Assembly: GCA_022842905.1 (NCBI GenBank)
Contig: JALHOS010000013.1
Span: 1 to 42,612, forward strand
From: Myxococcaceae bacterium
Lineage (GTDB): Bacteria; Myxococcota; Myxococcia; Myxococcales; Myxococcaceae
Direction: 5' to 3'
Length of the DNA stretch: 42,612 nt
Below the pieces are notes generated by a model. It saw only the letters and a program-made list of their open reading frames with translations. It ran no database searches and was not told the origin of the DNA. Shown piece after piece: positions 1 through 42,612 of this stretch. The translations under genes were made by a program, and so were the position numbers. Within the stretch, counting starts at the first letter, position 1. Each line of letters starts with the position of its first letter.

Positions 1-1657
1 CCGACGGCTGGCTCGCACCACCGCCGCCCGGCGCGCCTGCGTTGGGAGCGTCCGGGCGCGGACCACGACGGCGGCGCCGCCTCCGACGACGGCGACGACC
101 ACCCTCACCCGCGGCGGCGTCACCACCAGGGCCGCCAGGGCCAGCATCGGCGCCGGCGTCGCCCCCCTCGTCGTCTCCTTCGTCTCCGTCGTCCGGACCG
201 TCGTCGTCGGCCTGTGCGTCCGCTGGCGAAGTCGACGCGGAGACGACGGTCTCCGGGGTCCCACCGCCCGACTCAGCCGGCTGGGCGGAGTCGGTGTCGC
301 TCGGCGCGTCGGGCCGGCCACCTCTGTCCTTGTGGCGCTCCTCGCGCCGGCGCTCCGCTTCGAGCCCGTCCGCCTTCACCTGTTCGAAGAAGCCCTCGTC
401 CAGCTCGTAGACGACGTGCCGCGTGGCCTCGACGCCGACCTGGGCTTCGAGGAACTTGTCCGTCAGTCCTTCGCCGCACCAGAGGAAGACCAGCGCGCCC
501 TGCGTCGCGTCGCTCTTCGCGTCACCGCGGGTTTCCCCAGGGCTGATCAGCACGCCGACGTGCGCGGAGTGGTGGGCCAGATCGCGCCGCAGCTCCTGGA
601 CGTGCTTGCGCTCGATGGCCGGCGTGCCGCGCAGCAGGCGGATCGCGTAGCGCAGCTCCAGGCTCCCGTCCCGCTTCCGCGCCGTCAGCAGCGGGCCTTC
701 CTTGGCGCGCTTGGCGACCTTGAGCTCTCTGAAGTGGAGCGCGTGGAGCAGCTTGACGGCCGCCTTCTCGAACGCCGCGCCCTCGAGCTCCGCGAGCCGT
801 CGCCGCAGCAGGCGCCCCATGGCGCGCTTGGCGTCCTTCACCGCCGTGCGCGCGGTGTGCTGGGCGTTGAGATCGTCGGCGGACGCCGCCGGCAGCGGGG
901 CGTCGCTGCGCGCTGCTTCCTTCGAGCGGAGCACGACCTTGCCGTTCTCGAAGGGGAGGTTCACGGCCGCGCAGAAGGCCGCCTGCGCTTCGGCCGGTGC
1001 AGGGGCTCCTTCGGGCGCGCCGACCTCGACCGAGAGCTGCAGCTCCCCCGACTCGGCCTTGACGGCGGTGAACTGTGGCCGGCGGCCGTCGTCGACGCGG
1101 CGCTGGTTGTCTTCGGCCAGCGCCTCGATCGTCTCGCGCACCGACGTGTCGTCGGCGGTGAGCTCCCGGGCCTTGAGCCGCGCGAGCAGCTCCGTCGGCA
1201 CCAACGCCACCGGCCCCTCGGACAGCAGCTCGAAGGCCACCTCGTGGAGCGGCGGGTACTTCTTCTTGCGATCGTCGTCTCGGCGCCGAACGCGGTCTGC
1301 CTGCCGACCGATGGCGCGCAGGTACTCGGCGCGCGGCTCGGGGTGCCGCTCGAGGGGGCGCAGCGGCGGGAGCCCTTCTTCGGGGTTGGCCGGAGGCAGC
1401 CCAGTCTGCGCGAGCGCCGCGGCGTCTTCGGTCAGCATCAGATCCGTGAGCGCGAACGTGTCCTTCGCCGTCACCATGATGCGCCGATCTCGCGGCCGCC
1501 GCGCCATGGCCGCCAGTCGAGAGAGCATGGTGACTTCGGGCAGCTTTCCCACGTGGGACAGCAGGCCCTGGTCGAGGCTCTTCTTGGTGATTTCGGAGAC
1601 GTGCAACGGCGCGCCGGCCTGTTCCAGGACCTTCAGCGCTGCCTCATAGAATGTCAT
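1..1657 (-). CDS. HARE-HTH protein with a degenerate restriction-endonuclease-like domain (3' end outside window)
   Basis: This minus-strand frame is open from an ATG at 1657 to the window edge, 552 codons without a stop. Residues 1-75 (starting MTFYEAALKVLEQAGAPLHV) look like a HARE-HTH winged helix, a family proposed to read DNA modifications. A second helical segment at about 135-200 (PPLHEVAFELLSEGPVALVP) resembles another winged helix. Residues 295-390 follow the Mrr-type nuclease pattern: FEKAAVKLLHALHF, then HVGVLISPGETRGDAKSDAT. The expected catalytic Asp and Q/E-x-K are not evident; the strand reads LELRYAIRLLRG. The tail from about 430 is low-complexity: acidic and Ala/Gly-rich, then eleven consecutive arginines, then Gly/Pro/Ala. 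Tight DNA or RNA association without cleavage is inferred. It diverges from the next gene across 90 bp. The fold calls rest on pattern recognition only. Confidence 0.75.
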   Translation of the reverse strand, partial: MTFYEAALKVLEQAGAPLHVSEITKKSLDQGLLSHVGKLPEVTMLSRLAAMARRPRDRRIMVTAKDTFALTDLMLTEDAAALAQTGLPPANPEEGLPPLRPLERHPEPRAEYLRAIGRQADRVRRRDDDRKKKYPPLHEVAFELLSEGPVALVPTELLARLKARELTADDTSVRETIEALAEDNQRRVDDGRRPQFTAVKAESGELQLSVEVGAPEGAPAPAEAQAAFCAAVNLPFENGKVVLRSKEAARSDAPLPAASADDLNAQHTARTAVKDAKRAMGRLLRRRLAELEGAAFEKAAVKLLHALHFRELKVAKRAKEGPLLTARKRDGSLELRYAIRLLRGTPAIERKHVQELRRDLAHHSAHVGVLISPGETRGDAKSDATQGALVFLWCGEGLTDKFLEAQVGVEATRHVVYELDEGFFEQVKADGLEAERRREERHKDRGGRPDAPSDTDSAQPAESGGGTPETVVSASTSPADAQADDDGPDDGDEGDDEGGDAGADAGPGGPGGDAAAGEGGRRRRRRRRRRRGPRPDAPNAGAPGGGGASQPS

Positions 1658-1747
1658 TGGTTTTCTCAGCCATTTCCGGGGTTTCTACGCCCAACCCGCT
1701 GCGAGACGCGGCAAGCTAGGCAGCGCTACAGTGCCTGTCAACGAGTG

Positions 1748-3814
1748 ATGATCCGCTTCCGCGTCGGCCAACAGTGGAAGGACGAGCCGCTCGAGGGTGA
1801 CGGCCCCACCGACGCCTTCCGCGTGGAAGTCGACGGCCTCAACCTCCTCCCGTCGAGCGCGAGCGAGCCCCTGCTGGCCACGCTCGGAGCGCTCCTGCGC
1901 GCGGTGAGCGCCGTGGCTGACGAAGGGGGCATGGGCCAGGTGTCCTTCGAGTCGAGCCTGCTCGAGCTGTGCTTTCTGCGGCTGCCGGACTTCGTGGTGG
2001 AAGTGTCGGTGGTGGACTTGGGCGCGGCGCCGAGTCGACTGAAGGGCCCGGTGTTGATCGAGCTGCAGCCGCTGGTGGACGCGACGGTTCGCTGTGTGAG
2101 CGACTTTCTGCGCGACGCGCGCGCGGCGTTGCGCTCGGGCAACGACGACGCGGCGCTGGCGGCGCTCGAGCGCGAGGCCCAGCGCCTGTCGAGCCAGGTG
2201 CAGGTGGACCTCGAGAGCCCAGAGCCGGTGGGCCTGTCGCTGGCGCGCACGCACAAGCCTGGGCTCGGGTTCGTCGTCTACGACGTGCAGGAACGCCTGG
2301 CTCGCTACGGGAAGAAGTCCGAAGCGGCGCTGCCCCCGCTCCTGTGTGAAGGCGCGCTGCTGTTGCCGGGCGGCGCGGAGCTGCCGGGCTTGCCGTTTCT
2401 GCAGCTGACCCAGCTGGCCCGCGCGGCGAGTCAGGGGCGCGCGACGATCAACGGCCAGCCGTTCTCCCCCGCCGCGATCTTCGACGCGGGCCTGGCGCTG
2501 TGCCTGTCCATGCGCGCCCGGAACCCCGCGCTGGGGAACAACCCGTACCTCGAAGCGCTCCAACTGCGCTGCACCGAAGGGCTGTCGGCGCTGCGCGCGG
2601 CGGTGCCTGACGCGCAGCCTCGACCGTCGCGGCCGTCGGCGCCGCGGCGCGAATCGGCGGTGAGCCCGGGCTCGCTGCGGCGGCTCCACTTCGTCCAGAC
2701 CTGGCAGCTCGAGCCAGACGCGCCGGTCGACGACTCGTCGCGGATCTTGGCGCAGAAGGGCGCGCTGAGCGTCACGAGCCCGACCGTGCTGCAGGCGTTC
2801 AGCCCGGCGGGCGTGGCGCGCTTCCGGCACGAGGCCCGCCGCGCCGTCGTTCCGCTGGGCGCCACCAGCCTGCTCGGCGTGGACGACGAGCGGGTCTGGT
2901 ACCAGGTCGATCGCGAGCGCTCGGCCCGGTGGCTGCGGCTGCTGCCGACCCCCGCGTTGGGCCCGGACGCGATGGTGACGGGCCAGCAGATCGTCGCGCT
3001 CGCCGAGCGGCGGGGCGTGATCGCCTTCGATCTGCTCACCGGTCGGGAGCGCTGGCGCACGCTGCCGCTGCGCACGCAACGGGCGCACCTCGCGCGCGCC
3101 GAAGATCGCGTGCTGCTGGCGACCGACGGAGGGCAGCTCTTGGGGCTCGACGCCGAGGGCGGGCAGGTTCGCTTTCGAGTGCGCGCCGCTTCCCCCTGCG
3201 TGCACGCGCCCTTGGTGAGCGGGCACCGCGCGCTGGCCGTGTTGAACCGCAGCGAACACACCACCGTCTTCCTCTTCGAAGCGCTGCCGTCGACCTCGGC
3301 CGCGCCCGCGGGGACGATCGTCTGGGCCAAGGAGCTGCAGCTCGCCTCGCCGGCGCCCCCGGCCATGACGAAGAGCCGCGTGTGGCTGGCCGGCACGCGC
3401 GAGAAGCACGCGGTGGTGGCCGCGCTCAGCGCGACGGGCAAGCTGCTGTGGGAGCGCATCGTGCCCGTCGAGGCGCGCACGCTGCGACTCCTGCCTTTCG
3501 GAACGAGCGTGATCGCCGCCGACTCGAGTGGCGCGGCGATTCGGCTCCTCCCGTCCGGAGAGGCCGCCTGGGAGCTGGCGGGCGTGGGCGACCAGCTCGC
3601 GGGCGCGCTCCCGGCGCGGCTGACGCGCAAGCTGCTCCTCCTGCCGGGGCCCACGCTGCGCTGGGTCGACCCCCCGAGCGGGCGCATCGTGTCGGAGCTC
3701 CCGGTCGGCAGCCACGTGCACGACGTTCACGTCGATCGTGAGCTGGGCGTGACCGTGCTCGACCGCCGGCTGACGCGCTACGAGCCGCGGGGGCTCTTGT
3801 CCGTCATGCTGTGA
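1748..3814 (+). CDS. PQQ-like beta-propeller repeat protein
   Basis: This 688-residue protein starts at ATG 1748; the open frame further upstream is antisense to the previous gene and is not part of it. The C-terminal half has PQQ/WD-like blade motifs ending in W or equivalent, for example VIAFDLLTGRERWRTLPL, LLGLDAEGGQVRF, VAALSATGKLLWERIVP and LRWVDPPSGRIVSELPVG, so a propeller of about six or seven blades is likely from residue 330 on. The N-terminal 300 residues are helical and match no family I recognise. No signal peptide or membrane segment is visible, which is unusual because many PQQ-repeat proteins are exported. The stop overlaps the convergent ribD stop by 11 bp. Function is unknown; a scaffold role is the usual reading for such domains. 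Confidence 0.8.
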   Translation: MIRFRVGQQWKDEPLEGDGPTDAFRVEVDGLNLLPSSASEPLLATLGALLRAVSAVADEGGMGQVSFESSLLELCFLRLPDFVVEVSVVDLGAAPSRLKGPVLIELQPLVDATVRCVSDFLRDARAALRSGNDDAALAALEREAQRLSSQVQVDLESPEPVGLSLARTHKPGLGFVVYDVQERLARYGKKSEAALPPLLCEGALLLPGGAELPGLPFLQLTQLARAASQGRATINGQPFSPAAIFDAGLALCLSMRARNPALGNNPYLEALQLRCTEGLSALRAAVPDAQPRPSRPSAPRRESAVSPGSLRRLHFVQTWQLEPDAPVDDSSRILAQKGALSVTSPTVLQAFSPAGVARFRHEARRAVVPLGATSLLGVDDERVWYQVDRERSARWLRLLPTPALGPDAMVTGQQIVALAERRGVIAFDLLTGRERWRTLPLRTQRAHLARAEDRVLLATDGGQLLGLDAEGGQVRFRVRAASPCVHAPLVSGHRALAVLNRSEHTTVFLFEALPSTSAAPAGTIVWAKELQLASPAPPAMTKSRVWLAGTREKHAVVAALSATGKLLWERIVPVEARTLRLLPFGTSVIAADSSGAAIRLLPSGEAAWELAGVGDQLAGALPARLTRKLLLLPGPTLRWVDPPSGRIVSELPVGSHVHDVHVDRELGVTVLDRRLTRYEPRGLLSVML

Positions 3815-4907
3815 GGGCGAAGGTCAGCTTCACGTCCGGGCCAAGCGGCGTCACCGCGGTCAGCTGGTGCCGAGGGACCTGCGCCAAGCGCCGCCGTCCC
3901 AGCGTGCCCAGCCAGGACAGGCCGTCGGCGCCGAGGAGCTTGGGCGCGACGTAGAGCTGCAGCTCGTCCGCGAGGCCCAGGCGAACGAAGTGTGCGTGGG
4001 TCGCCGCGCCCCCCTCCACGAGGACATGGAGGGCGCCGCGATCGACGAGCCGCTCCAGCACCTTCGGGAGCGGCAGCGCGCGCCCACGGCCGGGGAAGGT
4101 CCACACGTCGACGCCCTGCCGCGCGAGCGCCTTGAGCGCCCGCCCGGTGCGGACCTGGGTGACCACCAGCGTGCGCTCCGCCGGGCCGGTTCGAAACACC
4201 CGCGACGACGTCGGTGCGCGCAACGTCGGGTCGAGCACGATCCGCAGCCCCGTTCGCCCCTCGCCCCCTCCCAGGCGCGTCGTCAGCTGCGGATCGTCGG
4301 CGACCACCGTGCCGACGCCGACGACGATCGCGTCGACCTGATCGCGCAGCGCGTGAGCGTCGGCCCGCGCCGCGTCACTGGTGATCCACCGGCTCTCGCC
4401 CGTCACCGTGGCGATCTTCCCGTCGGCCGACGCGGCGGCCTTCAAGGTGACGAAGGGCAGCCCCTGCCGCATGGCCTTGAAGAAGGGTCGGTTGAGGGCG
4501 TCGGCGTCGGCCTGGAGCATGGGCCCGAAGACCCGCACCCCCGCGTTCCGCAGGCGGGCCAGGCCGCGACCGTCCACCAGCGGGTTGGGGTCGCTCGACG
4601 CGAAGATCACCCGCGCCACGCCGGCCTTCAGGATCGCGTCCGTGCAGGGCGGCGTCCGGCCGTGGTGGTTGCAGGGCTCGAGCGTCACGTAGAGGTCGGC
4701 GCCCTTGGCCTTGTGCCCAGCGTCCGCCAGCGCGTGCACTTCGGCGTGGGGCGCGCCGGCCTTCGCGTGGAACCCTCGCCCGACGAGCTTCCCGGCCTTG
4801 ACGACCACGGCGCCCACCGCCGGGTTGGGGTGCGTTCGGCCCAGGCCACGGCGCGCCTCGACCAAGGCCTCGCGCATGAAACGCTCGTCGAGGCCGCCCT
4901 CGCTCAC
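3804..4907 (-). CDS. ribD: Bifunctional riboflavin biosynthesis deaminase/reductase RibD
   Basis: RibD catalyses two cytoplasmic steps of riboflavin synthesis: deamination of the pyrimidine ring and reduction of the ribosyl side chain. The N-terminal deaminase has the zinc motifs APHAEVHAL and [11 protein letters not shown]. The C-terminal reductase (from about residue 150) begins with [14 protein letters not shown] and includes [13 protein letters not shown]. Length is 367 residues, normal for the family. I chose the GTG at 4907, which overlaps the nrdR stop as GTGA and supplies the conserved leading segment [17 protein letters not shown]; an ATG at 4877 would cut into it. The nrdR-ribD pairing is a common arrangement. 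The usual following rib genes are absent because a convergent gene follows directly, so the rest of the pathway must lie elsewhere. Confidence 0.95.
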
Positions 4908-5395
4908 TTCTTCGCCCCGGGCTTGGCTTTCTTCCCGCCGGCCTGCGTTTCGATGATCTCCTTGAGCTCGTCCATGAACTCCGAGATGTCGCGGAAGCTC
5001 CGGTAGACGGACGCGAAGCGCACGTAGGCGACCTCGTCGAGGGAGGGCAGCGCCTGCATGACCATTTCCCCCACGACGTGAGACGGCACTTCCTTCTCGC
5101 CGGCCTCCTGCAGCCGCCGCTCGACCTGGGACACGAGGGCCTCGAGCTGGTTCACCGAGACCGGCCGCTTCTCGCAGGCCTTCTTGAGCCCGGCGACGAG
5201 CTTGTCGCGATCGAACGCTTCGCGCCGGCCGTCCTTCTTCACCACGACGGGGCTGAGCTCTTCGACGCGCTCGTAGGTGGTGAAGCGCCGCTCGCACTTC
5301 TCACACGCTCGCCGGCGGCGAATGACCGCGCCTTCCGACGACTCACGGCTGTCCAGCACGCGGGTGTCTTGCGCGGCGCAGAACGGGCAGCGCAT
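4904..5395 (-). CDS. nrdR: Transcriptional repressor NrdR
   Basis: NrdR represses ribonucleotide reductase genes in response to ATP/dATP levels. It shows the N-terminal zinc ribbon (C3, C6, C31, C34; [19 protein letters not shown]) followed by an ATP-cone ([17 protein letters not shown] and onward), with the conserved end [17 protein letters not shown]. Its 163 residues include a short Lys/Gly-rich tail. A strong ribosome binding site (AGAGGAGG) precedes the ATG, 17 bp after the glyA stop, and its stop overlaps the ribD start, so glyA-nrdR-ribD should be co-transcribed. A plausible target, the class II reductase nrdJ, lies at 36022 in the same window. Confidence 0.96.
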
Positions 5396-5412
5396 GGGTC
5401 GCCTCCTCTTCT

Positions 5413-6675
5413 TCAGCGACGCGCCAGGCGCGACGCGTACAGCGGAAAGCCATGGGTGAGCGCGGCGACGTCGGCGCGGACCTTTTGGAGCTGCGCGTCG
5501 TCCCCCGCCCCGTCCAGCGCCCGGCCGATGAGCTTGGCGACCAACGCCATCTCGGCTTCTTTCATGCCGCGGGTGGTGAGCGCGGGCGTGCCCACGCGCA
5601 CGCCCGAGGAGATCGTGGGCTTCTCGGGATCGAAGGGGATCTGGTTCTTGTTGACGGTGATCCCCGCGCGGCCCAGCACGGTCTCCGCGTCCTTGCCGGA
5701 GATCTTCTTGGCGCGCAGATCGACGAGCATGAGGTGGTTGTCGGTGCCGCCGGAGCAGAGCCGCAAGCCCTGGCCCTTGAGCCCTTCGGCCAGCGCCTGG
5801 GCGTTCTTCACTACCTGCCGCGCGTAGTCCTTGAACGCGGGTTGCAGCGCTTCGTGGAACGCGACCGCCTTCGCGGCGACCACGTGCATGAGCGGGCCGC
5901 CCTGAATGCCGGGGAACACCTGGGAGTTGATCGACTTCGCGTGCGCTTCCCGCATCAGGATCAACCCCGAGCGCGGGCCGCGGAGCGTCTTGTGCGTCGT
6001 CGTCGTCACCACGTCGGCGAACGGCACCGGCGACGGGTGGGCCCCACCGGCCACCAGCCCGGCGATGTGCGCCATGTCCACCATGAGCGCCGCGCCCACC
6101 GAGTCGGCGATCTCCCGGAAGCGCGCGAAGTCGATGATCCGCGAGTACGCCGACGCCCCGACCACCACCAGCCGCGGCCGGTGCTCCTTGGCCAGCGCCG
6201 CCGCCTGCTCGTAGTCGATCGTCTCGGTCTCGCGCGCCAGGCCGTAGTGGACGACGCGGTACTGCTTGCCCGAGAAGTTGAACGACGCCCCGTGGGTCAG
6301 GTGTCCACCCGAGTTCAGATCCAGCGACAACATGGTGTCACCGGGCTTCATCAGGCACATGTACGCGGCCATGTTGGCCTGGCTGCCGGAGTGCGGCTGG
6401 ACGTTGGCCGCTTCTGCGCCGAACAGCTTCATGGCGCGGTCGATCGCCAGCTGCTCGGCCTTGTCCACCTCTTCGCAGCCGCCGTAGTAACGCTTGCCCG
6501 GGTAGCCTTCGGCGTACTTGTTCGTCAGCGGGCTGCCGCTGGCTTCCATGACGGCGGGGCTGACGAAGTTCTCTGAAGCGATGAGCTCGAGCCCGTCTTC
6601 CTGCCGGAGCGTCTCGGCTTGAATGATGGCGTGGATCGCGGGGTCGACCTGCGAGAGCGGCGCGGTGTTTTCCAT
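5413..6675 (-). CDS. glyA: Serine hydroxymethyltransferase
   Basis: GlyA interconverts serine and glycine with transfer of a one-carbon unit to tetrahydrofolate, using PLP. Family signatures are clear: [28 protein letters not shown], the H-bearing [13 protein letters not shown] and the PLP lysine K229 in [16 protein letters not shown]. The 420-residue length is typical. The frame is open to a TTG at 6714, but similarity begins at ATG 6675 ([12 protein letters not shown]). No strong ribosome binding site precedes that ATG. It sits between a small lipoprotein gene (59 bp upstream) and nrdR, all on the same strand. Confidence 0.97.
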
Positions 6676-6734
6676 GTGGGCGCGCGAGGTAGCCCAGCCT
6701 TCACGGCGGAGCAACCGTCAGCGCCCGACGTGCT

Positions 6735-7079
6735 TCACGGCAACGCCCAGGCGTTGGCCCCCAAGGCCGACGCTTCGTACTGCCCCGCTTCCTTCACCCA
6801 GGACAGCCCGGTGATGGCGTCGCCGCCCCGCTCGCACACCTGCGCGATCAGCGCCACGTAGGTGTCTTCGTCGTTCTCCTGCTTGGGCACCTCCACCCAG
6901 CCAAGGTCCTTTGCCGCGTGCGGCAGGTCCGTCGGCAGAGGGTAGTCGTGCACGTCGCACTTCTTCTTGCCTTCGAACGACGGCAACGGCTCCTCCACCG
7001 TGCGGACGATCGGGGCAATGTACGACCGACAGCCCGCCGCGACGAACGTGAGCACCAACGCGAAGGCGCGCAGCGTCAT
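6735..7079 (-). CDS. Small lipoprotein of unknown function
   Basis: This 114-residue protein starts with a lipoprotein signal, MTLRAFALVLTFVAAGCRSY, with a VAAGC lipobox that would make C17 the lipidated residue. Arg at +2 does not match the Asp retention signal known from enterobacteria, so outer-membrane delivery is possible. The mature part has two further cysteines (about C41 and C82) that could form a disulfide, and no domain that I recognise. Its ATG overlaps the rpiB stop as ATGA, which implies translational coupling. Confidence 0.8.
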   Translation of the reverse strand: MTLRAFALVLTFVAAGCRSYIAPIVRTVEEPLPSFEGKKKCDVHDYPLPTDLPHAAKDLGWVEVPKQENDEDTYVALIAQVCERGGDAITGLSWVKEAGQYEASALGANAWALP

Positions 7080-7519
7080 CGCCGGGCCTCGACTGCGGTG
7101 ATCTTCGCGACGCGCGCCGCGTGGCGGCCCCCTTCGAACGCCGTCGCCAGGAAGCAGGTCAACAGCTCGGCGGCGAGCCCCGGGCCCGTCACCCGCTGCC
7201 CCAGGCACAGTACGTTGGCGTCGTTGTGCGCCCGCGCCATGCGCGCCTCGAACTCGGTGTGACAGAGCGCCGCGCGAATGCCGCGGACCTTGTTCGCGGT
7301 GATGTTCATGCCCTGCCCGGTGCCGCAGATCAGCACGCCGAGCTCTGCCTGCCCGCCGGTGATGGCCAGGCACGCCTTCTCGGCGAAGTCGGGGTAGTCG
7401 ACGGACTGGGTCGTCGTGGGGCCGAGATCCACCACCTCGTGACCCAGCGTGCTCGCCAGGCCAATCAGCTCGGCCTTGAGCCCCACCCCGGCGTGGTCCG
7501 ACGCGAAGGCGATCTTCAT
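7076..7519 (-). CDS. rpiB: Ribose-5-phosphate isomerase B
   Basis: RpiB interconverts ribose 5-phosphate and ribulose 5-phosphate in the pentose phosphate pathway. The RpiB/LacAB fold is recognisable from MKIAFASDHAGVGLKAEL, the DLGP and VDYPDFA segments, the catalytic-cysteine block LGVLICGTGQGMNITANK (C65) and H98 in RAHNDANVLCLG. The length of 147 residues is normal. Placement next to glyA is common in bacteria. The start at 7519 lies 34 bp after the preceding small gene and has no obvious strong ribosome binding site. Confidence 0.95.
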   Translation of the reverse strand: MKIAFASDHAGVGLKAELIGLASTLGHEVVDLGPTTTQSVDYPDFAEKACLAITGGQAELGVLICGTGQGMNITANKVRGIRAALCHTEFEARMARAHNDANVLCLGQRVTGPGLAAELLTCFLATAFEGGRHAARVAKITAVEARR

Positions 7520-7553
7520 GTGGTGGTGCGCTTAGCCAATTCGCCGCGCGCCG

Positions 7554-7859
7554 TCACTGGCCGGGAGGCGTGACGGTGAGCTCGGACTTGTCGTCGGCCG
7601 CCTTGCGCCAGGCGCCCTCTTGGAGCTGATACGCGCGCTGCCGCCCGCAGCCGGTCACCTTGACCTTGGTCGTGGAGATGAAGCGGGCCAGCTCCACGTA
7701 GCGCAGCTCCGAGGTGGGGCACTCGAGCTCTTCGGACGCACGGGGATCGAGTTCCTTGCGCAGCTGCCCAAGCGGCGTCGAGCAGGCGCAGCACAGCGCG
7801 AAGGCCGCGGCCGCGACCTGCTTGAGGCTCACCGGCCAGGCAACCGGCACGCTCGTCAC
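7554..7859 (-). CDS. Small exported cysteine-rich protein, probable lipoprotein
   Basis: This 101-residue protein begins at a GTG at 7859 that overlaps the fabF stop (GTGA). Its N-terminus has a hydrophobic stretch ending [12 protein letters not shown]. That looks like a signal peptide, but the cysteine cluster is not a clean lipobox, so lipidation is uncertain. The rest contains C48 and C71 and a basic/polar tail with no recognised domain. It interrupts the fab-rpiB-glyA series and its role is unknown. Confidence 0.7.
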
Positions 7860-9112
7860 GCCGCGAAGCGCTTGAGGATCAACACCGCGTTGGTGCCGCC
7901 GAACCCGAACGAGTTCGACATGCCGTAGGTGAATCGCACCTCTCGGGCCTTGAACGGCACGTAGTCCAGATCACACTCGGCGTCCGGCGCGTCGAGGTTG
8001 ATCGTCGGCGGAACGACGCCGCGCTGCAGCGAAAGGGCGGTGATGATCGCCTCACACCCGCCGGCCGCGCCGAGCATGTGCCCGGTCATGGACTTGGTCG
8101 AGCTGACCATGACCTTCTTGGCGTGCTCGCCGAACACCCGCTTGATCGCCTTCGTCTCGTGGAGATCGTTGAACGGCGTGCTCGTGCCGTGCGCGTTGAT
8201 GTAGCCAATGTCCTCGGGCTTGAGCCCCGCCCCGGCGAGCGCCTGCCGCATGCAGCGCTGGGCGCCTTCGTGCTCCGGCGCCGGCGCCGTCTCGTGGTGC
8301 GCGTCGCTGTTGGCCGCGTAGCCGACGACTTCGGCGATGATCTTCGCGCCGCGCTTCTGGGCGTGCTCCAGCGTCTCGAGGATCACGATGCCGGCGCCCT
8401 CACCCATGACGAAGCCGTCGCGGTCCTTGTCGAACGGCCGGCTCGCCTTCTCCGGGGCGTCCACCCGCGTGGACAGCGCCTTCATGGCTTCGAAGCCGCC
8501 GATGCCCATGGGCGTGATCGCCGCTTCGGCGCCGCCGGCGATCGCCGCGTCGAGATCGCCGTAGCGCACCATGCGGAACGCTTCGCCGATCGCGTGCGCG
8601 CTGGTCGCGCAGGCCGACACCGGGCTCCAGTTCGCGCCTCGACAGTTGTGCTTCATCGAGATGCGCCCGGGCGCCATGTTGCTGATCATCTTCAGAATGA
8701 AGAAGGGCGAGAGCCGATCGAAGCCCTTCGTCATGCCCGTGGTGTAGCTCTCTTCGAAGCTCGCCAGCCCGCCGATCCCGGAGCCGACGATCACCCCGAC
8801 GCGCTCGGGGTCGTACCCGTTGGGCTTCTCCAGCCCGATGGGGATCGCCGCTTCCTTGACCGCCATCTCCGCGCCGGCGAGCGCGAACTGGCAGAACAGA
8901 TCCATGCGCCGCGCTTCCTTGCGGTCGATGAAGTCTTCGGCGACGAAGTCCTTCACCTCGGCGGCAATGTTCACCTTGAGGTTGGGATCGTCGAAGCGCT
9001 TGATGCGCGCCGTCCCAGGCGTGCCAGCCAAGAGCGCCTGCCAGCTCTTCTCGGTGCCGGTGCCCAGCGCGGTGATCAGTCCCGTCCCGGTGATGACGAC
9101 GCGGCGGTTCAT
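7856..9112 (-). CDS. fabF: Beta-ketoacyl-ACP synthase II (FabF)
   Basis: FabF condenses malonyl-ACP with acyl-ACP in the elongation cycle of fatty acid synthesis. The thiolase-fold Cys-His-His triad is visible: C168 in [14 protein letters not shown]308 in [12 protein letters not shown] and H345 in [15 protein letters not shown]. The C-terminal glycine-rich [15 protein letters not shown] is also intact. Its 418 residues are normal for the family, and the start at ATG 9112 gives the usual N-terminus [17 protein letters not shown]. It is the last fatty-acid gene of the cluster, 82 bp downstream of acpP. Confidence 0.97.
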
Positions 9113-9194
9113 GCGGTTCCCTCGTGACGAACTGGTCCGTCACTCCCCGCCGTCGAACCGAAGCGCGACGGCCGGGAGCAGCGGCCCAGCCAGC

Positions 9195-9437
9195 TCACTT
9201 CTTGTGCGCGTTGATGTAGTTGACGACGTCGGCGACCGTCTTGATGTTCTCCGACTGGTCTTCGGGGATTTCGATCTCGAATTCCTCTTCCATCGCCATC
9301 ACCAGCTCGACCAGGTCGAGCGAGTCGGCGCCCAGGTCTTCGATGAAGGAGGACTCGAGCTTGATCTCGTCTTCGCCGACGCCGAGCTGATCCGCGATGA
9401 TCGACTTGACCTTGGCTTCGATGTTCGTGGCCGTCAT
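9195..9437 (-). CDS. acpP: Acyl carrier protein
   Basis: This 80-residue acidic protein carries the phosphopantetheine attachment motif [19 protein letters not shown], with S39 as the modified serine. It holds the growing acyl chain for FabD, FabG, FabH and FabF, which all lie beside it. The ATG at 9437 ([20 protein letters not shown]) is preceded by an AAGGAAAG ribosome binding site; an in-frame extension to 9494 adds non-homologous sequence and is rejected. Confidence 0.98.
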
Positions 9438-9519
9438 GGACTTGCGTTCTTTCCTTGGTGTTGGGGGTGCTGCGTTGGTGGCCGCCGCTACCACACGGCC
9501 TGGGGGGAATACAGCGGCG

Positions 9520-10269
9520 TCACATGTACATGCCGCCGTTGACCTTCAAGACCTCGCCGGTGATGTACGAGGCCGCGTCCGACGCGAGGAAGGCGACCGA
9601 CTTGGCCACTTCCTCCGCCGAACCGAGCCGAGACAGAGGGATCTGCCCCAGCATCTTCTCCTTCATCTCCGCCGGAATGGACTGCGTCATGTCCGTGTCG
9701 ATGAAGCCGGGCGTGACTGCGTTGACCCGAATGTTCCGTGACGAGAGCTCCTTGGCGACGGCCTTGGTCAGACCGAGCAGCCCCGCCTTCGAAGCCGCGT
9801 ACGCCGCCTGGCCGCCGTTCCCCATCTCGCCGACGATGGAGCTGACGTTCACGACCGCCCCGCCCTTCTGCTTCATCATCGGCCGAGCCACGGCGCGCAT
9901 GAGCGCGAAGGCGCCCTTGAGGTTGGTGTCCAGCGTCTTGTCCCAGTCTTCGTCCTTGAAGCGCATGAGCAGGCCGTCGATCGCCACGCCGGCGTTGTTG
10001 ACCAGCACGTCGAGCCGCCCGAACTCCTTGACCACGCCGTCCACCGCCTGGCTGCAGGCTTCGGTGTCGGCGACGTCGAAGCGCAGCGCCTTGCACTTGG
10101 CGCCCACGTCGGCGAGCAGCTTGACCGTCTCCGTCGCCGCGGCCTCGTTGCCCGCGTACGAAATGACGACGGTCGCGCCGCGCTTGCCCAGCTCCAGCGC
10201 GATCGCCCGGCCAATGCCACGGCTGCCGCCGGTCACCAACGCCACCTTGTTCTCGAAGTCTCTGTGCAT
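9520..10269 (-). CDS. fabG: 3-oxoacyl-ACP reductase (FabG)
   Basis: FabG is the NADPH-dependent reductase of the fatty acid elongation cycle. It is a 249-residue short-chain dehydrogenase with the Rossmann motif [17 protein letters not shown], the NNAG motif and the catalytic set N115, S144, Y157 and K161 (YAASK). The C-terminus [14 protein letters not shown] is typical of FabG. The start at 10269 ([15 protein letters not shown]) fits the family; a longer frame overlaps fabD. It lies 22 bp after fabD. Confidence 0.96.
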
Positions 10270-10291
10270 GGTCGTGTTCGTCCGTTCGTCT

Positions 10292-11239
10292 TCAGCTCGC
10301 CGCCGCGACCGGCGCGGCTGGGAACGCCTTGTCCAGGCTCTTGAGGTCCTCGACGTGCACCGCTTCGATCGCCGTCGCGATGCGCTTGACCAGGCCGCAG
10401 AGCACCTTGCCCGGCCCCAGCTCGTAGACCTTGGTGACGCCCTCGCGCTCCAGCGTCTGGACACACTCGACCCAGCGGACGGAGCCAGTCACCTGAGAGA
10501 GCAGCAGCGGCTTGGTCCGGCTCGGGTCGGTGTTGGGCGCGGCTTCGACGTTGGTGATCACCGGCGCGCTCGGCACCTTGAACGCCACCTTCGACAGCAC
10601 TTCGTCCAGGCGCGGCACGACCGGCTGCATGAGCCCACAGTGGAAGGGCGCTGACACCGGCAGCGGCAGCACCCGCTTGGCGCCAGCGGACTTCAGCGCT
10701 GCGCTCGCTCGCTCGACCGCGGCGGCGTGCCCGGCGATCACCGTCTGCGTCGGCTCGTTGAAGTTCGCGGGCGCGACCACCTCGCCCTGCGCCGACTCCT
10801 GGCAGATCGCCTGCACCTTGTCCGCCGGCAGCCCCAGCACCGCGGCCATGGCGCCGACCCCCGCCGGCACGGCTTCTTGCATGAACGTGCCGCGCGCGCG
10901 CACCGCCCGCACCGCGTCGCCCAGACTCATGGCGCCGACGGCGACGAGCGCCGAGTACTCGCCCAGGCTGTGGCCCGCGACGAAGGCCGGCGCGCCCAGG
11001 CGCTTGGCCACCACCGCGTGGGCCGCGATCGACACGGTCAGGATCGCGGGCTGGGTGTTCGCGGTCAGCTTGAGCGCTTCTTCGGGCCCTTCGAAGCACA
11101 GCGTCGACAGCTTCTCGCCCAGCGCGTCGTCCGCGGCGTCGAACACGGCCCTGGCTTCGGGGAACTGCGCCGCCAGCTCCTTGCCCATGCCGACGTACTG
11201 GCTTCCCTGCCCGGGAAACACGAACGCGAACCGACTCAT
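10292..11239 (-). CDS. fabD: Malonyl-CoA:ACP transacylase (FabD)
   Basis: FabD transfers malonyl groups from CoA to ACP and so supplies the elongation units. The 315-residue protein shows [17 protein letters not shown], the nucleophile S91 in [13 protein letters not shown] and H200 in [10 protein letters not shown]. The acidic, alanine-rich end (PAAPVAAAS) is a slight extension. It lies 25 bp downstream of fabH in the same direction, in the usual fabH-fabD-fabG-acpP-fabF order. Confidence 0.97.
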
Positions 11240-11264
11240 GCTCGTCCTCCTGGAAGAAGTGCGC

Positions 11265-12248
11265 TCACCACCGGATCACCCCGCTGCCCCACGACATGCC
11301 GCCGCCGATCGCCATGAGCACCAGGTTCTGGCCCTGCTGCAGCTTCCCCGCGCGGTTCAGCTCGTCGAGTGTCATCGGCATCGACGCGCTCGACGTGTTG
11401 CCGTAGCGATCGATGTTGGTCCACGCCTTGGCCATGGGAATGTCGAGGCGATCGAGCACCGCCTCGAGGATTCGCAGGTTGGCCTGGTGCGCCACCACGT
11501 GGTCGACCTGCCCCGGGACCAACCCGTTGGCGCCCATGGCTTCCTTCACCGCGTCGGTGAGCGCGCGCACGGCGAACCGGAAGACCTCTTTGCCGTTCAT
11601 GGACACCAGGTGGAGCTTCTGGGCGAGGACCTCGGCGCTCTGCGGGTGCTTCGAGCCGCCACCGCGGATCGCCAGAATGTTGGCCTGCGCCCCGTCGGTG
11701 TGGAGGTGCGTCGAGAGAATGCCCCGCGCAGGGTCCGGCGACGGCCCGACCACGAGCGCGCCCGCCGCGTCACCGAAGAGCACGCAGGTGCTGCGATCGG
11801 TCCAGTCGACGACGCGCGAGAGCAGCTCCACGCCGACCACCAGGATCCGCTTGGCGGCGCCCGACTGAATGTACTGCTGGGCGATCGACAGCCCGAACAC
11901 CGAGCCCGCGCAGGCCGCCGACAGATCGAACGCGAAGGCCTTCTTGGCGCCCAGCTTGTGCGCCAAGAACGCGGCCGTGGCCGGCATGGGCATGTCCGGA
12001 GTGACGGTGCCGACGATCACCGCGTCGAGATCCTCGGGCCGGGTCTGCGCCAGCTCCAGCGCGTGCACCGAAGCCTTGACCGCCATGTCGCTGGTCAGCT
12101 CGCCGGGCGCCGCGACGTGGCGCGCGCGAATGCCGGTGCGCTCCGCGATCCACGCGTCGCTGGTGTCGACCAGCTTGGCGAGATCATCGTTGGTCAGCAC
12201 CCGCTCGGGCACGTAGCTGCCGGTGCCCAAAATGTGCGCTCGTGTCAC
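11265..12248 (-). CDS. fabH: Beta-ketoacyl-ACP synthase III (FabH)
   Basis: FabH starts fatty acid synthesis by condensing an acyl-CoA with malonyl-ACP. Catalytic residues are C113 (DLSAACAGSVFGLS), H254 (VVAHQANLRILEA) and N284 (NIDRYGNTSSASM). I chose the GTG at 12248, giving VTRAHILGTGSYVPE, which matches family N-termini; a further GTG at 12278 adds ten unlike residues. The gene is separated from rpmF by 198 bp with a hairpin, so the fab genes probably have their own promoter there. The plsX gene usually found just upstream is missing. Confidence 0.96.
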   Translation of the reverse strand: MTRAHILGTGSYVPERVLTNDDLAKLVDTSDAWIAERTGIRARHVAAPGELTSDMAVKASVHALELAQTRPEDLDAVIVGTVTPDMPMPATAAFLAHKLGAKKAFAFDLSAACAGSVFGLSIAQQYIQSGAAKRILVVGVELLSRVVDWTDRSTCVLFGDAAGALVVGPSPDPARGILSTHLHTDGAQANILAIRGGGSKHPQSAEVLAQKLHLVSMNGKEVFRFAVRALTDAVKEAMGANGLVPGQVDHVVAHQANLRILEAVLDRLDIPMAKAWTNIDRYGNTSSASMPMTLDELNRAGKLQQGQNLVLMAIGGGMSWGSGVIRW

Positions 12249-12420
12249 GGGCGCGCGGCATACACACAGCCCGTCCACCTGTCACTGCGTAGCGCTTTTC
12301 GCAGGCGTCGCAGGCCTTACGCAGAAGTCACGCGCGGTTCGAAACGAACACGTCCCTCCGACACACGCAGCTGTCGAGCCCGCGCGCGGCGAAGGGACTG
12401 TCCTGAAGCAAACAGCGCTG
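12249..12420 (-). promoter_or_regulatory. Probable fab operon promoter region with a 7-bp inverted repeat
   Basis: This gene-free stretch lies between the rpmF hairpin and fabH. It holds CTGCGTA (12285-12291) and its exact complement TACGCAG (12318-12324), 26 bp apart, and a TTCGAA-centred motif near 12335. Any of these could be regulator contacts. I cannot name a -35/-10 pair with confidence. The promoter assignment is inferred from the terminator-like hairpin upstream and the position of fabH. Confidence 0.3.
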
Positions 12421-12449
12421 TGACGACCGGGCGCGCCCGGGTGTCGTCA
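12421..12449 (-). terminator. Strong GC-rich hairpin directly after rpmF
   Basis: On the minus strand TGACGA and TCGTCA flank a perfect 14-bp palindrome CCGGGCGCGCCCGG. The outer arm begins at the rpmF stop codon itself. No T-run follows, so this is either a Rho-assisted or partial terminator, or an attenuator that sets the ratio of ribosomal protein L32 to fatty-acid enzymes. Confidence 0.5.
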
Positions 12450-12635
12450 GTCGGCCTTGCCGGCCGAGACCTTCTTGCCCTTGTAGTGGCCGCAGGCGGG
12501 GCACACCCGGTGCGGCTGCAGGGCAGCGCCGCAGTTGGCGCAGGGAATCGTCTGCACCGCGGACTTGAGGTTGTTGTTGGCCGCGCGGCGGCGGTCGCGG
12601 CGCATCTTCGTCGTACGCTTCTTGGGAACGCCCAT
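12447..12635 (-). CDS. rpmF: 50S ribosomal protein L32
   Basis: This is a 62-residue basic ribosomal protein of the large subunit. It has the zinc-binding form, with CANC and CPAC pairs separated by 12 residues, and the family N-terminus MGVPKKRTTKMRRDRRRA. The yceD-rpmF-(plsX)-fabH order is widespread. It starts 56 bp after yceD and is followed by a strong hairpin. Confidence 0.97.
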   Translation of the reverse strand: MGVPKKRTTKMRRDRRRAANNNLKSAVQTIPCANCGAALQPHRVCPACGHYKGKKVSAGKAD

Positions 12636-12691
12636 GGATCTCGTCTTCCTTTCAGCTGCTTCGTGTTCTGTGGAGCCCTACTTCGAATTCG

Positions 12692-13288
12692 TCAGTTCTT
12701 CAGCTTGATGTCCTTGAGCTTGGCGAGGCGGGGGTCTGGAGGCTTGGTCGCGCCGTGTCCGCAGTCACTCACGTTGAGATCCTGCCCACACGTCGCGCAC
12801 AGCCCCTTGCACTCCTCCTTGCACAGCACCGACACCGGCAGCGCCAGCAATACCTGCTCACGCACGATCGGGTCCAGATCGATCGTCTTTCCGTCGAACG
12901 GCTCGGCGTCCACCTCGTCCAGTTCGAAAGACGCTTCCTCCGGCTCCTCGCGCCGCTCTTTGCGCCCTGCCCGGCCCTTCTTCGCCGGCTCCGCTTCGTC
13001 TTCGTCGTCTTCTTTGGGCCGCTCCTGCACCATGCGCAGCGCGAACTGCACTGAAATCGTCTGATGCACTTCGGTCAGGCAGCGGCGGCACGGCGCCGCC
13101 ACGTCGACCGTCAGCGAGCCCTTGAGGTGCACCTGGCCGGACACCTTGACGAAGGACGCCGCCAGCGGCGTCGAGCGCCGCAGCGTGAAGTCTCCGCCGT
13201 CCAAAAGCGCCGCCTCGAGCACCTTCGGCTCGACCGGGGCGTTCAGCGTCAGGCCCTTCTCTTGGATTTCTTCAATCTTTACGAGCAT
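12692..13288 (-). CDS. yceD: YceD family (DUF177) protein, 23S rRNA/L32-associated
   Basis: This 198-residue protein belongs to the DUF177 family, which nearly always precedes rpmF and is linked to 23S rRNA maturation. The family cysteines are seen: CRRCLTEV in the middle, then CKEECKGLCATCGQDLN near the C-terminus. A charged insertion (about 90-120, rich in D, E, K and R) is longer than in many relatives. ATG 13288 (MLVKIEEIQEKGLTLNAPV) fits the family start. Confidence 0.9.
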   Translation of the reverse strand: MLVKIEEIQEKGLTLNAPVEPKVLEAALLDGGDFTLRRSTPLAASFVKVSGQVHLKGSLTVDVAAPCRRCLTEVHQTISVQFALRMVQERPKEDDEDEAEPAKKGRAGRKERREEPEEASFELDEVDAEPFDGKTIDLDPIVREQVLLALPVSVLCKEECKGLCATCGQDLNVSDCGHGATKPPDPRLAKLKDIKLKN

Positions 13289-13378
13289 TTGACTGCATGC
13301 CTCAAAGGGGCGCGCACCCTACACGAGCGCGCCCCGGGCCGTCAAACAACGAGCCTTGGGGTGCGAACTGATTCTGAT

Positions 13379-14308
13379 ATGGCGGCGGCCGTGCGCGCGT
13401 TGACGGCGGCGGCGGTGCTGTGGGGGTGGAGCGCGATCGCCGCGACGGCGAGCGGCTGGCCCGAGCGGGTGCTGACGGCCCAAGTGCAAGGCCAGTCCGG
13501 GCTGCGCAGCAAGACGATCTCCAGAGCCCAGGCGCAGATCGACGAAGGTGACTTCGAAGACGCGCTCAAGACGCTGGAAGCCGGCATCGACGATCCGGAG
13601 CTGTCCGACGAGCAGCTCGCGGAGATGTACCGGCTGCAGGGGTTGGCGGCGCTGTACCTGGGCAACCAAGACAAGGCGCGCAGCGCGTTCGAACGGCTGC
13701 TCCAGGCGCGGCCCGACTACGAGATCCCCAAGTCGACCTCGCCGCGCATTCGCGAGCTGTACGCGAAGATCAAAGAGGACATCAAGAAGCGGCGGGTGCG
13801 GCCGGTGACGCTGACCCTCGAGCCGGTGGACGACGTCGTGCAGGGGTCCGCCGTGCAGGTCGAAGCGCAGATCGACGACATGGCGCTGGGTGCGGTGGCG
13901 CGGCTCTTCTACCGGCGCGCCGGCGTGCAGAGCTTCTCGTTCGTCGACTTCACGCGCGATCGCCAGGTGAAGAACCGCTACCACTCGACGCTGCCCGGGT
14001 TCGAGCTGCCGTCGGAGTCGTCGACCTACGAAGTGGAGTACTTCGTCGAGGTCGTCGACGCCGGGCAGCGCCGGCTCGCCGGCAAGGGCGACCCGTACAG
14101 CCCCATGCGCTTCCGCGCGGTGCCCGAAGGTGGCGGCACGTCGCCCGGCACGAAGGTCGGCGCGGTGCCGCTCTATCAGAGCCCCTGGTTCTGGGTCGTC
14201 GTGGGCGTCGTCGTGGCCGGCGGCGTCGGCGCGACGATCGCGATCGCCACCGCACAGAAGCCGACGGGCCAGGTGCCGGTGAACATCCAAGTCACGGAGC
14301 AGCCATGA
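13379..14308 (+). CDS. TPR-containing protein with C-terminal membrane anchor
   Basis: This 309-residue protein has an N-terminal hydrophobic segment (ALTAAAVLWGWSAIAATASG) that looks like a signal sequence. Residues 50-130 contain TPR-like helices: AQAQIDEGDFEDALKTLEAG, then MYRLQGLAALYLGNQDKARS. A beta-rich domain follows at 140-250, and a transmembrane helix, FWVVVGVVVAGGVGATIAIA, lies near the end. It is probably an envelope protein. ATG 13379 is the chosen start, but it lacks a good ribosome binding site; an in-frame GTG at 13361 is an alternative. Its stop overlaps the next lipoprotein start (ATGA), so the two products likely work together. Function is unknown. Confidence 0.75.
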   Translation: MAAAVRALTAAAVLWGWSAIAATASGWPERVLTAQVQGQSGLRSKTISRAQAQIDEGDFEDALKTLEAGIDDPELSDEQLAEMYRLQGLAALYLGNQDKARSAFERLLQARPDYEIPKSTSPRIRELYAKIKEDIKKRRVRPVTLTLEPVDDVVQGSAVQVEAQIDDMALGAVARLFYRRAGVQSFSFVDFTRDRQVKNRYHSTLPGFELPSESSTYEVEYFVEVVDAGQRRLAGKGDPYSPMRFRAVPEGGGTSPGTKVGAVPLYQSPWFWVVVGVVVAGGVGATIAIATAQKPTGQVPVNIQVTEQP

Positions 14309-14805
14309 AGGCACCGCTCGCGGCGACGTTCCTGCTCACCTTCGCGGCCTGCGGTCCTCAAGCGCCAGGCGCCGCGACGTTCTCGATCGACTGGTACGCC
14401 AGCGCCGCGCTCGCCGACGTGATCACCTTCCAGATCTCGGCGCTGACGAACAAGAACAGCGTGGACTGCTTCATGCTGACGAGCACGCCCGCCTGCATCA
14501 AAGAGCATGGCTTCGCGGCCAACCGCTTCGTCACCTTCAAAGATCGCAACAACCGCGACGTGAAGACGCTGTCCTTCGGCAAGGCGGTGTCGGCTCAAGG
14601 AACGCAGCAGCTGACCGTGCCGCTCCCCGTCAACACCGATGACTTCGCGCTGATCGTCGAAGCGCTGACCGCGGACGCCACGCCCAAGCTCGCGGGCATC
14701 GGCTGTGGGTACGTCAACCAGGCGGTGACGACGGGCATGAACGAAGCGGTGCCGGTGAAGTTGACGATCTGGAAGACGCCGGCCAACTGCGACCCGCGGT
14801 TCTGA
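14305..14805 (+). CDS. Lipoprotein of unknown function
   Basis: This 166-residue protein starts with the lipoprotein signal MKAPLAATFLLTFAACGPQ; C16 would be lipidated. The mature part is beta-rich with four further cysteines that could make two disulfides (CFMLTSTPAC; IGCGY; NCDPRF). I recognise no domain. It is translationally coupled to the TPR membrane protein through an ATGA overlap, which suggests a shared envelope complex. It converges with a PilZ gene 20 bp away. Confidence 0.8.
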   Translation: MKAPLAATFLLTFAACGPQAPGAATFSIDWYASAALADVITFQISALTNKNSVDCFMLTSTPACIKEHGFAANRFVTFKDRNNRDVKTLSFGKAVSAQGTQQLTVPLPVNTDDFALIVEALTADATPKLAGIGCGYVNQAVTTGMNEAVPVKLTIWKTPANCDPRF

Positions 14806-14825
14806 CCTGCGCGGCGTGCGTTTCG

Positions 14826-15143
14826 TCAGCGCGTCAGCTTCGTCACGAGCTTGTCGATGCGGGTGCGATCGCCGGCCGTCAGCTCGACGAAGTGCACGCC
14901 CATGCCCAGCTCCTTGGCGTTGACGATCTCGCCCTTACAGCGGATCTCGTGGCTCTCGTTGGGCAGCTGAAACTTGAGCGTGACCTGCGAGCCGAGCGGC
15001 AGGGGGATCGTCTGCGTGAAGTACGCCCCGCCCACGGACAGGTTCGACGCGCGCTGGAAGTACAGCTCTCCGTCGCGCTCGACCTCGATCCACAGGTCCA
15101 CGAGCACCCGCTGCTGCCGCCGCTTTTCCATGCCGCCGGTCAT
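14826..15143 (-). CDS. PilZ domain protein, probable c-di-GMP receptor
   Basis: This 105-residue single-domain protein carries both PilZ ligand motifs: RxxxR in EKRRQQRVLVDLWIEV and (D/N)xSxxG in ASNLSVGGAYF, so c-di-GMP binding is expected. Such stand-alone PilZ proteins act as cytoplasmic adaptors; the partner cannot be read from the sequence. It diverges from the response regulator gene across 50 bp. An internal ATG at 15131 is an alternative start that keeps the whole domain. Confidence 0.9.
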   Translation of the reverse strand: MTGGMEKRRQQRVLVDLWIEVERDGELYFQRASNLSVGGAYFTQTIPLPLGSQVTLKFQLPNESHEIRCKGEIVNAKELGMGVHFVELTAGDRTRIDKLVTKLTR

Positions 15144-15193
15144 CGCTGCCGCGGCTTATGCCACGGGCCCCCGTCGTGTAGGAAGCGCTCACC

Positions 15194-15874
15194 ATGGCGC
15201 GCATTCTGGTGGTCGAAGACGAGCAGGACCTGGCCAGCCTCGTCGAATACAACTTGCGCTCCGACGGGCACCAGGTCGACGTGGCGCAGTCGGGCGCGAG
15301 CGGCGTGTCCAAGTTCAAGGCCACGCGGCCGGACTTGGTGTTGCTGGATCTGATGCTCCCCGACATCTCCGGAACCGAGGTAGCCCGGCTGATCCGCGGC
15401 GCTGACGGCAAGCGCACGCCGATCATCATGGTCACCGCCCGCGGCGAAGAAGCCGATCGAGTCAAAGGCCTCGAGATGGGCGCCGACGACTACGTGGTCA
15501 AGCCGTTCTCGGTCAAAGAGCTGCTCCTGCGCGTCAAGAACGTGCTGCGCCGCCAGGAAGACGCGCCGGCCAAGCCCGCCGCCGTGCTCAAGGCGCCGGG
15601 GATCGTGCTGGACACCGACCGGCACGAAGTCCGCGTCGACGACAAGCCCGTCGTGCTGACGCACATGGAGTTCAAGCTGTTGCGCACGTTCCTCGAGCGG
15701 CCCGGCCGAGTGCAGACCCGCGAGACGCTCCTGTCCGACGTCTGGGGCATCGAAGCCGACATCACCACGCGGACGGTGGACACGCACATCAAACGGCTGC
15801 GGGAGAAGCTCGGGGCGCAGGGCGACTGCATCGAGACGATTCGCGGTGTCGGCTACAAGCTGGTGACGCCGTGA
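15194..15874 (+). CDS. phoB: PhoB/OmpR-family response regulator
   Basis: This 226-residue regulator has a receiver domain (phospho-acceptor D52 in LVLLDLMLPD, acidic pocket VVEDE, K101 in DDYVVKPF) and a C-terminal winged helix (VLTHMEFKLLRTFLERPG; RTVDTHIKRLREKLG). A good ribosome binding site (AGGAAG) precedes the ATG. The following kinase gene overlaps by 4 bp, so the two form a two-component pair. The name PhoB is inferred from the receiver/DNA-binding type and from the neighbouring phosphoesterase, ppx and ppk; no pst or phoU genes are in view. Confidence 0.85.
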   Translation: MARILVVEDEQDLASLVEYNLRSDGHQVDVAQSGASGVSKFKATRPDLVLLDLMLPDISGTEVARLIRGADGKRTPIIMVTARGEEADRVKGLEMGADDYVVKPFSVKELLLRVKNVLRRQEDAPAKPAAVLKAPGIVLDTDRHEVRVDDKPVVLTHMEFKLLRTFLERPGRVQTRETLLSDVWGIEADITTRTVDTHIKRLREKLGAQGDCIETIRGVGYKLVTP

Positions 15875-16968
15875 GCAGCGAGTCGACGCAACCGGATCCG
15901 ACCCACGAGCTGGCGGTGCTCCAGGCCGTCGTCGAAGGCATGGCCGAAGGCGTGTGGGTGACCGGCGAAGACGGCACCGTGCTGCGGCACAACAGCGCGC
16001 TCAAGGAAATGCTCTTCACAGGCCACGAGCTGGTCGGCCGCCAGCCCACGGGGATCCTCGCGAACGACGAGCTCCAAGCGGCGGTGGAGCGCGCCTGCAA
16101 GGACGGCGTGTCGTCTCGGCTCGAGGTGACCAGCGAGGGCCTGCGGCCCCGGGTGCTGTCGATCCACGTCGCGCCGCTGGGGCGAGATCTGCGCGGCTCG
16201 ACCGCGGTCTTCTTCGACGTGACCGAGCTGCGGCACCTCGAGAAGGTCCGCAAGGACTTCGTCGCCAACGTCAGCCACGAGCTGCGCACGCCGATCACCG
16301 CGATCCGCGGCTACGCCGAGACGCTGCGGTCCGGCGCCCTCAACGACCCCGCCGCCGCCCCGAAGATGGTGGAGATCATCCACCGGCAGGCCGAACGGCT
16401 GTCCGAGCTGGTGGACGACCTGCTCGAGCTGTCGCGGCTGGACAGCAAGCAGCTCAAGCTGGCCGCCGAGCCGATCGAGCTCAACGAGGCGGTGCTGCGC
16501 GCGATCGAGGCGGCGCGGCCCAAGGCGCGGGCGCGCGGCACGGCGATCGACGTGTCGATCCCCGACGGGCTCGAAGTGCTCGCCGACGCGCGCGCTATCG
16601 AGCAGGTGGTGCTCAACCTGGTCGACAACGCCATCAAGTACGCGCAGGCCCGCGGCCACGTGTGGGTCAGCGCACGCCCGACGGACGACGGCAACGTGGA
16701 GCTGGCCGTGAAGGACGACGGCCCGGGGATCGAAGCCAAACACCTGCCCCGGCTCTTCGAGCGCTTCTACCGGGTGGACAAGGGGCGCAGCCGCGACATG
16801 GGCGGCACCGGGCTTGGTCTGTCGATCGTGAAGAACCTGGTCAACGCCATGCGCGGCGAAGTGCGCGTGGACTCGACCCCAGGGCGCGGGAGCACGTTCG
16901 TCGTCGAGCTGCCCCGGCCCGGGCGCGCGCTGAGCCCCACCACGACACCGAGCGTCGCAAACCCCTAG
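15871..16968 (+). CDS. phoR: PhoR-like sensor histidine kinase without membrane segments
   Basis: This 365-residue kinase has a PAS domain (about 12-115), a HisKA domain with H136 in FVANVSHELRTPITAIRGYA, and an HATPase domain with the N box (NLVDNAIKYA), the G1 box (KDDGPGIEAKHLPRLFERFY) and the G2 box (GGTGLGLSIVKNLV). No transmembrane helix is visible, whereas classic PhoR is membrane-bound, so it probably senses an internal signal or a partner protein through PAS. The GTG start overlaps the regulator stop (GTGA). The Pho assignment rests on kinase type and neighbours. Confidence 0.85.
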   Translation: MSSESTQPDPTHELAVLQAVVEGMAEGVWVTGEDGTVLRHNSALKEMLFTGHELVGRQPTGILANDELQAAVERACKDGVSSRLEVTSEGLRPRVLSIHVAPLGRDLRGSTAVFFDVTELRHLEKVRKDFVANVSHELRTPITAIRGYAETLRSGALNDPAAAPKMVEIIHRQAERLSELVDDLLELSRLDSKQLKLAAEPIELNEAVLRAIEAARPKARARGTAIDVSIPDGLEVLADARAIEQVVLNLVDNAIKYAQARGHVWVSARPTDDGNVELAVKDDGPGIEAKHLPRLFERFYRVDKGRSRDMGGTGLGLSIVKNLVNAMRGEVRVDSTPGRGSTFVVELPRPGRALSPTTTPSVANP

Positions 16969-17004
16969 CCGGTCCGGTGTTGCCGTGTAGAGTTGTCCGC
17001 GCTC

Positions 17005-18096
17005 ATGCGGGTCGCGGTGCTGGCGGACATCCACGGCAACCTCCCCGCCTGCGAAGCGGTGCTCGAGGACATCAAACGGCAGTCGCCGGACTACGTGGTC
17101 GCTGCCGGCGATCTCGCGCTGCGCGGCGCGTACCCCAAGGAGACGGTGGAGCTGCTCGCCGATCGCTGCCACGCGCTGCTGCTGGGCAACACCGACGCGT
17201 ACATCGCCGGGACGTACCTGTCCGGCGCCTACCGCGAGCGAGAACACTGGAAGAGCGAGCTGCTGTCGTGGACCCGCGATCAGCTCGGCGCGGACTGGTC
17301 GGCCAAGCTGGGGCAGCTCAAGTTCTCGGCGCGCTACAGCCCTCGGCGTGGGCAGGACCTGTTCGTCTGCCACGCGAACCCCAAGAACTTGGAAGAGTCG
17401 CTCGAGCCGACGCTCGACGAGGCCACCCTGCGCCGCTACCTGGCCAACCTCGACGCGACGGCGGTGGCCTTTGGGCACCTCCACTTCCCCTACCGCCGCC
17501 GCATGGGCCGCGTGGTGATCGCCGACGTGGCGTCGGCCGGCATTCCGCGCGACGGCGATCTGCGGCCAGCCTGGGGCCTCTTCACCTGGACGCCTCGGGG
17601 CTGGCGCGTGCAGATCCGCCGCGTGCGCTACCCGGTGCGCAAGGCCACGCAGGCGCTCATCGAACGCAAGGTCCCCGGCGGGCCGCTGCTGATCCACAAG
17701 ATGCTGGAGGCGCGCTACCGCCACCACCAGCTGCTCGCCGACGCCGCTCGTCGGCATTCAGGCTTGCCGCCGCCCGGGCCGCGGCTGTCCGCCCCCCGCG
17801 CGCCTGGGAACGGCCAGTCGCTCCCGCCGCCGGCCGCCGTCTTGGGCCCGCCCCCCGGCTTGTCCACGCAGGCCGACGAGGCGGCGGACGATCAGCTCCA
17901 GCCCAAGCTGTCCCAGGAAGACGCGCCGGCCGAGCTGCCCATGAGCAGCGAGGCGCCGGACGACGGCCACGGCGAGCCGCCGGACGTGACGGTGTCCGGC
18001 CCCGCGCTCAGCGAGCACGACGCCGACGACGAGGCCACCGAAGTCACGAACGTGACCAACGTGACACAAACGTCACGAGCCCCGGGCGGCGGCTGA
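17005..18096 (+). CDS. Calcineurin-like metallophosphoesterase with disordered C-terminal tail
   Basis: Residues 1-220 form a YfcE-like metallophosphoesterase: D8 and H10 in VLADIHGNLPACEAVLED, AAGDLALRG, LLGNTDAY, FVCHANPKNL and FGHLHFPYRRRMG, which together give the metal-binding residues. From about residue 250 the protein is Pro/Ala-rich, then acidic, and ends in ATEVTNVTNVTQTS, so the last 110 residues look disordered. ATG 17005 is chosen because the phosphoesterase fold starts there. It probably hydrolyses a phosphoester or nucleotide; the substrate is unknown. It follows the two-component pair by 36 bp and is likely in the same operon. Confidence 0.85.
   Translation: MRVAVLADIHGNLPACEAVLEDIKRQSPDYVVAAGDLALRGAYPKETVELLADRCHALLLGNTDAYIAGTYLSGAYREREHWKSELLSWTRDQLGADWSAKLGQLKFSARYSPRRGQDLFVCHANPKNLEESLEPTLDEATLRRYLANLDATAVAFGHLHFPYRRRMGRVVIADVASAGIPRDGDLRPAWGLFTWTPRGWRVQIRRVRYPVRKATQALIERKVPGGPLLIHKMLEARYRHHQLLADAARRHSGLPPPGPRLSAPRAPGNGQSLPPPAAVLGPPPGLSTQADEAADDQLQPKLSQEDAPAELPMSSEAPDDGHGEPPDVTVSGPALSEHDADDEATEVTNVTNVTQTSRAPGGG
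18043..18076 (+). repeat. Nested GTCAC/GTGAC inverted repeats at the 3' end of the phosphoesterase gene
   Basis: GTCACG (18043-18048) pairs with CGTGAC (18051-18056), and GTGAC (18061-18065) pairs with GTCAC (18072-18076). The copies encode the VTNVTNV stretch. They may be coding coincidence or an RNA structure near the gene end. Confidence 0.4.
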
Positions 18097-18101
18097 GCCA
18101 T

Positions 18102-18128
18102 ACCCGGTAGACGTGCGCTGCGCCGGGT
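18102..18128. terminator. Weak bidirectional hairpin between convergent genes
   Basis: ACCCGG (18102-18107) and CCGGGT (18123-18128) form a 6-bp stem around a 15-base loop in the 31-bp gap between the phosphoesterase and ppx stops. There is no T-run, so terminator function is only a guess from position. Confidence 0.25.
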
Positions 18129-19639
18129 CAGTGCTTGGAGACGATGACCAGCCGGCGTTCGAACACGTCGTGGAACAGCTTGGCCTCGTGCTCGACGTCC
18201 CAGCGCTCGAGATCCAACGCCTGGGCGGCGTCGAGATGCAGCCGCACCGTGCCCTTCTGGAGCTGCAGGGTCAGCCGCCGCACCGGCTGGTGGTGGCTGC
18301 GATCGAGCGAGTCGGCGACCCGCAGGATCGTCGCGCAGCGCCGCACGACCCGCGCGTCCATGCCGTCGAGGGTGGCGAGCAGCTCGTGGTTGGGCTCGGG
18401 CTGAGACCTCCGATGAAACCGGGCGATCAGCGCCGCCAAGGCGCGCTCGTGATCCGACAGACCGGGAATGTCGGCGTTGCCGATCAGGTAGTGCGAGTGG
18501 CGGTGGTGCTTCTGGTGGCTGACCACGTGGCCGACGTCGTGCAGCAGCGCCGCGACCTCGAGCCACGCGCGCGCACGCTTGGGCATGTCGTGCAGCCGCT
18601 GCAGCCCGTCGAAGAGCGCCAGGGCGAGCTTGGCGACCTGCCGGCCGTGCGCTTCGCCGAACCCGAGCCTTCGCCCGAACGCCACCGCGGCCTCGGCGAG
18701 CGACGGGTCGTCGTCGTCCGGGCGGCGGCGCCGCAGCAGATCCTGCAAGAGCCCTTCGCGCAGCCCCTGATCCACCGCGGTGATGCGCTCGCCCCCCAGG
18801 TGCCGCAGCGCGGCCTCGAGGATCACCGCGCCGGCGACCACCACCTCGGCCCGCTTGGGGTCGAAGTGTTTGCGCCGCTCGTCCAGATCCATGCCGGCCA
18901 GCTCGTCCGCCGCCTCGCTGATCTCTTCGAACGTCGCGTGGCCGACGCCTTCGGACCGCGAGAAGCCGACCACCGCGCCGACGGTCCCCGACGAGCCGAT
19001 GACGTGCTTCGGGGCTCCGACGATGCGGTTGGGCAGCGCTTCGGCCATGAGCTCGCGGGCGTAGTCGCGGACCAGCCGCAGCTTCTTCTTCGACACGTCG
19101 CCGCTCAGGTCGAACAGCTCGGTCAGCCGCACGGCGCCCACGTCGACGCTGTAGAGCGCGCGCGGCACTTCCCCCCGCGCGTCGATGATCTCCGTGCTGC
19201 CGCCGCCCAGGTCGATGCACAGCGAGCGCTGCCGCTTGGGCTTGCCGTGGAGCACCCCCAAGCAGATCAGCCGCGCCTCTTCGCGCCCCGAGATCACCTC
19301 GAGCGACAGCTGCGCCTCGCGCCGCACACGGCGCACGATCGCGTCGCGGTTCTTCGCCTCGCGCAGCGCGCTGGTGGCGACCGCCCGAACTCGCGCGCCG
19401 TGCCGTCGGCAGAGCGCGCCGTAGCGCCGCAGCGTGGCCAGCAGCCGATCCGCGACCTGATCGCCCAGGTACCCCGTCGTGAAGACGCCCTCGCCCGGCC
19501 GCACCGGATCACGCTCGGTGTGCAGCGTCTCGAGCGCGCCGTCGGCTTGGACGCGGGCCAGCTCGAGCCGCACGGCGTTGGTGCCCACGTCGATCGCGGC
19601 CAACACGTCGTCGTGAGGGTGGGGGCGCTTGGCAGCCAT
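18128..19639 (-). CDS. ppx: Exopolyphosphatase/GppA-family phosphatase with C-terminal HD domain
   Basis: This 503-residue protein has the actin-like ASKHA phosphatase fold: AAIDVGTNAVRLELARV (phosphate 1), ATSALREAKNRD, LCIDLGGGSTEII (phosphate 2) and GSSGTVGAVVGF. An HD-type domain follows (about 320-500) with LLHDVGHVVSHQKHHRHS, as in E. coli Ppx. It should remove terminal phosphates from polyphosphate, or act on pppGpp; sequence alone does not separate these. It diverges from polyphosphate kinase, its metabolic opposite, across 77 bp, which supports the polyphosphate role. Confidence 0.92.
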   Translation of the reverse strand: MAAKRPHPHDDVLAAIDVGTNAVRLELARVQADGALETLHTERDPVRPGEGVFTTGYLGDQVADRLLATLRRYGALCRRHGARVRAVATSALREAKNRDAIVRRVRREAQLSLEVISGREEARLICLGVLHGKPKRQRSLCIDLGGGSTEIIDARGEVPRALYSVDVGAVRLTELFDLSGDVSKKKLRLVRDYARELMAEALPNRIVGAPKHVIGSSGTVGAVVGFSRSEGVGHATFEEISEAADELAGMDLDERRKHFDPKRAEVVVAGAVILEAALRHLGGERITAVDQGLREGLLQDLLRRRRPDDDDPSLAEAAVAFGRRLGFGEAHGRQVAKLALALFDGLQRLHDMPKRARAWLEVAALLHDVGHVVSHQKHHRHSHYLIGNADIPGLSDHERALAALIARFHRRSQPEPNHELLATLDGMDARVVRRCATILRVADSLDRSHHQPVRRLTLQLQKGTVRLHLDAAQALDLERWDVEHEAKLFHDVFERRLVIVSKH

Positions 19640-19651
19640 GGACTCGCGCGC

Positions 19652-19684
19652 GCCTTCTTGCCGAGCCCAGGCACCGTGGCAAGA
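19652..19684. promoter_or_regulatory. Perfect inverted repeat between divergent ppx and ppk
   Basis: CTTCTTGCC (19652-19660) and GGCAAGAAG (19676-19684) form a perfect 9-bp dyad with a 15-bp centre in the 77-bp divergent intergenic region. The position suits an operator that controls both directions, but it could also fold as an RNA hairpin in either leader. It does not resemble the E. coli pho box closely enough to name the regulator. Confidence 0.4.
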
Positions 19685-19716
19685 AGAGAGGCGGCATAAC
19701 GGACGTGGAGCGACTC

Positions 19717-21870
19717 ATGGCGGAAAGCGGCGATCGACAGCTGTTCATCAACCGCGAGCTGTCTTGGCTCGCGTTCAACGAGCGCGTGCTGGACGAGGCC
19801 AAGCAGCCGACGCTGCCCCTGCACGAGCGGCTCAAGTTCCTGGCGATCGTCTCCTCGAACCTCGACGAGTTCTTCATGGTCCGCGTCGCGGGCCTCAAGC
19901 AGCAGCTGCTGGGCGGCATCGTCGAAGTCCCCGCGGACGGCCTGCCCGCCGCCGAGCAGCTCGCGGCGATCTCGGAGCGCACCCACCAGATGGTGACCGA
20001 GCAGCACCGGGTGTGGACGAACGATCTGCGTCCCGCGCTGACCGCCCGAGGCCTGGGGCTGCTCACCCGCGACGCGCTCACGCCGGACCAGCGGCAGGCC
20101 GCGCGGGTGTACTTTCACTCGAACGTCTTCCCGGCGCTGACGCCGCTGGCCGTCGACCCCGGCCACCCGTTCCCCCACCTCAAGAACAAGTCCCTCAACA
20201 TCGCGCTCGTCGTTCGGCGCTCCGACAAGCGGCGGCGCAAGGACGTCACCGAGACGTCGCTGGCGGTGGTGCAGGTGCCGGCCGTGCTGCCTCGGTTGGT
20301 GACGCTCAACCTGCTCACCGGGCCTGCGTACGTGCTGCTCGAAGAGCTGATCAGCTGGCACGCCGCCGAGCTGTTCCCCGGCTACGCGGTCGATCAGGCC
20401 GCCGCGTTCCGCGTGACCCGGAACTGGGACCTCAACATCGACGAAGAAGAGTCCGAAGATCTGCTCGCGCTCATTCAGCAGGAGCTGCGCCGACGCGACC
20501 GCGGCATGGCCGTGCGGCTCGAGATCGACGCGGCGGCGACCACCGCCATGGAGCAGCAGCTCACCGCGGCGCTCAAGCTGGGCCCGGCCGACGTGTACCG
20601 CGTGTCCGGCCCGCTCCAGCTGTCGGACCTGACCGCGCTGGCGGAGCAAGACCCCAAGCCAGACGCCCGCGTCGAGCCGTACCTCCCCGTCACGCCCCCC
20701 GGGATCAAAGACGTCGAGTCGCTGTTCCAGGTCATCGCCCAGAAGGACCTGCTGCTGCACCACCCGTACGAGGCGTTCGACCCCGTCGTGCGGTTCTTGG
20801 AAGAAGCGGCGGACGACCCGAACGTGCTGGCGATCAAACAGACGATGTACCGGACCACCGGCGACAGCCCCGTCGCGCGCGCGCTGGTGCGGGCCAGCGA
20901 GAACGGCAAGCAGGTGGCCGTCCTCGTCGAGCTCAAGGCGCGCCTCGACGAAGCCAACAACATCGCTTGGGCGCGGCGCATGGAAGAGAACGGCGTGCAC
21001 GTCGTCTACGGGCTCATGGGCCTCAAGACGCACTGCAAGGTGACGCTCGTCGTACGCCGCGAAGCGAACGGCATTCGCCGCTACGTGCACCTGGGCACCG
21101 GCAACTACAACGCCGCGACGGCGCGCTCGTACACCGACGTGTCGCTGTTCACCGCCCGCCCGGAGATGGCGGACGACGTGACGGCGCTCTTCAACCTGCT
21201 CACCGGGTACTCGACGCAGCCCAACTGGCGCCGCCTGGCAGTGGCGCCGACGACGCTCCAGACCAAGGTGCTCGAGCTCATCGAACGCGAGGCGCAGCGG
21301 GCCAAGAAGGGCGACCCGGCGCGGATCTTGGGGAAGCTCAACGCGCTGGCCGACCCGCTCGTCATTCGCGCGCTCTACGCCGCCAGCCAAGCTGGCGTGG
21401 AGATCGAGCTGGTCGTCCGCGGGATCTGCTGCCTGCGCCCCGGCGTGCCCGGGCTGTCCGACCGCATTCGCGTGGTGAGCGTCATCGATCGGTTCCTGGA
21501 GCACAGCCGCGTGTTCGCGTTCGGCGTCGGCGCCCACACCGAGGTCTACGTGTCTTCCGCCGACTGGATGCCGCGCAACTTCCACCGGCGGATCGAGGTC
21601 ATGGCCCCGGTCGAAGACGCGGCCCTGCGCACGAGGCTGCTCGACGAGGTGCTCGGGCTGGCGATCAAGGACAACGTCAAGGCCCACCAGCTCAAGGCCG
21701 ACGGCACCTATGTGCGCGTGGCCAACGAGCTGCCGCCCGTGCGCAGCCAGGCGGTGCTGATCGAGCAGGCCCGCCGGTCCCAGGCGCCGAGCGAGCCGCT
21801 GCTCCGCCACGTCGCCGCGCCCACCGACAAGCCGCTGCCCGAGCCCCAGCGCTCGCCGCCTACTCCCTGA
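19717..21870 (+). CDS. ppk1: Polyphosphate kinase 1
   Basis: PPK1 reversibly transfers the gamma-phosphate of ATP to polyphosphate. The 717-residue protein has the N-terminal LFINRELSWLAFNERVLDEA and SSNLDEFFMVRVAGLK, then two phospholipase-D-like domains with the catalytic histidines H439 (LMGLKTHCKVTLV) and H596 (DRFLEHSRVFAF), plus HLGTGNYN. ATG 19717 is preferred over the GTG at 19705 because a GGAG ribosome binding site lies just upstream of it. The Pro-rich last 20 residues are a mild extension. Together with ppx and the PhoB/PhoR-like pair it makes a polyphosphate turnover group. Confidence 0.96.
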   Translation: MAESGDRQLFINRELSWLAFNERVLDEAKQPTLPLHERLKFLAIVSSNLDEFFMVRVAGLKQQLLGGIVEVPADGLPAAEQLAAISERTHQMVTEQHRVWTNDLRPALTARGLGLLTRDALTPDQRQAARVYFHSNVFPALTPLAVDPGHPFPHLKNKSLNIALVVRRSDKRRRKDVTETSLAVVQVPAVLPRLVTLNLLTGPAYVLLEELISWHAAELFPGYAVDQAAAFRVTRNWDLNIDEEESEDLLALIQQELRRRDRGMAVRLEIDAAATTAMEQQLTAALKLGPADVYRVSGPLQLSDLTALAEQDPKPDARVEPYLPVTPPGIKDVESLFQVIAQKDLLLHHPYEAFDPVVRFLEEAADDPNVLAIKQTMYRTTGDSPVARALVRASENGKQVAVLVELKARLDEANNIAWARRMEENGVHVVYGLMGLKTHCKVTLVVRREANGIRRYVHLGTGNYNAATARSYTDVSLFTARPEMADDVTALFNLLTGYSTQPNWRRLAVAPTTLQTKVLELIEREAQRAKKGDPARILGKLNALADPLVIRALYAASQAGVEIELVVRGICCLRPGVPGLSDRIRVVSVIDRFLEHSRVFAFGVGAHTEVYVSSADWMPRNFHRRIEVMAPVEDAALRTRLLDEVLGLAIKDNVKAHQLKADGTYVRVANELPPVRSQAVLIEQARRSQAPSEPLLRHVAAPTDKPLPEPQRSPPTP

Positions 21871-21883
21871 AGGGTGGTCAGGC

Positions 21884-21912
21884 CGGCTTTGGCTCTGCTA
21901 AGGCGAAAGCCG
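21884..21912 (+). terminator. Stem-loop between ppk and tatA
   Basis: CGGCTTT (21884-21890) pairs with AAAGCCG (21906-21912) around a 15-base loop, 14 bp after the ppk stop. No T-run follows. It could be a weak terminator or processing site. Confidence 0.3.
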
Positions 21913-21953
21913 CTAGAGTCGTCGGTAATCGACGCTGCACGAAGGAGTCGCGC

Positions 21954-22169
21954 ATGGGCCTCAAGTGGACCGAGCTGTTGCTGATCTTCCTCGCGATCCT
22001 CCTCCTGTTCGGGGCCACCCGGCTGCCGGCGCTCGGCTCGTCCCTCGGCTCGGCGATCCGCAACTTCAAGCGCGGGTTCTCGGGCGAAGACGACGACAAG
22101 GGCGACAAGAAGATCGCCGACGGCGCGAACGTGACGCCCGCGCAGCAGGACAAGACGAAGAGCAGCTAA
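21954..22169 (+). CDS. tatA: Twin-arginine translocase subunit TatA/TatE
   Basis: This 71-residue protein has the single N-terminal transmembrane helix, the conserved FG hinge and an amphipathic helix (LLLFGATRLPALGSSLG, then SAIRNFKRGFSG), followed by a charged tail. TatA forms the pore-like part of the Sec-independent exporter of folded proteins. A good ribosome binding site (GGAG) precedes ATG 21954. No tatB or tatC is in view, so the other subunits are encoded elsewhere. It converges with the next gene, 4 bp apart. Confidence 0.93.
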   Translation: MGLKWTELLLIFLAILLLFGATRLPALGSSLGSAIRNFKRGFSGEDDDKGDKKIADGANVTPAQQDKTKSS

Positions 22170-22173
22170 AGCG

Positions 22174-22977
22174 CTACTTCAGCGCCTTCTCGATCTCCTC
22201 GGCGACGGGCTTCGCCCAGTCCTTGATCCGCCGCGCCTCGGGTGGATCGTACGCGCCGGACCCCTGCAGCACCTTGTCCATGGCGGCCTTGGCGTCCTTG
22301 GGCTTGCCGTCCTTCAAGTGCGTCTCGGCCAGGTACAGCCACGCGCGCAGGTGCTCGGGGTGCTTGCCGGCGACGAACTCGAGGTCGGTCTTGGACTTGG
22401 CCAGATCGCGCTTGGGCCAGGGCAGCTCCCACCAGTAGCGGCCCTTCGCGTTGCGCGGGCCGTAGCGATCGAAGGACTCGATGTTCTTGATCGCGAAGTC
22501 CAGGTTCTCCAGGAACTTCCCTTCGAGGCCCTCGCCGAGCGCCGTCAGAATGCCGACGGCCTGGGAGTACGCGCCGATGTTGAGCGCCAGGTAGTACTTC
22601 GCTTCGGCGCCCGAGCCGTTCACCTTGAGCGCGCGCTCGGCGAACAGCCAGCCTTCCTTGGCGATCTGCTTCTTGAGCTTCTCGTTCTTGGCGCCGTCGG
22701 CCACCCACCAGCGCAGCCGCGCCGCGCGCCAGAGCACCGCGTAGTCCTCGCCCTTGTCCTTGAGCGCCGCGCGGATCGTCGCGTCGCCGTCCTTGAGCGA
22801 GGCTTCCTCGTCGCGGGTCTTCCAGAGCGTGTCGAGCTTCTCGACCGGGCTGGCCTCGGCCACGACGGGGGGCGCCGGAGGAGCAGCGGCCTCAGCGGCG
22901 CCTTGTCCCGCGTCTTGAGCCCAGGCAGACGACGCCACGCACAGCCACACCACCCAGCCGATTCGCATGGAGCGCAT
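22174..22977 (-). CDS. Exported TPR-like protein, resembling TRAP-associated T components
   Basis: This 267-residue protein begins with a signal peptide, MRSMRIGWVVWLCVASSAWA, and cleavage is expected near AWAQDAG. An Ala/Pro-rich linker and TPR-like helices follow (RAARLRWWVADGAK, AKYYLALNIGAYSQAVGI, LRAWLYLAETHLKDGK). The set resembles periplasmic TatT/TRAP-T-type TPR proteins, but no transporter genes are adjacent. I chose ATG 22977 because it starts the signal peptide; ATGs at 23040 and 22968 are alternatives. It lies 66 bp downstream of the sigma-factor gene on the same strand. Confidence 0.7.
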   Translation of the reverse strand: MRSMRIGWVVWLCVASSAWAQDAGQGAAEAAAPPAPPVVAEASPVEKLDTLWKTRDEEASLKDGDATIRAALKDKGEDYAVLWRAARLRWWVADGAKNEKLKKQIAKEGWLFAERALKVNGSGAEAKYYLALNIGAYSQAVGILTALGEGLEGKFLENLDFAIKNIESFDRYGPRNAKGRYWWELPWPKRDLAKSKTDLEFVAGKHPEHLRAWLYLAETHLKDGKPKDAKAAMDKVLQGSGAYDPPEARRIKDWAKPVAEEIEKALK

Positions 22978-23043
22978 GAAAGGCCAAAGCTCCACGCCTC
23001 GCCACTGCCGCGTGTCGGGCAGCGGCCCAACCTTCACCAACGC

Positions 23044-23772
23044 TCAGGCGGCCTCGGCCGCCACCTCGACGTTCTCGTTCATGGACTCGAGGTAGCGCGC
23101 GAGGAAGCTCTTCGTCTTCAGCTCGACCTGCCGCACCCGCTCGCGAGACACGCCCCAGCGCGCGCCCAGCTCTTCGAGCGTGCGTGGTTTGTCCTGCGTG
23201 AGCCGCTCCTGGAGAATGTCCCAGCCCAGGTCGCCCAGCCGACGCTTCACCTTGAGCAGCGCCTGCGCCACCTCTTCGTCGCGCTCGAGCTGGAGGAAGG
23301 TCTGGTCCGGCGACGGCCCGTTGTCCTCGAGGCGATCCAAGAACGTCGCGTCACCGTCCTCGTCGATCGGCACGTCCAACGAGATGTCCGTCATGCCGCC
23401 GCGCTCGTGCTCACCGCCGCGTACGTGGCTGCGGTTGTCCTTCAAGTACCGGGTGATGTACGCGCGGATCCACCACACGGCGTAGGTCGCGAAGCGCACG
23501 TTCTTCTTCGAATCGAAGTGCTCGATCGCCTTCATCAAGCCCACGTTGCCTTCTTGGATCAGGTCGTCCAGCCGGTTGCCGCGGTGCGCGAACTTCTTGG
23601 CCACCGCCACCACGAACGGGAGGTTGCTGGTCGCCAGCACCTGCCGCGCGGCTTCGTCGCCCTTCTTCGCCCGCGCCGAGAGCTCGTACTCGTCCTCGCG
23701 CGTCAGCTGGCGTGAGCCACGCAGCCCTCGCAGGTATCCGGTCAGCCCGTCCGTCGTCGTTCGCAGCTGCAT
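23044..23772 (-). CDS. RpoH-like alternative sigma-70 family factor
   Basis: This 242-residue sigma factor has region 1.2/2 (LPFVVAVAKKFAHRGNRLDD, LIQEGNVGLMKAIEHF, RFATYAVWWIRAYITRYLKD) and a region 4 helix-turn-helix (RTLEELGARWGVSRERVRQV). It belongs to the primary-like/heat-shock group that includes RpoH and the myxobacterial SigB/SigC/SigE factors. Its stimulus is unknown. Start choice: ATG 23772 has a strong GGAGG site at 5-base spacing. An in-frame ATG at 23856 also has one, but the intervening 28 codons have third-position GC well below the neighbours and contain a palindrome, so I treat them as leader. Confidence 0.88.
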   Translation of the reverse strand: MQLRTTTDGLTGYLRGLRGSRQLTREDEYELSARAKKGDEAARQVLATSNLPFVVAVAKKFAHRGNRLDDLIQEGNVGLMKAIEHFDSKKNVRFATYAVWWIRAYITRYLKDNRSHVRGGEHERGGMTDISLDVPIDEDGDATFLDRLEDNGPSPDQTFLQLERDEEVAQALLKVKRRLGDLGWDILQERLTQDKPRTLEELGARWGVSRERVRQVELKTKSFLARYLESMNENVEVAAEAA

Positions 23773-23788
23773 CTCGTCCTCCTCACGT

Positions 23789-23807
23789 CTGAACAGGGTT
23801 TGTTCAG
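23789..23807. promoter_or_regulatory. 7-bp perfect palindrome in the leader of the sigma-factor gene
   Basis: CTGAACA (23789-23795) and TGTTCAG (23801-23807) form a perfect dyad with a 5-bp centre, ending 17 bp upstream of the ATG at 23772 and next to its GGAGG site. It looks like a helix-turn-helix repressor operator. It has the GTTC half of some LexA-type boxes but does not fit the myxobacterial LexA pattern as I recall it. Confidence 0.45.
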
Positions 23808-23963
23808 GGTTGAGATAGAGATGCACCCGCCAGCCTTCTGTTTCGGAGTTGCCCATGATCTTCGCCTCCCCAGGCGGGTAGGAACACGACCGCGAGGGAC
23901 GGTTCAGCAAGCCAGGTGCCCACCCGCGGGCGCCACCCAACACGCTGATGTTGCAGGGCAAAA

Positions 23964-25364
23964 CTACTCCGCAGGGAAGATCTTGCCGGGGTTCATCACA
24001 CCCGCGGGGTCGAACAGACCCTGGAGCTGCCGCTGGAGCGTGACGAGTAGCGGCGCTTGTTCGAGCGACAGGTACTGCTTCTTCGCGAGGCCGACGCCGT
24101 GTTCCCCGGTGATCGTTCCTCCGAGTTCGACGGTAACGGCCATGAGCTGGCCGAGCAACGTGTCGACGAGGGCGCGCTGGTGGGGCGCGAACAGCACGTT
24201 GGTGTGGAGGTTGCCGTCGCCGACGTGGCCGTAGGTGGCCACCGTGAGGCCGACCGCAGCGCCGAGCGCCTTGAACCTGGCCACCGCCTCGGGAATGCGG
24301 CTGCGCGGGACGACGACGTCTTCGGAGATCTTCTGCGGCGAAAGCCGGCGCAGCGCTGGGCTGACGGAGCGGCGCACGGCCCAGATCCGTTCGCGCTGAG
24401 ACTCGTCCTGGGCGGCGACGACGTCGAGCGCGCCCGCCCCCCGCACCACCGCTTCGACCCGAAGGAGCTGTTCGAAAGCCGACTCGGTCGAATGCCCGTC
24501 GGTCTCGACGATCAGCACCGCCCCTGCCCCGCTCGGCAGCGGCAGGCCTTGCCCGGCGATGGCCGCGAGCGCGACGTCATCGAGTAGCTCGAGGCAGCGC
24601 GGCAACAGCCCGGCGCCCAGCACCGCGCTCACCGCTCGGCAGGCGGCGGCGGTGTCGACGAAGCCGACCAGCCCGGTGGCGACGCCTCGGGGCTTGGGGA
24701 CGAGCCGGAGGGTCGCCTGCGTGCACACCCCCAACGTTCCCTCGGAGCCCACGAAGAGCGAGACGAGGTCGTACCCCGCTACGCCCTTGCTGGTGCGCCG
24801 TCCGACCGTCAGCGGCTCTCCGGTCGGCAACACCCAGCGCAGGCCCAGCACGTAGTCGCGGGTGACGCCGTACTTGAGCGCGACCGGGCCGCCGGCGTTC
24901 TCGGCGATCGTCCCGCCGACGGTGCAGGTGGGCCAGCTGTTCGGATCCGGCGGGTACCACAGCCCGTGGGCCTCGGCCGCCGCGTACACGTCCGCGAGCA
25001 GCACGCCCGGCTCCACCACCACTCGAAGCTCGTCAGGCACGATCTCCACGACGCGCGTGAGCTTCTCGAGCGACAGGGCGATGCCGCCGGCCGCCGGGAC
25101 GGACCCGCCGGACTTGCCCGTGCGCGCGCCCACGGGCGTGACCGGCACCCGCTCGGCGTTCGCCACCCGAAGCACCCGACACACATCGTCCTCGCTCCGC
25201 GCGAAGACCACGAGCTGCGGAGCCACCCCCTCGCAGCCGGACTCGTCGCGCGAAAAGCGTTCCCGGGCCGCGTCCTCGTCCGTCAGCTCGACCCCCGTCA
25301 GCGCGGCGCGAACCCGAGCCATCACCTCGGCACTGGGAGTCGACGCCTCCACGGCCCGGCTCAC
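23964..25364 (-). CDS. FAD-linked oxidase, GlcD/D-lactate dehydrogenase type
   Basis: This 466-residue protein follows the GlcD/D-2-hydroxyacid dehydrogenase layout. It has an FAD-binding PCMH domain (PVTPVGARTGKSGGSVPAAG, PDPNSWPTCTVGGTIAENAG, LVSLFVGSEGTLGVCTQATL) and a C-terminal domain with the metal/substrate histidines (TYGHVGDGNLHTNVLF; GTITGEHGVGLAKKQYL) and the ending DPAGVMNPGKIFP. It should oxidise a 2-hydroxyacid such as D-lactate or glycolate; the substrate is not decidable. No GlcE or GlcF iron-sulfur partner is adjacent. The GTG start overlaps the folE stop (GTGA), making it the last gene of the six-gene operon. Confidence 0.9.
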   Translation of the reverse strand: MSRAVEASTPSAEVMARVRAALTGVELTDEDAARERFSRDESGCEGVAPQLVVFARSEDDVCRVLRVANAERVPVTPVGARTGKSGGSVPAAGGIALSLEKLTRVVEIVPDELRVVVEPGVLLADVYAAAEAHGLWYPPDPNSWPTCTVGGTIAENAGGPVALKYGVTRDYVLGLRWVLPTGEPLTVGRRTSKGVAGYDLVSLFVGSEGTLGVCTQATLRLVPKPRGVATGLVGFVDTAAACRAVSAVLGAGLLPRCLELLDDVALAAIAGQGLPLPSGAGAVLIVETDGHSTESAFEQLLRVEAVVRGAGALDVVAAQDESQRERIWAVRRSVSPALRRLSPQKISEDVVVPRSRIPEAVARFKALGAAVGLTVATYGHVGDGNLHTNVLFAPHQRALVDTLLGQLMAVTVELGGTITGEHGVGLAKKQYLSLEQAPLLVTLQRQLQGLFDPAGVMNPGKIFPAE

Positions 25365-25954
25365 CGCGCCCGCGTGAGGCGGGCCCAGAGCTCAGCGCGC
25401 AGCGGGCCGTCCTTGAGGCACCCGTCGTAGGCCTCCGCGTGGGTCCAGGCCTGGTGCTGCTCACCCTGGCGGTGCGTCAGGCACGTCTGCTGCGCCTCGA
25501 GGATGCAGGCCGCGCCCTCCGTCTGGGTGTACGTCATGAGCGCGTCGGTCACGTTGCGCGCGAGCTCTTCCTGCAGGACCAGGCGCTGCGCAAAGCACTG
25601 AAGGACGGCGGCGATGCGGCCGAAGCCCAGCACCCACTGCCCCGGCACGTAGGCCACGTGCGCCACGCCGGAGTACGGCATGAGGTGGTGCGGGCACATG
25701 GACCGAAAGTGCAGCCCTGACACGACGACGAGCTCTCCGTCGCCGCGCTTGCTGACCGGGAAGCGGTCCTGCAGCAGCGCCGCTGGGTTGAGCTGGTAGC
25801 CGGCGACGAACTCGCTGGCCCACGCGTAGGCGACGCGCTCCGGGGTGTTGGCGAAGTTGGGGTCCGACTGATCGACACCCAGCGCGTCGAGGAAGTTGGC
25901 GATCGCCTTCGCCATGCGCAGCTGGTTCGGCTTGACCTTGGTGGGCGTCTTCAT
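25361..25954 (-). CDS. folE: GTP cyclohydrolase I
   Basis: FolE converts GTP to 7,8-dihydroneopterin triphosphate, feeding folate or, with QueD, queuosine-type bases. The zinc ligands are C87 and H90 in RSMCPHHLMPYSGVAHVAYV, and C158 in QQTCLTHRQGEQ. The N-terminal NFANTPERVAYAWASEF is typical. The segment after the last cysteine is unusual: canonical enzymes read HxCMxxRG, while here it is QTCLTHRQG. The 197-residue length is normal. It overlaps queD and the FAD oxidase by 4 bp each. Its partner queD suggests service to 7-deazapurine rather than folate, but this is inference. Confidence 0.92.
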   Translation of the reverse strand: MKTPTKVKPNQLRMAKAIANFLDALGVDQSDPNFANTPERVAYAWASEFVAGYQLNPAALLQDRFPVSKRGDGELVVVSGLHFRSMCPHHLMPYSGVAHVAYVPGQWVLGFGRIAAVLQCFAQRLVLQEELARNVTDALMTYTQTEGAACILEAQQTCLTHRQGEQHQAWTHAEAYDGCLKDGPLRAELWARLTRAR

Positions 25955-26301
25955 GGCCGGTACGTGACGCAGTACTCGGGGGTCTCCCAGAGCTTGAGCT
26001 CGACGAGGCCCGGGAAGTGCGGCGCGAGCTTGTCCCAGAACCAGATCACCAGGTTCTCAGCGGTCGGGTTCTCGACGATGTCGTTCAGGTAGTAGTGGTC
26101 GACGTCCTTCAGGCACACGTCCCACACCCGCCGCTTCACCTCGTCGAAGTCGCGGATCATGCCGTCCTTCGGGGACGGGCGGCCTTCGAGGAGCACGTGG
26201 AGCACGTAGTTGTGGCCATGCAGCCGATTGCACGGCCCGTCGTAGTGCGGGAGCAGGTGCGCGGCAGAGAACTGGAACTCCACGGACAGCGTCATCGGCA
26301 T
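25951..26301 (-). CDS. queD: 6-carboxytetrahydropterin synthase QueD
   Basis: QueD turns dihydroneopterin triphosphate, the FolE product, into 6-carboxy-tetrahydropterin, the second step of queuosine synthesis. The 116-residue protein has zinc histidines H15, H28 and H30 (FQFSAAHLLPHY; CNRLHGHNYVLHVLLEG), catalytic C24, VDHYYLNDI, ENPTAENLVIWFW and the substrate-binding end ETPEYCVTY. Its stop overlaps the folE start, so successive enzymes are coupled. queC and queE are not in view. Confidence 0.95.
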   Translation of the reverse strand: MPMTLSVEFQFSAAHLLPHYDGPCNRLHGHNYVLHVLLEGRPSPKDGMIRDFDEVKRRVWDVCLKDVDHYYLNDIVENPTAENLVIWFWDKLAPHFPGLVELKLWETPEYCVTYRP

Positions 26302-26349
26302 GATGGGCCGGAGCGTGTACCGGCTTGCTCGGCGGGCCGCAACGGCCGC

Positions 26350-26655
26350 TCAGCGGCGCACGAGCACCCGGCCGCCCTCTTCGCGCACTTCGAAGCACGC
26401 GATCCTGGCGCCCCTCGGAAAGAACGCCGTGCCGTCGCGCACGTCGAAGCTCCACGCGTGGAGCGGGCAGTACAAGAAGTGCCCTTGGAGATCGCCCTGC
26501 CCCATCGACCCGCCGCGGTGGGGGCAGGTGTCGTCCACCGCCCAGACGCGCCCGTCCACGCGCACCAGCGCCACGGGCTTGCCCGCCACGTCCACGGTGC
26601 AGCGGCCGCCTTCCTGGAGCTCGGCGGCGCCCAGCACGTCGACCCAGCCGCTCAT
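26350..26655 (-). CDS. Rieske-type [2Fe-2S] ferredoxin
   Basis: This 101-residue protein is one Rieske domain with the cluster ligands C44 and H46 (DTCPHRGGSM) and C63 and H66 (YCPLHAWSFDVRDG). It resembles NirD and the ferredoxins of ring-hydroxylating dioxygenases, with no signal peptide, so it is a cytoplasmic electron carrier. Its ATG overlaps the cysteine-hydrolase stop (ATGA). No oxygenase large subunit is in the operon; the redox partner could be the FAD oxidase or another enzyme. Confidence 0.93.
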   Translation of the reverse strand: MSGWVDVLGAAELQEGGRCTVDVAGKPVALVRVDGRVWAVDDTCPHRGGSMGQGDLQGHFLYCPLHAWSFDVRDGTAFFPRGARIACFEVREEGGRVLVRR

Positions 26656-27197
26656 TTCACCGCGGCGGAGATCCGCTTGAACGCGTCGCCGCCGGCCTTG
26701 CCCAAGGCGTCGAACAGCGCGGCTTCCACGGTCGTCAGCACCGCGCCCGCATCGCGGCACAGGCCCAGCCCCACCTCGAAGTCGACCGCGTCGCGCGAGA
26801 GCACCCCGTCCTGGGCCACGAACGGCGCGATGCCCGAGCGCCGCAGCGCGCGCACCGTCTGGAAGACGCAGACGTGCGTCTCCATGCCGATCACCAGCAC
26901 CGACTTGCGCCCCGACAGCCGCTCCTTCACCACGGGCGTCAGGGCGCTGAAGTCGAGCTTCTCCACCGGCGCGAACCCGGGCACCTTCTGCGCGATCGCC
27001 GGGAGCGTGGGGCCCAGGCCCTTGGGGTACTGCTCGGTGACGACGATCGGCAGCCCCAGCGCCTGCGCGCCCTCGATCGCCGCCAGCGTGCGGTTGACCA
27101 CCCGCGCCAACCGATCGGCCGGCATGGCCGCCGCCAGCCGTTCCTGGAGATCGATGAGCAGCAGCGCCGACTCCGCGGCGATGAACTGGTGGACCAT
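26652..27197 (-). CDS. Isochorismatase-family cysteine hydrolase
   Basis: This 181-residue protein has the catalytic triad of the family: D16 (ALLLIDLQERL), K80 (FAPVEKLDFSAL) and C110 (VIGMETHVCVFQTVRALR), with the usual cis-peptide region before the cysteine. It is closest in style to the small YcaC/nicotinamidase-like hydrolases that act on amides or enol ethers. The substrate is unknown. It lies 30 bp after the ThDP enzyme and overlaps the Rieske start by 4 bp. Confidence 0.88.
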   Translation of the reverse strand: MVHQFIAAESALLLIDLQERLAAAMPADRLARVVNRTLAAIEGAQALGLPIVVTEQYPKGLGPTLPAIAQKVPGFAPVEKLDFSALTPVVKERLSGRKSVLVIGMETHVCVFQTVRALRRSGIAPFVAQDGVLSRDAVDFEVGLGLCRDAGAVLTTVEAALFDALGKAGGDAFKRISAAVK

Positions 27198-27227
27198 AGC
27201 GGGGCGCTCCGGGGTGAGAGACTTCGA

Positions 27228-28874
27228 TCAGACGGCGTAGCCCATGGCGCCGGCCTTCACCGGCGCGTCGGGATCGATCATGACGTTGACGCAGGCGACG
27301 GTGTTCGAGGCGATCGCGCGCTCGAGCGCGGGGCGGATCTGCCCCGGCTCCGTGACCAGCTCGCCCCACCCGCCCATGGCCTTGACGATCTCGTCGTAGC
27401 GCGTGGGCTTGAGCAGCGTGGCCGGAGACTTGTCGTCGCCGAACATCTGCACCTGGGGAATGCGGATCTGCCCCCACGCCGCGTCGTTGCCGACGACACA
27501 CACCATCGGCAGGTTGAACCGGAGCGCCGTCTCGAAGTCCATGCCGTTGAAGCCGAAGCTGCCGTCGCCTTGGATCACGAACACGGTGCTGTCGGGGTTG
27601 AGCGCCTTGGCCGCGAGCGCGAACGGCGCCCCGACGCCCAAGCAGCCGAGCGGTCCCGGATCGAGCCAGCGGCCCGGGCGGCTGAGCGTGATCACCTTCG
27701 CGGCCATGGCCACGTAGTTCCCGCCGTCGGCGATGAAGAACGGGTCCTTGCAGGCGTTGGCGACGTCGGAGAGCTCCTTGGCCAGCCGGTAGTGGTGGAT
27801 CGGCTTGTCGTCGGTGAACCACTTGGCGATGCCGGCCTGCTTCTTCACCTCGGCAGCGCGCAGGCTCGCGAGGTACGCGCCGCGGTCCTTCTTCGCCAAG
27901 CCCTGCGCCAGCCCCTGCAGCGCCGAGAAGCTGTCGGCGATGATCCCCACGTCCACGGTGCGGTTGCGGCCCACCTCGATGGGATCGATGTCGACCTGAA
28001 TGATCTTCGAGTCGGCGGAGAACGTGGGCTCGCTGCCGTAGTTGAGCCGGAAGTCGAAGGGCGTACCGAGCACGAGCACCACGTCGGCGCCGGACAACGC
28101 CTCTTTGCGAGTGTGCTGGAAGAAGCACGGGTGCTCCGGCGGCAGGCAGCCGCGGCCGGCGCCGTTCAAGTACACGGGCAGCCCAGCGCGATCACACACG
28201 GCGCGCAGCGGCTCCCACGCGCCGTCCCAGTAGATCGACGAGCCGGCGATGACGGCGGGGCGCTCGGCCTTGTCGAGGAGCGCGATCGCCTGCTCCAGCT
28301 TCTTCGGGTCCGGCGCGCTGCGGGCGTCGGTGCGGTAGCCGGTGGGGAGCTTCACCGCTTCGTCGTCGGCGTTCTCCATGAGCACGTCCCACGCCAGCTC
28401 GAGGAAGACGGGGCCCGGGCGGCCGGTCATGGCCACGCGGAAGGCCTTGGCGAGGTAGCTGGGAATGAGCTCCGGCTTGGGGACGCGGTCGCTCCACTTG
28501 GAGATGCGGTGGAAGAGATCGACCTGCTCGATCTCCTGCAAGCTGCCGCGGCTCTGGTTGAACGTGGGCGCCGCGCCGCCGAGCAGGATCATCGGCGACG
28601 ACGCCTGGTACGCGTTGGCGACGCCGGTGAGCGCGTCGGTGACGCCGGGCCCCGCGGTGACGACCGCCACGCCGATGCCGCGGGTCAGCCGCGCGTACGC
28701 ATCGGCTGCGTGCGCCGCGGCCTGCTCGTGCCGGGTGTCGATGAGCTGGATCCCTTCTTCGATGCAGCCCGCGTAGATCGGCGCCACGTGGAGCCCGGAC
28801 AGCGTGAAGACGTGCCGCACGCCTTCCTTCTTGAGCATGCGGGCCACCAGCTGACCGCCAGACGCCATCGCCAT
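27228..28874 (-). CDS. Thiamine diphosphate enzyme, acetolactate synthase/2-hydroxyacyl-CoA lyase superfamily
   Basis: This 548-residue protein has the three-domain ThDP layout: a PYR domain with catalytic E50 (IQLIDTRHEQAAAHAADAYA), a middle domain (ERPAVIAGSSIYWD), and a PP domain with the ThDP/Mg motif GDGSFGFNGMDFETALRF ending at N462. The GPLGCLGVGAPFALAAKALN stretch suits acetolactate-synthase-like and oxalyl- or 2-hydroxyacyl-CoA lyase-like members. The exact reaction cannot be assigned. ATG 28874 has a GGGAG site 8 bases upstream; a much longer open frame runs antisense to the next gene and is not used. It heads the six-gene operon. Confidence 0.88.
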   Translation of the reverse strand: MAMASGGQLVARMLKKEGVRHVFTLSGLHVAPIYAGCIEEGIQLIDTRHEQAAAHAADAYARLTRGIGVAVVTAGPGVTDALTGVANAYQASSPMILLGGAAPTFNQSRGSLQEIEQVDLFHRISKWSDRVPKPELIPSYLAKAFRVAMTGRPGPVFLELAWDVLMENADDEAVKLPTGYRTDARSAPDPKKLEQAIALLDKAERPAVIAGSSIYWDGAWEPLRAVCDRAGLPVYLNGAGRGCLPPEHPCFFQHTRKEALSGADVVLVLGTPFDFRLNYGSEPTFSADSKIIQVDIDPIEVGRNRTVDVGIIADSFSALQGLAQGLAKKDRGAYLASLRAAEVKKQAGIAKWFTDDKPIHHYRLAKELSDVANACKDPFFIADGGNYVAMAAKVITLSRPGRWLDPGPLGCLGVGAPFALAAKALNPDSTVFVIQGDGSFGFNGMDFETALRFNLPMVCVVGNDAAWGQIRIPQVQMFGDDKSPATLLKPTRYDEIVKAMGGWGELVTEPGQIRPALERAIASNTVACVNVMIDPDAPVKAGAMGYAV

Positions 28875-28968
28875 GAGTCGCTCCCTGTTGCGCGAGTGAG
28901 GTGAGGGGGCCGGACTTACCAAGAAAGGTGCGCCGGGGAAGGCCAGCCGCATTAGACCTCTGGCCCCT

Positions 28969-30453
28969 ATGGCGACCGACCCGAGCTGGCAGACGAAGCT
29001 GGTGGACGCGCTGCGGCGCGACGCGAAGCGGTTTGGCCCGACGCTGGCGAAGCTGGCCCTGGAGCGCGGGCTGGCCGTCACCAAGCTCGACGGGACGAAG
29101 GTGCCGATTCCCGTGACGGCCACGCCGGTGATCATCGAGGCGACGGAGCTGGCCAGCAGGCAGCGGCTCGCCGCGCAGCTCGCGTCCGCGGGCCTCAAGA
29201 TGGCGCGGCACGTGCTGCTCGGGCCGCTGCGGCCGGTGGTCTACGACGGGCTGTCGCCGCTCGAGCAGTCCCTCGCCGACGCGACGGTGGCGAAGCTGGA
29301 CCGGCTGGTGACGACGCGGGTCGACTTCTTCGTGGGCGACAAGCCCTGGGCGCTCGAGCTCAACGCGACGATCCCCGCCATGCAGGCGTACTCGGACATC
29401 GCCGTGGGCGCGTTCCTCGAGGCCGTGGGCGACTGGTGGGGCGTGCCGGCGCACGTGCGCAACCGCTGGCAGGCGAACAACGGCAGCAACGCGCTGGCGC
29501 TGTTCCGGGCGCTGCTGCGCGGCTACGGCGAAGTTCGGCGCGGGCGGCAGCCGGAGCGGATCGCGATCCTCACCCGCCGCAACGACGCGCAGATCGCCGA
29601 GCTGCAGTACCTGCGCGAGCGCTTCGAAGAGTGGGGCCCGCCGACGGACATCGTCTTTCCCGACGAGCTGTCGGGGTCGAACGAGGTCCGCGCGAACGGG
29701 AAGACGTACGATTTCGTCTACCGGCACCTGTTCGTCCGAAGGCTCGAGGAGCCGACGATGCTGGGCGCCGACTACGTCAAGGCGCTGCTCGCCGAGCCGA
29801 ACGGCACGCGCGCGGTGGTGCTCAACCCGCCGGCGTCTCAGGTCGAAGCGAAGGCGGTGTTCGCGTACCTGTCGCAGGCGGTGGACGACGCGCAGCTGGC
29901 CCGGAGCGCGGGGCTGACGGCGGACGAGCTGAGCGCGATCCACGAGTCGGTGCCCTGGACGCGCGTGTTCCGTGGCCCCGAGCTGCTCGCGCAGGTGAGC
30001 GCGGCGCCGAAGGACTACGTGCTCAAGCGGTCCTGGGACTACGGCGGCCGGGCGGTGTTCGTCGGCAAGTCGGTGGGGACGCCGGGCTTCGACGAGCGGG
30101 TGAAGGCGGCGTACGGCTCGGTGCTGGACTGGCCGGCGCTCTGCGCGCGCGCCGAGGCCGATCGGCACGGCGGCGGGTTCGTCGTGCAGAAGTTGGTCGA
30201 GACGACGACGGAGCCGCATTTGATCTGCTCGGGCGACGTGCAGACCGAGGCGGATCTGTACGTGGACTTCAGCTGCTACGCGTCGGTCGGGCTCGAGGAG
30301 CAGCCGAAGTGGGGCGGCGTGTGCCGCGGGTCGATCTCCCACATCGTGAACATCGTCGGGGGCGGAGGCGTGTTGCCGCTGCTGACGGTGGAGACGGCGA
30401 AGAGCTTGTGGACGGCGTACCAGGCGGAGCTGCCGCCGCGGACCGGCGCATGA
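28969..30453 (+). CDS. ATP-grasp-like protein of unknown substrate
   Basis: This 494-residue cytoplasmic protein has segments that look like the nucleotide and metal sites of circularly permuted ATP-grasp ligases: VDFFVGDKPWALELNATIPA and the later KDYVLKRSWDYGGRAVFVGK. Toward the end comes EADLYVDFSCYASVGLEE. ATP-grasp enzymes join a carboxylate to an amine through an acyl phosphate; no substrate is apparent here. The gene diverges from the ThDP operon across 94 bp, in which GGCCAG (28941-28946) and CTGGCC (28960-28965) form a short dyad just before the ATG. The fold call is tentative. Confidence 0.6.
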   Translation: MATDPSWQTKLVDALRRDAKRFGPTLAKLALERGLAVTKLDGTKVPIPVTATPVIIEATELASRQRLAAQLASAGLKMARHVLLGPLRPVVYDGLSPLEQSLADATVAKLDRLVTTRVDFFVGDKPWALELNATIPAMQAYSDIAVGAFLEAVGDWWGVPAHVRNRWQANNGSNALALFRALLRGYGEVRRGRQPERIAILTRRNDAQIAELQYLRERFEEWGPPTDIVFPDELSGSNEVRANGKTYDFVYRHLFVRRLEEPTMLGADYVKALLAEPNGTRAVVLNPPASQVEAKAVFAYLSQAVDDAQLARSAGLTADELSAIHESVPWTRVFRGPELLAQVSAAPKDYVLKRSWDYGGRAVFVGKSVGTPGFDERVKAAYGSVLDWPALCARAEADRHGGGFVVQKLVETTTEPHLICSGDVQTEADLYVDFSCYASVGLEEQPKWGGVCRGSISHIVNIVGGGGVLPLLTVETAKSLWTAYQAELPPRTGA

Positions 30454-30707
30454 CGACGGCCGAGGTGATCTGGGCGGTGGCCTGCGGCGGGCTGGGCACG
30501 TGGGGCATGATCTCCGTTCAGCAGGCCCGCTACATCGATGGTGACCGCGACGCCCATTGGACGCGCCAGGGCGCCGCCTTCCCGCTCTTCCACAAGCCCC
30601 GCCACCCGCAGGCCGTCCGCGCGATGCGACGCGGTTCCTTTCTGCTCGCCGCCGCGCTGGCCCTCATGACCGCGGGCTTCGCCGTCCGCGCGTTGGTGAA
30701 CGGCTAG
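30450..30707 (+). CDS. Small two-helix membrane protein
   Basis: This 85-residue protein starts at an ATG that overlaps the ATP-grasp stop (ATGA). It has an N-terminal hydrophobic helix (VIWAVACGGLGTWGMISV) and a second one near the C-terminus (GSFLLAAALALMTAGFAVRA), with a basic loop between. I recognise no family. Coupling to the ATP-grasp gene suggests a shared role. Confidence 0.75.
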   Translation: MTTAEVIWAVACGGLGTWGMISVQQARYIDGDRDAHWTRQGAAFPLFHKPRHPQAVRAMRRGSFLLAAALALMTAGFAVRALVNG

Positions 30708-30724
30708 CGCCGACGCAGCGACGC

Positions 30725-30742
30725 GGTGTCACAAATGACACC
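30725..30742. promoter_or_regulatory. 7-bp perfect palindrome ahead of the hypothetical gene
   Basis: GGTGTCA (30725-30731) and TGACACC (30736-30742) form a perfect inverted repeat with CAAA between, 17 bp after one stop and 62 bp before the next ATG. No T-run follows, so an operator is at least as likely as a terminator. Confidence 0.4.
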
Positions 30743-30804
30743 ACGCCCCTCCGCACCTCGTCGCCTACCGTCCGCGTTCCCCCGCAGTCCTTGAAAGGAA
30801 CGCC

Positions 30805-31554
30805 ATGGCCGCGAAGAAGTCTCCACCGAAGAAGTCTCCACCGACCGACCCGCTGCTGGACCTCGCGCTGTCCTTGAGGGCCAAGGACGTGCAGCCGCTC
30901 CGCTTCGATCCGCTCGACGCCAAGCGCGCGATGCAGAAGGGCTACAAGGCGCTCCTCAAACACGCGCGGCGGCTCGAAGCGGACTTCCCGGGCTTCGACC
31001 TCGACGCCTTCGCGCAGGGCCCGGAGCTGTGCGATCGCGTCCGCCAGCAGCAGCGCAAGGCCGTCCAGCAGGTGACCGCCAGCGGCTCTTTGGGGCAGAT
31101 CCTCGGCGCGGTGCGCTTCCGCAAGACACTCATGCCGCTGGCGCAGAGCCTGGCGAGCGTGGGCAAGGTGCCCCACGCGGAGCTCGACAAGATCGCCCGT
31201 GGCCGCGGCCAGACGGACCAAGTGCAGGACGTCGCCGAGCTCGCCGCGCTGCTCGCGCCGCTCAAGGCCACCGTCGAGGCCGCGCTCGGCGCCGGCGTGC
31301 TCGAGCGGGCCGCGCAGGCCGCCGCCACGGCCTTGGGTGCACAGGGCTCGATCGACGCGGGAGACGACGAGAGCGCCGACCTGCGCGACCGCTACGCGAC
31401 GCTCGTCGGACAGGTCCACGAGCGCATGCGCGCCGCCGCCGCCGCCGTCACGTCCTTCAACGAAGCCGTCTTCCTCGTCCCGTCGCTCACGAGCCCGGCC
31501 GCTGGCGGCAAGGCCGACGCCGAAGACGCGCCTCCGAGCGGCGCTCCCGCCTGA
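30805..31554 (+). CDS. Hypothetical alpha-helical protein
   Basis: This 249-residue protein has an AAGGA ribosome binding site ahead of its ATG. The first residues contain a duplicated KKSPP (a 15-bp tandem copy in the DNA at about 30814-30843). The body is alanine/leucine-rich and predicted mostly helical (AKRAMQKGYKALLKHARRLE, RQQQRKAVQQVTASG, ERMRAAAAAVTSFNEAVF), with no signal peptide or membrane helix. No family is recognised. A 7-bp hairpin spans its stop codon, and the phased palindrome cluster lies just after it. Confidence 0.7.
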   Translation: MAAKKSPPKKSPPTDPLLDLALSLRAKDVQPLRFDPLDAKRAMQKGYKALLKHARRLEADFPGFDLDAFAQGPELCDRVRQQQRKAVQQVTASGSLGQILGAVRFRKTLMPLAQSLASVGKVPHAELDKIARGRGQTDQVQDVAELAALLAPLKATVEAALGAGVLERAAQAAATALGAQGSIDAGDDESADLRDRYATLVGQVHERMRAAAAAVTSFNEAVFLVPSLTSPAAGGKADAEDAPPSGAPA

Positions 31555-31561
31555 GCGGGAG
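31544..31561 (+). terminator. Hairpin spanning the stop codon of the hypothetical gene
   Basis: CTCCCGC (31544-31550) and GCGGGAG (31555-31561) pair around the 4-base loop CTGA, which includes part of the TGA stop. It is GC-rich but lacks a T-run. Transcription end or mRNA 3' stabilisation is plausible by position. Confidence 0.4.
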
Positions 31562-31687
31562 GCGGTGGAGTCCGATTCCTCCACCCAGAAGCCGCTCTCA
31601 TGGGCGGTGGATTTCGAATCCTACGGTTCTAATACCAAAGGCTGCGCGGAGGATTCCGAGTCCTCCGCGCCGGAGCCGTCGAGAAGG
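31562..31687. repeat. Three palindromic units on an exact 42-bp period
   Basis: Units start at 31562, 31604 and 31646. Each begins GCGG(T/A)GGA and contains a 13-bp near-palindrome of the form GGA(G/T)T(C/T)CGA(T/A/G)TCC at 31567, 31609 and 31651. The first and third extend into 7-8-bp hairpins (GGTGGAG/CTCCACC and GCGGAGGA/TCCTCCGC); the second is GGATT-TCG-AATCC. The remaining 20-odd bases of each unit differ, so the head is the conserved part. The cluster fills the convergent gap between the hypothetical gene and the MYXO-CTERM-like lipoprotein gene. Read in one plus frame it gives 14-residue units starting AVESDS, AVDFES and AEDSES, but no start codon supports a gene. Confidence 0.75.
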
Positions 31688-31688
31688 G

Positions 31689-32858
31689 TCAGGCTCCTGA
31701 CTCAACGCGCCCTCGCGAGCCACCGCCTCTGCGCGCGAACGGCTCGTCGGCCCCACGCGGGCGCCTCCGCGACGCCACCACGCCGAGAATCAGCAAGGCC
31801 ACCGCGAGCGGCCCGCCCCCCGACGAGCAGCCACACTGAGCCCACCCCGGCGCGCCGCCGCGCAGCGGAACGCCAGCGTCGAACTGGGCAGGCACCGACG
31901 CCAGCAGCAGCAGCCTGTTCTTGGCGTCCCCGACGCGCGCTTCGACGAAGACGGTGTCCTCGATCATCGGGCCAGACGACGTGCGCCCACGCAGCGCGAG
32001 CACGTCGGCGCGCCCCAGCCCCGCATCGACGAGCTCGAGGCGCGGGTCGAAGGCCCAAACGACGGGCGCCGCCCAGAGAACCTGGCCGCCGTCGATGAAG
32101 GACGTGGCCTTGATCGCCAGCGTGTCGCCGACCTCACGCGCGACCAGCTCGACGCGGGCGACGCGATCGACGGGCGCGCTCGCGACGGTGAAGGACCCAA
32201 GCGTCCGTCCGCCCAAGCGAAGCCCCACGGCCGTCGGCGGCAGGCCGGCGCTGGGCATGTCGATGATCACCGCGCCACCGTCGAGGCGACCCACCGCCGT
32301 CACGTCCAGCGAGAGCAAGTTGGCGCTGAACACCATCGGCCCGCCGTCGGCGGTGCGCGCGAAGGCCTCGAACGCCAGCGACTGGCCCGGCGCGACGAGC
32401 ACCGCGTCACCCGCGGCGGGCCAGAGCGCGCCGGCCGTCAGCGGCTCAGCCACGGCGCGGAGCGGATCGTCGACGACCAGCCCGGCGGCGGCCTCCGCGT
32501 TGAGCGCGAACACGTCCACCACACCGCCCGCATCCCACGCCAGCGTGGCGCGCCCGGCGTCACCGATGACAGCGACCAGCTCGCCGTCGCCCGCGTCGAG
32601 GTCGGAGAAGATCGGATCGCCCCCAACGGCCGCCTGGGCGGAGAACCGGCCCTGCACGCGACCTCCGTCCGCGGTGCCGACGCAGCGGAAGCTCACCGTG
32701 CTCCCGACCGCCACGACGTCGCGACGGGGATCGAAGGCTCGGTACCCGCGCGCCAGCGGTGTCACGAACCGCAGCCGCTGCCCGTCGCCGAAGAACTCGT
32801 CCGCACAGCCGCTCGCTGCGACCAACCACCACCAACAGACCAACGCCCAGCGCTTCAT
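31689..32858 (-). CDS. Lipoprotein with MYXO-CTERM-like sorting tail
   Basis: This 389-residue protein starts at ATG 32858 behind a GGAGGGG ribosome binding site. The signal MKRWALVCWWWLVAASGCAD has an ASGC lipobox (C18). The body is beta-rich, Ala/Gly/Val-dominated and resembles repeated bacterial Ig-like domains (VAVGSTVSFRCVGTADGG; VLVAPGQSLAFEAFARTADG). Near the C-terminus CGCSSGGGPLAVALLILGVV, followed by ASRRRPR, looks like a MYXO-CTERM domain, the Cys-TM-Arg signal of myxobacterial surface proteins. It is odd that some 20 residues follow the arginines and that the protein is also a predicted lipoprotein. Surface location is inferred. Confidence 0.8.
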   Translation of the reverse strand: MKRWALVCWWWLVAASGCADEFFGDGQRLRFVTPLARGYRAFDPRRDVVAVGSTVSFRCVGTADGGRVQGRFSAQAAVGGDPIFSDLDAGDGELVAVIGDAGRATLAWDAGGVVDVFALNAEAAAGLVVDDPLRAVAEPLTAGALWPAAGDAVLVAPGQSLAFEAFARTADGGPMVFSANLLSLDVTAVGRLDGGAVIIDMPSAGLPPTAVGLRLGGRTLGSFTVASAPVDRVARVELVAREVGDTLAIKATSFIDGGQVLWAAPVVWAFDPRLELVDAGLGRADVLALRGRTSSGPMIEDTVFVEARVGDAKNRLLLLASVPAQFDAGVPLRGGAPGWAQCGCSSGGGPLAVALLILGVVASRRRPRGADEPFARRGGGSRGRVESGA

Positions 32859-33017
32859 CGCTCGCCCCTCCCCGGCCCCGCGCCGCGCCCAAGCAAAGTC
32901 GCAGCCAATGACGCTGGCCTGGGTGCGCCCCGCGGCGGTGGGCACGAAGCGCGACATCGGTGACGCGCCCGGCGCGGAGCATGACGCGCGCGCCAGAGCG
33001 GCGAGGCGCTCGTGGGT

Positions 33018-33416
33018 TCAGCAGGCGCTCGGCCGGGACTCGAAGCGGCGCTGCCCCTGCGCCAGCCTGCTCAACACCCGCGAGGACCCAAGGGCAGACG
33101 CGGCGCGGGCGCGGTCGAGCGGGTCACGCTCGATGACCGCCAGAGCCCGCGCGAGCGTCGCCATGCCAACGCCGCCGAGGAGCGCGACCGGCTCGTCGGC
33201 CCCAAGTGGCCGCGCGAGCGCCACCATGCCAACGCCGCCGAGGAGCGCGACCGGATCGTCGACCCCAAGCGCCCGAGCGAGCGTCGCCATCCCGACGCCG
33301 CCGATGAGCGCGACCGGCTCGTCGACCCCAAGCGCGCGAGCGAGCGTCGCCATCCCGACGCCGCCGATGAGCGCGACTGGATCGTCGACCCCAAGCGCCC
33401 GAGCGAGCGTCACCAT
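33018..33416 (-). CDS. Possible repeat protein with 21-residue repeats, probably remnant of a longer frame
   Basis: From ATG 33416 the minus strand encodes 132 residues. The first part is about four copies of a 21-residue unit of the type MATLARALGVDEPVALIGGV, followed by a non-repeat basic end (RDPLDRARAASALGSSRVLS). Third codon positions in the repeat are about 90% G or C, as in neighbouring genes, which supports coding on this strand. Two further repeat copies upstream (33465 and 33528) are in other frames, so the gene may be frameshifted, phase-variable or dead. There is no clear ribosome binding site, because the ATG lies inside a repeat. No family recognised. Confidence 0.3.
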   Translation of the reverse strand: MVTLARALGVDDPVALIGGVGMATLARALGVDEPVALIGGVGMATLARALGVDDPVALLGGVGMVALARPLGADEPVALLGGVGMATLARALAVIERDPLDRARAASALGSSRVLSRLAQGQRRFESRPSAC

Positions 33417-33571
33417 CCAACGCCACCGATGAGCGCGACCGGATCGTCGACCCCAAGCCCGCGAGCGAGCGTCATCATCCCGACGCCGCCGATGAGCGCG
33501 ACCGGATCGTCGACCCCAAGCGCCCGAGCGAGCGTCACCATCCAACGCCACCGATGAGCGCGACCGGATCG
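33151..33571. repeat. 63-bp tandem repeat (minisatellite), about 6.7 copies
   Basis: Copies begin with GCGAGCG at 33151, 33214, 33277, 33340, 33403, 33465 and 33528. Five intervals are exactly 63 bp; 33403-33464 is 62 bp through loss of one base near its CCATCC. The last, partial copy has the same variant (CCATCCAACGCCACC), so the 33340-33464 pair and the 33465-33571 pair look like a 125-bp duplication inside the array. On the minus strand the 63-bp unit encodes 21 residues. Array length may vary between strains. Confidence 0.9.
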
Positions 33572-33628
33572 CAGGCCCTCCGCTGCCGTGCCCGCCCTCG
33601 CCCTCGTGACGAGCTGCGACCCCCCCCG

Positions 33629-34177
33629 TTAGCCCGCCGTCCGCCGAGACTTCGCCCACGCCTCGACGTCCTCGATCGAGAACCCGTCGTCCAGCGTGCG
33701 GCCGTAGCGCGCCTTGGCGACGACGCCGCGCTGCACGAGGAACTCCGCCGGCATTTGAAAGAACGAGCCGTCGTACGCCAGCGCGTTCGTCGGGTAGCGC
33801 AGCACCGTCTTCACGGAGCCGACGACGTTCGCCGCGGTGCGCAGATCGCCCAGCACGCTCGTCTCGGCGCCGAAGGCCGCGTACAGGGAAAGCGACGGGT
33901 CGGACACCAGCTCGAACGGCACCTGGTAGCGGGTGAGGTACTTCTCGATGCGCTCTTTGGGCGACGGGAACACGCCGATCACCCTCAAGCCCAGCGCCTG
34001 AATGCGCGCGTGCTCCTTGGTCAGCAGGTGCACGCGCATGTTGCAGAACGGGCAGGCGGCGTAGCGCCACAGGCACAGCCACACGGCCTGCGGGGACGAG
34101 GCGAGCCGAGGCGCGGCGCCGGCCAGCGTCCTCAGCTCGACGTCGGGGACCGCGTCACCTTCGTGAAGTCGAGGCAT
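33629..34177 (-). CDS. Peroxiredoxin-like (AhpC/TSA, PRXL2-type) protein
   Basis: This 182-residue thioredoxin-fold protein has a CxxC, ACPFCNMRVH (C42, C45), after the leading beta-strand (AVWLCLWRYA). This fits the AhpC/TSA or peroxiredoxin-like-2 group rather than a classical peroxiredoxin with a PxxxT/SxxC motif. It has no signal peptide. It should reduce peroxides or disulfides in the cytoplasm. It lies 69 bp downstream of the dienelactone hydrolase gene on the same strand. Confidence 0.85.
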   Translation of the reverse strand: MPRLHEGDAVPDVELRTLAGAAPRLASSPQAVWLCLWRYAACPFCNMRVHLLTKEHARIQALGLRVIGVFPSPKERIEKYLTRYQVPFELVSDPSLSLYAAFGAETSVLGDLRTAANVVGSVKTVLRYPTNALAYDGSFFQMPAEFLVQRGVVAKARYGRTLDDGFSIEDVEAWAKSRRTAG

Positions 34178-34246
34178 GGGGACGCCCTACTCCACGGTGC
34201 AGCGTCGAGCGAGATCCGGAAAAAGCGGCAGCGACCAGCGCTCCCG

Positions 34247-35059
34247 TCACGCCTTCAGCCGCGTGCGGAACAGCTCGAGGATCTCCTCGACCGCCTTGCG
34301 CGTCGGCGAGCCCGCATCATCGACCAGGTTCAGCGTCACCACGCTGTGCGGGTGCGCGAGCGCGGGGTGCGCCGCGGCGTCGCTGTCCTCGAGCACCCGC
34401 GGGCAGAAGCGCGGCCCGAGCGCGGCGGCGTACCCTTCGAAGCGCGGCGCCCGGCAGAACGGATCGCCCTCGAAGCGGTACGCCAGCATGGTGAGGTCCT
34501 CCGCCTCGAGCCGCGCGCGCACCTGGGCGAGCTCTTCGCGTGAGGCGTGCAGGCCGGCGGGGTTGGTCAGCGGCAGCGACGGCTGGCACAACACCGGCGC
34601 CTTCACGACGGGCTCGAGCATGAGCGAGACGGCGAAGTTCCCGGTGAAGCACATGCCCACCGCGCCGACCCCCTTCCCTCCCGCCTCGCTATGAGCCAGC
34701 CGAGCCAGCGCGCGCAGCCAGTCCGCCACCGGGCTCGAGCGGTGACTGGCCAGCGCAGAGAACTCGCGGCTCACGCACACCGACAGCAGCGTTCCCATCG
34801 CCCGCAGGTTCCGGCCCGCCGGCGCGCCGTCCTTCCCGAAGAGCGACGGCAGGTACACCGTGAAGCCCGCCTCACGCACCCAGCGCGCGAACCTCGCCAC
34901 GTGCGGAGTGATGCCGGGCAGCTCGGCCATGACGATCACCGCCGGCCCGCGCCCCGCGACGTAGACGCGCTTGCTGCTCCCCAGCAGCGACACCTGACGC
35001 GCCTCGAAGTCCGTCAGCGGATCGTGCTGGTCGAGGGCGCTGTTCGGGGCAGAGCTCAT
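34247..35059 (-). CDS. Dienelactone hydrolase family protein
   Basis: This 270-residue alpha/beta-hydrolase has the cysteine nucleophile of the family, C137 in VGAVGMCFTGNFAVSLM (G-x-C-x-G), the acidic residue E46 in VIVMAELPGITPHVARFA, and a C-terminal histidine in LAHPHSVVTLN. It should hydrolyse a lactone or ester in the cytoplasm; the natural substrate is unknown. It lies 25 bp after the 2Fe-2S ferredoxin gene. Confidence 0.88.
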   Translation of the reverse strand: MSSAPNSALDQHDPLTDFEARQVSLLGSSKRVYVAGRGPAVIVMAELPGITPHVARFARWVREAGFTVYLPSLFGKDGAPAGRNLRAMGTLLSVCVSREFSALASHRSSPVADWLRALARLAHSEAGGKGVGAVGMCFTGNFAVSLMLEPVVKAPVLCQPSLPLTNPAGLHASREELAQVRARLEAEDLTMLAYRFEGDPFCRAPRFEGYAAALGPRFCPRVLEDSDAAAHPALAHPHSVVTLNLVDDAGSPTRKAVEEILELFRTRLKA

Positions 35060-35084
35060 GCGGGCCTCGAGCAGGACGGCGCCG

Positions 35085-35420
35085 TCAGTCCTTCTTGCGC
35101 TCGAAGGGGAGCTTGAGCTTGAGCCGCTCGACGACCTCTCCGCGGCCCACCTGCTTCTCCACCAACTCCTTCACGTCGCCCAGCGTCACCCCGCCGTACC
35201 AAGCGCCTTCGGGGTACACGACGACCGCCGCGCCCTGCTCACACGCGTCCAGACACCCCGCGCCATTCACGCGCACGCCCTTGAGCCCCTGCGCGTCGAC
35301 TTCCTTCTTGAGCGCCAGCCGCAGCTCGTCGCCGCCCTTCGTCGCGCAGCACCCACGCGGTGAACCGTCGGGACGGCGGTTGGTGCAGACGAAGACATGG
35401 CGCGTGTACGGAGGAGGCAT
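35085..35420 (-). CDS. Thioredoxin-like [2Fe-2S] ferredoxin
   Basis: This 111-residue protein matches the thioredoxin-like 2Fe-2S ferredoxin family (NuoE-like/Shethna type): C12 (HVFVCTNRRPDG), C24 or C25 (PRGCCATKGG), and C56 and C60 (GAGCLDACEQGAAVVVYPEG). The cytoplasmic location and partner are not apparent. It is the first gene of a three-gene run with a dienelactone hydrolase and a peroxiredoxin-like protein, so it may feed electrons to that pair; this is inferred. Confidence 0.9.
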   Translation of the reverse strand: MPPPYTRHVFVCTNRRPDGSPRGCCATKGGDELRLALKKEVDAQGLKGVRVNGAGCLDACEQGAAVVVYPEGAWYGGVTLGDVKELVEKQVGRGEVVERLKLKLPFERKKD

Positions 35421-35497
35421 GGGCGTTCGCCTTCATACGCGTTTTGCGTCGCTCCGCGAGCGCGCTTCGCTGACGGTGCGCCCCACGCAAAAGGAGT

Positions 35498-35519
35498 TTT
35501 CCACAGGCTTTCCACAGGC
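35498..35519. repeat. Tandem 11-bp repeat with DnaA-box-like sequence
   Basis: TTTCCACAGGC occurs twice in direct tandem. With the preceding T, the first copy reads TTTTCCACA (35497-35505), which fits the DnaA-box consensus TTWTNCACA; the second is CTTTCCACA (35508-35516). The 11-bp spacing puts both on about the same helix face. Confidence 0.45.
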
Positions 35520-35760
35520 AAGCCGCTGGGTCCTCCCAGGGAAAGTTGATCAGGAGACGACACGTACAATTGGCAAACTCTCCTCGGAACGATGAAAAGG
35601 AATGGCAAGCGCTGGAGGCGGCCAGAAGGGCGATTCATGCCGACATGGCCCCACGTGTGCGCCCAACCCCCATTTCGGGCCGGAAGATCGGCCTGGAATC
35701 CAACGCACGGCCCTCGACGGAAAACCGAAACGCCCTAACTGTAGGGGTTCGCTCGAAAAT

Positions 35761-35795
35761 TTGACACAAGGGCTAGGTGGTCGATGCTTGACACA
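35761..35795 (+). promoter_or_regulatory. Candidate nrdJ promoter elements (two TTGACACA copies)
   Basis: TTGACACA is found at 35761-35768 and again at 35788-35795, 27 bp apart, each containing the sigma-70 -35 hexamer TTGACA. An A/T-rich run (GAAAAT) precedes the first. No good -10 hexamer sits at 17 bp from either. It could equally be a pair of regulator half-sites. Confidence 0.25.
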
Positions 35796-35845
35796 CCCAT
35801 GTTGCTTAGGGCACAACGCCGACCGATTTCGAGCTGCCTTTTGCA

Positions 35846-35866
35846 CCGAACCCGGGAGGGGTTCGG
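35846..35866 (+). other. Perfect 8-bp hairpin in the nrdJ leader
   Basis: CCGAACCC (35846-35853) pairs with GGGTTCGG (35859-35866) around the loop GGGAG. It lies about 155 bp upstream of the nrdJ ATG, so it would be in the untranslated leader if the promoter is near 35761. It resembles no riboswitch class I know; a regulatory RNA structure or a terminator without T-run are options. Confidence 0.35.
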
Positions 35867-36021
35867 CTCCCACGACGCCGGTTTTCAGCCTTGAACCCCC
35901 CTCGGACCCCACCCCGAGGCCAGCGGTAGCCGTCACTTCCGACTCATACTCAAAGTCAAGCGTCACCCGTCGCCTTTAACCTCGCAGTGCCACCTGAAGT
36001 CGCCCGCCGGAGGGATCCCAC

Positions 36022-38805
36022 ATGGAGAAGGAGTTGGCCGCAGTCGCAACCCTGAACACGCTTTCCACCTCGCCTCGCCCGCAAGCCACGCAGCGGACGG
36101 ACGGGAAGGTGGGGCTGTCGGTGCGCCGCCATTTCACGACGCCCGGGGTGGATCCCGCGGACGAGCTGGCGTGGGAGCTGCGGACCGCGTCGATCACCGG
36201 CGAAGACGGCAAGGTGGTCTTCGAGCAGAAGAACGTCGAGGTGCCCAAGAGCTGGTCGATGCTGGCCACCAACGTCGTCGCGTCGAAGTACTTCCGCGGC
36301 ACGCCGGGCACGGCCGAGCGCGAGACGAGCGTGCGCAAGCTGGTCAGCCGCGTGGTGGACACGCTGGCGCAGTGGGGTGAGACGGGCGGCTACTTCGCCA
36401 CCGTCGAAGACAAGGCCGCGTTCAAGGCGGAGCTGACGCACCTGCTGCTCAAGCAGAAGGTCGCCTTCAATTCCCCGGTCTGGTTCAACGTGGGCGTCGA
36501 GGAGCACCCGCAGTGCTCGGCGTGTTTCATCAACTCGGTCGAAGACTCCATGGACTCGATCCTGGGTCTGGCGAAGACCGAAGGCATGCTCTTCAAGTAC
36601 GGCTCGGGCACGGGGTCGAACCTGTCTCCGATTCGCTCGTCGCGCGAGAACCTCAAGGGCGGCGGCACGGCGTCGGGCCCGGTGAGCTTCATGAAGGGCT
36701 TCGACGCGTTCGCCGGCGTCATCAAGTCCGGCGGGAAGACGCGCCGCGCCGCGAAGATGGTGATCTTGAACGCCGAGCACCCGGACGTGCTCGAGTTCAT
36801 TCGCTGCAAGGTCGTCGAGGAGAAGAAGGCGCACGTGCTGATCGATGCGGGCTACGACGCCAGCTTCAACGGCGAAGCGTACTCGTCGATCTTCTTCCAG
36901 AACTCGAACAACTCGGTGCGCGTCACCGACGACTTCATGAAGGCGGTGCAGGAAGACCGCGCCTGGACGACGAAGGCCGTGCGCGACGGCGCGCCCATGG
37001 ACACGTACCGGGCCCGCGACGTGTTCCGCGAGATCGCCCAGGCCACCTGGCAGTGCGGCGACCCCGGCCTGCAGTTCGACACCACCGTCAACGCCTGGCA
37101 CACCTGCTCGACGACGGCGCGCATCAACGCGTCGAACCCGTGCAGCGAGTACATGTTCCTGGACGACACCGCCTGCAACCTGGCGTCGCTCAACCTCATG
37201 CACTTCCGCACGATCGACGGGGAGTTCGACGTCGAGTCGTTCAAGCACGCGGTGGACATCACCCTGCTGGGGCAGGAGATCATCGTCGGCTACTCGCGGT
37301 ACCCGACGGACCGCATCACCAAGAACAGCCACGACTTCCGGCCGCTGGGTCTGGGCTACGCCAACCTGGGCGCGCTGCTCATGGCGACGGGCCTGCCGTA
37401 CGACAGCGACGAAGGCCGGGCCTACGCGGGCGCCGTCACCTCGCTCATGGCCGGGCGGGCGTACGACATGTCCGCGCGCATGGCCGAGCAGATGGGGACG
37501 TTCTCGGGCTACGCGGCGAACCGTGAGCCCATGCTGGGCGTCATGCGCAAGCACCGCAAGGCGGCCTACCAGCTGCCCAGCGTCGGCGTGGACAAGCACC
37601 TGTTCGACGCGCAGAAGCAGGTCTGGGACGACGCGCTAGCGCACGGCGAGGCCGCCGGGTACCGCAACAGCCAGGTCACCGTGCTGGCGCCGACGGGCAC
37701 CATCGGCTTCATGATGGACTGCGACACGACGGGCATCGAGCCGGACATCGCCCTCATCAAGTACAAGAAGCTGGTCGGCGGCGGCATGCTGAAGATCGTG
37801 AACCAGACGGTCACGCCGGCGCTCCAGAAGCTCGGGTACTCGTCGACGGAGATCGAGGCGATCATCAACTACCTCGACAAGCAGGAGACGATCGAAGGCG
37901 CGCCGTTCCTCAAGGCCGAGCACCTGCCGGTGTTCGACTGCGCGTTCAAGCCGGCGAAGGGGTCGCGGTCCATTCACTACATGGGCCACCTCAAGATGAT
38001 GTCGGCCGCGCAGCCGTTCCTGTCCGGGGCGATCTCCAAGACGGTGAACCTGCCGAACGAGGCCAGCGTCGAAGACATCGAAATGGCGTACCTCGAGGCG
38101 TGGCGGCTGGGCCTGAAGGCCGTGGCCGTGTACCGCGACGGCTGCAAGCGCAGCCAGCCGCTCAACACGTCGAAGTCGGAAGAGAAGAAGGCCGAGGCGG
38201 TCAAGGAAGTGGTGGTGGAGCGCGCCGCCCGCCGCCGCCTGCCCGACGAGCGCCGCGCGCTGACGCACAAGTTCAGCGTGGCCGGCCACGAGGGCTACCT
38301 GACCGTCGGCATGTACGACGAGGGCACGCCGGGTGAGCTCTTCATCACCATGGCGAAGGAAGGCAGCACGGTGTCGGGGCTGATGGACAGCTTCGCCACG
38401 GCGATCTCGCTGGCGCTGCAGTACGGCGTCCCGCTCAAGGTGCTGGCCGAGAAGTTCAGCCACACCCGCTACGAGCCGGCCGGCTTCACCAACAACCCGG
38501 ACCTGCCGATCGCCAAGTCGCTGACCGACTACATCTTCCGGTACCTGGCGCTGAAGTTCATGCCGCAGGAAGGGCAGACCGAGTCGATGATGGAGATGGA
38601 GGCGAAGAAGACGTCGCCGTCCGTCACCGCCCCGAAGGCGCAGGCGCTCAAGGAAGAGTCGCCCAGCCCCGCGCAGCAGGCCATGCGGGCCGCGTTCCTG
38701 AACCAGGCCGACGCGCCGCCCTGCCCCGTCTGCGGGACGATCACCGTGCGCAACGGCGCTTGTTACAAGTGCCACAACTGCGGCGCGACGACGGGCTGCA
38801 GCTGA
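36022..38805 (+). CDS. nrdJ: Adenosylcobalamin-dependent (class II) ribonucleotide reductase
   Basis: NrdJ reduces ribonucleotides to deoxyribonucleotides using an adenosylcobalamin-derived radical. The 927-residue protein shows the active-site NPCSEYMFLDDTACNLASLN, with radical cysteine C374, E376 and redox C385, and the partner cysteine in CSACFINSVEDS (C168 or C165). A C-terminal zinc-type motif, CPVCGTITVRNGACYKCHNC, ends the protein. A GGAGGG site precedes ATG 36022. It works with no second subunit and no oxygen. NrdR (4904-5395) is a likely regulator, though I could not see a good NrdR box upstream. Confidence 0.96.
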   Translation: MEKELAAVATLNTLSTSPRPQATQRTDGKVGLSVRRHFTTPGVDPADELAWELRTASITGEDGKVVFEQKNVEVPKSWSMLATNVVASKYFRGTPGTAERETSVRKLVSRVVDTLAQWGETGGYFATVEDKAAFKAELTHLLLKQKVAFNSPVWFNVGVEEHPQCSACFINSVEDSMDSILGLAKTEGMLFKYGSGTGSNLSPIRSSRENLKGGGTASGPVSFMKGFDAFAGVIKSGGKTRRAAKMVILNAEHPDVLEFIRCKVVEEKKAHVLIDAGYDASFNGEAYSSIFFQNSNNSVRVTDDFMKAVQEDRAWTTKAVRDGAPMDTYRARDVFREIAQATWQCGDPGLQFDTTVNAWHTCSTTARINASNPCSEYMFLDDTACNLASLNLMHFRTIDGEFDVESFKHAVDITLLGQEIIVGYSRYPTDRITKNSHDFRPLGLGYANLGALLMATGLPYDSDEGRAYAGAVTSLMAGRAYDMSARMAEQMGTFSGYAANREPMLGVMRKHRKAAYQLPSVGVDKHLFDAQKQVWDDALAHGEAAGYRNSQVTVLAPTGTIGFMMDCDTTGIEPDIALIKYKKLVGGGMLKIVNQTVTPALQKLGYSSTEIEAIINYLDKQETIEGAPFLKAEHLPVFDCAFKPAKGSRSIHYMGHLKMMSAAQPFLSGAISKTVNLPNEASVEDIEMAYLEAWRLGLKAVAVYRDGCKRSQPLNTSKSEEKKAEAVKEVVVERAARRRLPDERRALTHKFSVAGHEGYLTVGMYDEGTPGELFITMAKEGSTVSGLMDSFATAISLALQYGVPLKVLAEKFSHTRYEPAGFTNNPDLPIAKSLTDYIFRYLALKFMPQEGQTESMMEMEAKKTSPSVTAPKAQALKEESPSPAQQAMRAAFLNQADAPPCPVCGTITVRNGACYKCHNCGATTGCS

Positions 38806-38891
38806 AGAGGTAGTCGGTGGTGAACCCTTCGCCCCTGCCCTTCTTCACGAGAAGGCGCGGGGGCGAAGTCGTTTCGAAGCGCGAAACGCGC

Positions 38892-39389
38892 TCAGCGCCC
38901 CGCGTCTTTGGCCGGCTTGGGCTTCGAAAGGGACTTGAGCAGCGCCTTCGCCTCGGCGTGCTTCGGATCCACCGCGAGCACCGCTTCGAGTGCCCCTCGC
39001 GCGCTGTCGGGATCACCCGCGTCGACGCGGGCCTTGGCCAGGTTGAAGGGTGTGGTGACGAAGCGCGCGATCACCGGCTCGGACACCTTGCTCGGCGCGT
39101 CGGGCACGATCTGTCGGCCGAACGCCAACAGCTGCGCGGCCTCCTCACGGGTCAGCGTGTCGAGCTTGGACGCCAGGTATTGGTATTCCACCAGCGGCTT
39201 CTTGAGCGGCACACACTTCTTGGGGGCCGTCTTCTGGCACTTGAGCACCGCATCGACGGCTTTCGCCAAGTCGCCGCGCAGGTAGAGGATCTTCGCCAGT
39301 TCCCACGGCGGTGGGGTAGCGCCAGCCCCGTCAGGTGCGGGAGGAGTGGCCTGGGTCAGCAGCGCGAGGGCGCAGAGCGTCGTGAACAT
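38892..39389 (-). CDS. Small exported TPR-like protein
   Basis: This 165-residue protein starts at ATG 39389 behind a GAGGTGA site, 15 bp after the sugar transferase stop. It has a short signal-like N-terminus (MFTTLCALALLTQATPPAP) and a TPR-like repeat in the helices (AKILYLRGDLAKAVDAVLKC; NLAKARVDAGDPDSARGALE). C-terminal Lys/Pro-rich residues end the protein. It may be a periplasmic accessory of the polysaccharide enzyme ahead of it; this is from position only. Confidence 0.7.
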   Translation of the reverse strand: MFTTLCALALLTQATPPAPDGAGATPPPWELAKILYLRGDLAKAVDAVLKCQKTAPKKCVPLKKPLVEYQYLASKLDTLTREEAAQLLAFGRQIVPDAPSKVSEPVIARFVTTPFNLAKARVDAGDPDSARGALEAVLAVDPKHAEAKALLKSLSKPKPAKDAGR

Positions 39390-39404
39390 GGAAGGCTCAC
39401 CTCG

Positions 39405-40796
39405 TCAGTACGCGTTCTTCGACAAGAACCCACCGAGCGCCGTCCGCACGAGGATCTTCACGTCGAAGAGCAGGGACCAGTTCTCGATGTAATAGAGGTC
39501 GTGATCGATGCGGTCCTTGATGGACGTGTTCCCGCGCAGCCCGTTGATCTGCGCCCACCCCGTCATGCCCGCCTTGACCAGGTGCCGCAGGTGGTACTTG
39601 GGGATCTGCTTGCGGAAGTCTTCGATGAAGACCGGTCGCTCGGGCCTCGGCCCCACCAGGCTCATGTCGCCGATCAGCACGTTGAACAGCTGCGGCAGCT
39701 CGTCGAGCGACAGCCGGCGCAGCGCCGAGCCCAGCCAGGTGCGCCGCGGATCGTCCTCCGCCGTCATCTGCGCGCCGCCCTTCTCCGCGTCGGCCGCCAT
39801 CGTCCGGAACTTGATCATGCGGAACAGCCGCCCATCCATGCCCATGCGCTCCTGCGAATAGAAGACGGGGCCTCTGCTCGAAACCTTCACGAGCAGCGCG
39901 ACGACGAGCATGACCGGCGCCGCCAGGAGCAGGACGGCCGTCGAGACCACGACGTCGAACGTGCGCTTGGCGACCAGGTTCCAGCCGTGCAGCGGGCCGC
40001 CTTGCAGGCTGATCAACGGCAGGCCGCCGAACTCTTCGAGCCCGCCGCGCAGCGTCACGTAGTTGATGAGGTCCGGCACGAGCTTCACGTCGACCGTGTA
40101 CTGCGCCAGATCGTCCATGAGCCCTTTGAGGAGCGGCTGCTCTTCGAGGGGCAAGGCGATCACCACCTGATCGACGGGGCGCTCGTCGAGCACGCGGCAC
40201 AGCTCGGAGATCATGCCCACGACCTTCACGCCGTCGATCGTCGTGCCCACCTTCTCGGGCTTGCGCGTCAGCGCGCCGGTGACGACGAAGCCCAGCTCCT
40301 GGTGCGCGCCGATCGTGTGAATGAAGCGCAGCCCGAGCTCACCCGCCCCGACCACGAGGATCGTCTTCTGGTTGTGCCCGCGGCGGCGCAGGGCGTTGAA
40401 GATCGCCCGGACCGCGACGCGCTGGGCGGCGACCAGGACGAAGGCGTAGCCCATGAACAGCAGGATCGTCAGGCGGCTGTAGCGCTCGCGCACGAAGAAC
40501 GTCACCGCCACGAGCAGCACGGTGCCCAAGACCACGGCCTTGAAGACCTCGAAGACCTCGCCGATGTGGGTGCGGGTGCGGTTGGTCGTGTAGAGGTTGT
40601 TCTGGCGGAAGGTGATCGGGAAGACGACGAGCACCCCGGCCAGCATGGCCAGCGTGTCCTCCAGCGGAGGCGCCAGTTCGAACTCGAACAGCCCCGAGAA
40701 GCGGGTCAGGTACGCGACCCCGAACGCCAGGGCCAACGTGACGACGTCCGCCAGGAGCTTGATCGAGTTGTAGAAGCGCTGCAGCCGAGTGAACAC
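39405..40796 (-). CDS. Undecaprenyl-phosphate glycosyl-1-phosphate transferase (WcaJ/EpsZ type)
   Basis: This 463-residue membrane protein should start exopolysaccharide repeat-unit synthesis by attaching a sugar-1-phosphate to the lipid carrier. It has about four N-terminal transmembrane helices, a CoA-binding-like middle domain (TILVVGAGELGLRFIHTIG), a further helix (VVSTAVLLLAAPVMLVVALL) and the sugar transferase domain (GPVFYSQERMGMDGRLFRMI, KFRTM, LSLDELPQLFNVLIGDMSLV, GPRPERP). The family includes myxobacterial EpsZ. The GTG start at 40796 is chosen and has a weak ribosome binding site. No other eps genes are nearby except the divergent ArnT-like gene, 45 bp away. Confidence 0.92.
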   Translation of the reverse strand: MFTRLQRFYNSIKLLADVVTLALAFGVAYLTRFSGLFEFELAPPLEDTLAMLAGVLVVFPITFRQNNLYTTNRTRTHIGEVFEVFKAVVLGTVLLVAVTFFVRERYSRLTILLFMGYAFVLVAAQRVAVRAIFNALRRRGHNQKTILVVGAGELGLRFIHTIGAHQELGFVVTGALTRKPEKVGTTIDGVKVVGMISELCRVLDERPVDQVVIALPLEEQPLLKGLMDDLAQYTVDVKLVPDLINYVTLRGGLEEFGGLPLISLQGGPLHGWNLVAKRTFDVVVSTAVLLLAAPVMLVVALLVKVSSRGPVFYSQERMGMDGRLFRMIKFRTMAADAEKGGAQMTAEDDPRRTWLGSALRRLSLDELPQLFNVLIGDMSLVGPRPERPVFIEDFRKQIPKYHLRHLVKAGMTGWAQINGLRGNTSIKDRIDHDLYYIENWSLLFDVKILVRTALGGFLSKNAY

Positions 40797-40841
40797 CGCC
40801 GCCGTGCTCTAGCACAGGCCCTGTACTAAGCCCCAGCCGCC

Positions 40842-42467
40842 ATGCCCCCCCGCTCGGATCGCTGGCTCGTGGGCCTGGCCGTCGGCGCCGCGGCGTTGGC
40901 GCTGGGGACGCAGCTCCAAGACGTCGACCCGCCGCAGTACGCCGACGTGGCCGCGCGCATCTTGAGGACCGGCGAGTGGCTCGCGCTCACCGACATGAGC
41001 GGGCCGTTCCTCAACAAGCCACCGTTGATGATGTGGCTCCAGGCGCTGGCCATGGCCGTGCTCGGCGTGGGCTCGGTGGCCGCGCGGCTGCCGGCGGTGC
41101 TGCTGTTGGCGAGCACGGTTGGGGCGACCTGGGCAGTGGGCCGGGCCTTGTTCGGGGAGAAGGTGGCCTGGGGCGGCGCAGCGCTGACGGGCGTCGCGGT
41201 GGGCAGCCAGCTCATGGTGTCGGATCCGAAGGTCGACGGCGCGCTGACGGCGATGACGACGGTGTGCGTCGCGCTGCTCGTTCACGCGCGTGCGAGGCCT
41301 TGGCTCGTCCTGCCGGCGTGGCTGTTCGGCGCGCTGGCGCTGCTGTCGAAGGGGCCGATCGGCCTGGTACTCCCCTTCGTCGCCGTCGCGCCGGAGTGGC
41401 TGCGCGGGGCGTTCGACGCAGCGCCTCGGCCTTGGTGGCGCCGCGTGCTGGCCGTGCGGCCGCTGATGGGCGTGTTGCTCGTCGCGGCGCTGTCCGCGCC
41501 GTTCTACGTCGCCATGGCCAAGGCCACCGCCGGCGCCGCGGGCTTTCTGTTGTGGAGCCAGGGCATCGGCCGGCTGCTCGACTCGAGCGGCTGGAAGAAC
41601 GACACCACGCCGCTGTTCTTCACCCACACCGCGCTGTGGGCGTACTTCCCGTTCTCCCTCGCGCTGCTGCCCGCGCTGGCCGAGGCGCTGCGCGCGCGCG
41701 TTCGTCGAGCGCCGTTCGCGGTGTCGCCGCAGCGTGTCGTCTGGTGGTGGCTGGGCGGGGGCTTCGTGATCATCTCGCTGGCGAAGTACCGCCTGCCCCA
41801 GTACTGCTTTTGGCTCATCCCGCCGGCGGCGTTGATCGCCGCGGACTTCCTCGAGCGTCACACGGGAGCGTGGATCAGGGTGTTGGGTGGAGTGCTTGGG
41901 CTGCTGACGACGGCGCTCGGGGCGTTCCTGCTCGTCGCCTGCTTTCCGCCGGAGGTGTGGTGGCACTGGGCGTGGCTCGGCGTGCTCGGCGCCGCTGCCG
42001 TGCTGGCCGCCTTCGGTCCGCTCTCACCCGCGGGGCGGTTGGCGATCGTCGGGGTGGCCTTCGCCGGTTTCTATCAAGGGGAGATCCACCGACGGCTCCT
42101 GGACTTCCAGGCCAGCGAGGCGCTCGGGCGACGGGCCCAGCTCGAGGAGCCCACCCGCGGCGATCTCTTCTTTGCCGACCGCGAGCCGCTCTACTCGGTC
42201 GCCTTCTACGCCGAGCGCGACGTGCGCCGACACACGCCGGAGGAGCTTGCCGTGGTCGTCCGGCAGCAGGGCACGCGGCTGGCGATCGCACCGGAGGCCA
42301 CGCTCGAGGCGCTGCGCTCCGCCGGACTCCAGGTCGACGCACTGCTGCGGGCTCCGCACTTTCACACCAGCACGCCGACCAAGGCGTTCATGCTCGCGCG
42401 GAGCCGGAGCAGCGTGCTCGAGCAGCTCGTCCTTGTGCGCCTGTCGTTGGCCGCGCCCTCGCCTTGA
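40842..42467 (+). CDS. ArnT/PMT-like family 39/83 membrane glycosyltransferase
   Basis: This 541-residue polytopic protein has about ten hydrophobic helices and the ArnT-style N-terminus: an acidic loop DVDPPQYADVAARILRTGEW, and later SGPFLNKPPLMMWLQALAMA. It uses a lipid-linked sugar as donor on the periplasmic side of the membrane. ArnT members decorate lipid A or proteins; which one applies here is not clear. The C-terminal soluble part includes a small domain (LEEPTRGDLFFADREPLYSV). It diverges from the sugar transferase gene and ends 13 bp before the 15-bp repeat array. Confidence 0.88.
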   Translation: MPPRSDRWLVGLAVGAAALALGTQLQDVDPPQYADVAARILRTGEWLALTDMSGPFLNKPPLMMWLQALAMAVLGVGSVAARLPAVLLLASTVGATWAVGRALFGEKVAWGGAALTGVAVGSQLMVSDPKVDGALTAMTTVCVALLVHARARPWLVLPAWLFGALALLSKGPIGLVLPFVAVAPEWLRGAFDAAPRPWWRRVLAVRPLMGVLLVAALSAPFYVAMAKATAGAAGFLLWSQGIGRLLDSSGWKNDTTPLFFTHTALWAYFPFSLALLPALAEALRARVRRAPFAVSPQRVVWWWLGGGFVIISLAKYRLPQYCFWLIPPAALIAADFLERHTGAWIRVLGGVLGLLTTALGAFLLVACFPPEVWWHWAWLGVLGAAAVLAAFGPLSPAGRLAIVGVAFAGFYQGEIHRRLLDFQASEALGRRAQLEEPTRGDLFFADREPLYSVAFYAERDVRRHTPEELAVVVRQQGTRLAIAPEATLEALRSAGLQVDALLRAPHFHTSTPTKAFMLARSRSSVLEQLVLVRLSLAAPSP

Positions 42468-42480
42468 AGCGAGCGGGCGC

Positions 42481-42612
42481 CGGGGATGACGCGGCCGGGG
42501 ATGACGCGGCCGGGGATGACGCGGCCGGGGATGACGCGGCCGGGGATGACGCGGCCGGGGATGACGCGGCCGGGGATGACGCGGCCGGGGATGACGCGGC
42601 CGGGGATGACGC
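42481..42612. repeat. 15-bp tandem repeat, at least 8.8 copies, runs past the window edge
   Basis: The unit CGGGGATGACGCGGC is repeated without mismatch from 42481 to the last base, and the array is cut by the window end. Fifteen is a multiple of three, so on the plus strand one frame gives (GDDAA)n and on the minus strand others give (GRVIP)n or (AASSP)n. It may be the end of a gene or a non-coding satellite beyond the window. Perfect identity suggests recent expansion. Confidence 0.95.

Follow-up and report, generated by a model that had tools for sequence, protein, structure and literature searches.

A putative decayed 42-bp triplication with hairpin-forming cores between two convergent genes of a Myxococcaceae bacterium

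REP elements and BIMEs are short imperfect palindromes with G-T pairs that occur in clusters downstream of genes, often convergent ones (PMC3733652). Stem-loops concentrate at the 3' sides of genes (PMC1590033), and stem-loop ends devoid of a U-tract, the 'I-shaped' terminators, have been described for GC-rich genomes (PMC8269248). The locus presented here consists of three 42-bp units in the gap between two convergent genes (Table 1). It is similar to REP elements and BIMEs in its clustered imperfect palindromes, its G-T pairs, and its intergenic position downstream of genes (PMC3733652), but it occupies two loci instead of many and its three units stand head to tail. Neither a GTAG nor a CGTC tag (tag families according to PMC3733652) was found beside the three palindromes on reading the sequence. 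Like a MITE, it includes a small non-coding block with roughly inverted ends that is present at two places, but it shows no clear TIR boundary or identified partner transposase, and one copy is truncated. With the U-tract-less 3' stem-loops it has in common a GC-rich hairpin past a stop codon that is not followed by a T-run (PMC8269248); it differs from them in being three-fold at fixed spacing, and its role at a 3' end is a prediction from sequence. The reading favored here, to which we assign about even chances, is a decayed local triplication of a 42-bp unit with a hairpin-forming core, which was partly copied once and possibly serves as a two-way 3'-end structure.

The window, i.e. the whole stretch of 42,612 nucleotides that was analyzed, is contig 13 of a genome of 7.85 Mb in 667 contigs. 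Both flanking genes end into a gap of 134 bp (31555-31688), and the 13-mers described there in an earlier note, starting at 31567, 31609, and 31651 with spacings of 42 and 42 bp, were confirmed in the sequence. The near-palindromes have a TCGA/CCGA center in common. The 23-nt cores of the three units are alike at 17-19 of 23 positions. The 19-nt spacers agree at 5 of 19 positions between units 1 and 2 as well as between units 2 and 3, and at 10 of 19 between units 1 and 3, so that the divergence claimed for the bases between the motifs holds for the first two pairs and only in part for the third. The cores are much more alike than the spacers, a pattern not expected if a plain duplication had decayed uniformly. 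Scored for three-fold repetition at equal spacing, the gap attains its best value, 67 of 99, at period 42; this exceeds all 2000 first-order Markov randomizations of the gap (mean 39.5, maximum 51) and ranks fourth among 230 gaps drawn from 0.85 Mb of the genome. Equally spaced triples of 6-pair palindromes, with G-T pairs allowed, occur seven times in 0.85 Mb of the genome and in none of 5000 randomized gaps. Single 13-mers are unremarkable, as the window holds eight of them at two mismatches versus nine by chance. The array is real, yet local.

Table 1. Coordinates of the array, its flanking genes, and the block found a second time in the genome.
Feature	Position in window	Strand	Remarks
Left convergent gene	30805-31554	+	249 aa
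42-bp unit 1	31562-31603	.	palindrome GGAGTCCGATTCC at 31567-31579
93-bp block	31574-31666	+	90% identical to C316:1940-2032; starts mid-palindrome 1
42-bp unit 2	31604-31645	.	perfect palindrome GGATTTCGAATCC at 31609-31621; weak hairpin
42-bp unit 3	31646-31687	.	palindrome GGATTCCGAGTCC at 31651-31663
Right convergent gene	31689-32957	-	422 aa

The conserved centers of the 13-mers, the divergent spacers, and a constant 42-bp distance that is retained in the second copy as well would suit three operator-like sites, placed four turns apart on one helix face and bound by a dimeric protein. Against such an arrangement, no promoter-like site was found in the convergent gap, the sites exist at only two places in the genome, and the tandem arrays of this genome (periods e.g. 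33, 63, 96, 97, and 104) show no preference for whole helical turns or multiples of 21; a phased protein-binding site is possible but unlikely. A more specific form, which we consider very unlikely, is an element of three helically phased sites located at transcript ends, whose cores and 42-bp spacing would be kept while its spacers turn over, and which would be read by a DNA- or RNA-binding protein of the lineage. If this was true, an array of 42-bp units that follows a homologous gene of another genus would represent an independent instance. That array (G009:C82; L122:1141-1359) comprises 5.2 tandem copies with the 13-nt palindrome GCCTTCGGAAGGC and lies ~160 nt behind a homologue of the 249-aa gene; it was not found elsewhere in the 145 genomes searched. 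It was rejected as the same element, as the similarity of its unit to the window units is at shuffle level (p 0.12), and judging from the sequences it is probably independent of the window array. The other homologue in G009 is directly followed by an 85-bp unit with the hairpin CCTCCGGAGGGGTTTTTCCCCTCCG, present in 2.3 tandem copies (C86; L123:752-948). The window itself harbors a 63-bp tandem repeat of 6.8 copies between the 422-aa gene and an AhpC/TSA gene (33145-33571), and a 15-bp repeat, GCCGGGGATGACGCG, whose 8.9 perfect copies run off the contig end (42479-42612).

The sole related place in the genome is the copy on C316 (Table 1), which is likewise located between convergent genes and contains palindromes 2 and 3 only, as palindrome 1 is without its left half. 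Motif pairs at 42 bp with ≤3 mismatches are confined to these two loci, and of the 16 single 13-mers in the genome, five lie inside the two elements. The two copies are distinguished by nine substitutions, four in cores and five in spacers, and by no indel; they do not differ over the first 33 bp (probability of 0.015 for randomly placed changes), and palindrome 2, perfect in the window, is broken in C316. Changes that affect palindromes and spacers alike, a palindrome 2 that is perfect in one copy only, and a conservation that is not seen beyond this genome (60 relatives, 145 genomes of the order) are consistent with a neutral repeat, i.e. a functionless duplication in non-coding DNA driven by slippage or by the palindromes. 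Against this reading, core agreement among the three units is far higher than spacer agreement, and palindrome 3 is long and nearly perfect; the probability of a neutral repeat is appreciable but clearly minor.

The same copy bears on mobility. A low-copy MITE- or REP-like element with palindromic boundaries, mobilized in trans by a transposase, would account for a second copy in an unrelated gap and for the ends of the block in palindromes 1 and 3, which are roughly inverted to each other (78%). This explanation is doubtful, given that there are two copies only, one of them cut at a palindrome center, that no target duplication was seen in the flanks examined, and that plasmid, phage, and viral collections gave no match. 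Dispersed duplicates of gaps are not rare in this genome, with 18 of 233 sampled gaps recurring in a sample that covers 11% of it, and therefore one duplicate needs no special mechanism. The mobile small repeat family considered in the earlier note gains slight support from one partial second copy; the high copy number of REP elements is absent. An element of ~160 bp that looks like a MITE was found dispersed in the genome (L068:8418-8579, L093:11861-12022, L091:1442-1583; fragments at L103:19735-19781 and L071:3950-4000). Two of its copies are 97.5% identical, each forming one long hairpin with the ends GCAGGGTGTTGAG...CTCAACACCCTGC at a gene's end. On C316 (L048), a TonB-C-terminal-like gene is followed, in its downstream gap, by degenerate repeats of its own 3' end (1314-1366, 1422-1474, 1683-1735, 1766-1804).

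Among 60 relatives from other genera, nothing was detected except one match of 24 bp within a coding frame; across 145 genomes of the order, the matches were all short and weak, and several fell on the third hairpin. In nine related genomes, 42-bp-spaced motif pairs were few, each with the full three mismatches allowed. No match was obtained in plasmid and phage collections with the 161-bp stretch as query, or in GTDB contigs and viral contigs with the exact 21-mer core. The 42-bp-spaced 13-mer led to one further locus, C316, and to weak matches alone in relatives. With 42-bp pairs at two loci of the genome and an element that is missing from the 60 relatives and 145 genomes of the order bar short weak matches, the chromosome-organizing site suggested earlier is not supported, and neither are a described repeat family or a high-copy repeat. 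A regulator pseudogene, suggested by the 24-bp match in G021 within a WYL-regulator-like frame, was rejected because the E value of this match, 5e-4 over 145 genomes is near chance and the two WYL loci of the own genome are without a QKPLSWA-like sequence.

Both flanking genes are gene-like by codon-position GC content, and neither product has a Pfam or NCBIfam match. The C-terminal tail of the 422-aa protein, hydrophobic plus arginine, resembles a sorting tag by inspection. Close homologues of the left gene exist in three other MAGs (labelled Archangiaceae, Myxococcales, and Myxococcus), and a paralogue is located on C62. The array sequence is absent from the readable 3' flanks of these homologues, where other hairpins or arrays are found. 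A gene-linked array or hairpin feature was rejected: the flanks of close homologues share no sequence, and distant homologues are without arrays. As 42 bp equal 14 codons, the units might be the remnant of a protein-coding 14-residue repeat (AVESDSS../AVDFESY../AEDSESS..), since both copies of the block can be read through without a stop in one frame and one of the G009 homologues is followed by a 14-codon repeat. In the open frame, though, the copies differ by six non-synonymous codons and one synonymous codon, protein constraint is visible in no frame, and the similarity to the G009 unit is not beyond chance (p 0.12), making a coding origin highly improbable.

At the RNA level, the gap is predicted to fold better than its shuffles, with z -2.9 and -2.6 for the two strands. 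Palindrome 3 forms a hairpin of 12 pairs (arms 31644-31656 and 31658-31670; -21 kcal/mol on the plus and -19 on the minus strand), unit 1 an alternative hairpin, GGTGGAG/CTCCACC (31564-31585; -12 and -14 kcal/mol), and unit 2 a hairpin of -5 and -4 kcal/mol. In 24 convergent gaps from 0.85 Mb of the genome, at most five hairpins are stronger than that of palindrome 3. Its strength is ordinary for convergent gaps of this genome and is attained in none of 150 coding windows. Strong hairpins are slightly in excess in convergent versus tandem gaps (p 0.03) and not in excess versus divergent gaps (p 0.40). The folding of the C316 copy is no better than that of shuffles (z -0.38). Regarding the parts of an intrinsic terminator, palindrome 3 provides the GC-rich hairpin, and its stem is not followed by a T-run; no T-run follows any of the hairpins, and 31200-32000 contains no terminator-like site. 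The array is therefore not a canonical terminator, and of the multi-hairpin RNA terminator proposed earlier, what may hold is a 3'-end structure formed by the strong palindrome 3 hairpin. No Rfam covariance model matched in the window. Two other convergent-gap hairpins, at window position 38870 and at L091:8919, are each followed by AGTCGTTTCGAAGC, and an enrichment of TTTCGAA at 3' ends or in convergent gaps of the genome may exist, based on five counts.

The outer arms of copies 1 and 3 had been regarded as compensating. The fold of palindrome 1, GGTGGAG[8 nt]CTCCACC, has its center 1.5 bases off that of the 13-mer, and the 12-pair helix of palindrome 3 is centered on the 13-mer itself; as the pairing registers differ, the compared arms are not homologous pairs, which weakens that claim. 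In a common register, the five units (three from the window, two from C316) show two pairs changed on both sides, a number that 78 of 500 shuffles reach or exceed. Covariation is no better than in shuffled units, and five rows can neither prove nor exclude selection. Selection on the palindrome was not borne out: covariation equals that of shuffles, the inter-copy changes are not kept out of the palindromes, and the C316 copy folds no better than shuffles.

In the decayed triplication favored here, a 42-bp unit with a near-palindromic 23-nt core would have been triplicated in tandem within the gap and would then have decayed, a history that we infer from the repeat pattern. A 93-bp piece that starts halfway through palindrome 1 and extends to palindrome 3 would have been copied once to or from the other convergent gap. 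A function, if any, would be exerted at the RNA level, as palindrome 3 is symmetric enough to fold on both strands. Its hairpin may stand at the 3' end of either transcript, where it would block 3' exonucleases or assist termination; palindromes 1 and 2 would contribute weaker hairpins. The beyond-chance 42-bp triple, the one partial copy in another convergent gap, the folding of the gap, the strength of palindrome 3, and the frequency of duplicated gaps in the genome count for this reading; the missing T-run, the lack of a hairpin excess over divergent gaps, the folding of C316, and the closer agreement of cores than of spacers count against it. The locus also calls for caution, as exact spacing combined with palindromes can mimic a designed protein array, and genome-wide counts reveal a repeat that is local and has a single partial copy elsewhere. 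If 3' ends are set by the hairpins, the array would illustrate on a small scale how GC-rich myxobacteria keep convergent transcripts apart without T-run terminators.
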